A program made the translations under genes and the position numbers. This document shows positions 1 through 64,000 of a stretch of 64,000 nucleotides of DNA, in pieces. Origin of the DNA: Thermobaculum terrenum ATCC BAA-798 (lineage in GTDB: Bacteria > Chloroflexota > Chloroflexia > Thermobaculales > Thermobaculaceae); the NCBI RefSeq assembly GCF_000025005.1, contig NC_013525.1, positions 558,001 to 622,000 on the forward strand. The letters run 5' to 3'. Position 1 is the first letter of the stretch; every line of letters begins with the position of its first letter. Under the pieces are notes generated by a model, which saw only the letters and a program-made list of their open reading frames with translations, made no database searches and was not told the DNA's origin.

Positions 1-2
1 TA

Positions 3-1262
3 ATCCACAGGAACCTGTCCATAGAGGAACAGGTAGCGGAGGTCGACAAGGTAAAGCGTTCTGAAGCTGGGATGATCGTCGAGCCTGTTACCTTGCCGCC
101 GTATGCTCAGCTATCCGACGCGGTAGCTATTATGGAGAAGTATCACATCAGCGGTGTGCCTGTGGTAGATGAAGAGGGCAAGCTTGTAGGTATACTTACC
201 AACAGAGACATCAGGTTCGAGACCGACCTGACCAAGCCGATAAGCTCCGCTATGACCTCCGAGAACCTTATAACGGCCCCAGTAGGCACCACCCTAGAGG
301 AAGCCAGGGAGATACTGCACCGATATAAGATAGAGAAGTTGCCAGTGGTGGACGATGAGGGCCGCTTGAAAGGTCTTATAACGGTCAAGGATATCCAGAA
401 GAAGATTCAGTTCCCGATGGCTACTAAGGATGAGAAGGGCAGGCTGAGAGTAGGGGCTGCCGTAGGAGTGGGGCCTGCGGGACTGGAGAGGGCGGAGGCG
501 CTTATAGCTGCCGGGGTTGATGTCATAGTTGTGGACACTGCTCATGGCCATACCAAGGCCGTGATAGATATAGTCAGAGAGATTAAGGCTCGCTGGGATG
601 TGGACGTTATAGCCGGTAACGTGGGCACTCCAGAGGGTGCTGAAGATCTCGTAAGAGCTGGAGCCGATGGCGTCAAAGTCGGTATAGGTCCAGGTGCGAT
701 CTGTACCACGAGGATAGTTGCAGGTGCGGGCGTGCCTCAGCTGACGGCCATCTATAACTGTGCCCGCGCAGTGGCTCCCTATGGTGCGACTATCATAGCT
801 GATGGAGGCATACAGTACTCTGGCGATATCGCCAAGGCTATAGCTGCCGGAGCGGACACAGTCATGCTCGGTAGCCTCCTGGCTGGTGTCGACGAAAGCC
901 CAGGAGAGGTGCTCATATACCAGGGTGAAAGGTATAAGGAGTACCGTGGTATGGGGTCCATTGCTGCCATGAAGCAGAGAGGATATAGCAGGGACCGCTA
1001 CGGACAGGCGGATATAGGCAACGTATCCAAGCTGGTACCTGAGGGGATAGAGGCTAGAGTGCCCTATAAGGGACCCCTCTCTAATCTGGTCTATCAGCTG
1101 GTGGGTGGTCTGCGCTCGGCTATGGGCTACTGCGGTGCGAGGAACATCCGTGAGATGAAGGAGAACACTAAGTTCATGCGCATTACCAACGCCGGCCTCC
1201 GAGAGAGCCATCCTCACGATGTGGTTATCACCAGGGAAGCTCCTAATTACAGGTTGCGTTAG
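3..1262 (+). CDS. guaB: IMP dehydrogenase, 5' end outside window
   Basis: Oxidises IMP to XMP with NAD+, the committed step of GMP synthesis in the cytosol. The frame is open to the window edge and upstream codons read as typical IMPDH ([20 protein letters not shown]), so the gene is partial at its 5' end. 419 residues are visible and about 65 are missing compared with the usual 485. Visible parts are a CBS pair ([19 protein letters not shown] and [19 protein letters not shown]), the TIM-barrel loop [10 protein letters not shown] with the catalytic Cys at codon 702-704, the phosphate-binding GSLLAG, and the flap with YRGMGS and SRDRYGQ. parB follows after 8 bp, so the two are probably cotranscribed. 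Confidence 0.97.
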
Positions 1263-1270
1263 GGGGCAAG

Positions 1271-2119
1271 ATGTCCAGACCTAAGGGTGGACTAGGAAGA
1301 GGGCTGGATGCTCTCATACCGCAAACCAGCAGTACTTTCGATAATTTGGTCCATATAGATCAGATCATAGCTAATCCCTACCAGCCCAGGGGCTCCATGG
1401 ATGAGGGGAGGCTGCAGTCTCTGGTGGAGTCCATAAAACAAAATGGTATATTGCAGCCCCTGCTGGTGCAACGGCAGGGAGATCATTACCAGCTGATCGC
1501 CGGCCACAGGCGCCTTCATGCAGCCAAGATGGCGGGCGTCCAGCAGGTGCCTGTGGTGATCCGGGAGGCCAGGGCGAGCGACAATATGCTGCTGCTCGCC
1601 CTTATCGAGAATCTTCAGCGGGAAGATCTCAACCCTATCGACGAGGCCAAGGCGTATAGAGAGCTGCAGAGGAAGTTTGGCTTCTCCACAGATGAGATCG
1701 CGGAGCGAGTAGGCAAGAGCAGGCCTGCTGTAGCCAATGCCCTCAGGCTGCTGGAGCTTGCGCCCGAGGTCAAGGAGATGTTGATCCAGGGGCAGATCTC
1801 CGAGGGGCACGCCCGAGCCTTGTTAGGGCTTCGCGATCCTCAGAGCCAGATAAACACTGCCAGGCTGGTGGTCGAGCGTGGCCTGAGTGTCAGGCAGACC
1901 GAGCAACTGGTCAAGCGCCTCAGGGACAACTCTGGGCAGAGATCCTCCCAGGCTATAGATCCAGAGGTGACCTATCTGGAGGAACGCTTCAGGCAGGCTC
2001 TGGGAACGAAGGTATCCCTTTCCCGATCACGCAGGGGGGGCAAGCTAGTAATACATTTCTACTCTGAGGAGGAGCTACAGTCCATATATGAGGTGATAGT
2101 CGGGGACAGGTCGAGATAA
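1271..2119 (+). CDS. parB: ParB/Spo0J chromosome partitioning protein
   Basis: DNA-binding CTPase that loads at parS sites and spreads, acting with ParA and SMC in origin segregation. At 282 residues it has normal length. The N-terminus KGGLGRGLDALIP is typical. The nucleotide-binding motif region is AGHRRLHAAKMAGV (around residue 77), followed by ENLQREDLNPIDEA and a helix-turn-helix (FGFSTDEIAERVGKSRPAVANALRLL). The C-terminal third is a likely dimerisation domain. No parA is visible next to it. A near-parS sequence lies 1.25 kb downstream inside glmS. Confidence 0.95.
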   Translation: MSRPKGGLGRGLDALIPQTSSTFDNLVHIDQIIANPYQPRGSMDEGRLQSLVESIKQNGILQPLLVQRQGDHYQLIAGHRRLHAAKMAGVQQVPVVIREARASDNMLLLALIENLQREDLNPIDEAKAYRELQRKFGFSTDEIAERVGKSRPAVANALRLLELAPEVKEMLIQGQISEGHARALLGLRDPQSQINTARLVVERGLSVRQTEQLVKRLRDNSGQRSSQAIDPEVTYLEERFRQALGTKVSLSRSRRGGKLVIHFYSEEELQSIYEVIVGDRSR

Positions 2120-2136
2120 TTTTGTTTACGCTTTAT

Positions 2137-2165
2137 TTGCTTTGTTGGTGCTGTAACTCTAGAAT
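2137..2165 (+). promoter_or_regulatory. Candidate sigma-70 promoter for the glmS leader
   Basis: TTGCTT at 2137-2142, 17-bp spacer, TAGAAT at 2160-2165. A start near 2172 would place about 30 nt before the ribozyme cleavage site, the short 5' segment expected for this ribozyme class. The -35 match is weak. Confidence 0.5.
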
Positions 2166-2189
2166 GTTACCGGACTCGAGAGCGAAGGA

Positions 2190-2368
2190 TCTTATCGAGG
2201 AAGCGCCAGACCTCTTGCTAAGAGGTGACGAGGGGAAGGCTTATCGAAATCTTCGGCGGGTGGCCTTCCGGCCCGCAGTGGTCGTTAGGAAGGGGACAAA
2301 TCTTGCGGGTGACCGCTTGGACAAATCCCCGACCGTGCTGCTCCGTTCGCTCACGAGGACCGTATAGA
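2190..2368 (+). ncRNA. glmS ribozyme-riboswitch (glucosamine-6-phosphate)
   Basis: Self-cleaving RNA that uses glucosamine-6-phosphate as cofactor and so lowers glmS expression when product is abundant. The conserved cleavage-site sequence is A|GCGCC with the cut predicted between 2202 and 2203. It is followed by P1 (ACCTCTT 2210-2216 / AAGAGGT 2220-2226), then GACGAGG, TTATCGA and TCGGCGGGT within P2/P2.1, and a P3/P4 region with GGGGACAAA paired to TCCCC. Order, spacing and the position 65 bp before the glmS start all match the family. A short open frame across this stretch (2122-2367) has no protein character. Confidence 0.95.
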
Positions 2369-2432
2369 ACATAAACTTATCTCATGCCCTGAGGGGTGTT
2401 AGTACATCTTTGTGTTCGTAAGGAGGTCCTTT

Positions 2433-4214
2433 GTGTGCGGTATATTTGGTTATGTTGGTAAGGACAGGGATGTTGCTGGTCTGGTACTAGACGGGCTAAA
2501 GCGTCTGGAGTACAGGGGTTACGACTCCTGGGGAGTGGCCGTAGTAACCGACGAGGGCATAAACCTGACCAAGCAGGTTGGAAAGATAGGCGATGCGCAG
2601 GTGAATATGCCCGACAGCTTCCTGGGTTTTGGCCACACCCGCTGGGCCACTCACGGTGGCGTAACTGACTACAATGCTCACCCCCACCTGGATTGTACTG
2701 GTCGTATAGCTGTTATCCACAACGGCATAATAGAGAACTTCTCTGAGCTCCGGAATAAGCTGCTGAGCCAGGGACACAAACTTAGGTCCGAGACCGATAC
2801 CGAGGTCGTGGCTCATCTGCTGGAGGAGGAGACGAAGGGACTCGGTAGTGATCCCGCTGGATTTGCAGATGCCCTCCGCAGGGTTTTCATGCAGCTTGAG
2901 GGCATGAACGCTGTCATGGCCCTCGACAGCTCTTCAGGGGTAATGGTGGCTGCCAAAAATGGTTCTCCGCTGGTGCTGGGCTACGGAGAAGACGGGTACT
3001 ATATATCCTCCGATGCCTCGGCTCTGCTGCCTCATACCAGGAAGGTGGCCTTCATAGCCGATGGTCAGATGCTCCTGATAACTCGGGAAGGGGTAAGCGC
3101 CAGAGATATACAGACTGGGGACCCAGCATCGCTTGAAGTATCTCAGCTGGAGTGGAGCCTGGAGCAGGCAGAGCTCGGCGACTATCCCCATTACCTTATA
3201 AAGGAGATCCATGAGCAGCCTTCTATCCTCAGGTCGATCGCCATGACACAGGGGGAGAACGCGACCACCCTGGCGGAGATGATGAGGGCTTCCTATGGTA
3301 CGTTCTTTATAGGGTGCGGCACGGCTGCCAACGCCGCGCTCACGGGTCAGTACCTATTCTCGCGCATTGCAAGGTTTCACGTGAACTTCGCTGTAGGCAG
3401 CGAGTTTGGGTATCTGGAGCATTTCCTGACTCCTCAGAGCCTTGTGATAGCTCTCTCTCAGAGTGGTGAGACTATAGATGTTATCGAGCCGCTGATCAAG
3501 GCTAAGAAGGAAAAGGGTGTGCAGGTTGCAGCGCTGGTGAACGTGCTGGGGTCAACGCTCTATCGCATGGCGGATTTCTCGGTGTTGCTCGGGGCCGGGC
3601 CGGAGAAGTGCGTACTCGCTACCAAGAGCTACACAGCCAAGCTCGCGGTGCTCCTGATGACAGCCTATGCCCTGGATGGGCGTCTTGATGAGGGCAAAGA
3701 GCTGGTGTTGCGTGCAGCCGATGGCGTCGAGGAGCTTCTCAGAGACGGCATCAGGGACAAGGTAGAGGCGCTTGCGGAGCGCATTTATGATAGAGAGCAT
3801 ATCTTCCTGATAGGCAGGGGGCTCAGCTACTCCTCGGCACTGGAGGCCGCACTCAAGATCAAGGAAGTAACTTACATCCATGCCGAGGGATTTGCCGGTG
3901 GGGAGCTCAAACACGGGGTCATAGCGCTCATCGAACAGGGTACTCCCTGTATAGTATTTGCTCCCTCGGACGAGACCCAAGCTGCTATACTTTCAGGTGC
4001 ACAGGAACTAAAGGCCAGAGGAGGCTTTATCATAGGCATCTCACCCAAATGCTCGGACGTTTTCGATTACTGGATTCCTGTCGCGGACGTGGGCGATGCA
4101 TCGCCTATAGTTAATGCTGTACCAGCCCAGCTTCTGGCCTATTGCCTGTCTATAAAGAGGGGTACAGATCCCGATAAACCCAGAAACCTTGCTAAGAGCG
4201 TGACAGTAAAATGA
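2433..4214 (+). CDS. glmS: Glutamine-fructose-6-phosphate aminotransferase
   Basis: Makes glucosamine-6-phosphate from fructose-6-phosphate and glutamine, the entry to peptidoglycan and other amino-sugar synthesis. The start is GTG at 2433, because the next codon is the catalytic Cys (CGIFGYVG) that must become residue 1. AAGGAGG at 2420-2426 is correctly spaced, and the upstream GTG at 2412 would bury this Cys. The 593 residues comprise an Ntn glutaminase domain (about 1-230, with HTRWATHG and HNGIIEN) and two SIS domains (GCGTAANAAL, SQSGETIDV; LIGRGLSYSSALEAALKIKE), ending LAKSVTVK. Controlled by the ribozyme upstream. The stop overlaps the menG start (ATGA). Confidence 0.98.
   Translation: MCGIFGYVGKDRDVAGLVLDGLKRLEYRGYDSWGVAVVTDEGINLTKQVGKIGDAQVNMPDSFLGFGHTRWATHGGVTDYNAHPHLDCTGRIAVIHNGIIENFSELRNKLLSQGHKLRSETDTEVVAHLLEEETKGLGSDPAGFADALRRVFMQLEGMNAVMALDSSSGVMVAAKNGSPLVLGYGEDGYYISSDASALLPHTRKVAFIADGQMLLITREGVSARDIQTGDPASLEVSQLEWSLEQAELGDYPHYLIKEIHEQPSILRSIAMTQGENATTLAEMMRASYGTFFIGCGTAANAALTGQYLFSRIARFHVNFAVGSEFGYLEHFLTPQSLVIALSQSGETIDVIEPLIKAKKEKGVQVAALVNVLGSTLYRMADFSVLLGAGPEKCVLATKSYTAKLAVLLMTAYALDGRLDEGKELVLRAADGVEELLRDGIRDKVEALAERIYDREHIFLIGRGLSYSSALEAALKIKEVTYIHAEGFAGGELKHGVIALIEQGTPCIVFAPSDETQAAILSGAQELKARGGFIIGISPKCSDVFDYWIPVADVGDASPIVNAVPAQLLAYCLSIKRGTDPDKPRNLAKSVTVK
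3373..3388 (+). promoter_or_regulatory. Possible parS-like site inside glmS
   Basis: GGTTTCACGTGAACTT matches 12 of 16 positions of the widespread parS consensus TGTTTCACGTGAAACA, including all eight central bases TTCACGTGAA minus the flanks. It lies 1.25 kb from parB, the usual neighbourhood for such sites. The right half is imperfect, so chance or codon constraint is possible. Confidence 0.35.
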
Positions 4215-4939
4215 AGACCAGATACCTGCCTCCACCAGAACAAAAAGCCCAGTACGTGCGCGAGATGTTCACATCCATAGCGCCCGTCTACGATAGATTG
4301 AACAGCATCATAAGCTTGGGGCTGCATAGGTTATGGAGGCGGACGGCAGTGCGCCTCTCGGGGCTCAAACCGGGGGATTCCGCCCTTGATGTGGCCACGG
4401 GTACCGGGGATTTTGCCATAACCTTGGCCAAAGCTGTGGGCCCAACTGGACGGGTAGTGGGCATAGACTTCAGCGAGGGCATGCTCCGCCTGGCGCATGA
4501 AAAGATCAAGAGGCTTGGCCTGGATGGAGTTATTCAATTCGAATGGGCTGATGCACTGTCGCTGCCCTTTGCCGACGGGGAGTTCGATGCCGCTACCGTG
4601 GGATTCGCGGGCAGGAACGTCACTGACCTGAAGGGCATGTTCTCCGAGATGCGCAGAGTGGTGCGTCCGGGAGGCAGAGTAGTACATCTGGAGTTGTCCA
4701 GGCCCACGCTGCCCATATTCCGCGACATCTACAGGATCTATTTCTATCACCTGGTGCCCGTGGTAGGGGGTGCTCTGGCTAGATCGCGGAGTGCTTACGG
4801 ATATCTTCCTGAGTCCCTGTCCGTCTTTCCATCGCCGGAGGAAGTGGCGCGCGTGATGCGTGAGGCCGGACTGGTGAAAGTAAGGTACTACCCCCTGGCC
4901 CTGGGTACGGTTACTGTCCATGTGGGTGTTGTGCCATGA
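4211..4939 (+). CDS. menG: Demethylmenaquinone methyltransferase (UbiE/MenG)
   Basis: SAM-dependent C-methylation of demethylmenaquinone, the last step of menaquinone synthesis at the membrane surface. 242 residues. Motif I is DVATGTGDFAITLAK (about 58-72), motif II is GIDFSEGMLRLA, and the family signature GFAGRNVTDLKGMFSEMRRVVRPGG corresponds to the UbiE consensus with RNV and RPGG. The ATG overlaps the glmS stop and the 3' end overlaps the next gene by 4 bp, so it is translationally coupled in this run. It could in principle methylate another quinone precursor, but the signature makes MenG the best call. Confidence 0.92.
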   Translation: MKTRYLPPPEQKAQYVREMFTSIAPVYDRLNSIISLGLHRLWRRTAVRLSGLKPGDSALDVATGTGDFAITLAKAVGPTGRVVGIDFSEGMLRLAHEKIKRLGLDGVIQFEWADALSLPFADGEFDAATVGFAGRNVTDLKGMFSEMRRVVRPGGRVVHLELSRPTLPIFRDIYRIYFYHLVPVVGGALARSRSAYGYLPESLSVFPSPEEVARVMREAGLVKVRYYPLALGTVTVHVGVVP

Positions 4940-5637
4940 GTCATGCCGAAGATCTAAGAGTTGTTCTCTTCGATGCACTTGGCACCCTAATAGAGATAAC
5001 TTCCCCTGTAGATGTGTTCCAGCGCGTGATGGCTGATATGGGCTACGATCTCACCAGAGAGCAGATCAGAGCTGCCATACGGCGTGCACATCAGTGGTGG
5101 ATGAGCCCCACCAGGGTACCTGGCAGTACTTCCGAGGCAGAGAGGGCAGATCGTCAGAAGTACGCAGCGATGTTTCTGGAGGATCTGGGAATCGATCATG
5201 ATAGTTCGCTGGTCGACGAAGTGGCTGAGAGAGGCAACTGGGCGCGCTGGGTAAGCGTTTACCCAGATGTTATCCCGGCTTTGGAGGCTTTGGGAAGAGA
5301 TTACACTCTCGTGGTTGTTACAAATGGTGGACCATCGATGTGTGACGCTATCAACTACGCTGGTCTTGGGAGATATTTTCAGGAGGTGTTCGCCAGCTGG
5401 TCTGTTGGGTACCAAAAGCCGGATCCAAGGGCCTACAACGTACCGCTGGCCAGGCTGAGGTATAGGCCCAGTCAGGCATGCTTTATAGATGATACTCCTG
5501 AGAATGTTGCCGGGGCTCTGGATTGTGGCATACGAGCTGTACTGCTTGACCGTAAGGGCGAACACCAGGGTTGGACTGGCGAAAGAGTCTCATCGCTGGT
5601 AGAATTTGCCTCTTTGTTGGCTAAGAGGGAGGTGTAA
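4936..5637 (+). CDS. HAD-superfamily hydrolase (subfamily IA-like)
   Basis: Predicted cytosolic phosphatase of unknown substrate, 233 residues. Motif I reads LFDALGTLIE. The nucleophile Asp is present, but the usual second Asp (DxD) is Ala, a variant known in the FDALGTL branch of the superfamily. Motif II is VVTNGG, motif III Lys lies in YQKPDPRAYN, and motif IV is CFIDDTPENV. A helical cap lies between residues about 20 and 90. The ATGA overlap with menG and the 2-bp gap to the next gene show one transcript. Lack of the acid/base Asp makes the exact reaction uncertain. Confidence 0.85.
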   Translation: MSHAEDLRVVLFDALGTLIEITSPVDVFQRVMADMGYDLTREQIRAAIRRAHQWWMSPTRVPGSTSEAERADRQKYAAMFLEDLGIDHDSSLVDEVAERGNWARWVSVYPDVIPALEALGRDYTLVVVTNGGPSMCDAINYAGLGRYFQEVFASWSVGYQKPDPRAYNVPLARLRYRPSQACFIDDTPENVAGALDCGIRAVLLDRKGEHQGWTGERVSSLVEFASLLAKREV

Positions 5638-5639
5638 CC

Positions 5640-6167
5640 GTGGCTTTACCCGAAGTGGTCATATATACGACTCCTACCTGTGGTTTCTGCAGGCAGGCTA
5701 AGGATTACCTCAGACAGAAGAACATACCCTTCGTAGAGAAGGATGTGAGCGTGGACAGGAATGCGGCCTACGAGATGATCAGGATAAGTGGCCAGCAGGG
5801 TGTTCCGGTCATCAGGGTAGGCAACGAGATTATCATAGGTTTCGACCGCAAGAGACTGGATAGGGTGCTCCAAAGCGCTGTTGAGGGCAAGGCCAGCCTT
5901 GGGGTCAGCGTTGCCGATTCCAGCCGTATAGCCCTCGAGCATGGTGTAGTGCCCATATTTGGCGCCTATGTGGGTCGGGTCGCCGCAGGATCTGCTGCCG
6001 AGCGTGCTGGACTGAGACCTGGGGATATCATTACCGAGGTCAACGCCAGACCCATAAGAAACGCCGAGGACCTGGAGAAGGCCATAGAGAACCTCAGGAA
6101 AGGCTCTCAGGTCACGCTGGTGTGGGTCAGAGGGCAGGACACGCTCAGGTCCACAGTCACTCTGTAG
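5640..6167 (+). CDS. Glutaredoxin-PDZ fusion protein
   Basis: GTG start, 175 residues. Residues 1-75 form a glutaredoxin/NrdH-type thioredoxin fold with active site TCGFCRQAK, cis-Pro loop GVPVI and the end strand GFDRKRL. Residues about 80-175 form a PDZ domain (GAYVGRVAAGSAAERAGLRPGDIITEVNARPI) like those of HtrA proteases. No signal peptide, so it is likely cytosolic. PDZ domains usually bind exposed C-termini, so the fusion could direct a thiol reductase to damaged or partner proteins (inference). Last gene of the glmS run and convergent with the sugar transporter. Confidence 0.85.
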   Translation: MALPEVVIYTTPTCGFCRQAKDYLRQKNIPFVEKDVSVDRNAAYEMIRISGQQGVPVIRVGNEIIIGFDRKRLDRVLQSAVEGKASLGVSVADSSRIALEHGVVPIFGAYVGRVAAGSAAERAGLRPGDIITEVNARPIRNAEDLEKAIENLRKGSQVTLVWVRGQDTLRSTVTL

Positions 6168-6182
6168 CTTGGCCCGGGGCCT

Positions 6183-7067
6183 CTAGCCTTTGAGGCCTGT
6201 GGTGGCGATTCCCTCTATGAAGAACCTCTGTCCCATGAAGAAGAGTATTATTATCGGGATGGTCATGAGCACGGAGCTGGCCATCCAGAGGTCCCATCTT
6301 GTCTCGAACCCCGCGCTGTTCATGAAGGTAGCTACTCCCAGGGGTAGGGTATATTTCCTTGGGTCGTTCAGGTATATAAGTGGAGTCATGTAGTCGTTCC
6401 ACTTAGCCACGAACTCGAACAGTATCACTGCCAGCATGGCCGGCTTCACCAGGGGCAGCATTACGCTCCAGAAGATCCTGAGGTGAGATGCGCCATCAAC
6501 GATGGCGGCTTCCTTCAGGTCGTTGGGTATGGTCAGGAAGAACTGCCTCAACATGAATATGTAGAAGGCAGATCCAAACAGGTTGCCGGCCCACAGGGGA
6601 TAGAAGGTGTTCACGGCGTTCAGCTTCTTCCATATGAGGAAGGTTGGCACCATCGTCACTGCGCCCGGCAGCATCATCGTCGCCAGTATAAGCGCAAACA
6701 GTGGGCCTTTGAGGGGGAAGCTCATCTTGGCAAAGGGGTAAGCGACCAGTGCGCTTGAAAACGCCACGCTTACCACCGCCAGGAAGGTCACTATGAGGCT
6801 GTTACGGGTCCATAGAACGAAATCTGTGTTCCTGAGCACTTCCGCGTAGTTGCCCCAAACTATGGGGTCAGGTATCCAGTTAGAGGCAAAGATCTGAGCT
6901 CGTGGTTTGAGCGAGGTAGATACCAGCCAGAAGAAAGGTACCAGAAACACAAAGGACAGGACTGACAGGAGCAGGTATATGAGAAATCTCTCCGCGATGT
7001 GCGACAATGAGAGCTTTCTTGGACTGGCTGCTACCCTGACTCTAGCTGCCTGGGGTTTCGTGGTCAT
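6183..7067 (-). CDS. Carbohydrate ABC transporter permease (MalG type)
   Basis: Inner-membrane permease of a CUT1-type sugar importer, 294 residues with six predicted membrane segments. The cytoplasmic coupling EAA loop reads EAAIVDGASHLRIFWSVMLPL. The C-terminus (FFMGQRFFIEGIATTGLKG) is the usual ending for this subfamily. Its start overlaps the stop of the upstream permease by 4 bp (ATGA), so translation is coupled. The convergent glutaredoxin gene ends 15 bp away. Confidence 0.93.
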   Translation of the reverse strand: MTTKPQAARVRVAASPRKLSLSHIAERFLIYLLLSVLSFVFLVPFFWLVSTSLKPRAQIFASNWIPDPIVWGNYAEVLRNTDFVLWTRNSLIVTFLAVVSVAFSSALVAYPFAKMSFPLKGPLFALILATMMLPGAVTMVPTFLIWKKLNAVNTFYPLWAGNLFGSAFYIFMLRQFFLTIPNDLKEAAIVDGASHLRIFWSVMLPLVKPAMLAVILFEFVAKWNDYMTPLIYLNDPRKYTLPLGVATFMNSAGFETRWDLWMASSVLMTIPIIILFFMGQRFFIEGIATTGLKG

Positions 7068-7999
7068 TTTTGCTCACCCCCTTCGTAGTAGACCCAGCGC
7101 TGGGACAGCCTGAACTGTATGATCGTGAAGATGACGATTATCACGAAGATTATCCACGCCAGGGCAGAAGCATATCCCATGTGGAAGTATCTAAACGCCT
7201 GGCGGAAGAGATAGACGATGTACAGCAGTACAGCATCGTTCGTGGTGCTTCCACCACCCTCCGAGGTGTTGAACAGCAGTACGGGCTGTGCAAACGTCTG
7301 CAAGGACGCGATGATGCTTATCACTAGGTTGAAGAACATAACTCCGGAGATCATAGGCAGGGTTATGTGTAGGAACCTGGCCCATCTCCCGGCTCCATCG
7401 ATCTGGGCGGCCTCGTACAGCTCTCTCGGGATGTTCTTTAGCCCGGCCAAATAGATCAGCATGGCACCTCCGGCCCCCCAGAGGCTCATGAGCACGAGCG
7501 CAGGCTTCATCCAGTTGGGATCAGTAGTCCATCCGGGAGTTGGCAACCCTACGGAGGCCAGAAAGCGATTGAGTATGCCACTGTTAGGATTGAGGATCCA
7601 CCTCCACAGGATGGCCACAGCGACCACCGGAGTGATCGAGGGCAGGTAGAAGAACGTTCGCCAAAACGGTACGCCACGGACATTGAGGTTCAGCAGCAGC
7701 GCCAGCCCCAGTGCTACCGCCAGGTGGAGAGGGACATACAGAGCTGTATAGTATACGGTGTTGTAGAGGGACTTCCAGAACAGCGGGTCGTTGGTGAGGA
7801 TCTCCTTGTAGTTTGCAAGACCTACCCACTCCGGCGGCTGAAGCACGTTATATTCCGTGAGACTGAAGTAGATCGACGCCAGCATGGGGCCTGCTGTGAA
7901 AACCAGGAACCCAATGATCCATGGGGATATGAAGAGGAGGGCCGTGATGGCCTCCTCTTTCTTGTATCTTCTCTGAGCCTGTACGCTTCTCATGGCCAT
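7064..7999 (-). CDS. Carbohydrate ABC transporter permease (MalF/UgpA type)
   Basis: Partner permease, 311 residues. A short charged N-terminus (QAQRRYKKEE) precedes the first membrane helix (ALLFISPWIIGFLVF). The EAA loop EAAQIDGAGRWARFLHITLP contacts the ATPase. The middle gene of the three-gene importer, 34 bp after the binding protein. No ATP-binding subunit is encoded here, so a shared MsmX-type ATPase elsewhere is expected (inference from the family). Confidence 0.93.
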   Translation of the reverse strand: MAMRSVQAQRRYKKEEAITALLFISPWIIGFLVFTAGPMLASIYFSLTEYNVLQPPEWVGLANYKEILTNDPLFWKSLYNTVYYTALYVPLHLAVALGLALLLNLNVRGVPFWRTFFYLPSITPVVAVAILWRWILNPNSGILNRFLASVGLPTPGWTTDPNWMKPALVLMSLWGAGGAMLIYLAGLKNIPRELYEAAQIDGAGRWARFLHITLPMISGVMFFNLVISIIASLQTFAQPVLLFNTSEGGGSTTNDAVLLYIVYLFRQAFRYFHMGYASALAWIIFVIIVIFTIIQFRLSQRWVYYEGGEQK

Positions 8000-8033
8000 C
8001 GCTCCCGCTTATGGTGAAAAGGCTACGGGCGAG

Positions 8034-9578
8034 CTACTTGAAGAACTTGTCTATGGCCGCCTGCGCCTTCTCCTGCGCTGCTTTCAGGGCATCCTCGGGC
8101 GATTTCTCACCCCTGAGGGCCGGGAGTACAGCATCGTTGTTCAGTATGTCGTTTATCTCGGCGTTGACCGGTGAAGGTGGCGGCGCCTGGCTGTTGTTCA
8201 ATAGCCTTGGGAACAACGCCACTGCCGAGTCTATAGCGTCATTAATTGGGGAGTAAACTTGCTCCCGCAGGAGCTTGTCCGCCTCTTTGTTGGCCGTCAG
8301 GGATGGTACGTACTTGCCTTTCTCCTCGTTGGCCTGGGCCTTTGCCCCTCGTAGCCACACCTGGGCATCTGACATAAAGGAGATGAACTCCCACGCGGCC
8401 TCCTTATTCTTTGCTCCCTTGGGAATAGCCCAGGCCAGTCCACCTACCGCTGTCACTATCTTGCCGCTCTTGTCGGTGAAGGGAATGACGTTGAAGGGGT
8501 GATCAGGAGCAAATTCGGCGATCATCCCTAGCAGCCAGCTTTCGTAGAGCGTCAGGGCCACCTGATTCTGGATAACCGGATGCTGAGCATCCCATTGCCA
8601 CGTCTGCCTGAAGGCGTCAAATGCCTTCCAGCCTCCCTGCTTCTGTATGGTTTCAGCGGCGTATCGCAGTGCCTCGATGTTTTCCGGTGTGGCGAACGTG
8701 GCGGTCCTGCCATCCTCACTCAGCAGGTTGCTGTTGTTCGCCCAGGACCACATCCACATGTAGCCATCCTGCACCTTGTGGTCGAAGCCCCACCTGGTAA
8801 GCCTGTTCCCCTGCTTCTTTGTGAGCTTCACGCCGTACTGCTGCAGCTGGTTCCAGTTCTTGGGATCAACGTCATCAGGCTTTATCCCCACCTCCTGCAG
8901 GGGCTTATGGTTGATCCACAGAGCTCTCACATCCATGAACTGAGGGATGGCCCATATCTGATCGTCCCAGGTGACCTCCTTGACTGCCGACTCGTAGAAG
9001 TTATCCATGTTGAACCTGTCGTCGTTCTCGATGAGGTCGTTCAACGGCTCAAGAGCCCCTCTTGCCGCCCAGCTGATTACGCTGTTACGACCTATCCAGA
9101 AGAGGTCCGGGACCTGCCCGCTCGCGACGGCTGTCAGTATCTTCTGGTCTGTGATCTCCGGCACCAGCCTGAGCTGGATGTTGGGGTAAGTTTGCTTGAA
9201 CAGGTTCACCCTTACCCTGGCGGTTGTGTTATCAGTGTTGAAGCCCCAGGCGGTTATCGTGGCCTGTTCCTTGAACCTCACCTGCCAGCCGGTAGCGCCA
9301 GTGGCGGCGGTCGAGGCTGGTGTGGGGCTTGCCGAAGGAGCCATGGAGGCTGCAGGAGTGGCCTCCGGAGTTACCCCCGGTGCTGCAGGCGAGGGAGAAG
9401 CCGGCGAGGGCGATGGAGATGTCATGCCTGCGGTTGGGGTGCCTCCACCCCCGCCCCCTCCGCAGGAAGCCAGAATTGGTCCCCCGATCGTCAGTATGGC
9501 TAGCTTGCTGCCCAACTGGAGTACCTTGCGCCTCGAAAGTTTGTGTTGGTCCTGCTCTCTGTTATGGTGCCCGTTCAT
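8034..9578 (-). CDS. Sugar-binding lipoprotein of ABC importer (family 1)
   Basis: Extracellular solute-binding protein, 514 residues. The N-terminus has a twin-arginine-like motif (LSRRKVLQLG), a hydrophobic stretch and a lipobox (ILASC). A Gly run and a long Thr/Pro/Ser/Ala linker follow (about residues 40-95), typical of cell-surface lipoproteins in this lineage. The rest resembles family 1 carbohydrate-binding proteins (AWGFNTDNTTARVRVNLFKQ, PDLFWIGRNSVISW, ALTLYESWLLGMIA, GLAWAIPKGAKNKEAAWEF). AAGGTGG precedes the ATG. The substrate cannot be read from sequence, but an oligosaccharide is likely. Confidence 0.92.
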   Translation of the reverse strand: MNGHHNREQDQHKLSRRKVLQLGSKLAILTIGGPILASCGGGGGGGTPTAGMTSPSPSPASPSPAAPGVTPEATPAASMAPSASPTPASTAATGATGWQVRFKEQATITAWGFNTDNTTARVRVNLFKQTYPNIQLRLVPEITDQKILTAVASGQVPDLFWIGRNSVISWAARGALEPLNDLIENDDRFNMDNFYESAVKEVTWDDQIWAIPQFMDVRALWINHKPLQEVGIKPDDVDPKNWNQLQQYGVKLTKKQGNRLTRWGFDHKVQDGYMWMWSWANNSNLLSEDGRTATFATPENIEALRYAAETIQKQGGWKAFDAFRQTWQWDAQHPVIQNQVALTLYESWLLGMIAEFAPDHPFNVIPFTDKSGKIVTAVGGLAWAIPKGAKNKEAAWEFISFMSDAQVWLRGAKAQANEEKGKYVPSLTANKEADKLLREQVYSPINDAIDSAVALFPRLLNNSQAPPPSPVNAEINDILNNDAVLPALRGEKSPEDALKAAQEKAQAAIDKFFK

Positions 9579-9615
9579 CTCAGTGCCACCTTTCTTTCTA
9601 TGCTATCTAAACATG

Positions 9616-9644
9616 AAGATTGCGACTTTGTTTGTCGCAATTTT
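9616..9644. promoter_or_regulatory. Palindromic operator candidate of the sugar importer
   Basis: ATTGCGAC (9619-9626) and GTCGCAAT (9634-9641) form a perfect 8-bp inverted repeat around a 7-nt spacer, extendable by A/T pairs. It lies about 40 bp upstream of the binding-protein start and also before the divergent adenosyltransferase. Placement suggests a repressor site, though a hairpin in the leader is possible. Confidence 0.5.
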
Positions 9645-9706
9645 GGTTCCAAGAAGATAACCTAGAGATTACAATCAGTGAGAATGTTCATGTAGAGGAG
9701 GAAGAA

Positions 9707-10231
9707 GTGCCGGTAGTTAGTACACGCAGAGGTGACGATGGCTTCACAAACCTTTGGGGTAGCCAGAGGGTGCCCAAGTATCATGACAGGCCCGAGTCCT
9801 ACGGGACCCTGGACGAGGCTAATTCATTTCTTGGCCTCGCCCGTGCCATGAGCAATCATCAGAGGGTGAAGACAGCTATCTATGAGATCCAGCAGGACCT
9901 GTACGTCATGATGGCCGAGCTGGCCACTCCGGACGAGGACTATGAGAAGAGCAGGTATAAGATAACTGCAGAGCATGTCGAGAAGCTGGACAAACTGCTG
10001 GAGGAGCTGAAATCGCAGGTGGAGCTTCCCAGGGCCTTTATTACGCCTGGGGATACCATGGCCGGGGCCGCACTTGATGTGGCCAGGACCGTCATAAGGC
10101 GAGCAGAGAGGATCATTGCGCGGTTGTTCCACTTAGAGGAGATAAGCAACCAGCAGGTGCTGCGCTACCTCAACAGACTGTCCGACGTGGTATGGGTGCT
10201 CGGAAGGTACGAGGAATACCAGAACCGCTAG
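9707..10231 (+). CDS. Cob(I)alamin adenosyltransferase (PduO type)
   Basis: Transfers the 5'-deoxyadenosyl group of ATP to cob(I)alamin to make adenosylcobalamin. 174 residues from GTG 9707, chosen because GAGGAGG sits 5 nt upstream and the conserved N-terminal motif begins just after it (STRRGDDGFTNLWGSQRVPK). Other signatures are YGTLDEANSFLG, FITPGDTMAGAALDVARTV, RRAERIIARL and the terminal LNRLSDVVWVLGRYE. Usual length. Monocistronic between the sugar importer and a tRNA. A longer frame from 9620 would add residues with no family match. Confidence 0.93.
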   Translation: MPVVSTRRGDDGFTNLWGSQRVPKYHDRPESYGTLDEANSFLGLARAMSNHQRVKTAIYEIQQDLYVMMAELATPDEDYEKSRYKITAEHVEKLDKLLEELKSQVELPRAFITPGDTMAGAALDVARTVIRRAERIIARLFHLEEISNQQVLRYLNRLSDVVWVLGRYEEYQNR

Positions 10232-10317
10232 CTGACTATCCCAGACATCAGCTTACCTAGCAGCATACACCGGGTAGAGCCACCGTGAGGTGCTCTGCCC
10301 TGATTGCAACTGGGGAT

Positions 10318-10348
10318 TTGATAAGGGGTGGATGCCCTATGCTATAAT
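10318..10348 (+). promoter_or_regulatory. Promoter of tRNA-Arg
   Basis: TTGATA at 10318-10323 and TATAAT at 10343-10348 with a 19-bp spacer. The tRNA begins 12 bp after the -10 box. Confidence 0.65.
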
Positions 10349-10359
10349 TGAATCGTCGA

Positions 10360-10433
10360 GCGCCAGTAGCTCAGTTGGACAGAGCAGCTGCCTTCTAAGC
10401 AGCGGGTCGGGGGTTCGAGTCCCTCCTGGCGCG
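10360..10433 (+). tRNA. tRNA-Arg (anticodon TCT)
   Basis: Full cloverleaf: acceptor GCGCCAG/CTGGCGC (10360-10366 and 10426-10432), D arm GCTC...GAGC, anticodon stem GCTGC/GCAGC around loop CTTCTAA, T arm GGGGG TTCGAGT CCCTC, discriminator G. Reads AGA/AGG codons. The 3' CCA is not encoded (the genomic sequence continues CCG), so it must be added by CCA transferase. Confidence 0.96.
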
Positions 10434-10792
10434 CCGCAGAGTACCAGTTCCTGGCTCGGCAATATCAGAGGACCCAGAGGAAATCGTCCCAGGCGCGTGG
10501 GGGTGAGCCGCGATGAAAGGGGTGTTTGTCTGGTGCGGTTGATGCGGCGCCTGGTTGATGGGTGGAGAGCTGCATCACCTGGCTATCAGTGGTGGGGTGG
10601 GCTTGCCAGGCTGGATTCCTGCGGTTGTTACTATGCTGATGCGCTGATACGGGTGCTTTGGCTTGGGCGGCCAACGCACCATCCGTGGTGTGCACCACTC
10701 TTCCAGAACAGCTGTTGACCGTGATGTGCTCAACAGGGCGTTGGTTAACATGCCGCTTCGCTCCAGGTGCGATGGTCTTAGTGAGTCGGGGC
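10434..10792. other. Gene-poor stretch after tRNA-Arg
   Basis: No frame here has a credible start and protein-like composition on either strand. No repeats, integrase or attachment-site copy of the tRNA end were seen. It may hold a terminator for the convergent small gene, but no clear hairpin was identified. Confidence 0.5.
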
Positions 10793-11008
10793 TTACATCT
10801 CCCGGTTGCTGGGTAGATGATTAGTCTCCTCGTGAGCATCCGACAGTACGGTCTCAGCGTAGGCCTTGCCTGCTGCCTGGCGCAATCGCAGTTGTAGATC
10901 AAGCGCCCAGCCTATGAACTCTGGGCCATTACCCAGCTTTTGCCTGGCCTCCTCGATTAACGCGTCCGCTTTGCGCATCATCTGCTTGCGTCCGTCTGAG
11001 GGCCACAT
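10793..11008 (-). CDS. Small hypothetical protein, helical
   Basis: 71 residues with no family I recognise. A strong AAGGAGG lies 7 nt before the ATG, which supports translation. The sequence is largely amphipathic helix (RKADALIEEARQKLGNGPEF, LDLQLRLRQAAGKAYAETV) with a polar tail, and no signal peptide or cysteines. Probably a soluble helix-hairpin protein. The neighbours give no functional hint. Confidence 0.65.
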   Translation of the reverse strand: MWPSDGRKQMMRKADALIEEARQKLGNGPEFIGWALDLQLRLRQAAGKAYAETVLSDAHEETNHLPSNREM

Positions 11009-11383
11009 ATCCTTGCCTCCTTACTACAAGATGATCGTAGCAGCTGCTGGTTCAGGTTGCCATCTGGGAGCCGGGTTACTATCTCCGGGTGCACGGATGG
11101 GTCCTCTGGGTGCCCAGTGTTCAACAAGGCTAGTGCAGGGTGGACCGATCCACTCCCTGTGCACCATATCTCGGGGCAGGTAGATTTGGGCTCCTGTGCT
11201 CTTATGGTCCTGCGGGAGTCTCCTGGGGAATCGCACCTGGATGGCATCTTCTTCAGCCAGGAAGATTTCTCGGCGCTGTGCTGAAGTGCTTGCAGCTCGT
11301 GCCAGGGGTGTAGCTGGTCAGGCGCTCCCCTGGCTCCTGAGGACGTGCGTCGGTGGATGTGGCAGGTCGATGTTCAGGCCAAT
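11009..11383. other. Unassigned stretch, possible decayed minus-strand frame
   Basis: A minus-strand frame is open across about 11024-11320 and includes protein-like text (RREIFLAEEDAIQVRFPRR, STGAQIYLPRDMV). It has a stop upstream, no ribosome-binding site and only a GTG at 11236. It may be a gene remnant. I would not annotate a product. Confidence 0.3.
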
Positions 11384-11656
11384 CTACAGCGGCACTAATC
11401 CGGTACCACCACAGTCGGGGCATTCCATCTGCAACAGGCCAACTACGCTTGTCCCCTGGCCCTGGCAGTTGGGGCAGGTCGTCCATCCGATGGGCTGCCC
11501 CTGCAGGTGCCCTTTACCCTCGCACTCCGGGCAGGTGATGTTATCTATGAGTCCGCTGCCCCAGCAGAAGGGGCAGGCATACAGCATTCCTTCACCGGTC
11601 TCGTATGTATAGCCTTCCACGACTTTCTCAAAGCCTCTTCTATGCGTGTGCTGCAA
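11384..11656 (-). CDS. Small DnaJ-type zinc-finger protein
   Basis: 90 residues with four CxxCxGxG-type motifs: CPFCWGSG, CPECEGKG, CPNCQGQG and CPDCGGTG, between about residues 28 and 87. This is the layout of the DnaJ Cys-rich domain, which binds two zinc ions and unfolded protein, but without J or C-terminal domains. The fold is clear and the role is not. It could be a stand-alone chaperone-like or redox protein. Positioned downstream of the exchanger gene on the same strand with an 88-bp gap. Confidence 0.75.
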   Translation of the reverse strand: MQHTHRRGFEKVVEGYTYETGEGMLYACPFCWGSGLIDNITCPECEGKGHLQGQPIGWTTCPNCQGQGTSVVGLLQMECPDCGGTGLVPL

Positions 11657-11744
11657 TGCAGCAACAAGTATTGACTATAATTTACATCTTTGCAGTTGAT
11701 TGTGCAACTATTTTGAATAGTTACTGCACATGTTGTGCCAAGGT

Positions 11745-12677
11745 CTAAGCGCCTCTCCACAGCGCGTAAGCGATATAGGCCGCGTAGAACAGCAGCAGCA
11801 GGGCACCTTCCACGCGTCCCAGACGCTCTCGCAGTATCATGACCGTCACCGCTATCGAAACCCCGAGCAGCAACCACATATCTATGCCGATCGATGAGCC
11901 ACCCGCTCCACCGAGGATGGCTGACAATCCCAGCAGCAACGTCAGGACGAATATGTTGGAGCCAGTGGCATTAGCCAGCACCACTCCCGAGCTACCCTTC
12001 ATGCCTCCCACCAGGCTGATAGCTTTGTCCGGGAGCGTCGTGCCTATGGCGACGATGGTGGCGCCTATGGCGTATTCAGAGACTCCCAGCCTTCGTGCGA
12101 TCTCCGCAGATCCCCTTACTACCAGCTCTGCACCCAGAGCCAGTACCAGGAGCGAGGCCAGGATAATCGCCAGCATAACAAGGGAGTTGCCCTCCTCTGA
12201 TTCCTCCTCGGCAGCCGAGGAGGGTAGCCAGCCCCGGGCGATCACAAGTGGCAGGGAGCTCCAGTACACCACAAAGGCTGCGACCAGCAGCCATCCTTCT
12301 CCCGTGTTCATCCCCTTCCAGAGGACTCCAGTAGCCAGCGCCGTTGCGATCAGCATTACTACCGAGTAGATTTTTGCAGCTCTGTCGGGAATCAGCTTCC
12401 TGGACCATAACATCCCCAACGGCAGTGACCCTGCAAGGTTAGCTATACAGGAGCCGATGATGTTGCCGATGCCTATCTCTATATGACCTGTCAGGGCTGC
12501 GACCACCACGACCACCAGCTCCTCCCACTCGCCTCCGACAGTGAGCAGCCCTACCACGGCTTCCGAAGAGCGCAACCTTGTAGCCAGGGACTGCACAGCA
12601 TCTGTCAGCTTATCGGCGCCTGCCTCCAGGAGGACCATGCCCGCAATGACAGCCAGTACAGCCAGCAGAAGCTCCAT
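11745..12677 (-). CDS. Sodium/calcium exchanger family membrane protein
   Basis: 310 residues with about ten membrane helices in two inverted halves, as in CaCA-family Ca2+/cation antiporters (YrbG/CaxA type). The second alpha repeat is canonical: GATIVAIGTTLPDKAISLVG followed by NATGSNIFVLTLLLG. In the first repeat the usual GTSxPEL is replaced by GGEWEELVV, although GNIIGSCIANL is kept. That change affects the ion site, so a different ion or proton coupling is possible. An acidic cytoplasmic loop (AAEEESEEGN) separates the halves. Confidence 0.85.
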   Translation of the reverse strand: MELLLAVLAVIAGMVLLEAGADKLTDAVQSLATRLRSSEAVVGLLTVGGEWEELVVVVVAALTGHIEIGIGNIIGSCIANLAGSLPLGMLWSRKLIPDRAAKIYSVVMLIATALATGVLWKGMNTGEGWLLVAAFVVYWSSLPLVIARGWLPSSAAEEESEEGNSLVMLAIILASLLVLALGAELVVRGSAEIARRLGVSEYAIGATIVAIGTTLPDKAISLVGGMKGSSGVVLANATGSNIFVLTLLLGLSAILGGAGGSSIGIDMWLLLGVSIAVTVMILRERLGRVEGALLLLFYAAYIAYALWRGA

Positions 12678-12733
12678 GTCCCCTCCAGAACCTGTATTCC
12701 TCGTATATTATGCCTGCCGGCGAGCAAAACCTG

Positions 12734-12766
12734 ACCAAAAGGTCAGGCCAAGACTGACCCTTTGGT
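12734..12766. promoter_or_regulatory. Inverted-repeat operator between exchanger and copper genes
   Basis: ACCAAAAGGTCAG (12734-12746) and CTGACCCTTTGGT (12754-12766) are inverted copies with one mismatch around GCCAAGA. The left copy contains its own CCTGACC/GGTCAGG hairpin. It lies between divergent genes and may be bound by a metal-responsive regulator (inference). Confidence 0.5.
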
Positions 12767-12848
12767 TGGGGACTTATTCCCACCCCGGTGGTACACTGGG
12801 TCAGGTGCAGACGGGGCCTTGGACTCCCCCACATAAGGAGTATCACCC

Positions 12849-13358
12849 ATGCAGGAAATGCACCCCTACGAGAGCAAACACTGGCTTGCGAAGCACATCA
12901 AGCGCTTTGCTGTCCTTGGCACCTGTCTGATGCCCCTACTCCTCCTGCTGGCGGGCTGCACCACGATGGCACAGGGCGGCCCGCCTCTCACTCCTGCTTC
13001 CGAAGATATATCTGTAAGTGGAGCCTGGGTACGAGTTGTGCCGGGCGGTACGGGCTCGGCCTACATGACGATCACCAACAACGGTGGGGCGGAGGATGCC
13101 CTGATCGGGGTCTCTACGGACATCGCTTCCAGCGCGATGATCCACCGCACCGAGGTCAAGGGAGGTGTAGCATCTATGACCATGGTTGATCGTCTGCCGA
13201 TTCCAGCCCATGGCAAGGTGGAGCTATCACCCGGAGGGTATCATATCATGCTCGAAGGGTTAAGGCAGCAGCTCTCTCCTGGAGATGAAGTGGTATTGCG
13301 TCTGCGCTTTGAACGTGCAGGGGAAGTCATGGTGCGTGCCGAGGTGCGCAGGCAGTAG
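12849..13358 (+). CDS. PCu(A)C-type copper chaperone lipoprotein
   Basis: Periplasmic or cell-surface Cu(I) carrier that helps load the CuA site of cytochrome oxidase. 169 residues. Basic N-terminus, hydrophobic helix and lipobox (LLAGC, about residue 36), then the PCuAC domain with copper ligands spread over MIHRTEVKGGVASMTMVDRL and PGGYHIMLEGL. The pattern H...M...H-x-M matches the family. AAGGAG at 12835-12840 supports the ATG. It heads a run with Sco and cytochrome c, consistent with oxidase assembly. Confidence 0.88.
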   Translation: MQEMHPYESKHWLAKHIKRFAVLGTCLMPLLLLLAGCTTMAQGGPPLTPASEDISVSGAWVRVVPGGTGSAYMTITNNGGAEDALIGVSTDIASSAMIHRTEVKGGVASMTMVDRLPIPAHGKVELSPGGYHIMLEGLRQQLSPGDEVVLRLRFERAGEVMVRAEVRRQ

Positions 13359-13466
13359 CTATCTTCGAGCAGGCCAGGCACGTTTGTAAGTGGTATAGTT
13401 ACAAGGGAGTCCCCTCAGGTAACGCACAGGCTTCCCACCGAGTTCGTAGCAGGCTAGTAAAGGAGT

Positions 13467-14132
13467 ATGCTCTTGCGTGTTCCCAGGATAATGTGGGCAG
13501 GCATCGCGATAGTGGCCCTCATGTGGGCAGGGCTGATAGCGTTGCTGGTTGCACAGAGGATGCAGGGCAGCACAGGCCCGACTGACAGCCAGCTGGCTGA
13601 TATCCGTGCCGGCACGATTGGCCCCAATGGCGAGGGGACCAGGATAGATCCTCCTGCGCCTCTGAAGAACTTTACTCTGCCATCGAGCAATGGTGGAGAG
13701 CTCTCTCTGCACGATCTGCGTGGGAAGTACGTGCTCCTGTTCTTTGGGTATACCCACTGTCCGGACCTGTGTCCTACTACCCTGGCACAGTTTCGTCAGA
13801 TCAAGCAGCAGCTGGGCAGCAAGGCAAAAGACGTGAGCTTTGTGTTTGTCAGCGTCGATCCTGACCGTGATACCCCTGCTGTGCTGCGCAGGTATGTGAG
13901 GTCTTTTGACCCCTCGTTCATAGGGCTCTCTGGAGACCACAAGGTACTTGATGCCATCAAAAGCGACTACGGTCTCTACTACCAGCTCAACAAGGACGAG
14001 GGCGCTAACTACACCGTCAATCACAGCTCGAGCATCTACCTGATAGACCCAGATGGGCGCCTGATCATGGTCTACAGCTATGGTACTAATACGGAGGTGA
14101 TAACTCGTGACCTGGAACGCATGCTCAGCTAA
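13467..14132 (+). CDS. SCO1/SenC-family copper chaperone
   Basis: Membrane-anchored thioredoxin-fold protein for CuA assembly of cytochrome c oxidase. 221 residues with an N-terminal membrane anchor (IMWAGIAIVALMWAGLIALLV). The copper/thiol motif is HCPDLCPTTLAQF (about residues 92-104) and the distal His is in YTVNHSSSIYLIDPDGRL. AAAGGAG precedes the ATG. The cytochrome c gene starts 26 bp before this gene's stop. Together with PCuAC it forms a copper-delivery pair. Confidence 0.93.
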   Translation: MLLRVPRIMWAGIAIVALMWAGLIALLVAQRMQGSTGPTDSQLADIRAGTIGPNGEGTRIDPPAPLKNFTLPSSNGGELSLHDLRGKYVLLFFGYTHCPDLCPTTLAQFRQIKQQLGSKAKDVSFVFVSVDPDRDTPAVLRRYVRSFDPSFIGLSGDHKVLDAIKSDYGLYYQLNKDEGANYTVNHSSSIYLIDPDGRLIMVYSYGTNTEVITRDLERMLS

Positions 14133-14637
14133 AGTAGCCAGAATCGTATCTGTGGGGGTGCTCTCGCTGCTGCTGGCCGCCTGTGGTGGTGGCGGTGGCG
14201 TGGCTACATTAGCGCCCTCCCCCTCTCCCACTCCGCAGGCGTCTGCTGGGCAGGCAAGCCCCACACCTGTTCCTACCGCGTCTGTATCATCTCCCACGCC
14301 GGTGGCGTCCAGCGGGCAGGCAAGTCCCACTCCCGCCTCCAGCGCGGCGCTCATTGCCGAGGGAGAGAAGCTGGCGCGCAGTGCTGGATGCCTTTCATGC
14401 CATACCACTAACGGCAGGCCGCTTACTGGCCCCACCTGGAAGGGTCTCTATGGGAAGACTGTGGAGCTGACGAACGGGCAGAAGGTGAAGGCCGACGACA
14501 ATTACATACGCCAGTCCATCCTCGAGCCACAGTCGCAGGTCGTCAAGGGCTATAACCCCATAATGCCGTCCTACCAGGGCAGGCTGAGCGATGATCAGAT
14601 CAAGGCGATCATCGCCTATATCAAGAGCCTGAAGTAG
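14107..14637 (+). CDS. Lipoprotein cytochrome c (single heme)
   Basis: 176 residues from GTG 14107, overlapping the Sco gene out of frame. Hydrophobic leader with lipobox LLLAAC followed by Gly and a Ser/Thr/Pro linker with repeated ASSGQASPTP-like words. The class I cytochrome c domain contains CLSCH (about residue 95), TGPTWKGLYG and a likely Met ligand in PIMPSYQGRLSDDQI. It resembles the cytochrome domain fused to subunit II of caa3 oxidases but is free-standing here, so it may carry electrons to the oxidase on the outer face. Confidence 0.9.
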   Translation: MTWNACSAKVARIVSVGVLSLLLAACGGGGGVATLAPSPSPTPQASAGQASPTPVPTASVSSPTPVASSGQASPTPASSAALIAEGEKLARSAGCLSCHTTNGRPLTGPTWKGLYGKTVELTNGQKVKADDNYIRQSILEPQSQVVKGYNPIMPSYQGRLSDDQIKAIIAYIKSLK

Positions 14638-15883
14638 CTGTATCACGGGCGATCTCAGCCAGCTTCGGGGCCTCTCTCAGCGGCTTATAGAGCAGGGCCG
14701 CTATCGCGGCCACTGCCTGAGGGATTGTAGACAGCAGGATGGTCCATGTTGGGCCAAGTGCTCCCAGCATCCATCCTGTTATCGCCACTGATACCGGCTG
14801 CAGACCAATAGTCAGCATCCGCCACACAGAGTTTACCCGTCCACGAAAAGCATCGGGCACGACGGTCATCCTGTAGCTGCCCTCCGTGACGTACAACATG
14901 GGAACCAACACCCAGCCTACTATGTTCACCACCCCCAGCACCCACAGGTTAGGAGCAAAGGCGTAGGGAGGCCATGTAAGCACCCATACCCAGATCACCC
15001 CCAGCAGCATGGTGCCGAAGCGCAACCTGGCGTGTAACCAGGGGGTCACGAGCGCACCCAATATTCCTCCCACACCTCCAGTGGCGAACAACACCCCCAT
15101 TTGGAAGGGTGTAGCCCCCAGCTCCTGTGCGAGCACCACCATGATCAGGGTGTAGCCGTAGCTGCAGAGGTCGATCGTGCCTACCACTCCCAGCAGGAAG
15201 CGCAGCATCGGCTCCTTCCACAGCCAGTGGATGCCATCGCGCACGTCATGCCAGATCTTCTTCCCCGAAGGGGCGTGTGCGTGTCCCTGCAGGTGCCTGC
15301 GCACACCCATCAGCATGGCTCCGGATACGACGTAGGAGACTGCATCTACCAGGAAGGGTAATCCCCTCCCGAGGGTGTACAGCAGGCCTCCAATGAGGGG
15401 TCCTACCATCTGGGAGGCTTGATCGGTCGTCGAGGCAGCCGAGAGCGCCTGCGAGAGCTGCCTGCGATCCACCACATGGGGCAGCGCCGAGCTGTGTGCC
15501 AGGCTGAAGAACGTTGAGAGCGTACCGTCGATCATGGCTACCACTGCCAGGTGCTGCCAGCTCAGGCTTCCAATGGTAAATGCCAGTGGTATGCTGCCCA
15601 GAGCTACTGCTCTTCCAAGATCACACAGGAGCATGATCCTGCGCCTGTCCCACCGATCCACCAGAGCGCCGGCTGGCAGAGTGACCAGCAGGTACGGCAG
15701 AGTGCCCAGAGCGCTCACCAGACCAGCTCGTGCCGGCGAGCCCGTGACCGCGAGCACGAGGAGGGGGAAGGCGAACTGCGAGACACGTGAGCCCAGCATC
15801 GATACGCTCTGGCCGATCCAAAGCAGCAGGAAATCCCGATTACGCCATATGCTACCAACCACAGTATTACCAGACACAGCCAT
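14621..15883 (-). CDS. MFS exporter (drug-efflux type)
   Basis: 420 residues from ATG 15883, which has GGAGGTG upstream; a longer frame to 15949 lacks support. About 12 membrane helices. The motif A region is LVDRWDRRRIMLLCDLGRA between helices 2 and 3, characteristic of the MFS_3/enterobactin-exporter branch. The substrate is unknown. The 3' end overlaps the convergent cytochrome c gene by 17 bp. It has a long structured leader (15884-16159) behind a strong promoter, suggesting RNA-level control. Confidence 0.88.
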   Translation of the reverse strand: MAVSGNTVVGSIWRNRDFLLLWIGQSVSMLGSRVSQFAFPLLVLAVTGSPARAGLVSALGTLPYLLVTLPAGALVDRWDRRRIMLLCDLGRAVALGSIPLAFTIGSLSWQHLAVVAMIDGTLSTFFSLAHSSALPHVVDRRQLSQALSAASTTDQASQMVGPLIGGLLYTLGRGLPFLVDAVSYVVSGAMLMGVRRHLQGHAHAPSGKKIWHDVRDGIHWLWKEPMLRFLLGVVGTIDLCSYGYTLIMVVLAQELGATPFQMGVLFATGGVGGILGALVTPWLHARLRFGTMLLGVIWVWVLTWPPYAFAPNLWVLGVVNIVGWVLVPMLYVTEGSYRMTVVPDAFRGRVNSVWRMLTIGLQPVSVAITGWMLGALGPTWTILLSTIPQAVAAIAALLYKPLREAPKLAEIARDTATSGS

Positions 15884-16159
15884 GCAGGAAGACACCTCCA
15901 TAAAACTTCTGATAAGGGGAGCCTTATAGCGCCCAGCCCGCTGCGGCACTCTCTTGCCTGCGGGCCGAAGTCATGCGGAGGCCATTAGCAGGTATTACAG
16001 ATACGGGGACAACTGGAAGCACCACGAAGTACGCCGAGACGAGTGCTGGCGTCTTTCGAATGTGCGCCTTTGACCACCGCCGCGCAGGCCAGGCGCCCGA
16101 ACCTACGCGGCAGAGTCAGCAAGCTGGATGAAGACAGGTCTAAGCTCGCAGAGATGCAT
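15884..16159 (-). ncRNA. Candidate structured leader RNA or small RNA
   Basis: About 275 nt between a near-consensus minus-strand promoter and the MFS exporter, with no credible frame. Folding elements visible by eye are: a perfect 10-bp stem (16079-16088 with 16102-16111, 13-nt loop), a 5-bp stem AGCAC/GTGCT (16018-16022 with 16043-16047), and a stem CCCGC/GCGGG with inner GGCA/TGCC (15937-15964). It does not match riboswitch, 6S, SRP, tmRNA or RNase P motifs that I know. It may be a regulatory leader or an independent RNA. Confidence 0.45.
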
Positions 16160-16165
16160 GCGCTC

Positions 16166-16195
16166 ATTATAGTCATAGCCCGTTCCTAAAAGCAA
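16166..16195 (-). promoter_or_regulatory. Strong sigma-70 promoter of leader RNA/MFS gene
   Basis: On the minus strand TTGCTT (16195-16190), 18-bp spacer, TATAAT (16171-16166). Transcription would start near 16159. Confidence 0.65.
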
Positions 16196-16262
16196 ACCAG
16201 CTTCCCATAGCCATACATGACTTTTGTCCTATTGCCTGTGCATGAACGCTACATTACCCTGT

Positions 16263-16294
16263 AAAGTGTAACATTTACGTATTTTTTACACTTT
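16263..16294. promoter_or_regulatory. Perfect 9-bp inverted repeat upstream of secreted C39 protein
   Basis: AAAGTGTAA (16263-16271) and TTACACTTT (16286-16294) separated by 14 bp, in an AT-rich promoter region. A nested GTAAA/TTTAC pair overlaps the left half. Spacing of half-sites suggests a dimeric regulator. Confidence 0.45.
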
Positions 16295-16349
16295 TGGGCC
16301 TACACATGCCTGAAAGCTATTGCTGTCTGGAATGGAGGGATGTCTGCTT

Positions 16350-19300
16350 ATGATGAGGGATAAATGCTTGTCGTGCAGGAGAGTGCTTAGAGGTGTTTAT
16401 CACCACAGCCACCTCAAGCGCGTGCACCTGCTGTGGTTGCCGGCACTGCTGCTGGCTGTGCTCCTGGTATTTGGGGTGCGCTCATCAGCCAGTGCGGCGG
16501 GCGACTCACAGTCTCAGGCTGCCGCCACCGCTCAGCGCCTGATATCAAAGATCTCTGACAGGGTCGGTGGGGCATCAGTCGGCACCCCGCAGCTGGTTTA
16601 CAACCCCGATGGACGTACGCCCGCCTACTATGTGGTCCCTATAGTTCGCAGTGGAGACGTAGTGGGCCTAATAGGTGTCTCGCCCGACGGTGGCAAGTGG
16701 CAGTGGTACACCACCAATTACGCTCCTACGGGCTTCCCGCAGACCAGCAGATCGCGCGCTGCGTCGATGCTGGGCACCTCCGCAGCTTCACTGAAGCTGG
16801 TAGCTGGCAGGGACAACCGACTCTACTGGCAGTCTCCTGATGGCAGAGCTCTGGATGTCGACAGGCCATCCAGGCAGGGTACGTCCGTAACTCTGCAGGC
16901 ACAGGGGGCTGGAGCGACCTATGATGCCAGGCCCGGCAAGTACTCTGAACTGGAAGTACAGAAGGCCAAGCGCAGGGCTACGCTCTCCCCTCAGAGCACC
17001 GAGGCCGATACAGGGAGCGGTACCCTCCCCACAAGGTATAACCTGGATGTTCCACATTACTACCAGGAGAACAACTACTATTGTGGCCCAGCATCCCTCG
17101 AGATGATCTTTGACCTGTACGGACCTGATATCAGCCAGTACGACATCGCTGATGCCATGCCTGCCAAGGACTGGGGAAGCTGGAGCGGTGCCTTCTCTGA
17201 TGACCTGGTCAGAGCTGCTCGCTTCAGCTACATCAGCAAAGCGGTGCTGGATCCCAATCTGCAGGGTTACAAGCAGCGCCGGCTGGGATACGCCGCCATA
17301 CAATACTTCTGGTCTTACTATGGCACCAGCGATCCTGACTACCCCAACCGCTACCGTGACCTCAAGAGACTGATAGTAGCAGGCTACCCAGTCGTGGTCC
17401 TCACCTGGTATGACAGTCGGCACATCACCGGCCACTTCAGAGTGGTCAAAGGCTACGACGACTCGACCGATGAGTTCATAGTGCATGATCCCTGGTACAC
17501 AGCCCCATACTATGGCCCGGACGTGCACTTCAACCAGGAGTTCTTCGTAGATAACCTCTGGACCAAGTTCAAGAGGTGGGCAGCCCTTATCACCCCATGG
17601 CAGGTGAGCGTCTCAGCTCCACGGACTGTGCAGGGTGGCAGCACTTTCAAGGTAACCGCCACAATAACCTACCCAGCCATAACACCGCTTACTGGCTGGG
17701 CACAGGTGAGCAACAGCGTTGCGACGATCCTGCTCCCCAGTGGATTTACCACCGATGATGCTACCCAGGGCTTGCCCCAGGTAACCTACAGCGGTACCTC
17801 GCAAACTGTTACCTGGACCGTCACTGCTCCGGAAGATTTTGAAGGCCAGGCCAACATCCGGGTGACCGCCAAGGGGCTCATATCCAGCTCCAGCACGTCT
17901 TACCCTTCGTACAGTGACTGGATAGGCGGCATGGGCGGCGACACCATATATGTGAACCAGCCGCCTGCGAGCGTGTCTGTGTCGCCTTCCAGCCTCAGGT
18001 CCGGTCCAAACCAGTATCAGACGATACAGGCTACCTACTCTGACCCGGGTGGGGCTGGCACCATATCGCGCGCCATGATCCGCGTCAGCGACCCCGACAA
18101 TCCATCCAACGACCTTCTGGCAGCCTATGACACTGCCACTGGAAAGATCTACCTGCTGTCACCGGATGGCTCCTCGACCCTGTCGACGGCATCTGCAGGC
18201 TCCAGCTATACGCTGCAGAGTTCTTATGGCTCGGTGGATCCCAGTAAAACCACAGTGAGCACTTCAGGCAACCAGATGGTCATCACGTGGGCGGTCTCAA
18301 GGCCAACTTCGGCTAGCGGCTCCACAAATGTTGTCTACCTGCAGGCAAAAGATAAGTACGGAGCCTCCAGCGGGTGGCAAAAGGAGGGTAGCTGGGTGCT
18401 CAACAGTCCAGCTACCGCGGATGCAGTGGCTGACTCAGGAGCGGTCGTATCCCCGGGCAGGACGGTACAGATCCGTGCCACTTACAGCGACCCCGACGGT
18501 GCCAGCAACATACGTACCGCACAGCTACTCATCAATACCCAGCTTACGGGTAGCGGCAGCGTCTGGGTAAGATACGACACCGCCCAGAACGCAATGTACA
18601 TTCGTAGCGGGGACAACACCTACTGGGCTGGCCCCGTCACGCCTGGCAGCAGTCAATCCCAGAGCAATGGTCGAGCAACGCTTCTGGGTGCAAGCAGTGC
18701 CGTCTCGAGAAGCGGCAACACACTATACATCACCTGGGGCCTCAACTTCGACCAGAGCTTCAGCGGCAGGCAATACAGCATCTACAGCGTTGCGGCCGAC
18801 AATTACACCCCAGATAGTGCCCTTCCATGGCTAAAGTTCGGTACGTATACGGTAGATGCCCCTCCAGCAGTAGGAAACGTCACCCCTGGGAGTGGTATCT
18901 CCAGCCCCGGCAGGAAGGTTTACTACACCGCCAGCTACAGCGATCCCGATGGGGCCAGCAACATAGCCGATGCCAGGCTGCTCATAGGCACGAGCACGAG
19001 CGATACGCGGGCGGTACAGCTCAGATACGATGCTAACGGCAACAAGCTGTACCTGAAGGACGACAACTCCTCTGCATGGCTTGGTGGAGTATCTCCCGGC
19101 TCCTCCTCATCCGTGTCGAACGGCCTTGCAACGCTGTTCCCCAACCTGACGACTATCTCCCGCAGTGGCAACACTCTGACCATCAAGTGGGCAATCAGCT
19201 ACGGGACCGCACTCAGCGGCAGACAATACAATACCTACCTGATGGTACGAGATGACTTTGCACGTGCACAGTCATGGCAGCGCGAGGGAACATGGATCGT

Positions 19301-19754
19301 CGACAGGTCGCCCTATGTCGGCACTACATCTCCCAGGAACTCAGGCACGAGCAACAGATCCTGGGTAGCCTTCAAGACTACCTGGTATGACCCAGACGGG
19401 GCAAGCAACATTCGGCGTGTCACGTTCTATATCAACTCCAGCCCTTCGGGGTATAAGGGGCTCATGGCCAAGTATGAAGCCAACTCTAACAAGCTGTGGC
19501 TCAAGAGCGCGGACAACTCCACATGGCTTGGTGGCGTAGCTCCCGGAGCTCCCGACCGCATACGCAATGGATACGTAAGCATAGATCCACCTCGAATCAA
19601 AGTTTCCAGCAGCGGGACACAGATGACGATCACGTGGTACGTTTTCTTCACACGCCAGATAGCCGGCAGAAACATGAATATCTATATGTCGATCGTAGAC
19701 GACTTTGGACGCGCCCAGTCGCCGGTGAAGATAGGCACCTGGTACGTAAGATAA
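16350..19754 (+). CDS. Large secreted protein: C39-like peptidase plus Ig-like repeats
   Basis: 1134 residues from ATG 16350 (GGAGGG 10 nt upstream; a TTG at 16320 is less likely). Signal or anchor helix (LLWLPALLLAVLLVFGV). Residues about 225-390 form a papain-like C39_2 domain: Cys about 245 in NNYYCGPASLEMIF, His about 362 in ITGHFRVVKGYDD, and DEFIVHDPWY. An Ig-like region follows, then four repeats of about 145 residues with YSDPDGASNI, LWLKS.DNSTWLGGV.PG and SG..MTITW motifs, the later ones most alike. Likely an extracellular protease or protein-binding surface factor. No sorting signal is seen at the C-terminus. Confidence 0.8.
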   Translation: MMRDKCLSCRRVLRGVYHHSHLKRVHLLWLPALLLAVLLVFGVRSSASAAGDSQSQAAATAQRLISKISDRVGGASVGTPQLVYNPDGRTPAYYVVPIVRSGDVVGLIGVSPDGGKWQWYTTNYAPTGFPQTSRSRAASMLGTSAASLKLVAGRDNRLYWQSPDGRALDVDRPSRQGTSVTLQAQGAGATYDARPGKYSELEVQKAKRRATLSPQSTEADTGSGTLPTRYNLDVPHYYQENNYYCGPASLEMIFDLYGPDISQYDIADAMPAKDWGSWSGAFSDDLVRAARFSYISKAVLDPNLQGYKQRRLGYAAIQYFWSYYGTSDPDYPNRYRDLKRLIVAGYPVVVLTWYDSRHITGHFRVVKGYDDSTDEFIVHDPWYTAPYYGPDVHFNQEFFVDNLWTKFKRWAALITPWQVSVSAPRTVQGGSTFKVTATITYPAITPLTGWAQVSNSVATILLPSGFTTDDATQGLPQVTYSGTSQTVTWTVTAPEDFEGQANIRVTAKGLISSSSTSYPSYSDWIGGMGGDTIYVNQPPASVSVSPSSLRSGPNQYQTIQATYSDPGGAGTISRAMIRVSDPDNPSNDLLAAYDTATGKIYLLSPDGSSTLSTASAGSSYTLQSSYGSVDPSKTTVSTSGNQMVITWAVSRPTSASGSTNVVYLQAKDKYGASSGWQKEGSWVLNSPATADAVADSGAVVSPGRTVQIRATYSDPDGASNIRTAQLLINTQLTGSGSVWVRYDTAQNAMYIRSGDNTYWAGPVTPGSSQSQSNGRATLLGASSAVSRSGNTLYITWGLNFDQSFSGRQYSIYSVAADNYTPDSALPWLKFGTYTVDAPPAVGNVTPGSGISSPGRKVYYTASYSDPDGASNIADARLLIGTSTSDTRAVQLRYDANGNKLYLKDDNSSAWLGGVSPGSSSSVSNGLATLFPNLTTISRSGNTLTIKWAISYGTALSGRQYNTYLMVRDDFARAQSWQREGTWIVDRSPYVGTTSPRNSGTSNRSWVAFKTTWYDPDGASNIRRVTFYINSSPSGYKGLMAKYEANSNKLWLKSADNSTWLGGVAPGAPDRIRNGYVSIDPPRIKVSSSGTQMTITWYVFFTRQIAGRNMNIYMSIVDDFGRAQSPVKIGTWYVR

Positions 19755-19856
19755 TAAGATGCCTGGAACTGCCTGGGCGAGCGCTGAGTTTGCGCTGCCC
19801 AGGCAGGCCACCCACCACTGGGTGAAGCTCTTCATGGAGAGTATGGAGAGTGGGCT

Positions 19857-20434
19857 CCCCGAGCCCCTGGAGGAGTGCCCCCTCCCCCCCGCCCCCCTGC
19901 CCCCCCTCCGGGGGACTGCCCCAGGCGGGGTGCCTCTCATGGAGGGGACTCCCCACACCACTCCCCTGTGGATCTTCCACCACGCAGTGGTGAGGGAGTC
20001 TTTGTGTTATGGAGAGGGGATCTCTCCAGACCTCTCCCTTGGGGCACCCCAGGGCTGGGTGTATGGGGTATTCATGGAGCAGACTCTCCACACCGCTCCC
20101 TCTGTTGGATCACCCAGGGACTGGGTGTGTTAGGGATTCATGAGAGGGGACTCTCCACCCCACTCCTCTGTGGATCACCCAGGGCTGGGTGTGTTAGGGA
20201 TTCATGGAGAGGAGGGGGACGGGAGTCGCCGCCCCTCCTCTCCATGGCCTCACCACCCCCCACAAAGCTGCACCATAGTGCCATCCAGGGAGGTTGTGGA
20301 GAACATATGAGTGCTCTGAGGTGTCCTGCTCTGTCCCAGGGACCCCCTCTCCCCTAGCCCCTCTCCCACCACTGGAGAGGGGAACGCTGGGTGCTGTTTA
20401 GGGGATTGGGTCATAGAGTAGGGGTTAATGGAGT
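19857..20434 (+). repeat. Left arm of long inverted repeat
   Basis: Matches the reverse complement of 25320-25897 closely over about 19857-20385 and more loosely further in. Contains three tandem units of about 65 bp around CAGGG(A)CTGGGTG (20050, 20114, 20179) and alternating GGAGAGGGG/CTCTCCAC words. No coding signal. Confidence 0.85.
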
Positions 20435-20600
20435 TTAGGGATGTGGGTTGGGGATGGAGTTGGAGAGGATGAGGGAGGGTGGCCGACTGAGGTAGTGGGA
20501 GGACAAGGGCCACCCCCCTGCTGGAGAGGGACCGGTTGGGGGTGTTAGGGGGTTGGATAAGGGTGGGATTGGAGTGGTGGGAGAGGGTAGTGTTATGACT

Positions 20601-20646
20601 AATTCCCGATTTCCCGATCCCTTAACAATCGGGAATTCGGGAATTA
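20601..20646 (+). repeat. Polar hairpin element H1
   Basis: Each arm holds two TTCCCGAT-type octamers (left) and two ATCGGGAA-type octamers (right), around the asymmetric loop CCCTTAACA, preceded by TTATGAC. Mirror partner of H10. Confidence 0.9.
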
Positions 20647-20953
20647 GGGTGGTGGCGGTGAAAAGGTGATATCCACACTTGCACGGGGCAGTGGACAGCT
20701 CTCCAAAGGGCTTGATTGCCCCAGACGCACTCTCCACACTTGCAGGGGGCAACGAGGTTGTGGGATCGCAGCTGCGGAGTGGACCCTTGAGGGGGTAGCA
20801 AGGAGGCTTTGGGAGGGATGCGGTGTAGGAATAGGGGTTAGGAAGGTGACTAGCGGGATGGGATGTGGCGACGTGTGGCATGGAGACCAGGGAGAGGGAG
20901 CACCCACCCCCTTGAGCACGCGGAATGCTACCAGGGAAGTTAGCATTATGGTA

Positions 20954-20998
20954 AATTCCCGATTTCCCGGTCCCTTAACAATCGGGAAATCGGGAATA
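20954..20998 (+). repeat. Polar hairpin element H2
   Basis: Same orientation as H1, preceded by TTATGGT. The second left octamer is TTCCCGGT. Mirror position of H9 within about 8 bp. Confidence 0.9.
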
Positions 20999-21283
20999 AG
21001 GGGACTGCATGGGAGGGGGGTATCCCACGCCTGGGGCATGGGTGGAGGCCCTTAGGGTGGAGGTCATGGATTGGCGGATGGGGAGTTCGGAAAGAGGGAG
21101 TGCAGGGTTGGAGATTGGGAGGGGATTGCCTGGATGCACTCGTCCCCTGGAAAGGCACTAGGTGGCGTTGAGAGGCAGGATCCTGGGGATGACCGCAGGG
21201 ATGGGCTTGAGGTAGTGATGCCTGGCAGGAGTACCTCCCCACAGGGTGGGGACAGTGCGGGCCAGGGGCAGACCAGTCATGAC

Positions 21284-21330
21284 TTATTCCCGATTTCCCG
21301 GTCCCTTAACAATCGGGAAATCGGGAATAA
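21284..21330 (+). repeat. Polar hairpin element H3
   Basis: Same orientation, starting TTATTCCCG and ending CGGGAATAA, a near-perfect palindrome apart from the loop. 331 bp from H2. Paired with H8. Confidence 0.9.
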
Positions 21331-21615
21331 GGGGTGTGGGGCTTTGCCTGGCGATGGGTGCAGGGGGGCTATGAGGGTGATGAGGAGGAGACGCCTGATC
21401 GAGGCTACTGAGGACTGGGGAACTGACCTTGAGGGGCTGGACACTGGCAGCTTGAGGACCTGTGAAGGAGGTGGAGGGGGTATGTGGTGCGTCGTCAATC
21501 CCCTGCCAGGTATGAGAGTGCCCTGCATATGGAGAGTCGGGGGAGGTGTGAGGTGGAGCGCTGGGTACACATCCAGGGCCGCGTTGCCTGGCTTGCAAAG
21601 AGTACACTTATGACT

Positions 21616-21660
21616 AATTCCCGATTTCCCGGTCTCTTAACAATCGGGAAATCGGGAATT
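21616..21660 (+). repeat. Polar hairpin element H4
   Basis: Same orientation, preceded by TTATGACT, with loop TCTCTTAACA. 331 bp from H3. Mirror position of H7 within about 4 bp. Confidence 0.9.
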
Positions 21661-22002
21661 GGGGGCGTGGGTGAAGGGGGGAGGTGCTGTGGGCTGATCC
21701 GGGCTCTCCCCTGGGCATACCTTGCATGGTGTGATCGAAAGAGGGGGCTGCGCAGGGGCCGACATGCATGGTGTTCTATTTTGTTCTAATATTGTGCCTC
21801 CCTGAAGGGGTGTGTGATGTGGGGTGTGTACCCTGAGGTCTTGGGGGGTGGAGGCCAGCCGTGCCTGCCCGGGTGTAGTCCCGGGTGGGAAGTGGTGTAG
21901 GGGTGGCTCTATGGCCCTGAGGGTGTGGTCATGGTGTTGCCATGAGCCGGGGAGTGATCCCGCGAACTCGTGGCCTGGAGGGAGTGGCCATGCTATGAGC
22001 TG

Positions 22003-22252
22003 GCAATAACCCTTGCCCTGATGCTCTGTAAGGGGAGTGGTGATGTCATGGGCTCAAGCAATAGCCCGACAAGCTGGTGGCATGGAGGGGGAGTGGTGAC
22101 GTGATAAGGGGGGAGGTGATCCCTCACGCTCCCCTGCAGGCGTGGGCGGCAACAGTGGCGCAGGAGCTCTCCCATGAGCCCGGCAATAGCCCGCAACCCA
22201 CAGGGGTGAGGGCTGTCGTTGGGGAGCTTGCACGCCCCTTGGGCAATAGCCC
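22003..22252 (+). repeat. Short dispersed repeat GCAATAGCCC
   Basis: Four copies of GCAATA(G/A)CCC at 22003, 22058, 22183 and 22243 on the left side of the symmetric region, usually after a GAGC(C/T) word. No mirrored copies were seen on the right. Function unknown. Confidence 0.6.
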
Positions 22253-22943
22253 TCACATCACGCCTGGAGGGCATGTCCTTGGCAGGGGTTCCAGGGTACC
22301 TCTCGTGCGCGTGCCCGAGGTGCTCGCCTGTACCCCCGAGATCGTTGCCAGGGCCCCTTGCGCATCCAGCAGGGGCGGGGCATGACCTCGGGCACGTGTG
22401 GCCTGGTGGTGCTCTTCCAAAGCCCCCTGGGGGCTCACGTGGGGGCGCTGGGGGTGCAGGTGTCCCGCAATTGGGGGGAGCAGGGAGGGGTGGGTACCGC
22501 TCTCCTCACCTGCTCCGGGTCGAAGGGAGCTTCCGGGGAGATGGATGCCCTGGGGCTCGTGTGGGTCTTCCTGTGCGCCCTGGCCTCCCAGGCAAGCACG
22601 GGAAGATGCCAGGGTCGAACGGTCCCATGTAGACGTCCTGTGCTTTGGGCTTGCCTGGAGCGATGTGGGGTAGGGGGCATGCCTTATGGGGGATACCAGG
22701 GGCCCTGTCTCCCCCCGGTCGCTGAGGGCCTGCAAGCTTCTGCCCCGGTGTGAGGACAGGCCTGCCAGCCGCACCATGCTCCCAGGGGGACCCTGAGGAC
22801 CTGTATGTTTGCACCTCCTGAGGAGGGTATACCCTGGTGTAGTGGAGGCTTGGAGGCAGCACTGGCTGGGTAAGCCACCAGGCTGTGGGTCTTCCTGTCC
22901 GGCTCTGGTGGAGGCATGGAGGCAGCAATGTCCTATAGCAAAA

Positions 22944-22975
22944 GTAGGGCATATATAATATATAATTACTACCCT
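22944..22975. other. dif-like AT-rich interrupted palindrome at the symmetry centre
   Basis: GTAGGGCATATATAATAT followed by ATAATTACTACCCT, with outer pairing GTAG/CTAC and AGGG/CCCT around an AT core. It sits where strand composition flips from G-rich to C-rich. Shares GGGCATA..., ATAT and TTA positions with the E. coli dif core (about 14 of 22 by hand alignment), so a Xer recombination site is possible but unproven. Confidence 0.4.
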
Positions 22976-23290
22976 CCACGTATCCCAGATAGCTGCTGGA
23001 ACACCTGGCCTTGTGGCCTGACTGGCAGGAGGACCGTGCATCCCAGATACCTCAGATAGCTCCGCACCTCCCAGCACCCCTGCCACATGCCCGGGGGCAC
23101 CTACAGCCCTGTCTATTTGTGGTCAGGTGGCAACAGGGTGCATCCCCGCCATCCATGCCTGGAGGCATCACCTTGACTCCATGCCGGGAGGCATCCCCTG
23201 GACTGCACCTGAGAGTACCACGCAGTCCCGGCCCCTGCAGGTCCCCACTGAGCCACTGCCGGTAGTGGTCTGGCAGAGGCCACAGCCACT

Positions 23291-23335
23291 AATTCCCGAT
23301 TTCCCGATTGTTAAGGGATCGGGAAATCGGGAATT
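23291..23335 (-). repeat. Polar hairpin element H5
   Basis: Reverse-complement orientation to H1-H4: loop TGTTAAGGG, followed by TACCATAA. No partner at the mirrored left position. Confidence 0.9.
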
Positions 23336-23739
23336 TACCATAACACTTACCGTCCTCTATGTTGACCCAATGTACTCTCCCTGTGCCGAACCCTCAGTCC
23401 CAACTGCCCCATCACCTGATCTCACGACCACCGCCAGCCGGAAGTCTAGTAGCAGCTTTCATGGCCTGCAAGCTCTGCCTGCCATCCACTCGCCTCCACC
23501 CCACCTTCCAGTCCATCATCCCTGCCAGGACCCAACTGACCCCGCGAGTGCCCACTTCCAGGCATCTGGCCCGCTCCCCCCACCGCTCTTATGGCCCCTG
23601 CCGGATCCTCAGGACCACGCATGACGCTGCCACCTTCACCGGTAGCGCCCTTCCAGCAGGGGATAGCTCTCACAGCGCTCTGCGCCCCACCTCCACGATC
23701 CCACGTGTCCCATCCCTCCATGCAAGACCACAACCACTT

Positions 23740-23783
23740 ATTCCCGAATTCCCGATTGTTAAGGGATCGGGAAATCGGGAATT
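23740..23783 (-). repeat. Polar hairpin element H6
   Basis: Reverse orientation, followed by AGTCATAAC. The first octamer is TTCCCGAA. No mirrored left partner. Confidence 0.9.
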
Positions 23784-24098
23784 AGTCATAACATCTATCC
23801 TGCCTTGGGGATCGTAGAGGTTGCCTGGCACTCCCCGTGACCACACCCCTCACATGCACAGGCACCCACGGAGCAGGTGAGCAAGCGGGAGGCAGACCCT
23901 TCCAGCCCCTATCCCTTCCCCTTTGCCTTCCAGGGTCCCCTGCCCCGGGAGCTGCCCCGAGGCTCCAGCACCTCCCAGCTCCCCCACGTCCCCTGAGGAG
24001 GTGGCTCCCGCATATCCCTCCCCAGCCCTGCACCCCCAGCTCACAATCCTCCGAGCCCTTCCCCGCCAATCCATGACCCCCTTCATGTAGCACCCTTC

Positions 24099-24142
24099 TT
24101 CCCGAATTCCCGATTCTTTAGGGACCGGGAAATCGGGAATTA
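24099..24142 (-). repeat. Polar hairpin element H7
   Basis: Reverse orientation, loop TTCTTTAGGG, followed by AGTCATAAG. Mirror partner of H4. Confidence 0.9.
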
Positions 24143-24380
24143 GTCATAAGTGCTCCCTGCGGGCTTGCACCACGGGGAGGTCTCGAGCACCCAGGTGTGA
24201 GGCGTGGGCAGATCCTGCCTCCACTCCATAGGCAGTGGACTCCCAGAGCGTACCCTGCCCCTGTAGTCCCTGGTGCCTGCCATGGCCTTGCACTCAAAGC
24301 TCCCAGCTGCGCTACCACACAGCCCCACAGCGGCCTCCCCAACAGCTCGCCCTCAGGGATACCCCACACCCACCACCCTT

Positions 24381-24424
24381 ATTCCCGAATTCCCGATTGT
24401 TAAGAGACCGGGAAATCGGGAATT
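24381..24424 (-). repeat. Polar hairpin element H8
   Basis: Reverse orientation, loop TGTTAAGAGA, followed by TACCATAA. Partner of H3. Confidence 0.9.
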
Positions 24425-24747
24425 TACCATAATGCTGTAGATGAGTGATCCCCCGCACCATGGTGGTAGCATCGCCTGAGGGAAGTCCTCATGACCCTGC
24501 GCTCAGGCATCCGTCTGTGGCGTTGCTTCCTGCGGAGCAATCCCAGGGAGTGGGTGGAGGCAAGGGGCACCTCTGGTCCTGCCAGGCTTCAGTCCATCGT
24601 GGGACAGGCGGCCTCCTCTGGCCCCGACACCTCACTCCCGGGCCACACGCAGGCCTTGATATATCTACTTCTAATTACTCCTCAGCGCAGGGTCACCTCC
24701 AGCCCCCAGGCCCCATGCACCCCTCTCACGACGGACCCTTTCGAAGC

Positions 24748-24792
24748 AATTCCCGATTTCCCGATTACTTAAGAATCGGGAAATCGGGAATT
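24748..24792 (-). repeat. Polar hairpin element H9
   Basis: Reverse orientation, with variant loop TACTTAAGA, followed by TACCATAAC. Partner of H2. Confidence 0.9.
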
Positions 24793-25090
24793 TACCATAA
24801 CATCTACTCCCATCGGAAGGCATACCCTGCCCTCACCTGCCTCCAGCGGGCACCCCTCAGGCAGTGAAGCTGGTGGACTGCGGAGGCACAAGGCAGGACT
24901 GCTACACCAGGGAGTGACGCGCCATACCAGCTGGCAGCTTTCAGGCAGATCCTGTATGCAGGGAGCGTCTTCCCGTGGCAGGGCACCTCATGCGGGGGTT
25001 GTGCCCACTGGTGGGAGCTGCCAGCCAGTGCCGCCATATCCCCTGCAGGAAGGTACACCTCACCAACAGCACACCGACCCCCACACCCCT

Positions 25091-25135
25091 AATTCCCGAT
25101 TTCCCGATTGTTAAGGGATCGGGAAATCGGGAATT
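25091..25135 (-). repeat. Polar hairpin element H10
   Basis: Reverse orientation, same sequence as H5 through the flank TACCATAAC. Partner of H1. Confidence 0.9.
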
Positions 25136-25319
25136 TACCATAACGCTGGATGACTCCCGCCCCCTGCCCCTCATAGCACACTCCACTCCCTTCCCTGAAC
25201 CCTCCCTAACCCCTCCAGGCCCCACTCTGCACCGTGATCCCCTCGCCCCTCTCGCCCCCAGGGAGCAGCAACTCGCATCTCTCACCACCCCACCCTCACA
25301 CTCCCATCCCCAAACTACC

Positions 25320-25897
25320 CTCCTGGACTCCACTAATCCCTACCCCATATCCCAGTCCCCTGGACACCACTCAGCGTCCCCCTCTCCAGTGGTGGGAGAG
25401 GGGCTAGGGGAGAGGGGGTCCCTGGGACAGAGCAGGACACCTCAGAGCACTCATATGTTCTCCACGACCTCCCTGGATGGCACTATGGTGCAGCTTTGTG
25501 GGGGGTGGTGAGGCCATGGAGAGGAGGGGCGGCGACTCCCGTCCCCCTCCTCTCCATGAATCCCTAACACACCCAGCCCTGGGTGATCCACAGAGGAGTG
25601 GGGTGGAGAGTCCCCTCTCATGAATCCCTAACACACCCAGTCCCTGGGTGATCCAACAGAGGGAGCGGTGTGGAGAGTCTGCTCCATGAATACCCCATAC
25701 ACCCAGCCCTGGGGTGCCCCAAGGGAGAGGTCTGGAGAGATCCCCTCTCCATAACACAAAGACTCCCTCACCACTGCGTGGTGGAAGATCCACAGGGGAG
25801 TGGGGTGGGGAGACCACTCTCCATGAGAGGCATCCCGCCTGGGGCAGTCCCCCGGAGGGGGGTGGGGGGGCAGGCGCACTCCTCCAGGGACTCGGGG
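25320..25897 (-). repeat. Right arm of long inverted repeat
   Basis: Inverted copy of 19857-20434. The best-matching part is about 25380-25897, including mirrored copies of the tandem CCCAG(T)CCCTGGGTG units. Identity decays towards the centre, so the duplication is old or not under strict gene conversion. Confidence 0.85.
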
Positions 25898-25900
25898 AGA

Positions 25901-25946
25901 AATTCCCGAATTCCCGATTACTTAAGAACCGGGAAATCGGGAATAA
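25901..25946 (-). repeat. Polar hairpin element H11 (outer)
   Basis: Reverse orientation, loop TACTTAAGAA, right after the right arm ends. It lacks the CATAA flank and has no left partner. It is the outermost element, about 145 bp before the CRISPR array. Confidence 0.85.
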
Positions 25947-26033
25947 GGGTTTGTGCCCTTGCATGGAGTGGAGCCTGGGCATGTTGGGGGTATCTTGACA
26001 GCCTGGGCGGAGGGTTGTAGAGTAGGGGCTGAC

Positions 26034-26090
26034 TGATACCAAACGGGGTATCTAAACAAAACCCCCAGGTAGAATGCGGAGTTAGCAAGT
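26034..26090 (+). promoter_or_regulatory. Probable CRISPR leader segment
   Basis: AT-richer stretch directly before the first repeat on the 5' side for this repeat orientation, with a small hairpin GATACC/GGTATC (26035-26040, 26047-26052). Leader assignment follows from repeat direction, where repeats end TGAACCG as in other type I-E arrays. Confidence 0.5.
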
Positions 26091-27218
26091 ATTGTCCCCA
26101 CACGCGTGGGGGTGAACCGGCCTGTAAGCGGACGTGGTGGTCGTGACCACCATTGTCCCCACACGCGTGGGGGTGAACCGCGCGGGCGCGCTGTCGGGGG
26201 TGGCGCTGCAGAATTGTCCCCACACGCGTGGGGGTGAACCGCCGGCCCAGCACCTGCCCCCAGCGCTGCAGTGATTGTCCCCACACGCGTGGGGGTGAAC
26301 CGGGCCCGTGTGCCCGGAGTGCGAGCCCGACGCTATTGTCCCCACACGCGTGGGGGTGAACCGAACAGGACCTGCAGGCGCTCTCGCAGGCCCAGATTGT
26401 CCCCACACGCGTGGGGGTGAACCGATGCTGCTGGGATCGCAGGCCAAGAAGGGGAAATTGTCCCCACACGCGTGGGGGTGAACCGTACCTCGCCCGGCTC
26501 TGCCCCTCCCGCTGGTAATTGTCCCCACACGCGTGGGGGTGAACCGGCCAAGGCTCAGGGCATGGAGGCAGCCAAAAGATTGTCCCCACACGCGTGGGGG
26601 TGAACCGACCTTCACAGCGCCTCCCTGCCCCTCCTGCAGATTGTCCCCACACGCGTGGGGGTGAACCGCGCACGCCCAGCGGATCATGTGGTCGTTGCCA
26701 CATTGTCCCCACACGCGTGGGGGTGAACCGTCCGGCCAACTCCTCACTCCCGCCCGCCAGGCATTGTCCCCACACGCGTGGGGGTGAACCGGCACCGTGC
26801 GGGCGGTGTTTGCCCGCCTGAACATTGTCCCCACACGCGTGGGGGTGAACCGTCCTCACGCGCCATCTCGACGGATTCCGAAGGATTGTCCCCACACGCG
26901 TGGGGGTGAACCGCTCACGGCGCCCGTCGGCCTGCGGGCGATGCCATTGTCCCCACACGCGTGGGGGTGAACCGCAGGGCGCGGGTCCAGGCGGTAGCCT
27001 CGCGGAATTGTCCCCACACGCGTGGGGGTGAACCGATGCACGCCCCCGTGCGCACGGGCTACCTGCGATTGTCCCCACACGCGTGGGGGTGAACCGCAAA
27101 CTCGACTGGGAGAACTACATATATGTGCATTGTCCCCACACGCGTGGGGGTGAACCGCTCACGGCGCCCGTCGGCCTGCGGGCGATGCCATTGTCCCCAC
27201 ACGCGTGGGGGTGAACCG
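26091..27218 (+). CRISPR. CRISPR array, type I-E-like repeats, 19 repeats
   Basis: Nineteen apparently identical 29-bp repeats starting ATTGTCCCCACACGCG and ending TGGGGGTGAACCG, with an internal stem CCCCAC/GTGGGG. They begin at 26091, 26152, 26213 and so on to 27190. Eighteen spacers, 32 nt except one of 33 (before 26702). The GTGAACCG end is typical of type I-E repeats. No cas gene lies anywhere in the window, so interference proteins must be encoded elsewhere. Spacers 26914-26945 and 27158-27189 are identical. Protein-like frames across the array are artefacts of the 61-bp period. Confidence 0.98.
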
Positions 27219-27448
27219 ACGGTGCGGGCGTGATCTGTGCAGCTTTCATCCCTCCCCTGGCAGCTCACTAATGCCCCATTAGAGAGCGGGAAAGTTCCCC
27301 TGGCCACTGTGGACGGGTGGCTGTTATCCCGGTTACAGCTGCATCTCCAGTCAGGATAATACGGATTGTCTCCGGGGCGTGCAGTAGCCATTGTGTTAGG
27401 ATGTAAGCACGCCGATTGATCTGTGGAACGACTTGAAGGGGGGTGCTT

Positions 27449-28912
27449 ATGCGTGTGCTCTATGTAGATATAGATAGCCTGCGTCCTGACCATCTGGGCT
27501 GCTATGGCTACCACAGGAATACCAGCCCAAACATCGATTCGCTGGCTCGCGAGGCGGTGGTCTTCCAGAACTGCTACATCTCCGATGCTCCCTGCCTGCC
27601 TTCACGCACTGCTCTGTGGAGTGGTCGCTCTGGTTTTCATACTGGCGTGGTCAATCACGGTGGAGTTGCCTCCGAACCATTTCGTGAGGGCCCGAATCGC
27701 GGCCACCGAGACCTGTTCGACAGGACAGGCTGGATGGCTCTGCTGCGCAGCCTCGGCATGCGCACCGTCACCGTTAGCTCCTTTGGTGAGCGACATTCCG
27801 CATGGCACTGGTACGCTGGCTTTACTGAGATCTACAACCCTGGGAAGAGGGGGATGGATGTCGCTGATGAGGTTACCCCTGTCGCGGTTGACTGGCTCCA
27901 GCGCAATGCCCAGTCCGATAACTGGTTCCTGCACATCAACTACTGGGATCCTCACACTCCCTACCGCACACCTGTGGAGTTCGAGAATCCCTTCGAGGGT
28001 GAGCCTCTGCCCAGCTGGCTGACGGAAGAGGTTCGCCAGAGGTGCTGGGAGGGCTATGGTCCACATAGCGCACAGGAACCCTCTGGCTGGGGTCAGGAAG
28101 ATTTTCATCTCAGGTACCCAAGAGTTCCCGCCCAGATCGATTCCATGGAAGCTGTCAGGATGTGGATAGACGGCTACGACGTGGGTGTCAGGTATGCGGA
28201 TGAGCATGTGGGCAGATTGCTGAGCGTGCTGGATGAGCTCAGAGTCCTGGATGAAACGGTCGTCATCATAGGTGCTGACCACGGCGAGAACCTGGGGGAG
28301 CTAAATGTCTGGGGAGATCACCAGACGGCGGATCAGTTCACCTGCAGGGTGCCGTTGATAGTCCGCTGGCCTGGTCTTACGAGCTCTCCGCGTGTGGATA
28401 GAGCACTGCATTATCAGTACGACTGGGCGGCTACGCTCCTAGAGTTGTTGGGAGGGCAGGTGCCGGATAATTGGGATGGCACGTCCTTCGCTGAAGCCTT
28501 CAGATCCGGGACAGAAGCTGGCCGTCCATACCTTGTCATAAGCCAGAACACCTGGTCCTGCCAGAGATCAGTCCGGTTTGATAACTATATCTGTCTGCGC
28601 ACCTATCATGATGGCTACAAGCAGCTGCAGCCTCTGATGCTGTTCGACCTCTCCCGGGATCCTCATGAGGAACATGACCTGTCGGGTGAGATGCCCCAGA
28701 TAGTCGACCGTGCTATGGGGATGCTGGAGCAGTGGTACAGCGATATGGCCGCTACCAGCCTGCATGATGTCGACCCGATGATGACGGTGCTGCGGGAGGG
28801 TGGTCCCTACTACACCCGAGGAGAGCTACCTGCCTACATCGAGCGCCTGAGAGCGACAGGTCGTCCCCACCACGCGCAGGCATTGGCTGCCAGGCACCGG
28901 GCGGAGCTTTGA
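27449..28912 (+). CDS. Sulfatase-family hydrolase
   Basis: 487 residues from ATG 27449 (G-rich ribosome-binding stretch just upstream; a GTG two codons earlier is less likely). Alkaline-phosphatase fold: metal ligands in YVDIDSLRPDHLG, the nucleophile region APCLPSRTALWSGR with the CxPSR motif in which Cys becomes formylglycine, and IIGADHGENLGE for the second metal cluster. No signal peptide, so it probably acts in the cytosol on a sulfate or phosphate ester. The maturation enzyme is not in the window. It stands alone between the CRISPR array and a convergent glycosyltransferase. Confidence 0.9.
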   Translation: MRVLYVDIDSLRPDHLGCYGYHRNTSPNIDSLAREAVVFQNCYISDAPCLPSRTALWSGRSGFHTGVVNHGGVASEPFREGPNRGHRDLFDRTGWMALLRSLGMRTVTVSSFGERHSAWHWYAGFTEIYNPGKRGMDVADEVTPVAVDWLQRNAQSDNWFLHINYWDPHTPYRTPVEFENPFEGEPLPSWLTEEVRQRCWEGYGPHSAQEPSGWGQEDFHLRYPRVPAQIDSMEAVRMWIDGYDVGVRYADEHVGRLLSVLDELRVLDETVVIIGADHGENLGELNVWGDHQTADQFTCRVPLIVRWPGLTSSPRVDRALHYQYDWAATLLELLGGQVPDNWDGTSFAEAFRSGTEAGRPYLVISQNTWSCQRSVRFDNYICLRTYHDGYKQLQPLMLFDLSRDPHEEHDLSGEMPQIVDRAMGMLEQWYSDMAATSLHDVDPMMTVLREGGPYYTRGELPAYIERLRATGRPHHAQALAARHRAEL

Positions 28913-28955
28913 TGTACTGGTGAGTCACGGCTGATAGAGGGTGGAATAGTCGAAC

Positions 28956-31022
28956 TCACCTGCCGGGCTGGGGAGTGGTTGAGCTGTAAGCCCATCTCCA
29001 TATCTCCTGGTACTCGGCTTTGCCTTCCGGGGTGAATTGTTGAAGCGTCATGCCGTTAGGTAGCGCGAGCACTATCGCCAGCTCGGAGTTGTCACCGGCC
29101 GACTCGGCTGCGCACTCTCCAAGGCGCTCGAGCGTGGAGCTATCAAGGATAGTGGGTACCTCCGTCGCTTTGCCCAGCTTGAGGCCATTGCGCCTGAGGA
29201 CCACGTGTGTTAGCTGGATGTCCTTGTGCTCTTCCGGGCTATACAATGTGACGGTACGGTAGTACGACAGATCAAAGAGTCCTGTCCGCAGCATGGATCT
29301 TACCAGCGCGTTGTTCCCAGGGTAGGAGTTGGCCCTCAGCGGGACGACTATGTATTCCGCATCCGCAGCTGACATCTGACGCAGCACCGCCGCAACCGAG
29401 AGATACCGGAAGGAGCAGTAGTACTGGCTGTCTAACCACACCGGCGTGGTGAGCCTACTATAGCTGCGGTTCAGCAGCTTACCGATCTTCACACGTCGTA
29501 TTTGTAGTGGCACCCACCTGTAGTCCCTGGCCGTCAGGAAGGCGGTCAAGTTGAGCTGGTGCGACGCCTTACGGTCGTGTGTGGCGATGACCAGCGACTC
29601 CCCCTCGGGCACGTTGTTAGATAGCCATCGATAGAGGGCCATCTCTGCCTGCACGTTCGTCTCCCATATGTTATAGCCCTCTGGAGGAGAGGTAAGAGCC
29701 CTGACTTGCGATGTGCCGGTCAAGGTCAGCAGTGCCACGAGCATTGCCAGGCTCAGGGCCCCTGCCACCTTGCCCACGAATTGGTTATTGTCCCGCAGGA
29801 GGGTAATCGCTCTCCTTGCCAAAGTGAATATCACTGCCGCGATCGCTATGTAGACCAGAGCCTGATAGACCAGCCACTGACGAGGCGCAAGCTTGATAAC
29901 CATCAATAGCAGGGCCAGCGGCGTCCACAGGAACATGTAGTGGGTGTAGACCACCCAGGATGGTTTCTTGGCGAACGACTGTCTGAGGGCGAACACATAG
30001 GCCAGAGGTACGAGTATCCACAAATGAAACTCCGGGCGCAGCACATCCCATATATAGCTCCAGGTACTGGTATTGTAGACTTCGCCCTCAGCGCCTCTGA
30101 GCAGCATCCAGCTGACCGCTAACACCCAGCATCCATTGACGACTCCTGCCGCGCCCTGCCGGTAACCAGCCAGTCGGTAACCTGATAGGTCGTACCAGGT
30201 GGCCTTCAGGCGCAGCCCGCGCCGGCTCAATACAACTGCCACCAGGATACACGCCACCAGCAGGAGGGGGATGTATACGATCCACTCCTGCAAGCGAAAT
30301 CGTAAGAGCGTCTCCTGAGTGCTGGAGAAGAGGTATATCTCCCTCACCTTCAGCCACACCCACACCCACCACGGGGCACAGGCGATCGCCGCGGCCGCGT
30401 AGTGCAGCACGAGCCATCTGAAGCCTCTGCACATCAACAGGCAGTAGATAATGCCCACAGGCAGGAGTACCATTGCCGTCTCCTTCGTAAGGACGGCCAA
30501 CGCAAGCAGTAGTCCCGAGACTATAGGCTTCCAGGCCCTGGGTGACTCCACATCGGACAAGATTATGGCCAGCTGCAGCAGGACGAACGTCAGCAGCAGG
30601 CTATCGACCGTGAACGCGTGCTCCAGGTGTCCCGAGATACCAAGGAAGCTCCACAGGAGTGCCGCCAGGCAGCCTGCCCAATAGCCGCTCAGCCGCGATG
30701 TGATCAGGAATATGATCAGTGGGTTAGCCAGAGAGAGTAGTTTCATGCCCCAGGCAACCTGCATGGGATCGTTACCCAGAAGCATGCTCAACGTGCCCAC
30801 TACGAACGGCAGCACTGGACCGCGCAGCGGCATTGGCAGTTGATCGAAGACCGTGTAGCCTCTGCCTGACAGGAGGTTGAACCCCTGCAGCAGATACCAG
30901 GCACTATCTGGCCGGATTATCATGTACTTGCTGAACCAGTAAAGAGGTAGGATCGATGCCCCCAGGATTATGGCTAATGGTAAAGCTCTGTAGGCCAGCT
31001 TTTTCAAAGACGTGTTCGGCAT
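28956..31022 (-). CDS. GT39-like membrane glycosyltransferase
   Basis: 688 residues from ATG 31022. About ten or more membrane helices followed by a soluble C-terminal domain from about residue 440. The first extracytoplasmic loop has RPDSAWYLLQGFNLLSGRGY, the acidic loop expected of GT-C enzymes of the ArnT/PMT group that use lipid-linked sugars. The acceptor is unknown; protein O-glycosylation or envelope polysaccharide are options. Divergent from the LuxR-type regulator, 79 bp apart, which may control it. Confidence 0.8.
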   Translation of the reverse strand: MPNTSLKKLAYRALPLAIILGASILPLYWFSKYMIIRPDSAWYLLQGFNLLSGRGYTVFDQLPMPLRGPVLPFVVGTLSMLLGNDPMQVAWGMKLLSLANPLIIFLITSRLSGYWAGCLAALLWSFLGISGHLEHAFTVDSLLLTFVLLQLAIILSDVESPRAWKPIVSGLLLALAVLTKETAMVLLPVGIIYCLLMCRGFRWLVLHYAAAAIACAPWWVWVWLKVREIYLFSSTQETLLRFRLQEWIVYIPLLLVACILVAVVLSRRGLRLKATWYDLSGYRLAGYRQGAAGVVNGCWVLAVSWMLLRGAEGEVYNTSTWSYIWDVLRPEFHLWILVPLAYVFALRQSFAKKPSWVVYTHYMFLWTPLALLLMVIKLAPRQWLVYQALVYIAIAAVIFTLARRAITLLRDNNQFVGKVAGALSLAMLVALLTLTGTSQVRALTSPPEGYNIWETNVQAEMALYRWLSNNVPEGESLVIATHDRKASHQLNLTAFLTARDYRWVPLQIRRVKIGKLLNRSYSRLTTPVWLDSQYYCSFRYLSVAAVLRQMSAADAEYIVVPLRANSYPGNNALVRSMLRTGLFDLSYYRTVTLYSPEEHKDIQLTHVVLRRNGLKLGKATEVPTILDSSTLERLGECAAESAGDNSELAIVLALPNGMTLQQFTPEGKAEYQEIWRWAYSSTTPQPGR

Positions 31023-31101
31023 AAATGTCAACTGCCTTTTGGCACTATAATAAGGATAACTTTTTCGGTCTTATCTTATAAATTTACCCTTAAGGAATGT
31101 T

Positions 31102-31755
31102 ATGACCTCAAACGGCATACGTACTTTAGATCTGGCTCTGCTTATAACTTATATCCTCCTTACCGGGCTGGTAGCCGTTACTCTGGCGCCCCTTTCCAGC
31201 TTCTGGTGGATCTTCCCCCTCTGTGCCACGGCGCTGCTGCTAGCAATTTTATTGGGTGCTAGAGGGAGATCAACAGGCAAAGACCCTGTCACCATGGCCA
31301 GGATAGTCAGGATTCTTCATCAGAGTAGCACAATTACTCCCGCTCAGCTTGCCTCATCTACCGGGATGTCGCTTAAAGATTCCCGGTCTGTGCTGGAGTC
31401 CCTGGTGGGAGAGGGTGTGCTTGCTCGTTCTGAGACCGACTCTGACCTCTACCTAAGGGCTTATTATCCAGCTGCTGAGACGCTGGAAAATCGTGTCAAA
31501 CCCCAGTATCTGCCGGAGGCACCACCTGCCGCAGGCCAGACTCAAAACCAGGATCTGCTGGAACCCCTGAGCGAACGCGAGCTTGAGATCCTTTCCCTCA
31601 TGGCCTCTGGTCATACCAACAGCGAGATAGCGAGGGAGCTGTACGTTGCAGTTGGCACCGTCAAAAGTCATGTAAATAACATCTACAGAAAGCTGGGTGC
31701 CAAGAACAGGGTAGAAGCTCTCTCCCGCGCCCGAGAGCTCGGACTCATCAGATAA
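31102..31755 (+). CDS. Membrane-anchored LuxR-family regulator
   Basis: 217 residues. Two N-terminal membrane helices (LALLITYILLTGLVAVTLAPL, FWWIFPLCATALLLAILLGA). A winged-helix-like segment follows (ARIVRILHQSSTITPAQLASSTGM...VLESLVGEGVLAR, about 70-115), then a C-terminal LuxR/GerE helix-turn-helix (LSERELEILSLMASGHTNSEIARELYVAVGTVKSHVNNIYRKL). AAGGA precedes the ATG. No receiver or autoinducer domain. Membrane attachment suggests response to an envelope signal. Confidence 0.85.
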   Translation: MTSNGIRTLDLALLITYILLTGLVAVTLAPLSSFWWIFPLCATALLLAILLGARGRSTGKDPVTMARIVRILHQSSTITPAQLASSTGMSLKDSRSVLESLVGEGVLARSETDSDLYLRAYYPAAETLENRVKPQYLPEAPPAAGQTQNQDLLEPLSERELEILSLMASGHTNSEIARELYVAVGTVKSHVNNIYRKLGAKNRVEALSRARELGLIR

Positions 31756-31921
31756 ACCTCCATCAATCCGCATTTCAACCCCTCTAAACCACCGAAATCT
31801 ACCCTTTGGTGGATTATTTGCCAACCGGTTCATTCGCTAGCATGCCACCGAAAGCTGCCTGGTTCGTTGGGGCTGCTTTCCTCGAACTAATCTCGTAATA
31901 AATGGGAGGCAAGCTGCGAAT

Positions 31922-32296
31922 ATGTCACGTGTAAGTGCGGTGCTCTATAGCATCCTGATATCGCTATTTACGCTCTTCGTCCTTTTACAGGTGTTCTTTG
32001 CAGGGCTGGCGGTCTTTTATACCCCCGTGTACTGGACCTGGCACATCACTCTTGTGCATGTGTTTGAATGGATCCCTCTGTTCCTTATAGTGTTCTCCCT
32101 GTTAGGGCGTATGTCTGCCTGGGCCAGGTTATCCTCCATAGGTTTATTCCTGTTGCTGATAGTGCAGTACGCAACCGCCAACATAAGAGAGGTCCCCTTC
32201 ATCTCGGCCTTGCACCCTGTGAATGCGTTGATGATATTCCTGATAGCCATTTTGGCTACCTACTCTTCGTGGCGCGAAGTTCTGGGAGGGGATTGA
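31922..32296 (+). CDS. Four-helix membrane protein (DUF6220-like)
   Basis: 124 residues, four membrane helices, with His in the helix 2 region (YWTWHITLVHVFEW) and in ISALHPVNALMIF. These features recall small heme- or quinone-associated membrane proteins and the DUF6220 group. GGGAGG lies 12 nt upstream of the ATG. Its stop overlaps the multicopper oxidase start (TGATG), so the two are coupled and the membrane protein may serve that oxidase. Confidence 0.75.
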   Translation: MSRVSAVLYSILISLFTLFVLLQVFFAGLAVFYTPVYWTWHITLVHVFEWIPLFLIVFSLLGRMSAWARLSSIGLFLLLIVQYATANIREVPFISALHPVNALMIFLIAILATYSSWREVLGGD

Positions 32297-33906
32297 TGAG
32301 CGGCGCGAGGCTCTCCCGCAGGCGGTTTATGAAGATGGGGGCTATAGGAGCAGGGGGGCTGCTTCTGGCCTGCTGTGGAACCTGTTGTGGTGTGGCCAGG
32401 CTTGCTGACAGGTTCTTCGATGTCGGCCTGACAGGCACCCGCTTGCAGAGCCGCATCCCTCTCCCCAGGGAGTTTGAGAATCCTCTGCCGATACCTCCTG
32501 TCCTGAGGCCGGTCAGGCGAGATTCGGATACGGATTACTATCGAGTAGTCCAGATGCCCGCCAGTGTAGAGATATTGCCTGGCTCGCGGACAGAAATATG
32601 GGGGTATAACGGTATGTTCCCGGGGCCGACTATCAGGGCTACGAGTGGCAGAAAAGTGGTGGTTACGCATCAAAACCGTCTGCCCATACCTACCGTGGTG
32701 CACCTCCATGGAGGTAAGACGCCACCTGAGCATGATGGCTATCCAACGGACCTGGTTCTCCCCTCAGGCCAGTCACATATACATCAGCTTGAAGGACATA
32801 GCCTCAGGGTCATAGGACACGGCGAATACTCGTATGAGTATCCCAATCAGCAGCCGGCTGCCACCCTCTGGTACCACGATCACCGGATGGATTTCACCGG
32901 CCCACAGGTTTACAGGGGGCTGGCAGGTTTCTACCTGCTTACTGATGACCAGGAGAGATCGCTGCCTTTGCCGTCGGAGGACAGGGATATCCCGCTCATG
33001 ATCTGTGACAGGTCTTTCGACGAGGATGGATCTCTTATGTATCCGTCGGTTGACCCATCCCTGATGGGGCAGCCCGGAGTCGTCAACGAATACATGGATG
33101 GGGTGTTGGGAGACGTCATCCTGGTAAACGGAGTTCCCTGGCCTTACATGAACGTCTCTCGTGTGCGCTACCGGTTCCGTGTACTGAACGCTTCTAACGC
33201 CCGAAGGTACAGGCTTGTGCTCGACCCACCGCCCCCCGAAGGTTATTCTTTCACCCAGATAGGTAGTGATGTCGGGCTCCTGGAATCGCCTGTAAGACTG
33301 CACAAGTTGGAAATAGCGCCGGCCGAGAGGTACGATCTGATCGTCGACTTCTCAGCCTACCAGTCAGGGGATGTGATAACCCTGAGAAATGAGCTGGGCA
33401 ATGGCAAGACCGCCTTAGTAATGCAATTTAGAGTCTCTGGGAAAGCGGATGAATACAGTCAAATCCCATCAAGGCTGTCCGAGATCGAAAGGCTGGCAGC
33501 TTCAGATGCCTTGGTAAGGAGGAGGTTCGTCTTTGCGCGTGGTGTGGCTCGCAACAGCAGCCACACATCTGTAGCCCCCGTAGCTATGTGGACCATCAAT
33601 GGTCAGCCATTTGATCCGATGAGGATAGATGCAGATGTAGAGCTTGGTGCCACGGAGATTTGGCGTATCACCACTAATGTCCACCACCCAGTGCATCTAC
33701 ACCTGGCTCATTTTCAGGTGCTGAGTCGCAACGGTGGACCCCCCGGTCCTTACGATGCAGGCTGGAAGGACACGGTGGACATGGGCCAGGGAGATACTGT
33801 TGAGATCCTTGCGCGTTTCGACGGCTACAAGGGCAAGTACGTATTCCATTGTCACAACCTTGAGCATGAGGATATGGCCATGATGGGGAACATCAGAGTC
33901 AGTTAG
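32296..33906 (+). CDS. Tat-exported multicopper oxidase
   Basis: 536 residues from ATG 32296. Twin-arginine signal LSRRRFMKMGAIGAGGLL followed by a Cys-rich ACCGTCCG, so the mature protein may be lipid-anchored. Three cupredoxin domains with all four copper motifs: HLHGG, WYHDHRMD, HPVHLHLAHF and HCHNLEHEDMAMM. It resembles CotA/bilirubin-oxidase-type laccases and lacks a Met-rich CueO loop. Likely oxidises phenols or metals with O2 outside the membrane. Coupled to the upstream membrane protein. Confidence 0.93.
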   Translation: MSGARLSRRRFMKMGAIGAGGLLLACCGTCCGVARLADRFFDVGLTGTRLQSRIPLPREFENPLPIPPVLRPVRRDSDTDYYRVVQMPASVEILPGSRTEIWGYNGMFPGPTIRATSGRKVVVTHQNRLPIPTVVHLHGGKTPPEHDGYPTDLVLPSGQSHIHQLEGHSLRVIGHGEYSYEYPNQQPAATLWYHDHRMDFTGPQVYRGLAGFYLLTDDQERSLPLPSEDRDIPLMICDRSFDEDGSLMYPSVDPSLMGQPGVVNEYMDGVLGDVILVNGVPWPYMNVSRVRYRFRVLNASNARRYRLVLDPPPPEGYSFTQIGSDVGLLESPVRLHKLEIAPAERYDLIVDFSAYQSGDVITLRNELGNGKTALVMQFRVSGKADEYSQIPSRLSEIERLAASDALVRRRFVFARGVARNSSHTSVAPVAMWTINGQPFDPMRIDADVELGATEIWRITTNVHHPVHLHLAHFQVLSRNGGPPGPYDAGWKDTVDMGQGDTVEILARFDGYKGKYVFHCHNLEHEDMAMMGNIRVS

Positions 33907-33948
33907 TATATGAGTATGGAGGTGGGGGCCACAGGCCCCCACCAGGCT

Positions 33949-34161
33949 CTAGGAGAAACTGGATAGAGGCTCGCTCGGAGCTATAGTCTGGGCGTTGACC
34001 TGCAGGTTCTCCTCCTCGTAAGAGGAGCGCACGAACTCCACCCTGTAGCTCCTGGACTCAAGGGCAGTTATGGACTGCACCATCCAGCCCTCGACTGTCA
34101 ACCTGTTTATCCCTCTGTCCATCTCGTTACGATTAGAGTACATGACGATTCTCTTCTGCAT
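33949..34161 (-). CDS. Small hypothetical protein
   Basis: 70 residues from ATG 34161, with AAAGGAG 5 nt upstream. Mixed beta/alpha pattern (KRIVMYSNRNEMDRGINRLT, GWMVQSITAL, YRVEFVRSSYEEEN) that recalls short DUF4177-like proteins. No signal peptide. Convergent with the oxidase gene. Function unknown. Confidence 0.65.
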   Translation of the reverse strand: MQKRIVMYSNRNEMDRGINRLTVEGWMVQSITALESRSYRVEFVRSSYEEENLQVNAQTIAPSEPLSSFS

Positions 34162-34417
34162 ATCCACTCCTTTCTGTCATACCTTCCTGAAACCTTATCT
34201 ACTCCCCATTGTCCGCACACAACCTAAGGAACAGGTCTGGATGCAATAAGAGGCTGGTAAGAAAGTCAGTAGCAATTAACAAGCCAAGACCCCTGAAGTT
34301 TTCCTTCTTACCGGGCGCTATTTCTTACGTTTTTCTTATCCAGGTATTAGGGTCGTCTGATTTGCCTGGGATACATTTGAACTAGACGATCAGGAACACA
34401 CAATGGAGGCTAGAATC

Positions 34418-35605
34418 ATGAAAGGCAGCATCAGGAGATTGCTGTTGGTGCTGGTTATGTTGCCCCTGCTAGCGGCATGCCAGTTTGCACCAGCAACCAC
34501 TGGTAGTACCACCGTTACACCTACGGCGACGTCCGTGGCTTCAACCAACACAAGCAGCTCGAGCAACGGCAGTACTGGTAATCAGCTCTACAGCCTGACC
34601 AGCGCTACGCTCAATGTGCCCCAGCTGGTGCAGGAAGTAAAGGATGGGGTCGTTGAGATCATCGCCCAGCAGACATCCGATGGCAGTTACATAAGGGGTA
34701 TCTCTCAAGGATATGCGACCGGCTCGGGGTTCATCATAGACACTCAAGGGCACATACTGACCAACAACCACGTGATAGAAGGCGCTGATAAAATCACGGT
34801 TGTGCTGCCGGACAACAGGATACTCTCGGCCAGGCTCGTAGGGGCCGATCCCACCACGGACCTGGCAGTGCTGAAAGTCGAGGCTTCTAACCTGAAGCCT
34901 CTGCGGCTGGGAGATTCCTCCAAGCTGCAGGTGGGTGAGCCTGTAGTGGCTATAGGTAATGCTTTGGGCCTGCCGGGAGGCCCTACCGTCACCACCGGTG
35001 TGGTTTCAGCTCTCAACAGATCTGAAGAGGAGCCTATATCAGAGCAACCTGGTTACTACCCGGGAATCACCCAGACGGGCAACAGCCTGTTCGGGCTTAT
35101 ACAGACCGATGCTGCCGTGAACCCTGGCAATAGCGGTGGCCCCCTGCTCAACATGCAGGGCGAGGTAGTGGGTATAAACACCCTGGGGCAGCGCAGCACT
35201 GAGTCGGGGGTGACGGTTGAAGGTATCAACTTCGCCATACCTATAAACACCGCCAAGAGAGTGGCAGATGAGATCATACGCACAGGTAAGGTGGTATACC
35301 CCTACATCGGGATAAGAACGCAGTTCCTGTATCCTGAGGTATCAGTTATAGAGAACCTGCCTCATGTGCTGGGCCAATACGTCGCGAGCGTCGAGCCTGG
35401 TACCCCGGCCGAGAAGGCTGGCCTGCGCAGAGGAGATATAATAATCGCCATAGATGGCCAGAGAATCACCAACGAGAGCATGTTCGTGGAGCTCCTGAGG
35501 GAGCACAAGCCTGGAGATAAGATAACGCTCACTATAAGGAGGGATGGCAGGACGATTACCAAAGAGGTAACGCTCACCGAGCGGCCATCCAGCTTGTCAG
35601 GCTAG
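34418..35605 (+). CDS. HtrA/DegP-type serine protease lipoprotein
   Basis: 395 residues from ATG 34418 (GGAGG 8 nt upstream; ATG 34403 is an alternative). Lipobox LLAAC, a Thr/Ser linker, then a trypsin-like domain with His in LTNNHVIEGADK, Asp in DPTTDLAVLKVE and Ser in NPGNSGGPLLN, followed by one PDZ domain (PGTPAEKAGLRRGDIIIAIDGQRI). Degrades or refolds damaged proteins outside the membrane. Usual length for one-PDZ HtrA proteins. Confidence 0.95.
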   Translation: MKGSIRRLLLVLVMLPLLAACQFAPATTGSTTVTPTATSVASTNTSSSSNGSTGNQLYSLTSATLNVPQLVQEVKDGVVEIIAQQTSDGSYIRGISQGYATGSGFIIDTQGHILTNNHVIEGADKITVVLPDNRILSARLVGADPTTDLAVLKVEASNLKPLRLGDSSKLQVGEPVVAIGNALGLPGGPTVTTGVVSALNRSEEEPISEQPGYYPGITQTGNSLFGLIQTDAAVNPGNSGGPLLNMQGEVVGINTLGQRSTESGVTVEGINFAIPINTAKRVADEIIRTGKVVYPYIGIRTQFLYPEVSVIENLPHVLGQYVASVEPGTPAEKAGLRRGDIIIAIDGQRITNESMFVELLREHKPGDKITLTIRRDGRTITKEVTLTERPSSLSG

Positions 35606-35690
35606 TAAACCTGTGCCATCAACGGGGGTGGTGGCTTCAGCGTCACCACCCCCTTTACCATATAGGCAAAAATGGTTTGCAGGGGGATAG

Positions 35691-36362
35691 ATGAAGAGGT
35701 TAGTTGCACTATTGTCGGTGGTCATGCTGCTCATAGCAGCAGTGGCTTATAGCTACCTTAAGCCCACAGCAGCACCAAGTGGGCCCATAACCGCTGATCC
35801 CGTGTCCACGCCTTCCGGGGATACTGACGCCCGCGTATTCACCATCAGTCAGGATGGCTCCCAGGCCAGGTTCATCATAGATGAGGTTTTGAACGGCTCT
35901 CCCAAAACGGTCGTGGGAACCACCAACCAGGTAGCAGGGCAGATATCCATAGATCCGAACGACGTATCATCCACTCGTGTGGGCACCATACGCATCAACG
36001 CCCGTACTTTCCAGACAGATAGCTCGCAGAGGGATCGAGCTATCCAGAACAGGATCCTGGAGACCAGCAGCTATGAGTTCATAACTTTCACTCCCAGAGA
36101 GATCACTGGCCTGCCAGGCGATCCTGCCATCGGCAGAACCTACAACCTCAAGGTCACAGGTGACCTGAAGATCAAAGATGTATCCAGGGAAGTAACTTTT
36201 GATGTTACCGTCAAGCCCGAGAGCCAGAGCAGGCTAACTGGTAAGGCAACGGCCACTATCAAGTATGCCGACTGGGGAATAAGCATTCCTCAGGTGCCGT
36301 TTGTGGCCAATGTGTCGGATGAGGTCCGCCTGGAACTGGATTTTCTGGCAGTATCCTCATAG
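35691..36362 (+). CDS. YceI-family lipid-binding protein
   Basis: 223 residues, N-terminal membrane or signal helix (LVALLSVVMLLIAAVAYSYL), then the YceI lipocalin-like domain with TRVGTIRINARTFQTDSSQRDRAIQNRIL and SYEFITFTPREI and the closing DVSREVTFDVTV. Family members bind polyprenoid or fatty lipids extracytoplasmically. The anchor suggests it stays on the membrane. Follows htrA after 85 bp and ends before a strong hairpin. Confidence 0.93.
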   Translation: MKRLVALLSVVMLLIAAVAYSYLKPTAAPSGPITADPVSTPSGDTDARVFTISQDGSQARFIIDEVLNGSPKTVVGTTNQVAGQISIDPNDVSSTRVGTIRINARTFQTDSSQRDRAIQNRILETSSYEFITFTPREITGLPGDPAIGRTYNLKVTGDLKIKDVSREVTFDVTVKPESQSRLTGKATATIKYADWGISIPQVPFVANVSDEVRLELDFLAVSS

Positions 36363-36375
36363 AGCTGGTTGCTTC

Positions 36376-36411
36376 GTGTACAGATATGCCTAAGCAGGCA
36401 TATCTGTACAC
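36376..36411. terminator. Bidirectional hairpin between yceI and lon
   Basis: Perfect 16-bp stem (36376-36391 with 36396-36411) around AAGC, between convergent genes. No long T run on either side. Confidence 0.75.
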
Positions 36412-36421
36412 CTGTCATGCA

Positions 36422-38848
36422 TCAGGTTTCCTCAAGCACCGGCAACTCGGTTAATGCGACCTGCATGGCATCCTCGATGTTGTCTACCAGCACGAATCGC
36501 ATCTGATCCCTCAGCTCTTGGGGTATATCCTCCAGGTCCTGTTCGTTTTCTTTGGGGAGGATCACCGTCTTGATCCCCGCTCGGTGGGCAGCAAGCACTT
36601 TCTCTTTTATGCCACCCACTGGAAGAACCTTGCCCCTCAGCGTGATCTCACCAGTCATGGCAACGTCGCTGCGTACGAGCCGGCTTGAGCCCAGGGAAGC
36701 CAGAGCAGCCACGATGGCCAGCCCCGCAGATGGGCCGTCCTTGGGTATAGCCCCTGCAGGAACGTGTATGTGCACAGTCTTCCCCGTGAAAGCGTCTGGA
36801 TTCACCCCCAGAGGGTCAGCCTCTGACCGGACGTAGGACAGAGCTATCTGCGCTGATTCCCTCATTACTTCTCCTAGCATGCCTGTGAGTATTACTCTGG
36901 GATGAGGGTCTGGCATCATGGTGGCTTCGATGAACAGGATCTCTCCGCCTGTGGGTGTCCACGCCAGACCAGTGGCCACACCGGGTCGCGTTATCCTCTC
37001 GGCAGTGCTATGGAAGTGTCTGGGATGTCCCAGGTATTCCTGCAGATTGTCCGGGGTGATCTCGATGGACTGAGCCGCACCGTCTGCTATTGCCCTGGCC
37101 ACCTTGCGGCAGATCGTTGCTATCTGCCTGTCAAGGTTCCTGACTCCTGCCTCCTGTGTATATTCTCTGATGATCTTTCTGATGGATTCCTCGGTGAACC
37201 TTAGCTCGCTATCCTGGATGCCGTGAGCTCGCATCTGCTTGGGTATGAGGTATCTTTGGGCTATAAAGAGTTTCTCCTGCTCGGTGTAGCCCGATATCTG
37301 TATTACTTCCATCCTGTCCAGCAAGGGCGCAGGGATGGTATCCAGCGTGTTTGCCGTAGCTATGAACAGTACCTGCGAGAGATCAAACGGCACTCCCAGA
37401 TAGTTATCAACAAAGCTGTGGTTCTGTGCGGGGTCGAGGACCTCCAGCAGCGCAGCTGCGGGATCTCCCTGAAAACCTACTGTTATCTTATCTATCTCGT
37501 CCAGCATGAATACTGGGTCTTTGGTGCCAACCCTCCTCATACCCTGGATAATTCTGCCTGGCATGGCTCCTATATAGGTCCTGCGGTGGCCTCGTATCTC
37601 GGCTTCGTCCCTTATGCCTCCCAGGCTCATGCGGATGAACTTCCTCCCCAGCGCCCTGGCTATGCTCTGCCCCAGGCTGGTCTTACCAACACCCGGCGGA
37701 CCAACAAAGCACAGTATTGGTTCTCTCAGCGTGTCGCCAGATCCCGAAGGTATTGTGTTTTGCTCACCCGTACCTTCCTGGCCAGAGAGGTTGCTTACCC
37801 TCTGCTCTCTAAGCTTGCGCACGGCCAGGTGCTCTATTATCCTGTCCTTTACCTTTTCCAGGTCGTAATGGTCCTCGTCCAGGATCTCCCTGGCTCTCTG
37901 CGTATCTATGGTCCCTCCGGAGAGTTTGTTCCATGGCAGGTCCGCCAGCCACTCCAGATATGTCCGGATGATAGCGTACTCTGGTGAAGCCATGGGGATG
38001 GTGGACAGCCTGTTCAGCTCCCGTTCGGCTTCTTTTCTGGCTTCCTCGGGTAGTCCTGCCTCTTCGATCCTGCGTCTGAGCTCGTTGACCTCGGACTGCT
38101 CAGGACCTTCTCCCAGCTGGGACTGGATAGTACGCAACTGTTCTCTCAGGTAAGCTTCCCTCTGGGCCTGGGTAAGCCTCTCCTGCGTCTCGCTCTGGAT
38201 GCGCTGGCTTATCTCCCTTATCGACAGCTCCTTCTGGAGGATCTCTACCAGCCTTCTTAGCTTGACTTCCAGAGGCTCCAGCTCAAGCAGTTCCTGCCTG
38301 GTGTCGACATCGAGCTGGATGGCTCCCGCAATGAAATAGAAGGTTTGGATAGGGTCCTGAATGCTGTCCAGAGTGGGTAGAATCTCATTTGGCAGGTCTG
38401 GTGATATCTCCACCATCCTGCGGAACAGATCGACGGCCACCCTTCGGAGGGCTTCTTCCTCCACGTTGTTCTCGGTCTGGTCCGGGGCAGGATCGATTCT
38501 GGCCACCAGGTAGGGCTGGGTAGATATAAAATCTAGAATCCTCACCCGCTGCACGCCCTGTACCACTATTCTCAGCGTGCCATCGGGTGCCCTGACCAGG
38601 TGATGTATGGTTGCTACGGTGCCTATCCTGTAGATATCATCTGGCCCCGCCTGCTCGACGTTCCTGCTTCTTTGGGCTACTAATACGATCAGCCTTCGGC
38701 TTCTCATGGAGTCGTCTACTAGGCGTATGGACCTTTCCTGCCCTACAACTATCGGCAGCACCGCGAAGGGGTATATCACCGAATCCCTTAGAGGCAGCAC
38801 AGGCAACAGGCTGGGTATATTAGCCTCCGGCTGTTCCTGATTGTTCAT
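36422..38848 (-). CDS. lon: ATP-dependent protease Lon
   Basis: 808 residues from ATG 38848 (GGAGG 5 nt upstream; ATG 38866 is possible). N-terminal substrate domain (LPVLPLRDSVIYPFAVLPI), AAA+ module with Walker A GPPGVGKTSLG and Walker B VFMLDEIDK, and the C-terminal peptidase with Ser in KDGPSAGLAI and Lys in KEKVLAAHRAGI. Degrades misfolded and regulatory proteins. Last gene of the sigma-hsp20-lon run; 17 bp separate it from hsp20. Confidence 0.98.
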   Translation of the reverse strand: MNNQEQPEANIPSLLPVLPLRDSVIYPFAVLPIVVGQERSIRLVDDSMRSRRLIVLVAQRSRNVEQAGPDDIYRIGTVATIHHLVRAPDGTLRIVVQGVQRVRILDFISTQPYLVARIDPAPDQTENNVEEEALRRVAVDLFRRMVEISPDLPNEILPTLDSIQDPIQTFYFIAGAIQLDVDTRQELLELEPLEVKLRRLVEILQKELSIREISQRIQSETQERLTQAQREAYLREQLRTIQSQLGEGPEQSEVNELRRRIEEAGLPEEARKEAERELNRLSTIPMASPEYAIIRTYLEWLADLPWNKLSGGTIDTQRAREILDEDHYDLEKVKDRIIEHLAVRKLREQRVSNLSGQEGTGEQNTIPSGSGDTLREPILCFVGPPGVGKTSLGQSIARALGRKFIRMSLGGIRDEAEIRGHRRTYIGAMPGRIIQGMRRVGTKDPVFMLDEIDKITVGFQGDPAAALLEVLDPAQNHSFVDNYLGVPFDLSQVLFIATANTLDTIPAPLLDRMEVIQISGYTEQEKLFIAQRYLIPKQMRAHGIQDSELRFTEESIRKIIREYTQEAGVRNLDRQIATICRKVARAIADGAAQSIEITPDNLQEYLGHPRHFHSTAERITRPGVATGLAWTPTGGEILFIEATMMPDPHPRVILTGMLGEVMRESAQIALSYVRSEADPLGVNPDAFTGKTVHIHVPAGAIPKDGPSAGLAIVAALASLGSSRLVRSDVAMTGEITLRGKVLPVGGIKEKVLAAHRAGIKTVILPKENEQDLEDIPQELRDQMRFVLVDNIEDAMQVALTELPVLEET

Positions 38849-38865
38849 ATCAGCCTCCATGGTCA

Positions 38866-39288
38866 TTAGCTTCTATTGTTCTCAGCTACTTTGGGAAGCG
38901 TGATGCGAAGTATGCCGTTATCGTAGTTTGCCTCGACACCCTCAGGATCTATACTCGTGGCAATGGCGATCTCCAGTCGGAATGGCCCATGACGAATCTC
39001 GGCGTGTCGGTACACCCCATCCTCCCCGCAGATGTTTATGCTTCTCTCGCCCTCGACCACTAGCGCGTTCTCGTACAGGGTGACGTCTATGTCCTCGGCT
39101 TTTATACCCGCGAGCTCGACGATGATGTTTATATGTCTTGGCGTCTCACATATATCCGTCATAGGCCGCCATACTGTGGAGCCCAGTCGGAACATGGGCT
39201 GCCGGATGCCCAGCAGCCCGCTCATGACGTTCAGATCATCAAAAGGAGCACTGATCGTGTACTGGTAGCGCAGGTATCTGTAGCGCAT
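38866..39288 (-). CDS. Small heat-shock protein Hsp20 (first)
   Basis: 140 residues from ATG 39288, with AGAGGAAA upstream. Alpha-crystallin domain (INIIVELAGIKAEDIDVTLYENALVVEGER...NGILRITLPKVAE). ATP-independent holdase that keeps unfolding proteins soluble. Starts 28 bp after the sigma-factor gene and precedes lon, forming a protein-quality operon. Confidence 0.92.
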   Translation of the reverse strand: MRYRYLRYQYTISAPFDDLNVMSGLLGIRQPMFRLGSTVWRPMTDICETPRHINIIVELAGIKAEDIDVTLYENALVVEGERSINICGEDGVYRHAEIRHGPFRLEIAIATSIDPEGVEANYDNGILRITLPKVAENNRS

Positions 39289-39316
39289 AGGGTTTCCTCT
39301 CTCCACTATCCGAACT

Positions 39317-40063
39317 TCAGGCTTTAGATATATCCTTTGTAGCAGATTCTAGCTTCTGTTGGATCTTCCTGCTCTGCTCATCTTCCAGGTGCATGCTCTC
39401 CACCTTGGAGAATATATCCTCAGAAGGTGCAGACCCTTCCAGCTCCTCGTACTCTTCGGTCAGCATCTCCTTGAGGTAATTCCTGGCCAGCTCTATCCTG
39501 TAGCGTATGTCCTCTGGTTTCTGCCCTTCGATGCGGGCTATCTCCTCTACGCTCATACCATCAACCACGTGCATCAGGAATGGCTCCCTCCAGGATTCAG
39601 GCAGATGACCAATTATGCTGGCCAGCGCTGACTGGAACTCCCGCCTCTCTATTATCTCCTCAGGGATCGGAGCTGTTGGGTCAGGGAGTACATCCATCAG
39701 CCTTATAGGTCGTTCCATCAGGTAGTCGGAGTCGTAGTTACCTCCTATCGGTTGCTCGAGAGAAATCTCCCTGCGCCTCTGCCGAGCCTCCCTCACCAGG
39801 TTGTTCAGTACTCTTCTTACAAACCTTCTAAGCCATGGGTACAGCGGGCTGTCTGGAGGTAACTCTCGGTACCTGCGCAGTGCCTCCACAAGGGCCTGGT
39901 CTACAACCTCTATCGGATGCACGAACCCTGGGGCGAGCTCGCCTGTCGATTCGTAATATCTAATGCGCCTGCGAGCGTAGTTTACCAATGGTCTCAGGTA
40001 CTTGATGGCCTCTCGTGGGAAATCTTCAGGTTCCCTTATACTAGCTTCAACTCTAGCTGTCAC
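39317..40063 (-). CDS. Sigma-70 family (ECF-like) sigma factor
   Basis: 248 residues. Region 2 (LVNYARRRIRYYESTG...YPWLRRFVRRVLNNLVREARQR) and region 4 (ALASIIGHLPESWREPFLMHVVDGMSVEEIARIEG) with a helix-turn-helix are visible. A charged 60-residue C-terminal tail (EEYEELEGSAPSEDIFSKV) is unusual for ECF factors. No anti-sigma gene is adjacent. Position at the head of hsp20-lon suggests it drives a heat or protein-stress regulon (inference). Confidence 0.85.
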   Translation of the reverse strand: MTARVEASIREPEDFPREAIKYLRPLVNYARRRIRYYESTGELAPGFVHPIEVVDQALVEALRRYRELPPDSPLYPWLRRFVRRVLNNLVREARQRRREISLEQPIGGNYDSDYLMERPIRLMDVLPDPTAPIPEEIIERREFQSALASIIGHLPESWREPFLMHVVDGMSVEEIARIEGQKPEDIRYRIELARNYLKEMLTEEYEELEGSAPSEDIFSKVESMHLEDEQSRKIQQKLESATKDISKA

Positions 40064-40138
40064 TGATATCCCCCGGGATATTATGGTGTTGTACGTAATA
40101 AAGTGTATTAGTTTTGCTTATATAAAACCAGGGGCATC

Positions 40139-40166
40139 TGTGGCTGTGCCGGCCGGCACAGCCACA
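40139..40166. terminator. Perfect 28-bp palindrome after second hsp20
   Basis: TGTGGCTGTGCCGG and its exact complement CCGGCACAGCCACA abut without a loop. It lies 9 bp after the hsp20 stop and 75 bp before the sigma-factor gene. Likely terminator separating two transcripts, though an operator is possible. Confidence 0.65.
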
Positions 40167-40175
40167 GAGCTAAAC

Positions 40176-40661
40176 TTACTGAGTAGTGGATTGAGGCTCT
40201 ATAGATGGCTGAGAGGTCTGTGCACCTGTCGTGATCTGTATTCTCCTTGGCTTAGACTCTTCAGCCTTCGGCAGAGTGAGTACTAGCTCCCCATTCTCGT
40301 ACTTGGCACTGGCCTGGTCGCCACTTATCCTCGTTGGCAGGGTGAACGTACGCGTCACCTTTCCAAGCCTGCGCTCTCTCACCAGGTAGCTACCTTCTCT
40401 CCTCTCGCCTTCCTCCTTGTGCTCGGCGCTGATCGTGAGCGTATCACCAGTTATGGATACGTTGATCTCCTCGGGTTTGTATCCTGGCAGGGATGCCCTC
40501 AGCACGAAGTTGTCATCCGTCTCTTCAATATCCACCGGGAAGGAAGATTCCCTTGTGCCCATCAGTAGCGAGGGACTCACGAAGCTTTCCTCCAGCAAGC
40601 GGTTGACTGCGTCCCGAAGACTCATCATCTCTCTGAATGGATCCCATCTCTGTATCGACAT
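40176..40661 (-). CDS. Small heat-shock protein Hsp20 (second)
   Basis: 161 residues. The N-terminus SIQRWDPFREMMSLRDAVNRL is typical of bacterial class A Hsp20. Alpha-crystallin domain residues about 40-135 (NFVLRASLPGYKPEEINVSI, GELVLTLPKAEE) and a C-terminal Gln/Ser/Thr-rich tail. AGGAGGT precedes the ATG. Separately transcribed, divergent from RNase Z. Distinct from the first Hsp20, so hetero-oligomers or different substrates are possible. Confidence 0.95.
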   Translation of the reverse strand: MSIQRWDPFREMMSLRDAVNRLLEESFVSPSLLMGTRESSFPVDIEETDDNFVLRASLPGYKPEEINVSITGDTLTISAEHKEEGERREGSYLVRERRLGKVTRTFTLPTRISGDQASAKYENGELVLTLPKAEESKPRRIQITTGAQTSQPSIEPQSTTQ

Positions 40662-40786
40662 CTTCTTACCTCCTGCAGAGATATTCTTCCCGATGTGAGC
40701 GTGAGCATTGCGTGTGCCAAGGCTACAGTCTATAGGGTATAGTGTGTGATTGAATCGCCAATAATTTGAGGATTTCAGCTGATCTT

Positions 40787-41710
40787 ATGCTTGATGTTAC
40801 TCTCTTAGGAACAAGTGGGACATTACCCCTGCCAGGCAGGTATCTTTCATCAGCCTTGATAAGGATCGGCGGCAAACTCTTCCTCATAGACTGTGGGGAG
40901 GGCACTCAGGTAGCTCTTCGAGCTAAGGGTTGGGGCATCAGGAGAATAGACTCTATCCTGCTCACGCACTCACATGCCGACCACGTGCTGGGCCTGCCAG
41001 GACTGCTACTGACTTTGGCTTTCAGCCAGAGGGGAGCTGAGGAGCCTCTCCGCATCTTTGGCCCGCCATCGGTGTTGCCCGTGCTGGAGTCTATCAGGGT
41101 CTTTGCCCCAAGGTTACCCTATCCCGTCTATTTCATTCCCCTTGAGGTCGGAGATGAGGTGGATGTAACAGATAATCTGAAGCTGTTTGCTGGTCCCACG
41201 GAGCACGACGTACCTTGCCTTTCCTATTCTCTGTACGTGCCAAGAAGTCCCAAATTCGACGTAGAAAGAGCTAATTCCCTGGGGGTTCCCCGAGATCTGT
41301 GGGGGCGCCTCCAGCGAGGCGAGAGCGTCTTTGTGGGTGAAAGAGAGATCCAACCTCAAGACGTCCTGGGCCCGCCCAGAAAAGGGCTGAAGCTAGTATT
41401 TATCACCGACACCAGGTTCACTGAGGATCTTGTGTCCTTTGCTTCTAAGATCCAACCTCCCGACCTGCTCATATCCGAGGGCATGTATGGGGACGAAAGC
41501 ATGCGTCCTAAGGATTGGGATGTGCCCCACATGACCTTTGCTGAAGCTGCAAAAGTAGCCTCAGCTTCCGGTGCAAGGCTTCTGTGGTTGACTCATTACA
41601 GCCCTATGATGGCGGATCCATCCAGGTACATAGAGAATGCTCGCAGGATATTCCCCAACGCCATCGCAGCGCAGGATGGCACAGAGATCTCTTTGAGCTA
41701 CGAGGACTAA
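40787..41710 (+). CDS. rnz: Ribonuclease Z
   Basis: Endonuclease that trims tRNA 3' trailers, needed here because at least tRNA-Arg lacks an encoded CCA. 307 residues from ATG 40787 (MLDVTLLGTSGTLPLPGR is the family N-terminus). Metallo-beta-lactamase fold with FLIDCGEGTQVALRA, LTHSHADHVLGLPGLL, FITDTRFTEDL and LWLTHYSPM providing zinc ligands. Normal length for the short bacterial form. Confidence 0.95.
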   Translation: MLDVTLLGTSGTLPLPGRYLSSALIRIGGKLFLIDCGEGTQVALRAKGWGIRRIDSILLTHSHADHVLGLPGLLLTLAFSQRGAEEPLRIFGPPSVLPVLESIRVFAPRLPYPVYFIPLEVGDEVDVTDNLKLFAGPTEHDVPCLSYSLYVPRSPKFDVERANSLGVPRDLWGRLQRGESVFVGEREIQPQDVLGPPRKGLKLVFITDTRFTEDLVSFASKIQPPDLLISEGMYGDESMRPKDWDVPHMTFAEAAKVASASGARLLWLTHYSPMMADPSRYIENARRIFPNAIAAQDGTEISLSYED

Positions 41711-41795
41711 ATCGTTATCAACAAGGTACCATGTGTGGCACAATGTGAATTGGGGGTACACCTGCCTAATAAACCTTGAAAGGATTTCAAAAGAT

Positions 41796-42860
41796 ATGAC
41801 AGTGCGTGTTGGCTTCATAGGAACAGGAGGAATAGCTACAAGTCATCTGCTTAACCTGGCATCTATAGAGGATGCAGAAGTTGTCGCTCTATGTGATATA
41901 GCTCCCAACAGGGTAGAAGAGGCCAGGGAATACGTAAACAGGAACATCCTGACCAGATCGGAAGCCGAGGGCGTAGAGCCCAGGCTGATCGAAGCCGCTA
42001 CGTACACTGACTACAGACAAATGATAAGAAATGAGCGGCTGGATGCGGTCTACATCTGCCTGCCCCCGTTTGCACATGGCGATCCAGAACATGCTGCGTT
42101 GGATGCGAACCTGCACATGCTAGTAGAGAAGCCCGTTGCGTTGGATCTGCGAGTCGCCAACGACATATTGCGCAGGATAAACGAGCAGGGTGTCATAGCT
42201 ACCGCGGGCTATCAATTGAGGTACATGGGCTTTATAGATAAGGCCATTGAGCTCTTGAGGAATACCGTTATCGGACAGACCATAGTCCTGCGCTTTACCA
42301 GGACCCCTGGTACCAGCTGGTATCACCGACAGGATAGATCTGGTGGCATGATGATAGAGATGGCCACTCATCAGGTGGATCTTCTCAGGTTCCTGGTGGG
42401 GGAGATACGTAAGGTCTATGCAGCCGCTGCCACACGAATAAACAACCTGGACAATCCGGAGTACGATATATTTGACGTTAACTCTTCGACCTTCACGTTC
42501 GACAATGGAGCCGTATGCAGCTTCGCTATCAACTTCCTTACCGGCCCTTCTGGCTTGCCAGATCTAAGGGGAGTTCACATCTTCTGCAAGGACTACATCC
42601 TTTCGATGGATATCTCACTCAAGGTCCGACGTGGAGATGATGTCGAGGAGTTTGGTCTGGAACATGACCCAATGCTGGAGGAGGACAAAGCCTTTATAGA
42701 GGCGGTGAAGACCTCCAATCCAGCGATCCTTAGATCTGATTACCTCAGCGCAGTGCGCACACTGGCTGTAACCATAGCCAATGATAGGTCTGCAAGATCT
42801 GGCATGCCTGTAGATGTCAACGAATTGTTGCGGGCGGAGGCCCCGCAGGCTGCCTGGTAA
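41796..42860 (+). CDS. Gfo/Idh/MocA-family oxidoreductase (first)
   Basis: 354 residues from ATG 41796 (AAGGA upstream; 21 extra residues in the longer frame have no family match). Rossmann motif VGFIGTGGIATSHL, EKPVALDL with the catalytic-region Lys, and MMIEMATHQVDLLRFLVG. NAD(P)-dependent dehydrogenase for a sugar or inositol derivative. The next gene, a sugar isomerase, starts 22 bp later, so the two likely act in one catabolic route. Confidence 0.93.
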   Translation: MTVRVGFIGTGGIATSHLLNLASIEDAEVVALCDIAPNRVEEAREYVNRNILTRSEAEGVEPRLIEAATYTDYRQMIRNERLDAVYICLPPFAHGDPEHAALDANLHMLVEKPVALDLRVANDILRRINEQGVIATAGYQLRYMGFIDKAIELLRNTVIGQTIVLRFTRTPGTSWYHRQDRSGGMMIEMATHQVDLLRFLVGEIRKVYAAAATRINNLDNPEYDIFDVNSSTFTFDNGAVCSFAINFLTGPSGLPDLRGVHIFCKDYILSMDISLKVRRGDDVEEFGLEHDPMLEEDKAFIEAVKTSNPAILRSDYLSAVRTLAVTIANDRSARSGMPVDVNELLRAEAPQAAW

Positions 42861-42882
42861 AATTTTCGAGAGGAGAAAGAAG

Positions 42883-43635
42883 GTGCTTATAGGAGCTCGT
42901 CAGGATTGCGTACTAGGTGATACTCTGGAAGATCGCATGAGGATACTAAAGGCCCTGGGATACGACTTCGTTGAGCTGGCGCTCACTCGTTCGGAGATAG
43001 CAGGGCTGGATGCTCATTCCGCCGACTACTACAAGAACATCGTGGAAAGTACCGGCTTACCTATACTCTCCACCAGCATGGGACATTTTGGGCATTTCGC
43101 ATCCCTCAACGATGAGGAAAGAGCAGAGATAGTATCGCATGTGGACAAGCTTATAACCTTCACTCATGACATAGGTGCTGATGCTATACTGCTGGCCACA
43201 CAGGAAGAGAGCCTGAAAGTGAGCGAGTACCTAAGTATCTACAGGCAGCATATTTTACCGCTGGCGGACAAGGCTTTGGACCTGGGAGTAACCTTGGCCC
43301 TAGAGCACGTCAACTGGTACAAGCCCTGGGCTCTAGCTGAGCTAGTGAAGGGACTCAATCATCCAGCGGTTGGCATCTACTTTGACATGGGCAACTGCCT
43401 ATACGTGGGCGAGAACCCAAAGGAACAGGCCAAAATATGCGCTCCCTACACAGCGCATCTACATATCAAAGGGGGACCTGTGGCGCCACTGGCTGCCATG
43501 CCGCTGGAGGAGATCAAGAGCATACTTGAGGCTGGAGGTTTCCATGGGAGGGGTTGTTTGGAGATCATGACGGTGGAGGGCAACAGGCACCTATCCGAGG
43601 CTATGGGCTTGCTGAGGATGGCCGGGTACAAGTAG
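42883..43635 (+). CDS. Sugar phosphate isomerase/epimerase (TIM barrel)
   Basis: 250 residues from GTG 42883 with AGGAGA upstream. Xylose-isomerase-like TIM barrel: YDFVELALTRSEI, ALEHVNWYKP, VGIYFDMGNCLYVGENP with metal ligands Glu/Asp/His, and HLHIKGG. Probably isomerises the product of the adjacent dehydrogenase, as in inositol/hexulose pathways. Its last 158 bp are duplicated at 50027-50188. This copy is complete. Confidence 0.88.
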   Translation: MLIGARQDCVLGDTLEDRMRILKALGYDFVELALTRSEIAGLDAHSADYYKNIVESTGLPILSTSMGHFGHFASLNDEERAEIVSHVDKLITFTHDIGADAILLATQEESLKVSEYLSIYRQHILPLADKALDLGVTLALEHVNWYKPWALAELVKGLNHPAVGIYFDMGNCLYVGENPKEQAKICAPYTAHLHIKGGPVAPLAAMPLEEIKSILEAGGFHGRGCLEIMTVEGNRHLSEAMGLLRMAGYK

Positions 43636-44434
43636 CTCAGAACTTGAAGGTCTCCACCAGTCTCTTGTCGGACTCGCCTGTCACCTGAGCTACCACCTCC
43701 ACATGTGTCTCGAGTCCTGAGCCCTTGAGCTTTTGACGTAGCAGCTCATCTATCTGGAAGATGCCTGCTGCGTTGCTCATATAGATAGTGACCCTTATAG
43801 CTTTCTCCTGCCCTTGGTTTATTTCCACCTTCTCTATGGCGGCAGCGGACACGGAGTGGATGTTGACGTGCCCACTTTCGAAGGGTATTCTGGATCTGCC
43901 CTGGGCCATATCGAGCGCATCGGCCACTCGCACTATGCCTGCCTCCAGAGTGAGGGGTCTACCATCGCTTCTGTGAGTGATGATGGCGTGCAGGGTTTCT
44001 GAGATGATGACTCGGCGTTCAGCTGCAGAGTAGAGGTTACTGAGCAGCTCCTGGAGTTTGGGTAGTGCTATGAAGAGGCTCATGAACTCGTGATCATCTC
44101 TGTGTATGGACATACCGCAGTCATGGAGGAGTGCTGCCAGTACCACAACGACTTCTGCATCGTGCTCGGACATGCCGTGGTCTTTGACTATTGAGGGTTG
44201 TATGTTCTTGGCCATCAGGAGGCGGAGTAACCTAAGAGCCAGATTGGCAACTATCTGCACGTGTACTGGGCCGTGATCGCTCATGCCCAGCCTGTCAACC
44301 CCGTTGACGTTCTGGCACCTCCAGATAGCATGCAGGTCCTCATCGGAGTTCACAATACCTACTAGTTTCTGGAGCGTGGGATTATGTCTTGTCGGCAACC
44401 TGATTATCTCCGAGGGCTGCAACGGGGTGGTGCC
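43472..44434 (+). repeat. 963-bp direct repeat, copy A
   Basis: Same sequence as 50025-50987 (offset 6553) apart from A at 43517 versus G at 50070, the only difference I noticed. Spans the isomerase 3' end and most of the HD-domain gene. It joins a complete isomerase to a 5'-truncated HD gene. Confidence 0.95.
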
Positions 44435-44470
44435 AGACAGATTGACTCTCCTGAAGGCTTCGGAGATCAC
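43637..44470 (-). pseudogene. HD-domain protein, duplicated copy with replaced 5' end
   Basis: Same protein as the intact copy at 50190-51083 from TTPLQPSEIIRLP to the end, but its natural N-terminus is lost at the repeat boundary (44434). A frame from GTG 44470 (ISEAFRRVNLSG) keeps it open to 277 residues without a ribosome-binding site, so expression is doubtful. The HD domain itself is complete (HDAEVVVVLAALLHDCGMSIHRDDH). Confidence 0.7.
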
Positions 44471-44522
44471 GAAAGGAGGGCCGGCCGCTTGGCTCGGCGT
44501 GGGAGAATTCTTCGGCTCTTAC

Positions 44523-45167
44523 CTATTTGGTATCGACGGCGTGTAGGCTTTGGGCCATCGTCTGGAAGTCCTCAAGTAATCCCTCCCTCACGAGCGTTTC
44601 TCTAGAACTGTAGGTGCCATATCCCTCCATCGTCAGATTCATTGGCTGCCCAGCATCCACCAAGAAGGCCACAAGCTGCATTTGATCCTCTGCTGGCCTC
44701 ACAGAGTAAATTACTCCGTTGGCAAGGCCGCTCTCCTTCTGGAACCTCATACCGGTATCCCGCCAAGACATCTCGATGGCCTTGGTCCAGCCAACAGGAT
44801 CGGGATGTTGCCTAAACAGCTCAAGCTGCATGACCCGTAGGTTCTTGTTCCTATCTGCCAACACTCTGTAGTTAGTGGCAGTGAGCACGAGACGATCCGA
44901 CTTGTGCTGGGAGTCGGGAGGCACATAGGCCCGTCTGTCACCCAGGTCCACTGCTTGCCATCTGGCTGGCACGAGCATACCATAGCCGAACTTGCGGTCC
45001 GTCTTGGGAATCAATAGCCCGATGAGGGGGCTATGAGCGCTCGTGGGACCTCCTCCTGGCCTTGTGGGTACTTGGGATGATCGGAGAGCTGCCGCTACGA
45101 GGATGCCTCCTGCCAGCAGGATCACCAGTAGCGGTACGACCAACCATGAGATAATCTTGCGACTCAT
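44523..45167 (-). CDS. Membrane-anchored secreted protein, paralogue of 45862-46896
   Basis: 214 residues from ATG 45167 (GAGGAG upstream). Membrane helix (ISWLVVPLLVILLAGGILVAAAL), then an extracytoplasmic domain with no family I know. It shares a clear pattern with the neighbour at 45862-46896: FGYGMLVPARWQAVDLGDRRAY, LTATNYRVLADRNKN, LELFRQ, IYSVRPAEDQMQLVAF and VREGLLEDFQ. Lies within the segment bracketed by the 963-bp repeat. Confidence 0.75.
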   Translation of the reverse strand: MSRKIISWLVVPLLVILLAGGILVAAALRSSQVPTRPGGGPTSAHSPLIGLLIPKTDRKFGYGMLVPARWQAVDLGDRRAYVPPDSQHKSDRLVLTATNYRVLADRNKNLRVMQLELFRQHPDPVGWTKAIEMSWRDTGMRFQKESGLANGVIYSVRPAEDQMQLVAFLVDAGQPMNLTMEGYGTYSSRETLVREGLLEDFQTMAQSLHAVDTK

Positions 45168-45181
45168 CGCTGTCACTCCTC

Positions 45182-45811
45182 TTAGAAACCAGGGCACCCC
45201 ACCAGGGTGCTCCCTTCCTGCCCCTCATGCTCCCCCGGCAGCGGCACCTCTACCCGCAGGTCATAGCTCTGCCCTGTTTGGGTTCTCACGTCCTCCATCA
45301 CTAGCACTAGATGCCTGACATGTGTCGGTATGGGATTGAAGTCTAATGTGAAATCGACCGTCCTGCCAGGCAAGGCTTTGCCAATGAACCTCTCCTCGGG
45401 CTCTCCTGTCCTCCAGGACCAGCCAGCCCCCACTGCCGGGTAGCGATGCCCCTGGTCGTCCAGTAGGTAATAGGGAGGCGGAGGTGGAGGCTCTCCTTTG
45501 GACCCCTCACGCGTCTCATACAGGATGACGGGGGAGCTGCCAGTGTTTGTTAGGCACAGGTACACTACAGTGTAGGTCAGCGCTATCGCTCTGCCTAGTG
45601 GTTGCTGGGGCTGGTAGCTCACGCGCCACAGCAGCAGCCGCAGTGGACCTGCCTGTGAAGTGCTCACCGCGTACACATCCCCCTCGTAGTAGCTCGTAGG
45701 TTCCACTCCTGCCGGCCCCAGCCTGTTGCACACCACAAGGAAGCCCGCCCACAGGGCGATCGCTCCCACGATCCCAACCACGGTTGCAGCTCTTCTCATC
45801 CTATCAGACAT
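45182..45811 (-). CDS. Membrane-anchored protein, DUF4352-like domain
   Basis: 209 residues from ATG 45811 (start uncertain). N-terminal helix (AATVVGIVGAIALWAGFLVVC), then a beta-rich domain with VYLCLTNTGSSPVIL, YYLLDDQGHRYPA, GKALPGRTVDFTLDFNPI and HLVLVMEDV. This recalls DUF4352/telomeric-repeat-like Ig folds of secreted lipoproteins. A run of prolines (EPPPPPPYY) is inserted. Its stop lies 14 bp upstream of the next minus-strand gene's start, so the two are probably cotranscribed. Confidence 0.7.
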   Translation of the reverse strand: MSDRMRRAATVVGIVGAIALWAGFLVVCNRLGPAGVEPTSYYEGDVYAVSTSQAGPLRLLLWRVSYQPQQPLGRAIALTYTVVYLCLTNTGSSPVILYETREGSKGEPPPPPPYYLLDDQGHRYPAVGAGWSWRTGEPEERFIGKALPGRTVDFTLDFNPIPTHVRHLVLVMEDVRTQTGQSYDLRVEVPLPGEHEGQEGSTLVGCPGF

Positions 45812-45861
45812 TTCCAATCACTACCAATCATGGTACACAGTTATCTATCCAGATTATAATG

Positions 45862-46896
45862 CTAGTAGAATGGCTGGTAGACAGCGCACCACCGAATGGC
45901 GTTGTCTCCGAAGTTCATCACGTGATAGGTATTGGTCCGCAGTCTGGTATCTATACGGTAGGGGTACCAATCGTCACTGACCTTGTACTGGCTAGCAGAG
46001 GTGTGCTTGCCTATGGCCCTGAACAGAAGTGTCGTCCCGGCTTCACAGGGGTAGGTGTCGTTGGTTACGTACGTGTTGTACAGCCATGAGTATCGCAGGT
46101 CGCTATGGCGGTACCAGTGCTCCTCGTACAGCCGCTCGATCATATCCCTGGTAGGATCCCATCGCGTGATCATCTTGTAGGACTCATCGTAGCCACAAAT
46201 GCTGCCATGGCAGTGGTAGTTGCCGACATACTTGGTGCCAGTTGTGCGATCAACTGATGTAATGGAAACTAGTTCATCAGCAGCTATAGCCTTAGAAGCC
46301 GTGGCCTCCACCGCCTCAAGGCTCCCAACCATGAGTGCGAAGTCTGTGAACAGCCCCTCACTCACGAGCTGCTCTTTGGAGCCATAAATACCAGAACCAT
46401 AAAGAGAAGCCACTAGCAACTTGCCTTGATATACCGTATATGCCACAAGCTGAATCTGATCCCATTGGCTGAGTGAATATATCGCGGCCGCAGGTGGCCC
46501 TGGAACCCGTTCATACGGGATATTCTGTGCCTCCCAAAACTGCTCCTGGAACTGCGTCCAGGCACTCAAAGAGGTTTTTTGCCTAAGTAGCTCCAGCCCA
46601 ACGACGGTCATGTTGCTGCTGCCATTTCCCGCTAAGGTGTGAGCATTGGTTACAGTAAGCAGAATCTGATTGTCGGTCTCGCCTGTATTTGTGGGAATGT
46701 ACCCACGCGCGTCTCCCAGGTTCACTTCCTCCCAAGTTGCTGGCACGAACATCTGGTAACCGAACACGCTGTCGGTTTGCTGGACAAATCTCCCAACAAC
46801 AGAACTAGTAGCTGCTGGGACCGCTGCTCTCACTGCTTGTGGAAACATCAGAGCCAATAGTGATATAGCAAATACGATATGAATCCACGTTCTCAT
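45862..46896 (-). CDS. Secreted two-part protein of unknown family
   Basis: 344 residues. Signal peptide (WIHIVFAISLLALMFPQAVRA). Residues about 35-195 form the domain shared with 44523-45167 (FGYQMFVPATWEEVNLGDARGY, LTVTNAHTLAGNG, LELLRQ, IYSLSQWDQIQLVAY). The C-terminal 150 residues are Tyr/Trp/Cys-rich (NYHCHGSICGYDESYKM, HWYRHSDLRYSWLY, YPCEAGTTLLFRAIG), with four Cys that could form disulfides. AAAGGGGA upstream. Expressed from a promoter element also found before the Crp/Fnr gene. Confidence 0.75.
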   Translation of the reverse strand: MRTWIHIVFAISLLALMFPQAVRAAVPAATSSVVGRFVQQTDSVFGYQMFVPATWEEVNLGDARGYIPTNTGETDNQILLTVTNAHTLAGNGSSNMTVVGLELLRQKTSLSAWTQFQEQFWEAQNIPYERVPGPPAAAIYSLSQWDQIQLVAYTVYQGKLLVASLYGSGIYGSKEQLVSEGLFTDFALMVGSLEAVEATASKAIAADELVSITSVDRTTGTKYVGNYHCHGSICGYDESYKMITRWDPTRDMIERLYEEHWYRHSDLRYSWLYNTYVTNDTYPCEAGTTLLFRAIGKHTSASQYKVSDDWYPYRIDTRLRTNTYHVMNFGDNAIRWCAVYQPFY

Positions 46897-46937
46897 GATC
46901 TTATATTCCCCTTTGGCCGACTTCTAGAACTTGGATG

Positions 46938-46970
46938 CACCCTAAAAGTTGTATGTTATGCTACTCTAGC
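46938..46970 (-). promoter_or_regulatory. 33-bp duplicated promoter element, copy 1
   Basis: 33 bp identical to 49939-49971. On the minus strand it includes TAGCAT (46963-46958), the -10 box suggested by copy 2. It lies 42 bp upstream of the 45862-46896 gene. The -35 side diverges from copy 2 (TCGATA). Confidence 0.55.
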
Positions 46971-46978
46971 CGATGCAT

Positions 46979-48358
46979 CTATCGATGCCCACCCATTTGG
47001 TTCTGGCTCCCGCTGGCCCACAAAGGGCCAGCGATGGACATGGTTGGCCATATCCAGAGGCATATCGTATCTCCATGGGAGCCTCCTGCGGCGATCACTT
47101 TACCATCCGGTGACCAGGCAAGTACCGAGGCCTCGTTGTTGCACCCAGGCAGTGTGACCACTCGTCTACCATTGGCGCGCCACACCCTGAGGACGCTATC
47201 TGGTGTCCTCCCAGCCAACCATACTCCATCTGGAGACCAGACTATATTGGATGCCGACCACTCTGCAAGGGGGCCTAGGTATCGATATAGTGTTCTGGGC
47301 TCGGCGTGCGGATCGCGCAAATCAAACATCCTCACGTAGTTGCCGGACATCAGGGCGAGCTTACCACCATCTGGGGAGAACGCTAGGCTTACTATCGGGC
47401 CGTTGCCTGGCAGTTGGGCAGCCACTCTCCCTCTGTGGTCGTAGAGTGACACCAGGCCGTCCTCGTTGCCAGTGGCAAGCATGCTACCATCCGGTGACCA
47501 GATCATAACCGTGGCAGGAGCTCCCAATCTCCCAATCGTCCCAACGAGCTTACCGTCTCGCTGCCACAGCCTGAATCCCCAGGCACCAGCCGCAAGGGTA
47601 CTGCCGTCTGATGACCATTCGACGTGTAACCACTTGCCCCCACCGCCATCCGTGATTAGCATCTTGAGCAGCCTGCCATCCACTCCGAACAGCCGCACGA
47701 CTCCCTTGAACTGGATGAGCCCTGTGGAGCCAGCTTGTTCCTGCTGAATCGATCCCACTGCCAGTATCTGTCCATCTGGCGACCATGCCAGGCTGTATAC
47801 CTGCTCTTCATCCAACCGAAGTGACTTGATCTGCTTACCATGCGCGTCCCACAGCCGGACGGTTCCATCCCTAGATCCGGAAGCCAGCAGTTGGCCATCT
47901 GGCGACCACTCAAGGCTGGTAACCGGGGCTGTATGACCTCTGAGCGTAGTTAGCAGCTTTCCCTTGGCGCTCCATAGGCGCACGGTAGGGTCAAAGGTCT
48001 CGTTCCTGGTGACAACTCCCGAGCTCGAGGCGAGGATCTTGGCATCTGGTGACCAGGCCAGCACCGTCACAGGACCATTGTGGCCGACAAGGACGATCGG
48101 CCGCTTCCTGAGGATGGCCTCAGTTGTCATGCTGGTGGGTGCTGCATATGGCGATACCTGCTGCGTCGGTGTGTTGGTAGTCAGAGGGGGCTGCCCGATG
48201 GCTCTAGCGCTCGGAGTTGGACTCCCCGCAGTTCCTGAAGACCTCACACTCTTGTTGCCGATCACGTCGCCCGAACCATTGGGGGCACGACCAAAGACAC
48301 ACGCGGACAGCAACAACCCTACGAGCAGCAATGACCCCAGCAGTGCAAACTTCGCCAC
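46979..48358 (-). CDS. WD40 beta-propeller lipoprotein
   Basis: 459 residues from GTG 48358 (G-rich Shine-Dalgarno sequence upstream). Hydrophobic leader and lipobox LLLSAC, a Ser/Thr/Pro linker, then about seven to eight WD40-type blades, each with WSPDG...LA.GS and a following VRLW/VRLF strand (for example VTSLEWSPDGQLLASGSRDG). Probably a surface scaffold binding other proteins. The adjacent upstream gene encodes a Cys-rich Tat protein. Confidence 0.85.
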   Translation of the reverse strand: MAKFALLGSLLLVGLLLSACVFGRAPNGSGDVIGNKSVRSSGTAGSPTPSARAIGQPPLTTNTPTQQVSPYAAPTSMTTEAILRKRPIVLVGHNGPVTVLAWSPDAKILASSSGVVTRNETFDPTVRLWSAKGKLLTTLRGHTAPVTSLEWSPDGQLLASGSRDGTVRLWDAHGKQIKSLRLDEEQVYSLAWSPDGQILAVGSIQQEQAGSTGLIQFKGVVRLFGVDGRLLKMLITDGGGGKWLHVEWSSDGSTLAAGAWGFRLWQRDGKLVGTIGRLGAPATVMIWSPDGSMLATGNEDGLVSLYDHRGRVAAQLPGNGPIVSLAFSPDGGKLALMSGNYVRMFDLRDPHAEPRTLYRYLGPLAEWSASNIVWSPDGVWLAGRTPDSVLRVWRANGRRVVTLPGCNNEASVLAWSPDGKVIAAGGSHGDTICLWIWPTMSIAGPLWASGSQNQMGGHR

Positions 48359-48427
48359 GGCGTTATTCCCCCTACCTAACTGCTGCTTAGAGTGTGCAGA
48401 CTCCCAATACAAGTACTATCCGTCCTG

Positions 48428-48817
48428 CTAGCAGTTAACATTAGCTGTGCCCCCACAAGATCCACAGCTTGGTGTCAATACGGCCTTGGAGCAACTATAC
48501 TTGCAGCACTCGCGGCACTCGACAAGTGCTGTGCCGTAACAGCAGGTCCACAGCCACCAACTGGGGTGCGAGGTGCCGTAAGTGAAGCAGTTGCTTGATT
48601 CGGTAGACGTGCAGTCGTCTCGGTACCCGAGATGGCAGCAGTATTTTGTCCTGACTGTATTATAGTTGGTGCAGTTGGTGTGGTAGGCCTCAGCTGTCTG
48701 GATGCGACGGCTCGAGAGGAGCAACAAGAAGCCAAGTGCCGCTTTGCTAGCGATACCGAGAAAGCGTCGCCGATCTACCTGCTTGCTGAGCTTCTCTACT
48801 ACTTTCTCCGTTGACAT
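48428..48817 (-). CDS. Cys-rich Tat-exported small protein
   Basis: 129 residues. Twin-arginine signal (VDRRRFLGIASKAALGFLLLL) up to about residue 43. The mature part of about 85 residues has 14 Cys (KYCCHLGYRDDC, WTCCYGTALVECRECCKYSC). The pattern P-x-WW-x-W-T-C...ECxxCCxxSC faintly recalls the light chain of methylamine dehydrogenase, which is also Tat-exported and Cys-rich, but similarity is too weak to assign. It sits beside a beta-propeller protein. Seven disulfides are possible. Confidence 0.7.
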   Translation of the reverse strand: MSTEKVVEKLSKQVDRRRFLGIASKAALGFLLLLSSRRIQTAEAYHTNCTNYNTVRTKYCCHLGYRDDCTSTESSNCFTYGTSHPSWWLWTCCYGTALVECRECCKYSCSKAVLTPSCGSCGGTANVNC

Positions 48818-49229
48818 AGGCTTACCTCCTGATAACTTCTGTTTATCCTTATCTCAGTTCCACTTACCACTAATGGAGCAGCATACACCTGATAGTAAGC
48901 CCGAGCGCCAGCACGAGCAGTCCATAGCCATGCCAGCGATGCAAGCAGGGACGATACGCTCGCAGTCCCTGGAGGTTCTCCAAAAGGGTGACTCTGTGAT
49001 CGAATAGTAGCGGGACCCACGCTACTGCCAGGGCCCGCCCTAAGCCATGGACTCGAGTTAGCACACAAAATAGTGATTCCTCAACTAGTGGGTGCCCCCA
49101 TGGGCTAAATGGCCTGCTCTGTTGGCCTTTCACAGCTCCACACCCTCCTCGAGGGACAAGAGTTTACCTGGTCTTATTTTCAGTGTAAGCAGGTGACATT
49201 AATAGTGATATGAGCTAGCGCATATCAAG
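48818..49229. other. Gene-poor stretch between Cys-rich protein and crp
   Basis: A minus-strand frame (48870-49133) ends in a hydrophobic stretch (HGYGLLVLALGLTIRCMLL), but its GTG start has badly spaced upstream purines, so I do not call it. A 22-bp near-palindrome TGATATG(N8)CATATCA (49206-49227) lies just after the crp stop, a terminator or Crp/Fnr-type site. Confidence 0.4.
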
Positions 49230-49904
49230 CTAGGTAAGATCGTTCAGTTCGGACAGGAGGCGGTCGGGGTTGGGAACGACTATCCCACGATGATGAGGTT
49301 GATAGTTTATCAAGCCCAGTTCTCGTAGATGGCGCAGCTTCCTGGTGACCTCCTCTTGGCTTGTGCCTATCATACCAGCTAGCTCCTGATGGGTGGCAGT
49401 AACTAATCGTTGCTCATTGGCTTTGGCCAGTCTGGAAAGTGTGCGCGCCAGGCGGGTGCATACGTCCATGAACACGACCTCCTCTATGAGGTCATATGCC
49501 TTCCCCAGGCGCTCGCTGAGCTGACAAAAGCAATAGCTGGCAATCTCAGGATCGGAGATAATGATTTGTTGAAAGTGCTCACGCGGTACACGACATATTC
49601 CCGTCCCGTCCGCTATCGCTTCCAGGAGGTTGCTTGGTTGTAGTATGGGGTCGTTAGGGGCAAGCCCGAGGATGTCACCAGTTACGAATTTGGCTAGGGT
49701 GAGTTCTTTGCCTTGGGTGGAAATCCGATAGACTCGAGCGAGGCCGCTGACGAGGATAAGAGTCCTATCTCTCCCTTCTTGCAGATCTATTATCAGTTGT
49801 CCCTGTGCATACAATCTGTAAGAAGTCATGTTGACTAGAGTTCTCAACAAATCCTGGGGCATTCCAGAGAAGGGGTATAACTGATGTAGGATTGATTTAT
49901 CCAT
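49230..49904 (-). CDS. Crp/Fnr-family transcription regulator
   Basis: 224 residues. Cyclic-nucleotide-binding-like beta barrel (SYRLYAQGQLIIDLQEGRDRTLILVSGLARVYR, about 30-110), dimer helix, then a winged helix (THQELAGMIGTSQEEVTRKLRHLRELGLI). The N-terminal Fe-S cysteines of Fnr are absent, and the cAMP-pocket Arg/Ser pattern is not evident, so the ligand is unknown. Transcribed from promoter element copy 2. The shared element may mean it regulates itself and the secreted protein (inference). Confidence 0.9.
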   Translation of the reverse strand: MDKSILHQLYPFSGMPQDLLRTLVNMTSYRLYAQGQLIIDLQEGRDRTLILVSGLARVYRISTQGKELTLAKFVTGDILGLAPNDPILQPSNLLEAIADGTGICRVPREHFQQIIISDPEIASYCFCQLSERLGKAYDLIEEVVFMDVCTRLARTLSRLAKANEQRLVTATHQELAGMIGTSQEEVTRKLRHLRELGLINYQPHHRGIVVPNPDRLLSELNDLT

Positions 49905-49938
49905 CTCTCGCGGTCTTACAATGGTGTGTTAATCCATC

Positions 49939-49987
49939 CACCCTAAAAGTTGTATGTTATGCTACTCTAGCACTATGCATCTGTCAA
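49939..49987 (-). promoter_or_regulatory. Promoter with duplicated element, copy 2 (crp)
   Basis: Minus strand: TTGACA (49987-49982), 17-bp spacer, TAGCAT (49964-49959). The 33-bp part 49939-49971 is identical to 46938-46970. Start predicted near 49952, 48 nt before the crp ATG. Confidence 0.65.
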
Positions 49988-50024
49988 TCTTTGTGGCAGC
50001 ATAGAGTAAATCTGTGCACATCAA

Positions 50025-50987
50025 GGGGACCTGTGGCGCCACTGGCTGCCATGCCGCTGGAGGAGATCAGGAGCATACTTGAGGCTGGAGGTTTCCATGG
50101 GAGGGGTTGTTTGGAGATCATGACGGTGGAGGGCAACAGGCACCTATCCGAGGCTATGGGCTTGCTGAGGATGGCCGGGTACAAGTAGCTCAGAACTTGA
50201 AGGTCTCCACCAGTCTCTTGTCGGACTCGCCTGTCACCTGAGCTACCACCTCCACATGTGTCTCGAGTCCTGAGCCCTTGAGCTTTTGACGTAGCAGCTC
50301 ATCTATCTGGAAGATGCCTGCTGCGTTGCTCATATAGATAGTGACCCTTATAGCTTTCTCCTGCCCTTGGTTTATTTCCACCTTCTCTATGGCGGCAGCG
50401 GACACGGAGTGGATGTTGACGTGCCCACTTTCGAAGGGTATTCTGGATCTGCCCTGGGCCATATCGAGCGCATCGGCCACTCGCACTATGCCTGCCTCCA
50501 GAGTGAGGGGTCTACCATCGCTTCTGTGAGTGATGATGGCGTGCAGGGTTTCTGAGATGATGACTCGGCGTTCAGCTGCAGAGTAGAGGTTACTGAGCAG
50601 CTCCTGGAGTTTGGGTAGTGCTATGAAGAGGCTCATGAACTCGTGATCATCTCTGTGTATGGACATACCGCAGTCATGGAGGAGTGCTGCCAGTACCACA
50701 ACGACTTCTGCATCGTGCTCGGACATGCCGTGGTCTTTGACTATTGAGGGTTGTATGTTCTTGGCCATCAGGAGGCGGAGTAACCTAAGAGCCAGATTGG
50801 CAACTATCTGCACGTGTACTGGGCCGTGATCGCTCATGCCCAGCCTGTCAACCCCGTTGACGTTCTGGCACCTCCAGATAGCATGCAGGTCCTCATCGGA
50901 GTTCACAATACCTACTAGTTTCTGGAGCGTGGGATTATGTCTTGTCGGCAACCTGATTATCTCCGAGGGCTGCAACGGGGTGGTGCC
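50025..50987 (+). repeat. 963-bp direct repeat, copy B
   Basis: Second copy of 43472-44434. Joins a truncated isomerase fragment to a complete HD-domain gene, the reverse of copy A. Confidence 0.95.
50027..50188 (+). pseudogene. Sugar isomerase 3' fragment
   Basis: Last 53 codons of the isomerase (GPVAPLAAMPLEEIRSILEA to MAGYK) without start or barrel core, identical to the 42883-43635 gene except one Lys-to-Arg codon. Created by the duplication. Confidence 0.92.
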
Positions 50988-51083
50988 TGAAGGCGATACC
51001 TCCGGCCCTGGTTCCTGGGGAAGGTCAAAGCCTTCTGACTCCTGCCTGTCTATGCTTGTAGCTCGGTTGCTTTCTTCCTCCAA
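50190..51083 (-). CDS. HD-domain phosphohydrolase-like protein, complete copy
   Basis: 297 residues from TTG 51083, chosen because GGAGGT lies 5 nt upstream and a TATAAT box lies at 51128-51123. The HD domain reads SDHGPVHVQIVANLALRLL, HDAEVVVVLAALLHDCGMSIHRDDHE and a later RVADALDMAQGRSRIPF, so the metal ligands H...HD...D are present. The C-terminal 90 residues are a beta-rich domain (KVEINQGQEKAIRVTIYM). Probably a metal-dependent phosphohydrolase, possibly on nucleotides. Intact N-terminus marks it as the original gene. Confidence 0.85.
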   Translation of the reverse strand: MEEESNRATSIDRQESEGFDLPQEPGPEVSPSGTTPLQPSEIIRLPTRHNPTLQKLVGIVNSDEDLHAIWRCQNVNGVDRLGMSDHGPVHVQIVANLALRLLRLLMAKNIQPSIVKDHGMSEHDAEVVVVLAALLHDCGMSIHRDDHEFMSLFIALPKLQELLSNLYSAAERRVIISETLHAIITHRSDGRPLTLEAGIVRVADALDMAQGRSRIPFESGHVNIHSVSAAAIEKVEINQGQEKAIRVTIYMSNAAGIFQIDELLRQKLKGSGLETHVEVVAQVTGESDKRLVETFKF

Positions 51084-51222
51084 GATCCACCTCCATCTTG
51101 TGCACAACTTACAAGCTATGAAATTATAATGCGTGTTACACTCTAGAAGATTTTTATCTGTTAAGGTATAACAATCGTCAATCAGAGGTCTAATTAGTCT
51201 TAGTTTTCTTCTTGGAGAAGGG

Positions 51223-52269
51223 ATGATGTCGAGACTCGTGAAGCTTGGAAGACTACAGAGGATCGAGAGAATACTTTACCAGAACCCGCAGGGTCTTACT
51301 ATCCAGCGCCTGGCTGAGCTCTGTGATGTATCTATCAGAACTATATATCGTGATATCAAAGATTTGGAACAGATCTTTGAGGTCCCTTTGACCAGAGAAA
51401 ACGGCAGGTGGAAGGTCGTTCGGACTTCTTACCTGCCGCCAGTCAGGTTCTCTCTGCACGAGGCCATGGGGCTGTTCCTCTCCTACCGTCTGGCACTTCG
51501 CTACATGGACAAGCAGAATCCCGACCTCGAGGAGGCCTGGAGCAAGATAGGAAGTGTGATGCCCGAGCCTATATCTCGGTTCTTCCCGGAGACTCTTAGG
51601 GAGATCAAGAATAAGCCATTAGACAGAGAGTACAACAGGACCGTTAGGACTCTCACAAGTGCTTGGGCCGAGGGCAGAAGGGTAAGGATTCAGTACCTGT
51701 CCTCCAGAAGATCAACGCCCAAGGAGAGGCTAATAGAGCCCTATTTCATGCAGCCCTCGGGTATAAGCCATGCGTTGTATGTCATAGCCAGAGATGTGGA
51801 GATCGACGAAATACGCACCTTCAAGGTACAGCGCATAAAGGATATAGAGCTTACTGATGAAAAATACGAGATCCCGGGAGATTTCGATGCCCTTGAATTC
51901 CTCAAGAACAGCTGGACCATCTGGTCAGATGAGCCTGTCGAAGTAAAGGTCAGGTTTAGCCCCAGGGTGGCTTCGGCTGTGAAGGAAGCTATTTGGCACC
52001 CCACGCAGGAGCTCAAGGAGGAACCAGATGGCTCAGTCATATGGACGGGCAGAGTTTCAGGCATCCTGGAGATAAGTGCCTGGATACGCTCTTGGGGAGC
52101 CGAGGCAGAGGTGCTTGAGCCCAAGTCTCTTCGTGAGTCCCTTGTCAACGACGTACAGAGTTTGGCTAAGCTATATGGCCTGGGCCTGACAGAATCTGCC
52201 AGCAAGCAAGAGGGACAATGCACGGTTGAGATACAGGACACGAAAAACTTTGCTCATGAGACTTCGTAG
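51223..52269 (+). CDS. HTH-WYL transcription regulator
   Basis: 348 residues. N-terminal winged helix of DeoR type (RLQRIERILYQNPQGLTIQRLAELCDVSIRTIYRDIKDLE). WYL domain about residues 145-215 (RVRIQYLSSRRSTPKERLIEPYFMQ, HALYVIARDVEIDEIRTFKVQRI), and a C-terminal WCX extension. WYL domains sense nucleic-acid or nucleotide ligands in several regulators. Next gene begins 14 bp later. Confidence 0.92.
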   Translation: MMSRLVKLGRLQRIERILYQNPQGLTIQRLAELCDVSIRTIYRDIKDLEQIFEVPLTRENGRWKVVRTSYLPPVRFSLHEAMGLFLSYRLALRYMDKQNPDLEEAWSKIGSVMPEPISRFFPETLREIKNKPLDREYNRTVRTLTSAWAEGRRVRIQYLSSRRSTPKERLIEPYFMQPSGISHALYVIARDVEIDEIRTFKVQRIKDIELTDEKYEIPGDFDALEFLKNSWTIWSDEPVEVKVRFSPRVASAVKEAIWHPTQELKEEPDGSVIWTGRVSGILEISAWIRSWGAEAEVLEPKSLRESLVNDVQSLAKLYGLGLTESASKQEGQCTVEIQDTKNFAHETS

Positions 52270-52283
52270 AGGGGACGACGATA

Positions 52284-53714
52284 CTGGATGCTGTAGTGGT
52301 TGGCAGCGGGCCTAATGGACTTGCTGCTGCCATAACTCTAGCGCGTAGGGGTTTACGAGTACTGCTGCTCGAAGCCAGTGACCACCTAGGAGGAGCTGCG
52401 GCATCTCTACAGCTCACATTACCTGGTTTCACGCACGACCTAGGCGCCGCGGTCCTCCCTCTAGCCTTTACCTCGCCTTTCTTCCTCGAGATGCCTCTGA
52501 GAGATCTGGGAGTGGAGTGGGTGTACCCTGACGTGCCGCTAGCCCATCCTCTGGGACCCAGAGAGGTCTTGTTGCTCCATGAATCAATTCAAGAGACGGC
52601 TATACAGTTTGGTGATGATGGAGCTAGATACTCACGATTGATAAGCCCTTTGGTGTCTGAGTGGCCAGGACTAGCGAGGGACCTGCTGGCTCCCGCTATA
52701 AAGATTCCTCGGACACTATCTTATATACGTTTTGGTGTACATGCTCTGCTTCCATTTAGTGTCCTCGCTGATGCGCTGTTTTCTACTTCCCATGCCAGGA
52801 CTTTACTGGCAGGTGTAGCAGCTCATTGGGCTATGCCACTTACCAGACCACTTACCAGCGTTCCCATCCTGCTCTTATGCACGCTAGCACATATTACCAG
52901 GTGGCCTATGGCGCGAGGGGGGACCGGCAGGCTAATAGAGGCTATGGCAGCCTATTTCAGGGATCTTGGGGGAGTTGTGCAGCTATCCGCTCCCGTACAC
53001 AGCCTAAGTGATATCCCGCCCGCTAAAGCGGTGTTATTCGACCTCGCTCCCAGGCAGGTAGTTGACATCTTGGGTGATAGACTCCCATCTGGATACAGAA
53101 GAGCATGTGCGAGATACCGGCATGGGCCTGGAGTGTTGAAGTTGGACTGGGCTCTGTCCGCACCTATACCCTGGATATCCGAAGCTTGCAGGTCTGCTGG
53201 GACTGTACACTTGGGAGGCACTTTTGAAGAGATAGCTGACACTGAGAGAAGCGTCTGGGAAGGGCATGTACCCTCGAGGCCTTTTGTGATACTCAACCAG
53301 CCCAGTGTCTTTGATCCAGGCAGATGCCCTGGCGGTTACCATACTGCCTGGGCTTATTGCCATGTACCCGTATCGATCACCAACAAAGAGGTGGAGTATC
53401 TGGCAAACAGAATAGAGAGCGCGATTGAGGAACTCGCACCTGGCTTCAGAGATACGATATTGGCCAGATCAGTACTTGCCCCCACAGACCTGGAGTATCT
53501 CGACTCAAACCTCGTAGCTGGGGATCTAACTGGAGGGGTATTGGATCTATGGCAGGTTTTGGCAAGGCCAGTTCTAAGTCATGTGCCTTACAAGATCCCT
53601 GTGAGTGGGATGTATATCTGCTCCTCCTCTACCCCTCCAGGCCCTGGAGTGCATGGCATGTGTGGGTACTGGGCAGCTAGATCAGCCCTACGCTACACGT
53701 TCCATATGGAGTGA
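52284..53714 (+). CDS. FAD-dependent oxidoreductase, phytoene desaturase-like
   Basis: About 476 residues. The dinucleotide fold begins DAVVVGSGPNGLAAAITLA with GLRVLLLEASDHLGGAA, and the C-terminal FAD contact is TPPGPGVHGMCGYWAARSA. No ATG fits. GAGGGG at 52269-52274 points to a CTG start at 52284, because a GTG at 52296 would cut the first strand of the fold. Related to CrtI/PYROXD2-type proteins acting on isoprenoids or lipids. Overlaps the convergent galK by 22 bp. Confidence 0.82.
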   Translation: MDAVVVGSGPNGLAAAITLARRGLRVLLLEASDHLGGAAASLQLTLPGFTHDLGAAVLPLAFTSPFFLEMPLRDLGVEWVYPDVPLAHPLGPREVLLLHESIQETAIQFGDDGARYSRLISPLVSEWPGLARDLLAPAIKIPRTLSYIRFGVHALLPFSVLADALFSTSHARTLLAGVAAHWAMPLTRPLTSVPILLLCTLAHITRWPMARGGTGRLIEAMAAYFRDLGGVVQLSAPVHSLSDIPPAKAVLFDLAPRQVVDILGDRLPSGYRRACARYRHGPGVLKLDWALSAPIPWISEACRSAGTVHLGGTFEEIADTERSVWEGHVPSRPFVILNQPSVFDPGRCPGGYHTAWAYCHVPVSITNKEVEYLANRIESAIEELAPGFRDTILARSVLAPTDLEYLDSNLVAGDLTGGVLDLWQVLARPVLSHVPYKIPVSGMYICSSSTPPGPGVHGMCGYWAARSALRYTFHME

Positions 53715-54904
53715 ACCTGGACTTCCTCCATGAGAGCAGACTCTGCCCCGTCCACGGCCCTGCATACAAACACTTTAGGTTCTTTCCCTGTCCTGGCATG
53801 ATATTCTTGCATCACTCTCTCATAGAGCGTTGGTACAGCATCCTGATGTACTAGCGCCAGAGCTACTCCGCCGAATCCTGCACCTGTCATTCTAGCCCCA
53901 ATGACCCCATCTGTATCCCAGGCTATCTCGACGATTGTGTCCAGCTCAAAGGAACTCACCTCATACAGGTCTCTGAGGCTTATGTGAGACTCCTTCATTA
54001 GGCGTCCAATAGCAGCTGCATCCCCGTTACGTAGTGCCTCCGCCGCCTCGAGCGTGCGCATGTTTTCCTCTATCACATGCCTCGCCCTCTTACGCTGGGT
54101 GCTGGTAAGCAGATCCAAATTTTCTTCAAGTTGCTCTAGCGTCACATCCCTTAGGGCTTTTATCCCTGATATCCTGGTGCTCAGCCTGGTTACAGCTTCC
54201 TCGCAATCCTGCCTTCGCTTCTTGTACTCGGACCCTGCCAATTCTCTGCTTACGCCCGTGTCAAGTATTACCAGGGATACGTTCGGCAGATTTATGGGTA
54301 TGTGCTGATACTCCAGCGACCTGCTATCCAGCAGCAGGGCGTGGTCCTGACGGCCTAGCGAGGAAACGAACTGATCCATGACTCCGCAAGGCACACCTAC
54401 GAAGTCATTCTCCGCTCGTTGCGCTATGAGGGCCACCTCTTCACCACTTAGTTCTATATCTGCTGCCCTACAGAAGGCATGAACGAAGGCGACTTCCACG
54501 GCTGCTGAAGAGCTCAGTCCAGACCCTACAGGTATGTCGCCCATGTACACTGCTTCCATACCTCTGAGCTTATAACCTCTATTCTGCAGTTCTACCGCTA
54601 CTCCTTGTGGATACCTTAGCCACAGGAAGTCAGTGCGATTATGGTTCTCCAGATAGAAGTCGGATTCCTTGCCCATATCCAGGGCCACCAGTCTCACCAA
54701 AGAGTCGTTTCTAGGCCTGCACACCACGTTTATCTCGTAGTTGATGGCCGCCGGTAGCACCCAGCCATCGTTGTAATCGGTGTGTTCGCCTATGAGGTTT
54801 ATCCTTCCCGGTGCTCTGGAGGCTATCGTAGGCTTTCCACCATAACGCATCTCGAACGCTCGTATCAGAGCTCCTATATGCTTGAAGCGATACTCCTCGG
54901 TCAT
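53693..54904 (-). CDS. galK: Galactokinase
   Basis: Phosphorylates galactose at C1 in the Leloir pathway. 403 residues. GHMP-kinase motifs: APGRINLIGEHTDYNDGWVLPAA (galactose signature), GDIPVGSGLSSSAAVEVAF (ATP loop) and GARMTGAGFGGVALALV. Starts 4 bp within the end of galT (ATGA overlap), so the two are coupled. No epimerase is seen nearby. Confidence 0.97.
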   Translation of the reverse strand: MTEEYRFKHIGALIRAFEMRYGGKPTIASRAPGRINLIGEHTDYNDGWVLPAAINYEINVVCRPRNDSLVRLVALDMGKESDFYLENHNRTDFLWLRYPQGVAVELQNRGYKLRGMEAVYMGDIPVGSGLSSSAAVEVAFVHAFCRAADIELSGEEVALIAQRAENDFVGVPCGVMDQFVSSLGRQDHALLLDSRSLEYQHIPINLPNVSLVILDTGVSRELAGSEYKKRRQDCEEAVTRLSTRISGIKALRDVTLEQLEENLDLLTSTQRKRARHVIEENMRTLEAAEALRNGDAAAIGRLMKESHISLRDLYEVSSFELDTIVEIAWDTDGVIGARMTGAGFGGVALALVHQDAVPTLYERVMQEYHARTGKEPKVFVCRAVDGAESALMEEVQVHSIWNV

Positions 54905-55890
54905 TCAATGCTCTCCTTATCTGGTATGACTGCCCTGAGTTCTGGAGCTTTCTCCTCTGGCAGGGAGTCATTGATGAAAGTCCCTGCTCCAGTTTCACTA
55001 CCCGCAAGATATTTGAGCTTGGTAGAGGTTCTATGTGGAGGATAGAACTGTAACTGGAAGTGGTAGTAAGGATGCTCTTGGTCGTCAGTAGGTGTCTGGT
55101 GCAGGGCCATTATAAACGGCATGCTGAACCCGAACAGCTTGTCGTATCCAACAAGTACTCTCTTGAGGGCATAAGCTAGATCCCAGGATTCTTCGCTCGT
55201 TATCTCAGCCAGGGATCCGAAATGCCTCCTGGGAATTATATGCACCTCATATGGCCAGCGCGCATAGAAGGGGATAAACGCTACAAAGTTGCCTTCCTCA
55301 AAGAGTATCCTTTTGCCATAGTTAGTTTCCTGTTGCAGGACATCGCACACCAGGCATCTTCCCGTCTTCGCCCGATGCTCGCTAAGAGCACTTAATTCCC
55401 TTTGCATAAGGGGAGGGATGAAAGGGTATGCATAGATCTGACCATGCGGATGGTGCAAGGTCACACCTATTACCTCTCCCTTATTCTCAAAAATGAACAC
55501 GTACTTAACGTAAGGCAAGCTACCAAGCTCTATGTAACGATCGCGCCAGACAGCTATCAGGCGGCGAATGTGGCTCACGCTCTGGTCGGTAAGTGTGGTG
55601 TCATGCTCCGGAGTATATACCACTACCTCACACACACCCTCTGCAGGCCGCACATCGAAGATCCCCATAGGCTCTATCGCCGGTTGCGGTGGTTGCCTCT
55701 GCAACGATGGGAACTTGTTCTCGAAGACCGCTATATCGAAAGTCTCCACTGGAATTTCTGTCTCATGCTTGCCACTCTTAGTAGGGCATAACGGGCAGTA
55801 ATCCCTTGGAGGGAGAAAAGTTCTGTCCTGCCTGTGTGTGGCTGTGATCACCCATTCCCTGAGTAGCGGATGCCATCTGAGCTCAGACAT
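54901..55890 (-). CDS. galT: Galactose-1-phosphate uridylyltransferase
   Basis: Exchanges UDP between glucose and galactose-1-phosphate. 329 residues. Active-site HHPHGQIYAYPFIPP (His-x-His-x-Gln type), zinc ligands CPLC near the N-terminus, ENKGEVIGVTLHHPH, and the second HIT-like half with RWPYEVHIIPRRH. Coupled upstream to a small frame by overlap and downstream to galK. Confidence 0.96.
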   Translation of the reverse strand: MSELRWHPLLREWVITATHRQDRTFLPPRDYCPLCPTKSGKHETEIPVETFDIAVFENKFPSLQRQPPQPAIEPMGIFDVRPAEGVCEVVVYTPEHDTTLTDQSVSHIRRLIAVWRDRYIELGSLPYVKYVFIFENKGEVIGVTLHHPHGQIYAYPFIPPLMQRELSALSEHRAKTGRCLVCDVLQQETNYGKRILFEEGNFVAFIPFYARWPYEVHIIPRRHFGSLAEITSEESWDLAYALKRVLVGYDKLFGFSMPFIMALHQTPTDDQEHPYYHFQLQFYPPHRTSTKLKYLAGSETGAGTFINDSLPEEKAPELRAVIPDKESIE

Positions 55891-56056
55891 CTTTGTTCCC
55901 CTCCGAGGATGTCACGGCTTGATCCTGCCCATGCGCTGGTACCTGCTGTTGGTCGGTGTGCTCGGTGAAAGTGTAGTAGATTATGTATCTGCCGTCTTTC
56001 TTCTGTTCTTTGGATTTGATCATCTCTGGCTGCCAAGATTGACTATCTGCTGCCAT
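55883..56056 (-). CDS. Small protein at head of gal operon
   Basis: 57 residues from ATG 56056, with GAAGAGG upstream. Central DGRYIIYYTFTEHTDQ with polar Gln-rich flanks. Similar DGRxxIYYxF peptides occur in related bacteria (from memory), with no known role. Its stop overlaps the galT start, and its 3' end supplies the galT Shine-Dalgarno sequence, so it may set galT translation. Confidence 0.6.
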   Translation of the reverse strand: MAADSQSWQPEMIKSKEQKKDGRYIIYYTFTEHTDQQQVPAHGQDQAVTSSEGNKDV

Positions 56057-56227
56057 AACCAACCTCTTCCTTGGTCTTCGCGTGCTTTGCATTCTACAAC
56101 ATAACACCTGTCAAGCGAATGAGCGAGATATTAGTACTGCCTGGATCTAGCCAAAAATGCCTATCGTGTAAACGCATATCCTATGAGTATATTTGTAGCG
56201 ATGATTACTTCAGTAAGGGAAATCTAG

Positions 56228-56605
56228 TTGGTTTGCAGCGTGGCCAAGGGAAGGATCTTACTGGTCGAGGACAGTCTCCCCACACTCCTTTTCCTGTCGG
56301 ATGTGCTGGAGGATGAGGGGTACGAAGTCAAAGCGTTATCAGAGAGCAGTGAAGTATTGAAAGTGGTCGGGGAATTTATGCCCGACGTGATCATTTCGGA
56401 TATAAATATGCCTGCGATCGACGGCGTCACTCTCTCCTCCATAGTGAGAAGGTCTTTTCCAGACCTGCCGATAATACTATGCTCGGCAACCAGGCCTAAG
56501 CCCCGACAGCAGCACATACTGGACAAGCTACAGCACTGCTACTTTCGAATCAAGCCTCTGTGTGTTCAGGAGCTTCTATCTCTGCTGGAGAAGCTTGTCG
56601 AGTAA
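56228..56605 (+). CDS. Single-domain response regulator
   Basis: 125 residues from TTG 56228 (AAGGGA 7 nt upstream). CheY-like receiver: acidic pocket LLVEDS, phospho-acceptor Asp in VIISDINMPAIDG, Ser/Thr in ILCSAT and Lys in FRIKPL. No output domain and no histidine kinase nearby, so it acts in a distant phosphorelay or through protein contacts. Confidence 0.9.
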   Translation: MVCSVAKGRILLVEDSLPTLLFLSDVLEDEGYEVKALSESSEVLKVVGEFMPDVIISDINMPAIDGVTLSSIVRRSFPDLPIILCSATRPKPRQQHILDKLQHCYFRIKPLCVQELLSLLEKLVE

Positions 56606-56700
56606 GACTACGAATTGCCAACCTTCACTGGATCAATGTAGCCGCAAGTTGATACGATTATCCCGGATTTTTTTATTCAAAATAGCTTTCGGGGGAAGAG

Positions 56701-57780
56701 ATGGATAAGTTGCACATAGGTATCATTGGTGTGGGTTGGCCTGGTCAGCGGCACATAGAGGGGTACAAGAGACGTGAAGATGTCGAGATAGTAGCTGTAT
56801 CTGATGTCAACACAGAACTGGCCCAACAGATAGTGGACCAGTACGACCTGAAAGCTCAGATCTATGCAGACTACCACGAGATGCTGCAGTCAGCCAATGT
56901 AGATGCCGTGAGCATCTGCACTCCTAATTTCCTCCATGCGCCTATGGCTATCGATGCCCTGGACGCTGGTAAACACGTGCTGCTTGAAAAGCCATTGGCG
57001 CATAATCTGGAGTCGGGGATCAAGATAGCTCAGAAGGTCAAGGAAACTGGCCTAGTCTTTATGATCGCCTTCAACAACAGGTTCAGGCCAGACAGTAAAT
57101 TGCTCAAGGCACGCATTGAGGAAGGGCTGCTGGGTGAGATCTACTATGCCAAGACCGGCTGGCTGAGGGGGGCAGCTGAATTCTTCCTTAGAGGATGGTT
57201 CACTCAGAAGGAAAAGTCCGGTGGTGGACCTCTCATTGACCTCGGAGTTCATATGCTTGACCTCGCCCTCTGGTTTATGGGTAATCCTAGACCTGTAAGT
57301 GTTAGTGGGTCCGTCTATTACAAGTTCACAGATGTGATGAAGGCAAGCGCTGGGCAGGCAGACGTGGAAGATCTATCCACAGCTTTTGTAAAGCTGGATA
57401 ACGGCGGCACGATAGTGCTTGATGTCAGCTGGATATCACATATCAAGAACCCGGACGAGGTATATTGCCAGCTGTTTGGCACCAAGGGTGGTGCAAAGAT
57501 AGATCGTCATACAGGCACCGAGGACCTGGACATATATACCGTTGTAGATGGTGTTACCGTGCTCCAGAAACCAGAGTTCAACACGTGGCGCCAGAGGCAG
57601 CCTGGATATATGCTCTATGAGTCCTTTGCAGGGGAGACCTCTCACTTCGTGGACTGTGTCAGGGAGAACAAGCAGCCTGAATCTAACATCCAGCATGGCT
57701 TGGATGTGCTACGTGTGCTGGACGCTATATACAAGTCTGCTGAGAGCGGGCATGAGGTCATTATAGATACTAACCTCTAA
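56701..57780 (+). CDS. Gfo/Idh/MocA-family oxidoreductase (second)
   Basis: 359 residues. IGIIGVGWPGQRHIEGYK Rossmann motif, HVLLEKPLAHNLESG with catalytic Lys, and GGGPLIDLGVHMLDLALWFMG. GGGGGAAGAG precedes the ATG. Predicted NAD(P)-dependent sugar dehydrogenase, about 30% like the first such gene by eye in motif regions only. Apparently monocistronic or with the following DJ-1-like gene 52 bp away. Confidence 0.92.
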   Translation: MDKLHIGIIGVGWPGQRHIEGYKRREDVEIVAVSDVNTELAQQIVDQYDLKAQIYADYHEMLQSANVDAVSICTPNFLHAPMAIDALDAGKHVLLEKPLAHNLESGIKIAQKVKETGLVFMIAFNNRFRPDSKLLKARIEEGLLGEIYYAKTGWLRGAAEFFLRGWFTQKEKSGGGPLIDLGVHMLDLALWFMGNPRPVSVSGSVYYKFTDVMKASAGQADVEDLSTAFVKLDNGGTIVLDVSWISHIKNPDEVYCQLFGTKGGAKIDRHTGTEDLDIYTVVDGVTVLQKPEFNTWRQRQPGYMLYESFAGETSHFVDCVRENKQPESNIQHGLDVLRVLDAIYKSAESGHEVIIDTNL

Positions 57781-57832
57781 TTGGCATGGAAGGTGCTAAC
57801 TCTACAGTTAGCAAGAGCAGGAGGTTAGTGCC

Positions 57833-58492
57833 GTGACTCTTTCCGGGCAGAGAAAAATAATTCTACTGGCGGCCGATGGCGTCCATGAGAACGAAGTGCT
57901 CAGTATAAGGGAAAGGGCGTCTGCTGCGGGGATGAATTTGGTCATAGCCTCTTTGACTGGTGCTGCGCTACAGTCGGTAAATGGACTCGATAAAGGACAG
58001 TTGCTAGAACCTGATATGGCTGTTGACCAAGTCAAGCCGGAAGACTATGATGCTTTGGTCATACCTGATGGTCTGTATTCAGTTGACGCTCTGAGAGGCA
58101 ACACGCTAGTGATCGAGATAGTAACCAAGTTTCTGGAAGAAGGTAAACCCTTGGGAGTTATAGGCCATGCTCCCTGGATTCTAATAGAATCAGGACTTGT
58201 CACTAATCGCTCTCTGTCATCCTGGCACACTCTCAGGGTCGATATACTGAATGCGGGCGGACACTGGGTGAAATCCCCAGTTCATAACGATATGGCGCTG
58301 GTGAGCGCTGCTTCTTCCGATTATATAGAGGACTTTCTGGACAGATTTATCAGTGAAGTCCAGTCCGGCGTGCATACCTCCAGAGGAGCAGCTCCTGGCA
58401 AGGACAAGGTCCTGGAGTCATCGGAGGAGTCCTTCCCTGCAAGCGATGCTCCCGGCTGGGTGTCGAGTTCAGAGAGAGAGGAGGAGTCGTAG
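57833..58492 (+). CDS. DJ-1/PfpI-like protein lacking the nucleophile Cys
   Basis: 219 residues from GTG 57833 (AGGAGG upstream). Flavodoxin-like DJ-1/PfpI fold: KIILLAADGVHENEVLSI with the conserved Glu, VIPDGLYSVDALR, and an elbow reading GVIGHAPWILIES where family members have ICHGP. The catalytic Cys is Gly. A tail of about 30 residues (SEESFPASDAPGWV) recalls a short ESFPASDPP motif found in other small bacterial proteins. Hydrolase/deglycase chemistry is therefore unlikely; a binding role is possible. Confidence 0.82.
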   Translation: MTLSGQRKIILLAADGVHENEVLSIRERASAAGMNLVIASLTGAALQSVNGLDKGQLLEPDMAVDQVKPEDYDALVIPDGLYSVDALRGNTLVIEIVTKFLEEGKPLGVIGHAPWILIESGLVTNRSLSSWHTLRVDILNAGGHWVKSPVHNDMALVSAASSDYIEDFLDRFISEVQSGVHTSRGAAPGKDKVLESSEESFPASDAPGWVSSSEREEES

Positions 58493-58510
58493 CCCTTTGG
58501 GGCTACGACT
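58485..58510. terminator. Bidirectional terminator hairpin
   Basis: 11-bp stem AGTCGTAGCCC/GGGCTACGACT (58485-58495, 58500-58510) around TTTG. Overlaps the stop codons of both convergent genes. Confidence 0.75.
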
Positions 58511-60005
58511 CAATATTTATCTTATCGATATCTATCTGTGCTCTCTGCAGCCTGCCGCTGAAGTCTATATAGACAGACTTCCATTCGGTAAATACATCCA
58601 ACGCAGCCCATACGGCTCCCTCTCTATGTCCATTCCCTGTACCTTTGGTGCCTCCAAAAGGCAGGTGCACTTCTGCCCCTATAGTACCGTGGTTGATGTA
58701 GACGATACCTGTATTAAAGTCGCGCATGGCTCTAAATGCCTTGTTGATATCTCTAGTATAGATAGAGCTGGAGAGCCCATACTTCGTGCAATTGTTTACC
58801 TTTATGGCTTCCTCAAGGCTGTTGACGGTTATCATCGAGAGTACCGGCCCAAATATCTCTTCCTGTGCTATACGCATGTTAGGGTCAACATCTGTAAATA
58901 GAGTGGGTTTATAGAAGAAGCCCTTGCTCAATTCTCCATCTGTAGCTCTATCCCCGCCAATGAGAAGCTTTGCTCCTTCCTCCCTGCCGATACCTACGTA
59001 CTGATGAATCTTGTTGAGTTGCCTCTCATTGATGACTGGGCCAACATCTGTTTCTGGATCCAGCCCGTCTCCCAGTCGCAGATTCTGGATGCGGGACAGA
59101 AGCTTCTCTGTAAGCGTGTCTCGTATGCTCTTGTGAACTATCAGTCGGCTACAGGCCGTACATCTCTGACCAGTGGTGCCAAAAGCGCTCCAGAGAATGC
59201 CCTCAATCGCCAGATCGATGTCTGCGTCATCCATCACAGTTATCGCGTTTTTGCCGCCCATCTCCAGGCTGATCTTCTTGTTCTTGCTAGCAGTCTGTGT
59301 TAGTACCTGCGAGCCAGTGTCAGTGGATCCGGTGAACGAGATTACATCCACACCGGGATGTTCAAGCAGGGCCTTACCTACCTCTTCTCCTGTACCTGTC
59401 ACTAGATTAAGGACACCTGGAGGTAGCCCCGCCTCTTCAAAGATCTTTACCAGCTCAGCCCCCAGCGCAGGGGTATCAGAAGCCGGTTTAAACACTACGG
59501 TGTTGCCGGCCACTAGCGCTGGCATAAGCTTCCACGTAGGGATCGCGATCGGGAAGTTCCAGGGAGTTATAGCTGCTACGACGCCCACTGGGTCCCTGAC
59601 TGCCATCTGAAACTTATTAGGCATCTCCGAAGGAGTGGTAACGCCGAAGAGCCTCCTGCCCTCTCCACCCACGTAGAAGGCCATATCTATGCCTTCCTGC
59701 ACGTCTCCCCTAGCCTCTGTCAGAACCTTCCCCATCTCCTGAGTCATAAGTCTGGCCAGATCTTCTTTGCGTTCTTTCAGGATGCGACCGACCTCATAGA
59801 GTATTTCTCCCCGTCTAGGTGCAGGATATAGCCTCCACTTATCGAAGGCTCTGCGCGCCGCCTGTACCGCTTTATCTACGTCTTCTCTGGAAGACTTGGC
59901 CAGGACCGCTACCACTTCCCCATTGGCGGGGTTTATGCTCTTGAAGGTTTCCCCTGTGGATGAAGGTACCCACTTGCCGTCGATGTAGTTCATGTACTCT
60001 CTCAT
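58503..60005 (-). CDS. Aldehyde dehydrogenase
   Basis: NAD(P)-dependent oxidation of an aldehyde to its acid. 500 residues from ATG 60005 (GGAGG 10 nt upstream). [30 protein letters not shown], catalytic Glu in LEMGGKNA and Cys in [13 protein letters not shown], with EEIFGPVLS later. Closest in style to the succinate-semialdehyde/betaine-aldehyde/2,5-dioxovalerate group. The substrate cannot be fixed from sequence. Confidence 0.95.
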
Positions 60006-60129
60006 AACCCTTTTTACCTCCACATACCGCCTCTAGCAGCCGGATTATAACACTATCCGTCATGCCAGTTTGTTGCTTTGGATCAAGATTGCAACTATCA
60101 TGTTTGTTAGAGAGCAGGAGTTTTCTCCG

Positions 60130-60879
60130 ATGAGACGAAGGCGTAAGTCGCGCTTTGCAAACTCAATGGAAGAGAGGTTTGCCGCTATATTGGATCTCCT
60201 GCGCCTTCGGTGGCAGTATGAACCTCACACATTCGTCCTCCGCCGCAGATTTGATGGATCTCCTATGGTAGCCTTTACGCCTGACTTTTACCTTGAAGAG
60301 TTCGATCTCTACGTGGAGCTCACCATGCACAAACGTAGATTGGTAACTCTGAAGAACCGGAAGGTCAGGCTAATGCGTGAGAAATACCCGGAGCATAACA
60401 TCAGGTTGCTTTATCTGCACGACTGTCTGTCTCTAATCCGACCTGTGAGATCCTACAAGGAGAGGGAGAAAGTCCTTCGTAGGCTTATTCCCTGGGCATC
60501 CCAGGAGCACTACGATCGCGTTAGGTGGCACAGGAGGTTAGTTAGGCGAGTATCATCATCTGGACGTGTCCACTTCCTGGGTAAGGTTCTGTCTTTGGGG
60601 GCAGATTGGGCGGGCAAGGAATGCATTATATGGGTCTATTCGGACCACCTGGATATAGAAATTGAGGGCAGGACAATAGCCTCTCTGGAATGCGCATACG
60701 ACAATCGCAAGGATAAATTACTGCAAGTCCAGTCTAAGGTCCTTATAGATAATGAGCCCCTGGAGGGTAATCTTCTCCCCGCAGGTAGAAGAATCCTATC
60801 CCTAGTGCAAGAGGATACGGGCAATGCGAGCCATGGCTTGGTTCGCTGCTACGCACAGGCCAGCTTTCAACTGTTTTAG
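60130..60879 (+). CDS. Predicted PD-(D/E)XK nuclease-like protein
   Basis: 249 residues from ATG 60130 (CAGGAG 9 nt upstream). Basic N-terminus, then EERFAAILDLLRLRWQYEP...VAFTPDFYLEEFDLYVELTMHKRR. The spacing of Glu, PDF and VELT-x-x-K fits the PD-(D/E)XK fold used by Holliday-junction and restriction nucleases. The C-terminal half (ECIIWVYSDHLDIEIEGRTIAS) forms a small beta domain that recalls transposase C-termini. The role is not established. No mobile-element ends were found. Confidence 0.6.
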   Translation: MRRRRKSRFANSMEERFAAILDLLRLRWQYEPHTFVLRRRFDGSPMVAFTPDFYLEEFDLYVELTMHKRRLVTLKNRKVRLMREKYPEHNIRLLYLHDCLSLIRPVRSYKEREKVLRRLIPWASQEHYDRVRWHRRLVRRVSSSGRVHFLGKVLSLGADWAGKECIIWVYSDHLDIEIEGRTIASLECAYDNRKDKLLQVQSKVLIDNEPLEGNLLPAGRRILSLVQEDTGNASHGLVRCYAQASFQLF

Positions 60880-60995
60880 GTTTTATGCTTGTTTTACGCT
60901 TGCTGTTGATCTTTTTGCGGCCAATTTAGATAAGAAAACTATACTCCTTTTCAGTCAATGAAGAAACAAGCAGTTGGACTGGAAAGGGGTTGGAA

Positions 60996-61082
60996 ATGAT
61001 CGGATTTTACTTTATTTATCCGCTAATTGCTATGCTGTTCCTCTTTTGGCTGTTCTACACCCCCAGCAGACCGTCCTACTAG
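60996..61082 (+). CDS. 28-residue membrane peptide
   Basis: Short frame with AAGGGG upstream of the ATG and one membrane helix (IYPLIAMLFLFWLFY) with Pro/Ser/Arg tail. Terminated by a hairpin 12 bp later. Isolated, with its own leader. Likely a genuine small membrane protein, function unknown. Confidence 0.5.
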   Translation: MIGFYFIYPLIAMLFLFWLFYTPSRPSY

Positions 61083-61094
61083 AAGCAAGATAGG

Positions 61095-61123
61095 AGCGGG
61101 AGGAGGTCAACCCTCCTCCCGCT
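61095..61123. terminator. Bidirectional hairpin terminator
   Basis: 12-bp stem AGCGGGAGGAGG/CCTCCTCCCGCT around TCAAC, between the small peptide and the convergent BON gene. Confidence 0.7.
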
Positions 61124-61133
61124 ATGGGGTCGG

Positions 61134-62036
61134 TTAGTGGGTCTGCTGAGGTGGTGTCTTCTCCCTGTAACCCTCTACTATGTCCTTAGCCGGGCTTACT
61201 ACCGCTAGGTCGTTCACAACGGTCTTTACCCCAGGCATACCCTTTACAAGCTTCTCAGCTCTAAGCCTTTCGTTCTCTGTGTGGACCGTGCCGCGCAGGA
61301 AGACCGTACCACCCACCTCGGCCTCGACCTCTATTGCGTGCTCCTTGAGCTTATCATCATCAAGGATCTTGTTAATTACCTGCCTCATCAACCCCAGATC
61401 GTGATTGCCAGTCTCCTTGAGCTTTTCACCTTCTGGCACTACTGAGATCTCGTTGATGACCTCAGTTACTCCTCGCACCCGCGACGCGATAAGCTCCGCT
61501 CGGTGCCTCAGGTTCTCCCGGGGCACTGATCCTCTAAGGTACACCACCCCGCCTGGCTCAGCATTTACATTGAGTCTGGGCAGTCTTCCTATTACTGGAT
61601 CCTCACCCAGCCTGGTTTCAACTCGGTGCTCTATAGTTTCGGGTGTAAGGTCATAATCAGTCTTTTGAGCTACTCTGTAATACAGGGCCCTGGCCTTTCC
61701 CGTTACCATGTGGCTCGTGTACCTCAGGGTTCTGTTAGCTTGTCTGCTGGTAACTCTTAGGTACCTCTGCCCCTTCTGTAGGATATACGATCGAGTCGCT
61801 CTACCCGTCCTTGGAGCAAACAGGAGACCCGCTATCGCACCTAGAACAGCTCCTATTCCCAGGAAGATCAATCTGCTTTTATTGTCCACCTTAGGAGGCT
61901 GAGATCTCCTGGAGATCATCGTTTCAAGCGATTTACCGATATTCTGAGGCAGGCCAAGCTTACCATTAGCTTCCGGGATTTTGACTCGTTGCGTTTCCCA
62001 TCTTATTTCCGGGACTTTTACGTTTATTCTTGCCAT
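61134..62036 (-). CDS. BON-domain membrane protein with YtxH-like helix
   Basis: 300 residues. Cytosolic N-terminal 50 residues, then a glycine-zipper helix (LIFLGIGAVLGAIAGLLFAPRTGRATR) as in YtxH stress proteins. Two BON domains at about 130-205 (TIEHRVETRLGEDPVIGRLP...VYLRGSVPRENLRHRAELIA) and 212-285 (KLKEHAIEVEAEVGGTVFLRGTV). BON domains bind phospholipid, suggesting envelope maintenance. Adjacent to groE, but transcribed separately past a terminator. Confidence 0.85.
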   Translation of the reverse strand: MARINVKVPEIRWETQRVKIPEANGKLGLPQNIGKSLETMISRRSQPPKVDNKSRLIFLGIGAVLGAIAGLLFAPRTGRATRSYILQKGQRYLRVTSRQANRTLRYTSHMVTGKARALYYRVAQKTDYDLTPETIEHRVETRLGEDPVIGRLPRLNVNAEPGGVVYLRGSVPRENLRHRAELIASRVRGVTEVINEISVVPEGEKLKETGNHDLGLMRQVINKILDDDKLKEHAIEVEAEVGGTVFLRGTVHTENERLRAEKLVKGMPGVKTVVNDLAVVSPAKDIVEGYREKTPPQQTH

Positions 62037-62115
62037 CTTTATCCACCTCCTTTATTAGTCCCTGGATAGTGGCAAGTTTTAGTCGAGCAATTATTGGGCC
62101 AACAATGCTTAAAAA

Positions 62116-62151
62116 CAGCAGGCCGCGATCGATCCCGATCGCGGCCTGCTG
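62116..62151 (-). terminator. Intrinsic terminator of groEL
   Basis: 16-bp GC-rich stem (62116-62131 with 62136-62151) around ATCC. On the minus strand it is followed by TGTTTTTAAG, a classic U tract after the groEL stop. Confidence 0.9.
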
Positions 62152-62165
62152 GTAAGTCTACTGGA

Positions 62166-63794
<1,629 letters not shown>

Positions 63795-63819
63795 TCAACC
63801 TCCTTTTCTTCGAGAATTT

Positions 63820-64000
63820 TTACTCGCCAAGAATGCCCATTACGTCGCTCTCGCGCAGTATTAGAACATCCTCACCATCAAGCTCGAACTCTGTACCTGC
63901 ATACTTGGCGAAGAGTACCGTCTGCCCTACCTGCACATCCATGGGCTGCCGCTGACCATTTTCCAGGATCTTGCCAGGTCCTACAGCGAGCACCACGCCC
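63820..64000 (-). CDS. groS: Co-chaperonin GroES, 5' end outside window
   Basis: C-terminal 59 residues visible: VVLAVGPGKILENGQRQPMD, GQTVLFAKYAGTEFELDGED and LILRESDVMGILGE, the usual GroES core and tail. Caps the GroEL cavity. The promoter and any CIRCE or sigma-controlled element are beyond the window. Confidence 0.96.
   Translation of the reverse strand, partial: GVVLAVGPGKILENGQRQPMDVQVGQTVLFAKYAGTEFELDGEDVLILRESDVMGILGE

Follow-up and report, generated by a model that had tools for sequence, protein, structure and literature searches.

A gene module for predicted exported proteins between 963-bp direct repeats in Thermobaculum terrenum: a candidate single-crossover insertion

RESULTS

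A near-identical direct repeat with abrupt ends

We analysed a window of 64,000 nucleotides from chromosome 1 of Thermobaculum terrenum (positions 1-64000, corresponding to C1:558001-622000; coordinates below are those of the window). Base-by-base self-comparison of the window at an offset of 6553 revealed a 963-bp direct repeat, with the left copy at 43472-44434 (the tail of an isomerase gene plus the region encoding residues about 40-305 of an HD-domain protein) and the right copy at 50025-50987 (an isomerase relic plus the HD gene). The two copies are identical at 962 of 963 positions, just as the initial annotation of this stretch had claimed on first reading. The sole mismatch, A at 43517 and G at 50070, replaces K by R in the tail of the isomerase; beyond it the copies match without a break for 917 bp. 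Both ends of the repeat are sharp: upon gapped extension, the residual similarity past the left edge was no better than that of 20% of random pairs (P about 0.2), and that past the right edge no better than that of 44% of random pairs, neither being significant. Short matches are found at the margins, namely GGGGACC at one junction and a 9-bp match, CCTGAAGGC, close to the HD-side junction (a posteriori P about 0.006).

Searching the whole genome, we found the 963-bp sequence in these two copies only, and twenty sampled 20-kb stretches of the T. terrenum genome (400 kb) contained no exact direct repeat of at least 60 bp. Chance cannot account for near-identity over 963 bp. Since assemblies tend to break down at long near-identical repeats, we considered whether the structure is an assembly artefact, and regard this as barely credible: the two copies have different flanks and are told apart by one base, and the T. 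terrenum YNP1 genome is finished as two replicons (2,026,947 and 1,074,634 bp) from 9.5x Sanger coverage of an 8-kb clone library together with 454 and Illumina data, with directed finishing work on repeats (PMC3035366).

Reciprocal intact and partial genes at the two junctions

At the left junction lies an intact gene for a TIM-barrel sugar isomerase/epimerase-like protein (42814-43635, plus strand; Pfam AP_endonuc_2, 2.5e-26), which overlaps a Gfo/Idh/MocA gene upstream of it. The isomerase gene ends at 43635 and the convergent HD gene at 43637, so that both ends fall inside the left repeat. This left HD gene is a 5'-truncated ORF of 277 aa (43637-44470, minus strand) in which the native N-terminus has been swapped for a handful of residues encoded by the insert, which thus supplies the new 5' end. 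All conserved residues of the core (PF01966) are retained, including the HD motif, and the loss is confined to about 40 N-terminal residues; these hold a QEA/SxGFxLP motif that is kept in three family relatives and absent from most distant homologues. The right junction shows the reverse arrangement, with an intact HD-domain gene (50190-51107, minus strand; ORF and homologue searches) next to an isomerase relic that comprises the last 54 codons (residues 221-273). The ORFs at both junctions therefore bear out the pairing read from them initially, i.e. intact isomerase with truncated HD on the left and truncated isomerase with intact HD on the right.

The truncated HD gene lies 52 bp downstream of the last gene of the insert and on the same strand, and could therefore be expressed by read-through; its GTG start is preceded by no obvious Shine-Dalgarno sequence.

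Homologues of the HD protein are 70-74% identical within the family, and further ones occur in bacteria and archaea. In none of the HD homologues examined, family members included, is an isomerase gene found beside the HD gene, and neither the family members nor 400 genomes of the phylum yielded a close homologue of the isomerase. As no close relative searched has this isomerase, the uninterrupted isomerase-HD locus was not found in relatives, and a history of duplication and deletion at this site is therefore possible.

The enclosed module

The segment between the repeats (44435-50024, 5,590 bp) is present once in the genome, with no second copy elsewhere in a genome search, and contains six genes, all on the minus strand. 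The first encodes a CRP/FNR-family regulator (49230-49904; Pfam and NCBIfam). It is followed by genes for a Cys-rich protein carrying the twin-arginine-like signal RRRFLG (48428-48817), a WD40 beta-propeller lipoprotein with the lipobox-like sequence LLLSAC (46979-48412; Pfam) and three further proteins predicted to be exported: one of 344 aa, whose family is present in few relatives (45862-46896), one of 211 aa with a homologue at about 42% in a family relative (45182-45817), and one of 224 aa that is a paralogue of the N-terminal part of the 344-aa protein (44523-45197; 36-39% identity). Five predicted exported proteins and one regulator gene accord with the secreted products and dedicated regulator first noted here, the export calls being our readings of the N-termini.

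The N-terminal part of the Cys-rich protein has a weak, sub-cutoff NCBIfam match to TIGR04117, a Cys-rich radical SAM target family, and the protein matched nothing among solved structures. Structure prediction for the 344-aa protein was unusable (mean pLDDT 42). Sequence comparison hints that the N-terminal domain of this protein might be an extracytoplasmic sensor domain. The same domain recurs in genome G224 (L131 1867-4275), where it makes up the outer portion of what appears to be a membrane anti-sigma protein encoded next to an ECF sigma factor gene.

The module also contains a 33-bp exact repeat that occurs just twice in the genome by self-comparison and genome search, both times on the minus strand: copy 1 (49936-49971, or 49936-49987 with the promoter-like site) lies just upstream of the regulator gene, where it overlaps a promoter-like site (TTGACA-17-TAGCAT), and copy 2 (46935-46970) lies just upstream of the 344-aa gene. 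Taken as a pair, the two copies are likely to be promoters or leaders belonging to a private regulon of CRP type.

Composition and relatives of the module

The initial annotation had called the enclosed genes foreign. We find this claim unsupported, as the composition of the insert is close to that of its flanks and two of the module genes are paired in a genome of the same family. The GC content of the insert is 54.6%, compared with 52.6% and 51.4% in flanking stretches of the same length, and the GC3 of the insert genes overlaps that of the flanking genes. In tetranucleotide usage the insert correlates with chromosome 1 at 0.33 and the flanks at 0.55 and 0.45, which places the insert at the second percentile of 45 background windows and weakly favours an outside origin. 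On a larger scale, the entire window forms a broad GC hump: it averages 55.4%, exceeds 61% near C1:578-586 kb and declines to about 48-50% on either side; chromosome 1 averages 47% (sampled) and the second chromosome 64%.

Homologues of the 344-aa and 211-aa proteins (about 39-42%) are encoded adjacent to each other in the same-family genome G003, where the gene pair is located next to ndk-mutS and near Kelch beta-propeller genes (L104 9600-15885, L137 9706-12767). The T. terrenum mutS-ndk pair is itself conserved, at 1.50 Mb of chromosome 1 and about 0.9 Mb from the module, and has no module beside it. The module has thus changed place between lineages and, judged by these homologies, belongs to the gene pool of the family. 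No replication, mobilisation, integrase, transposase or phage/structural genes were detected among the insert ORFs with Pfam, NCBIfam and PHROGs. A plasmid or phage origin was considered and rejected: neither protein nor DNA matches were found among plasmids and phages, and the PHROG matches were only to generic WD40/HTH families. The insertion site has no tRNA gene, the only one in the window being at 10360.

Insertion by a single homologous crossover

The best explanation, to which we assign a probability of roughly 0.55, is that the module was inserted into the isomerase-HD pair by one homologous crossover with a DNA circle. A circle, or a circle-like joint, would have carried the module together with a 963-bp stretch copied from the isomerase-HD junction, and one Campbell-type crossover with the chromosome at the tail-to-tail gene pair would have duplicated this stretch. 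Each gene would then be present once in intact form, accompanied by an isomerase relic and by an HD paralogue truncated at its 5' end. The circle, its capture of the 963 bp and its source, in the lineage itself rather than in a plasmid or phage, are the parts of this scheme that we infer. As in Campbell-type integration, the insert lies between two nearly identical direct copies of a chromosomal sequence (962/963 at a spacing of 6553), and intact and truncated genes alternate at the two junctions. We favour this reading because the repeat is sharp-ended with one mismatch, with the isomerase intact only on the left and the HD gene only on the right; because the repeat occurs only twice and the insert only once in the genome; because the insert forms a coherent module, all on one strand, that has a regulator of its own and a private repeated promoter; and because the module has changed place relative to G003.

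Several points count against the single crossover. The 963 bp must have been joined to the module in an earlier, unexplained step, composition backs an outside origin only weakly, and no relative searched has the uninterrupted isomerase-HD locus. The proposal of a circle that recombined once with the chromosome, made when the repeat was first noted, is supported in part: it fits the reciprocal partial genes best, and it has gained no vehicle, with neither integrase nor replication genes nor a plasmid or phage match. Searches of the genome and of plasmid and phage records turned up neither a circle or plasmid nor a donor locus.

Tandem duplication is a frequent event in bacteria, and its later reduction by deletion gives rise to direct repeats that carry partial gene copies. 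If a larger segment that held the isomerase-HD pair with a module close by was duplicated, and deletions then trimmed the extra gene parts so that the module stayed between partial copies, neither circle nor donor would be required. Such a history would agree with the module's resemblance to resident lineage DNA and could have used the 9-bp match near the HD-side junction as a short-homology joint. We nevertheless consider it rather unlikely, as it takes about three events, no leftover second copy of the module or its neighbours is seen, and the sole relative with module genes has them next to ndk-mutS and a long way from HD. Switching of the replication template while a break was being repaired could have copied repeat, module and repeat in one complex event and so produce the same geometry, and short matches do lie near both junctions; however, the original module should then persist elsewhere, the genome holds no other copy, and the similarity that extends past the left edge does not reach significance. 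This route strikes us as distinctly improbable.

Another alternative concerns the age of the insertion and not its route, and overlaps with the other explanations: the insertion may be old, by whatever mechanism, with the repeats kept identical by gene conversion, in which case near-identity is uninformative on age. One mismatch in 963 bp agrees with the initial statement that either the insertion happened recently or homogenisation keeps the copies alike, and the two cannot be cleanly separated on one difference. Conversion acts readily on direct repeats that lie close together, and the truncated HD copy retains its open frame and full core. An old, partly converted duplication would be expected to have decaying margins, but here the ends are sharp and the isomerase relic is undecayed beyond one base. 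Since residual similarity at the repeat ends is not significant, we favour a recent event and hold the long-converted old insertion to be a tentative alternative that is unlikely to apply.

RecA should be able to excise a 6,553-bp circle between the repeats and so, on the single-crossover reading, to restore the ancestral pair. A population switch in which some cells do so would remove the exported-protein operon along with the HD paralogue read from it; we consider the existence of such a switch highly improbable.

DISCUSSION

The T. terrenum locus is a real and probably recent rearrangement of an ordinary, known kind, and not a new system. It shares with Campbell-type integration an insert placed between direct repeats of a shared segment, with an intact and a truncated gene copy per junction. 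It differs from the integration of a circle of that type in that vector backbone, integrase and replication gene are absent here and both circle and donor are postulated. The nearest described natural relative that we found is the displacement of rhs C-terminal tips, for which circular intermediates have been proposed (Jackson et al. 2009, PMC2935791). There too, natural remodelling by one circle crossover is proposed to have left homologous gene fragments and intervening genes (PMC2935791). The T. terrenum locus, in contrast, is not an rhs or toxin locus, displays one event, and has a shared segment that covers the ends of two convergent genes unrelated to each other. With a tandem duplication reduced by deletion it has in common direct repeats with partial gene copies; such a history differs in needing several further losses, and no extra copy is left over here.

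Being a clean example, the rearrangement is instructive. In a finished and phylogenetically isolated genome it offers a compact natural case, readable from sequence, of what would be the gain of genes through plain homologous recombination, with no mobile-element machinery involved. An event of this kind would also yield a truncated, core-complete paralogue downstream of a newly gained operon. The pattern of a long direct repeat with reciprocal intact and truncated genes can be searched for in other genomes.

Other repeats in the window

The window contains further repeats of different types. A 516-bp inverted repeat (19942-20457 and 25304-25819) has arms that are 96% complementary and 4.8 kb apart, and around it, between 20.5 and 26 kb, are many scattered copies of a palindromic motif of roughly 60 bp (ATTCCCGATTTCCCGAT...). 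A CRISPR-like array at 26091-27218 is composed of 29-bp repeats at 61-bp spacing, and one 90-bp repeat-spacer stretch within it is exactly duplicated (26885 and 27129).
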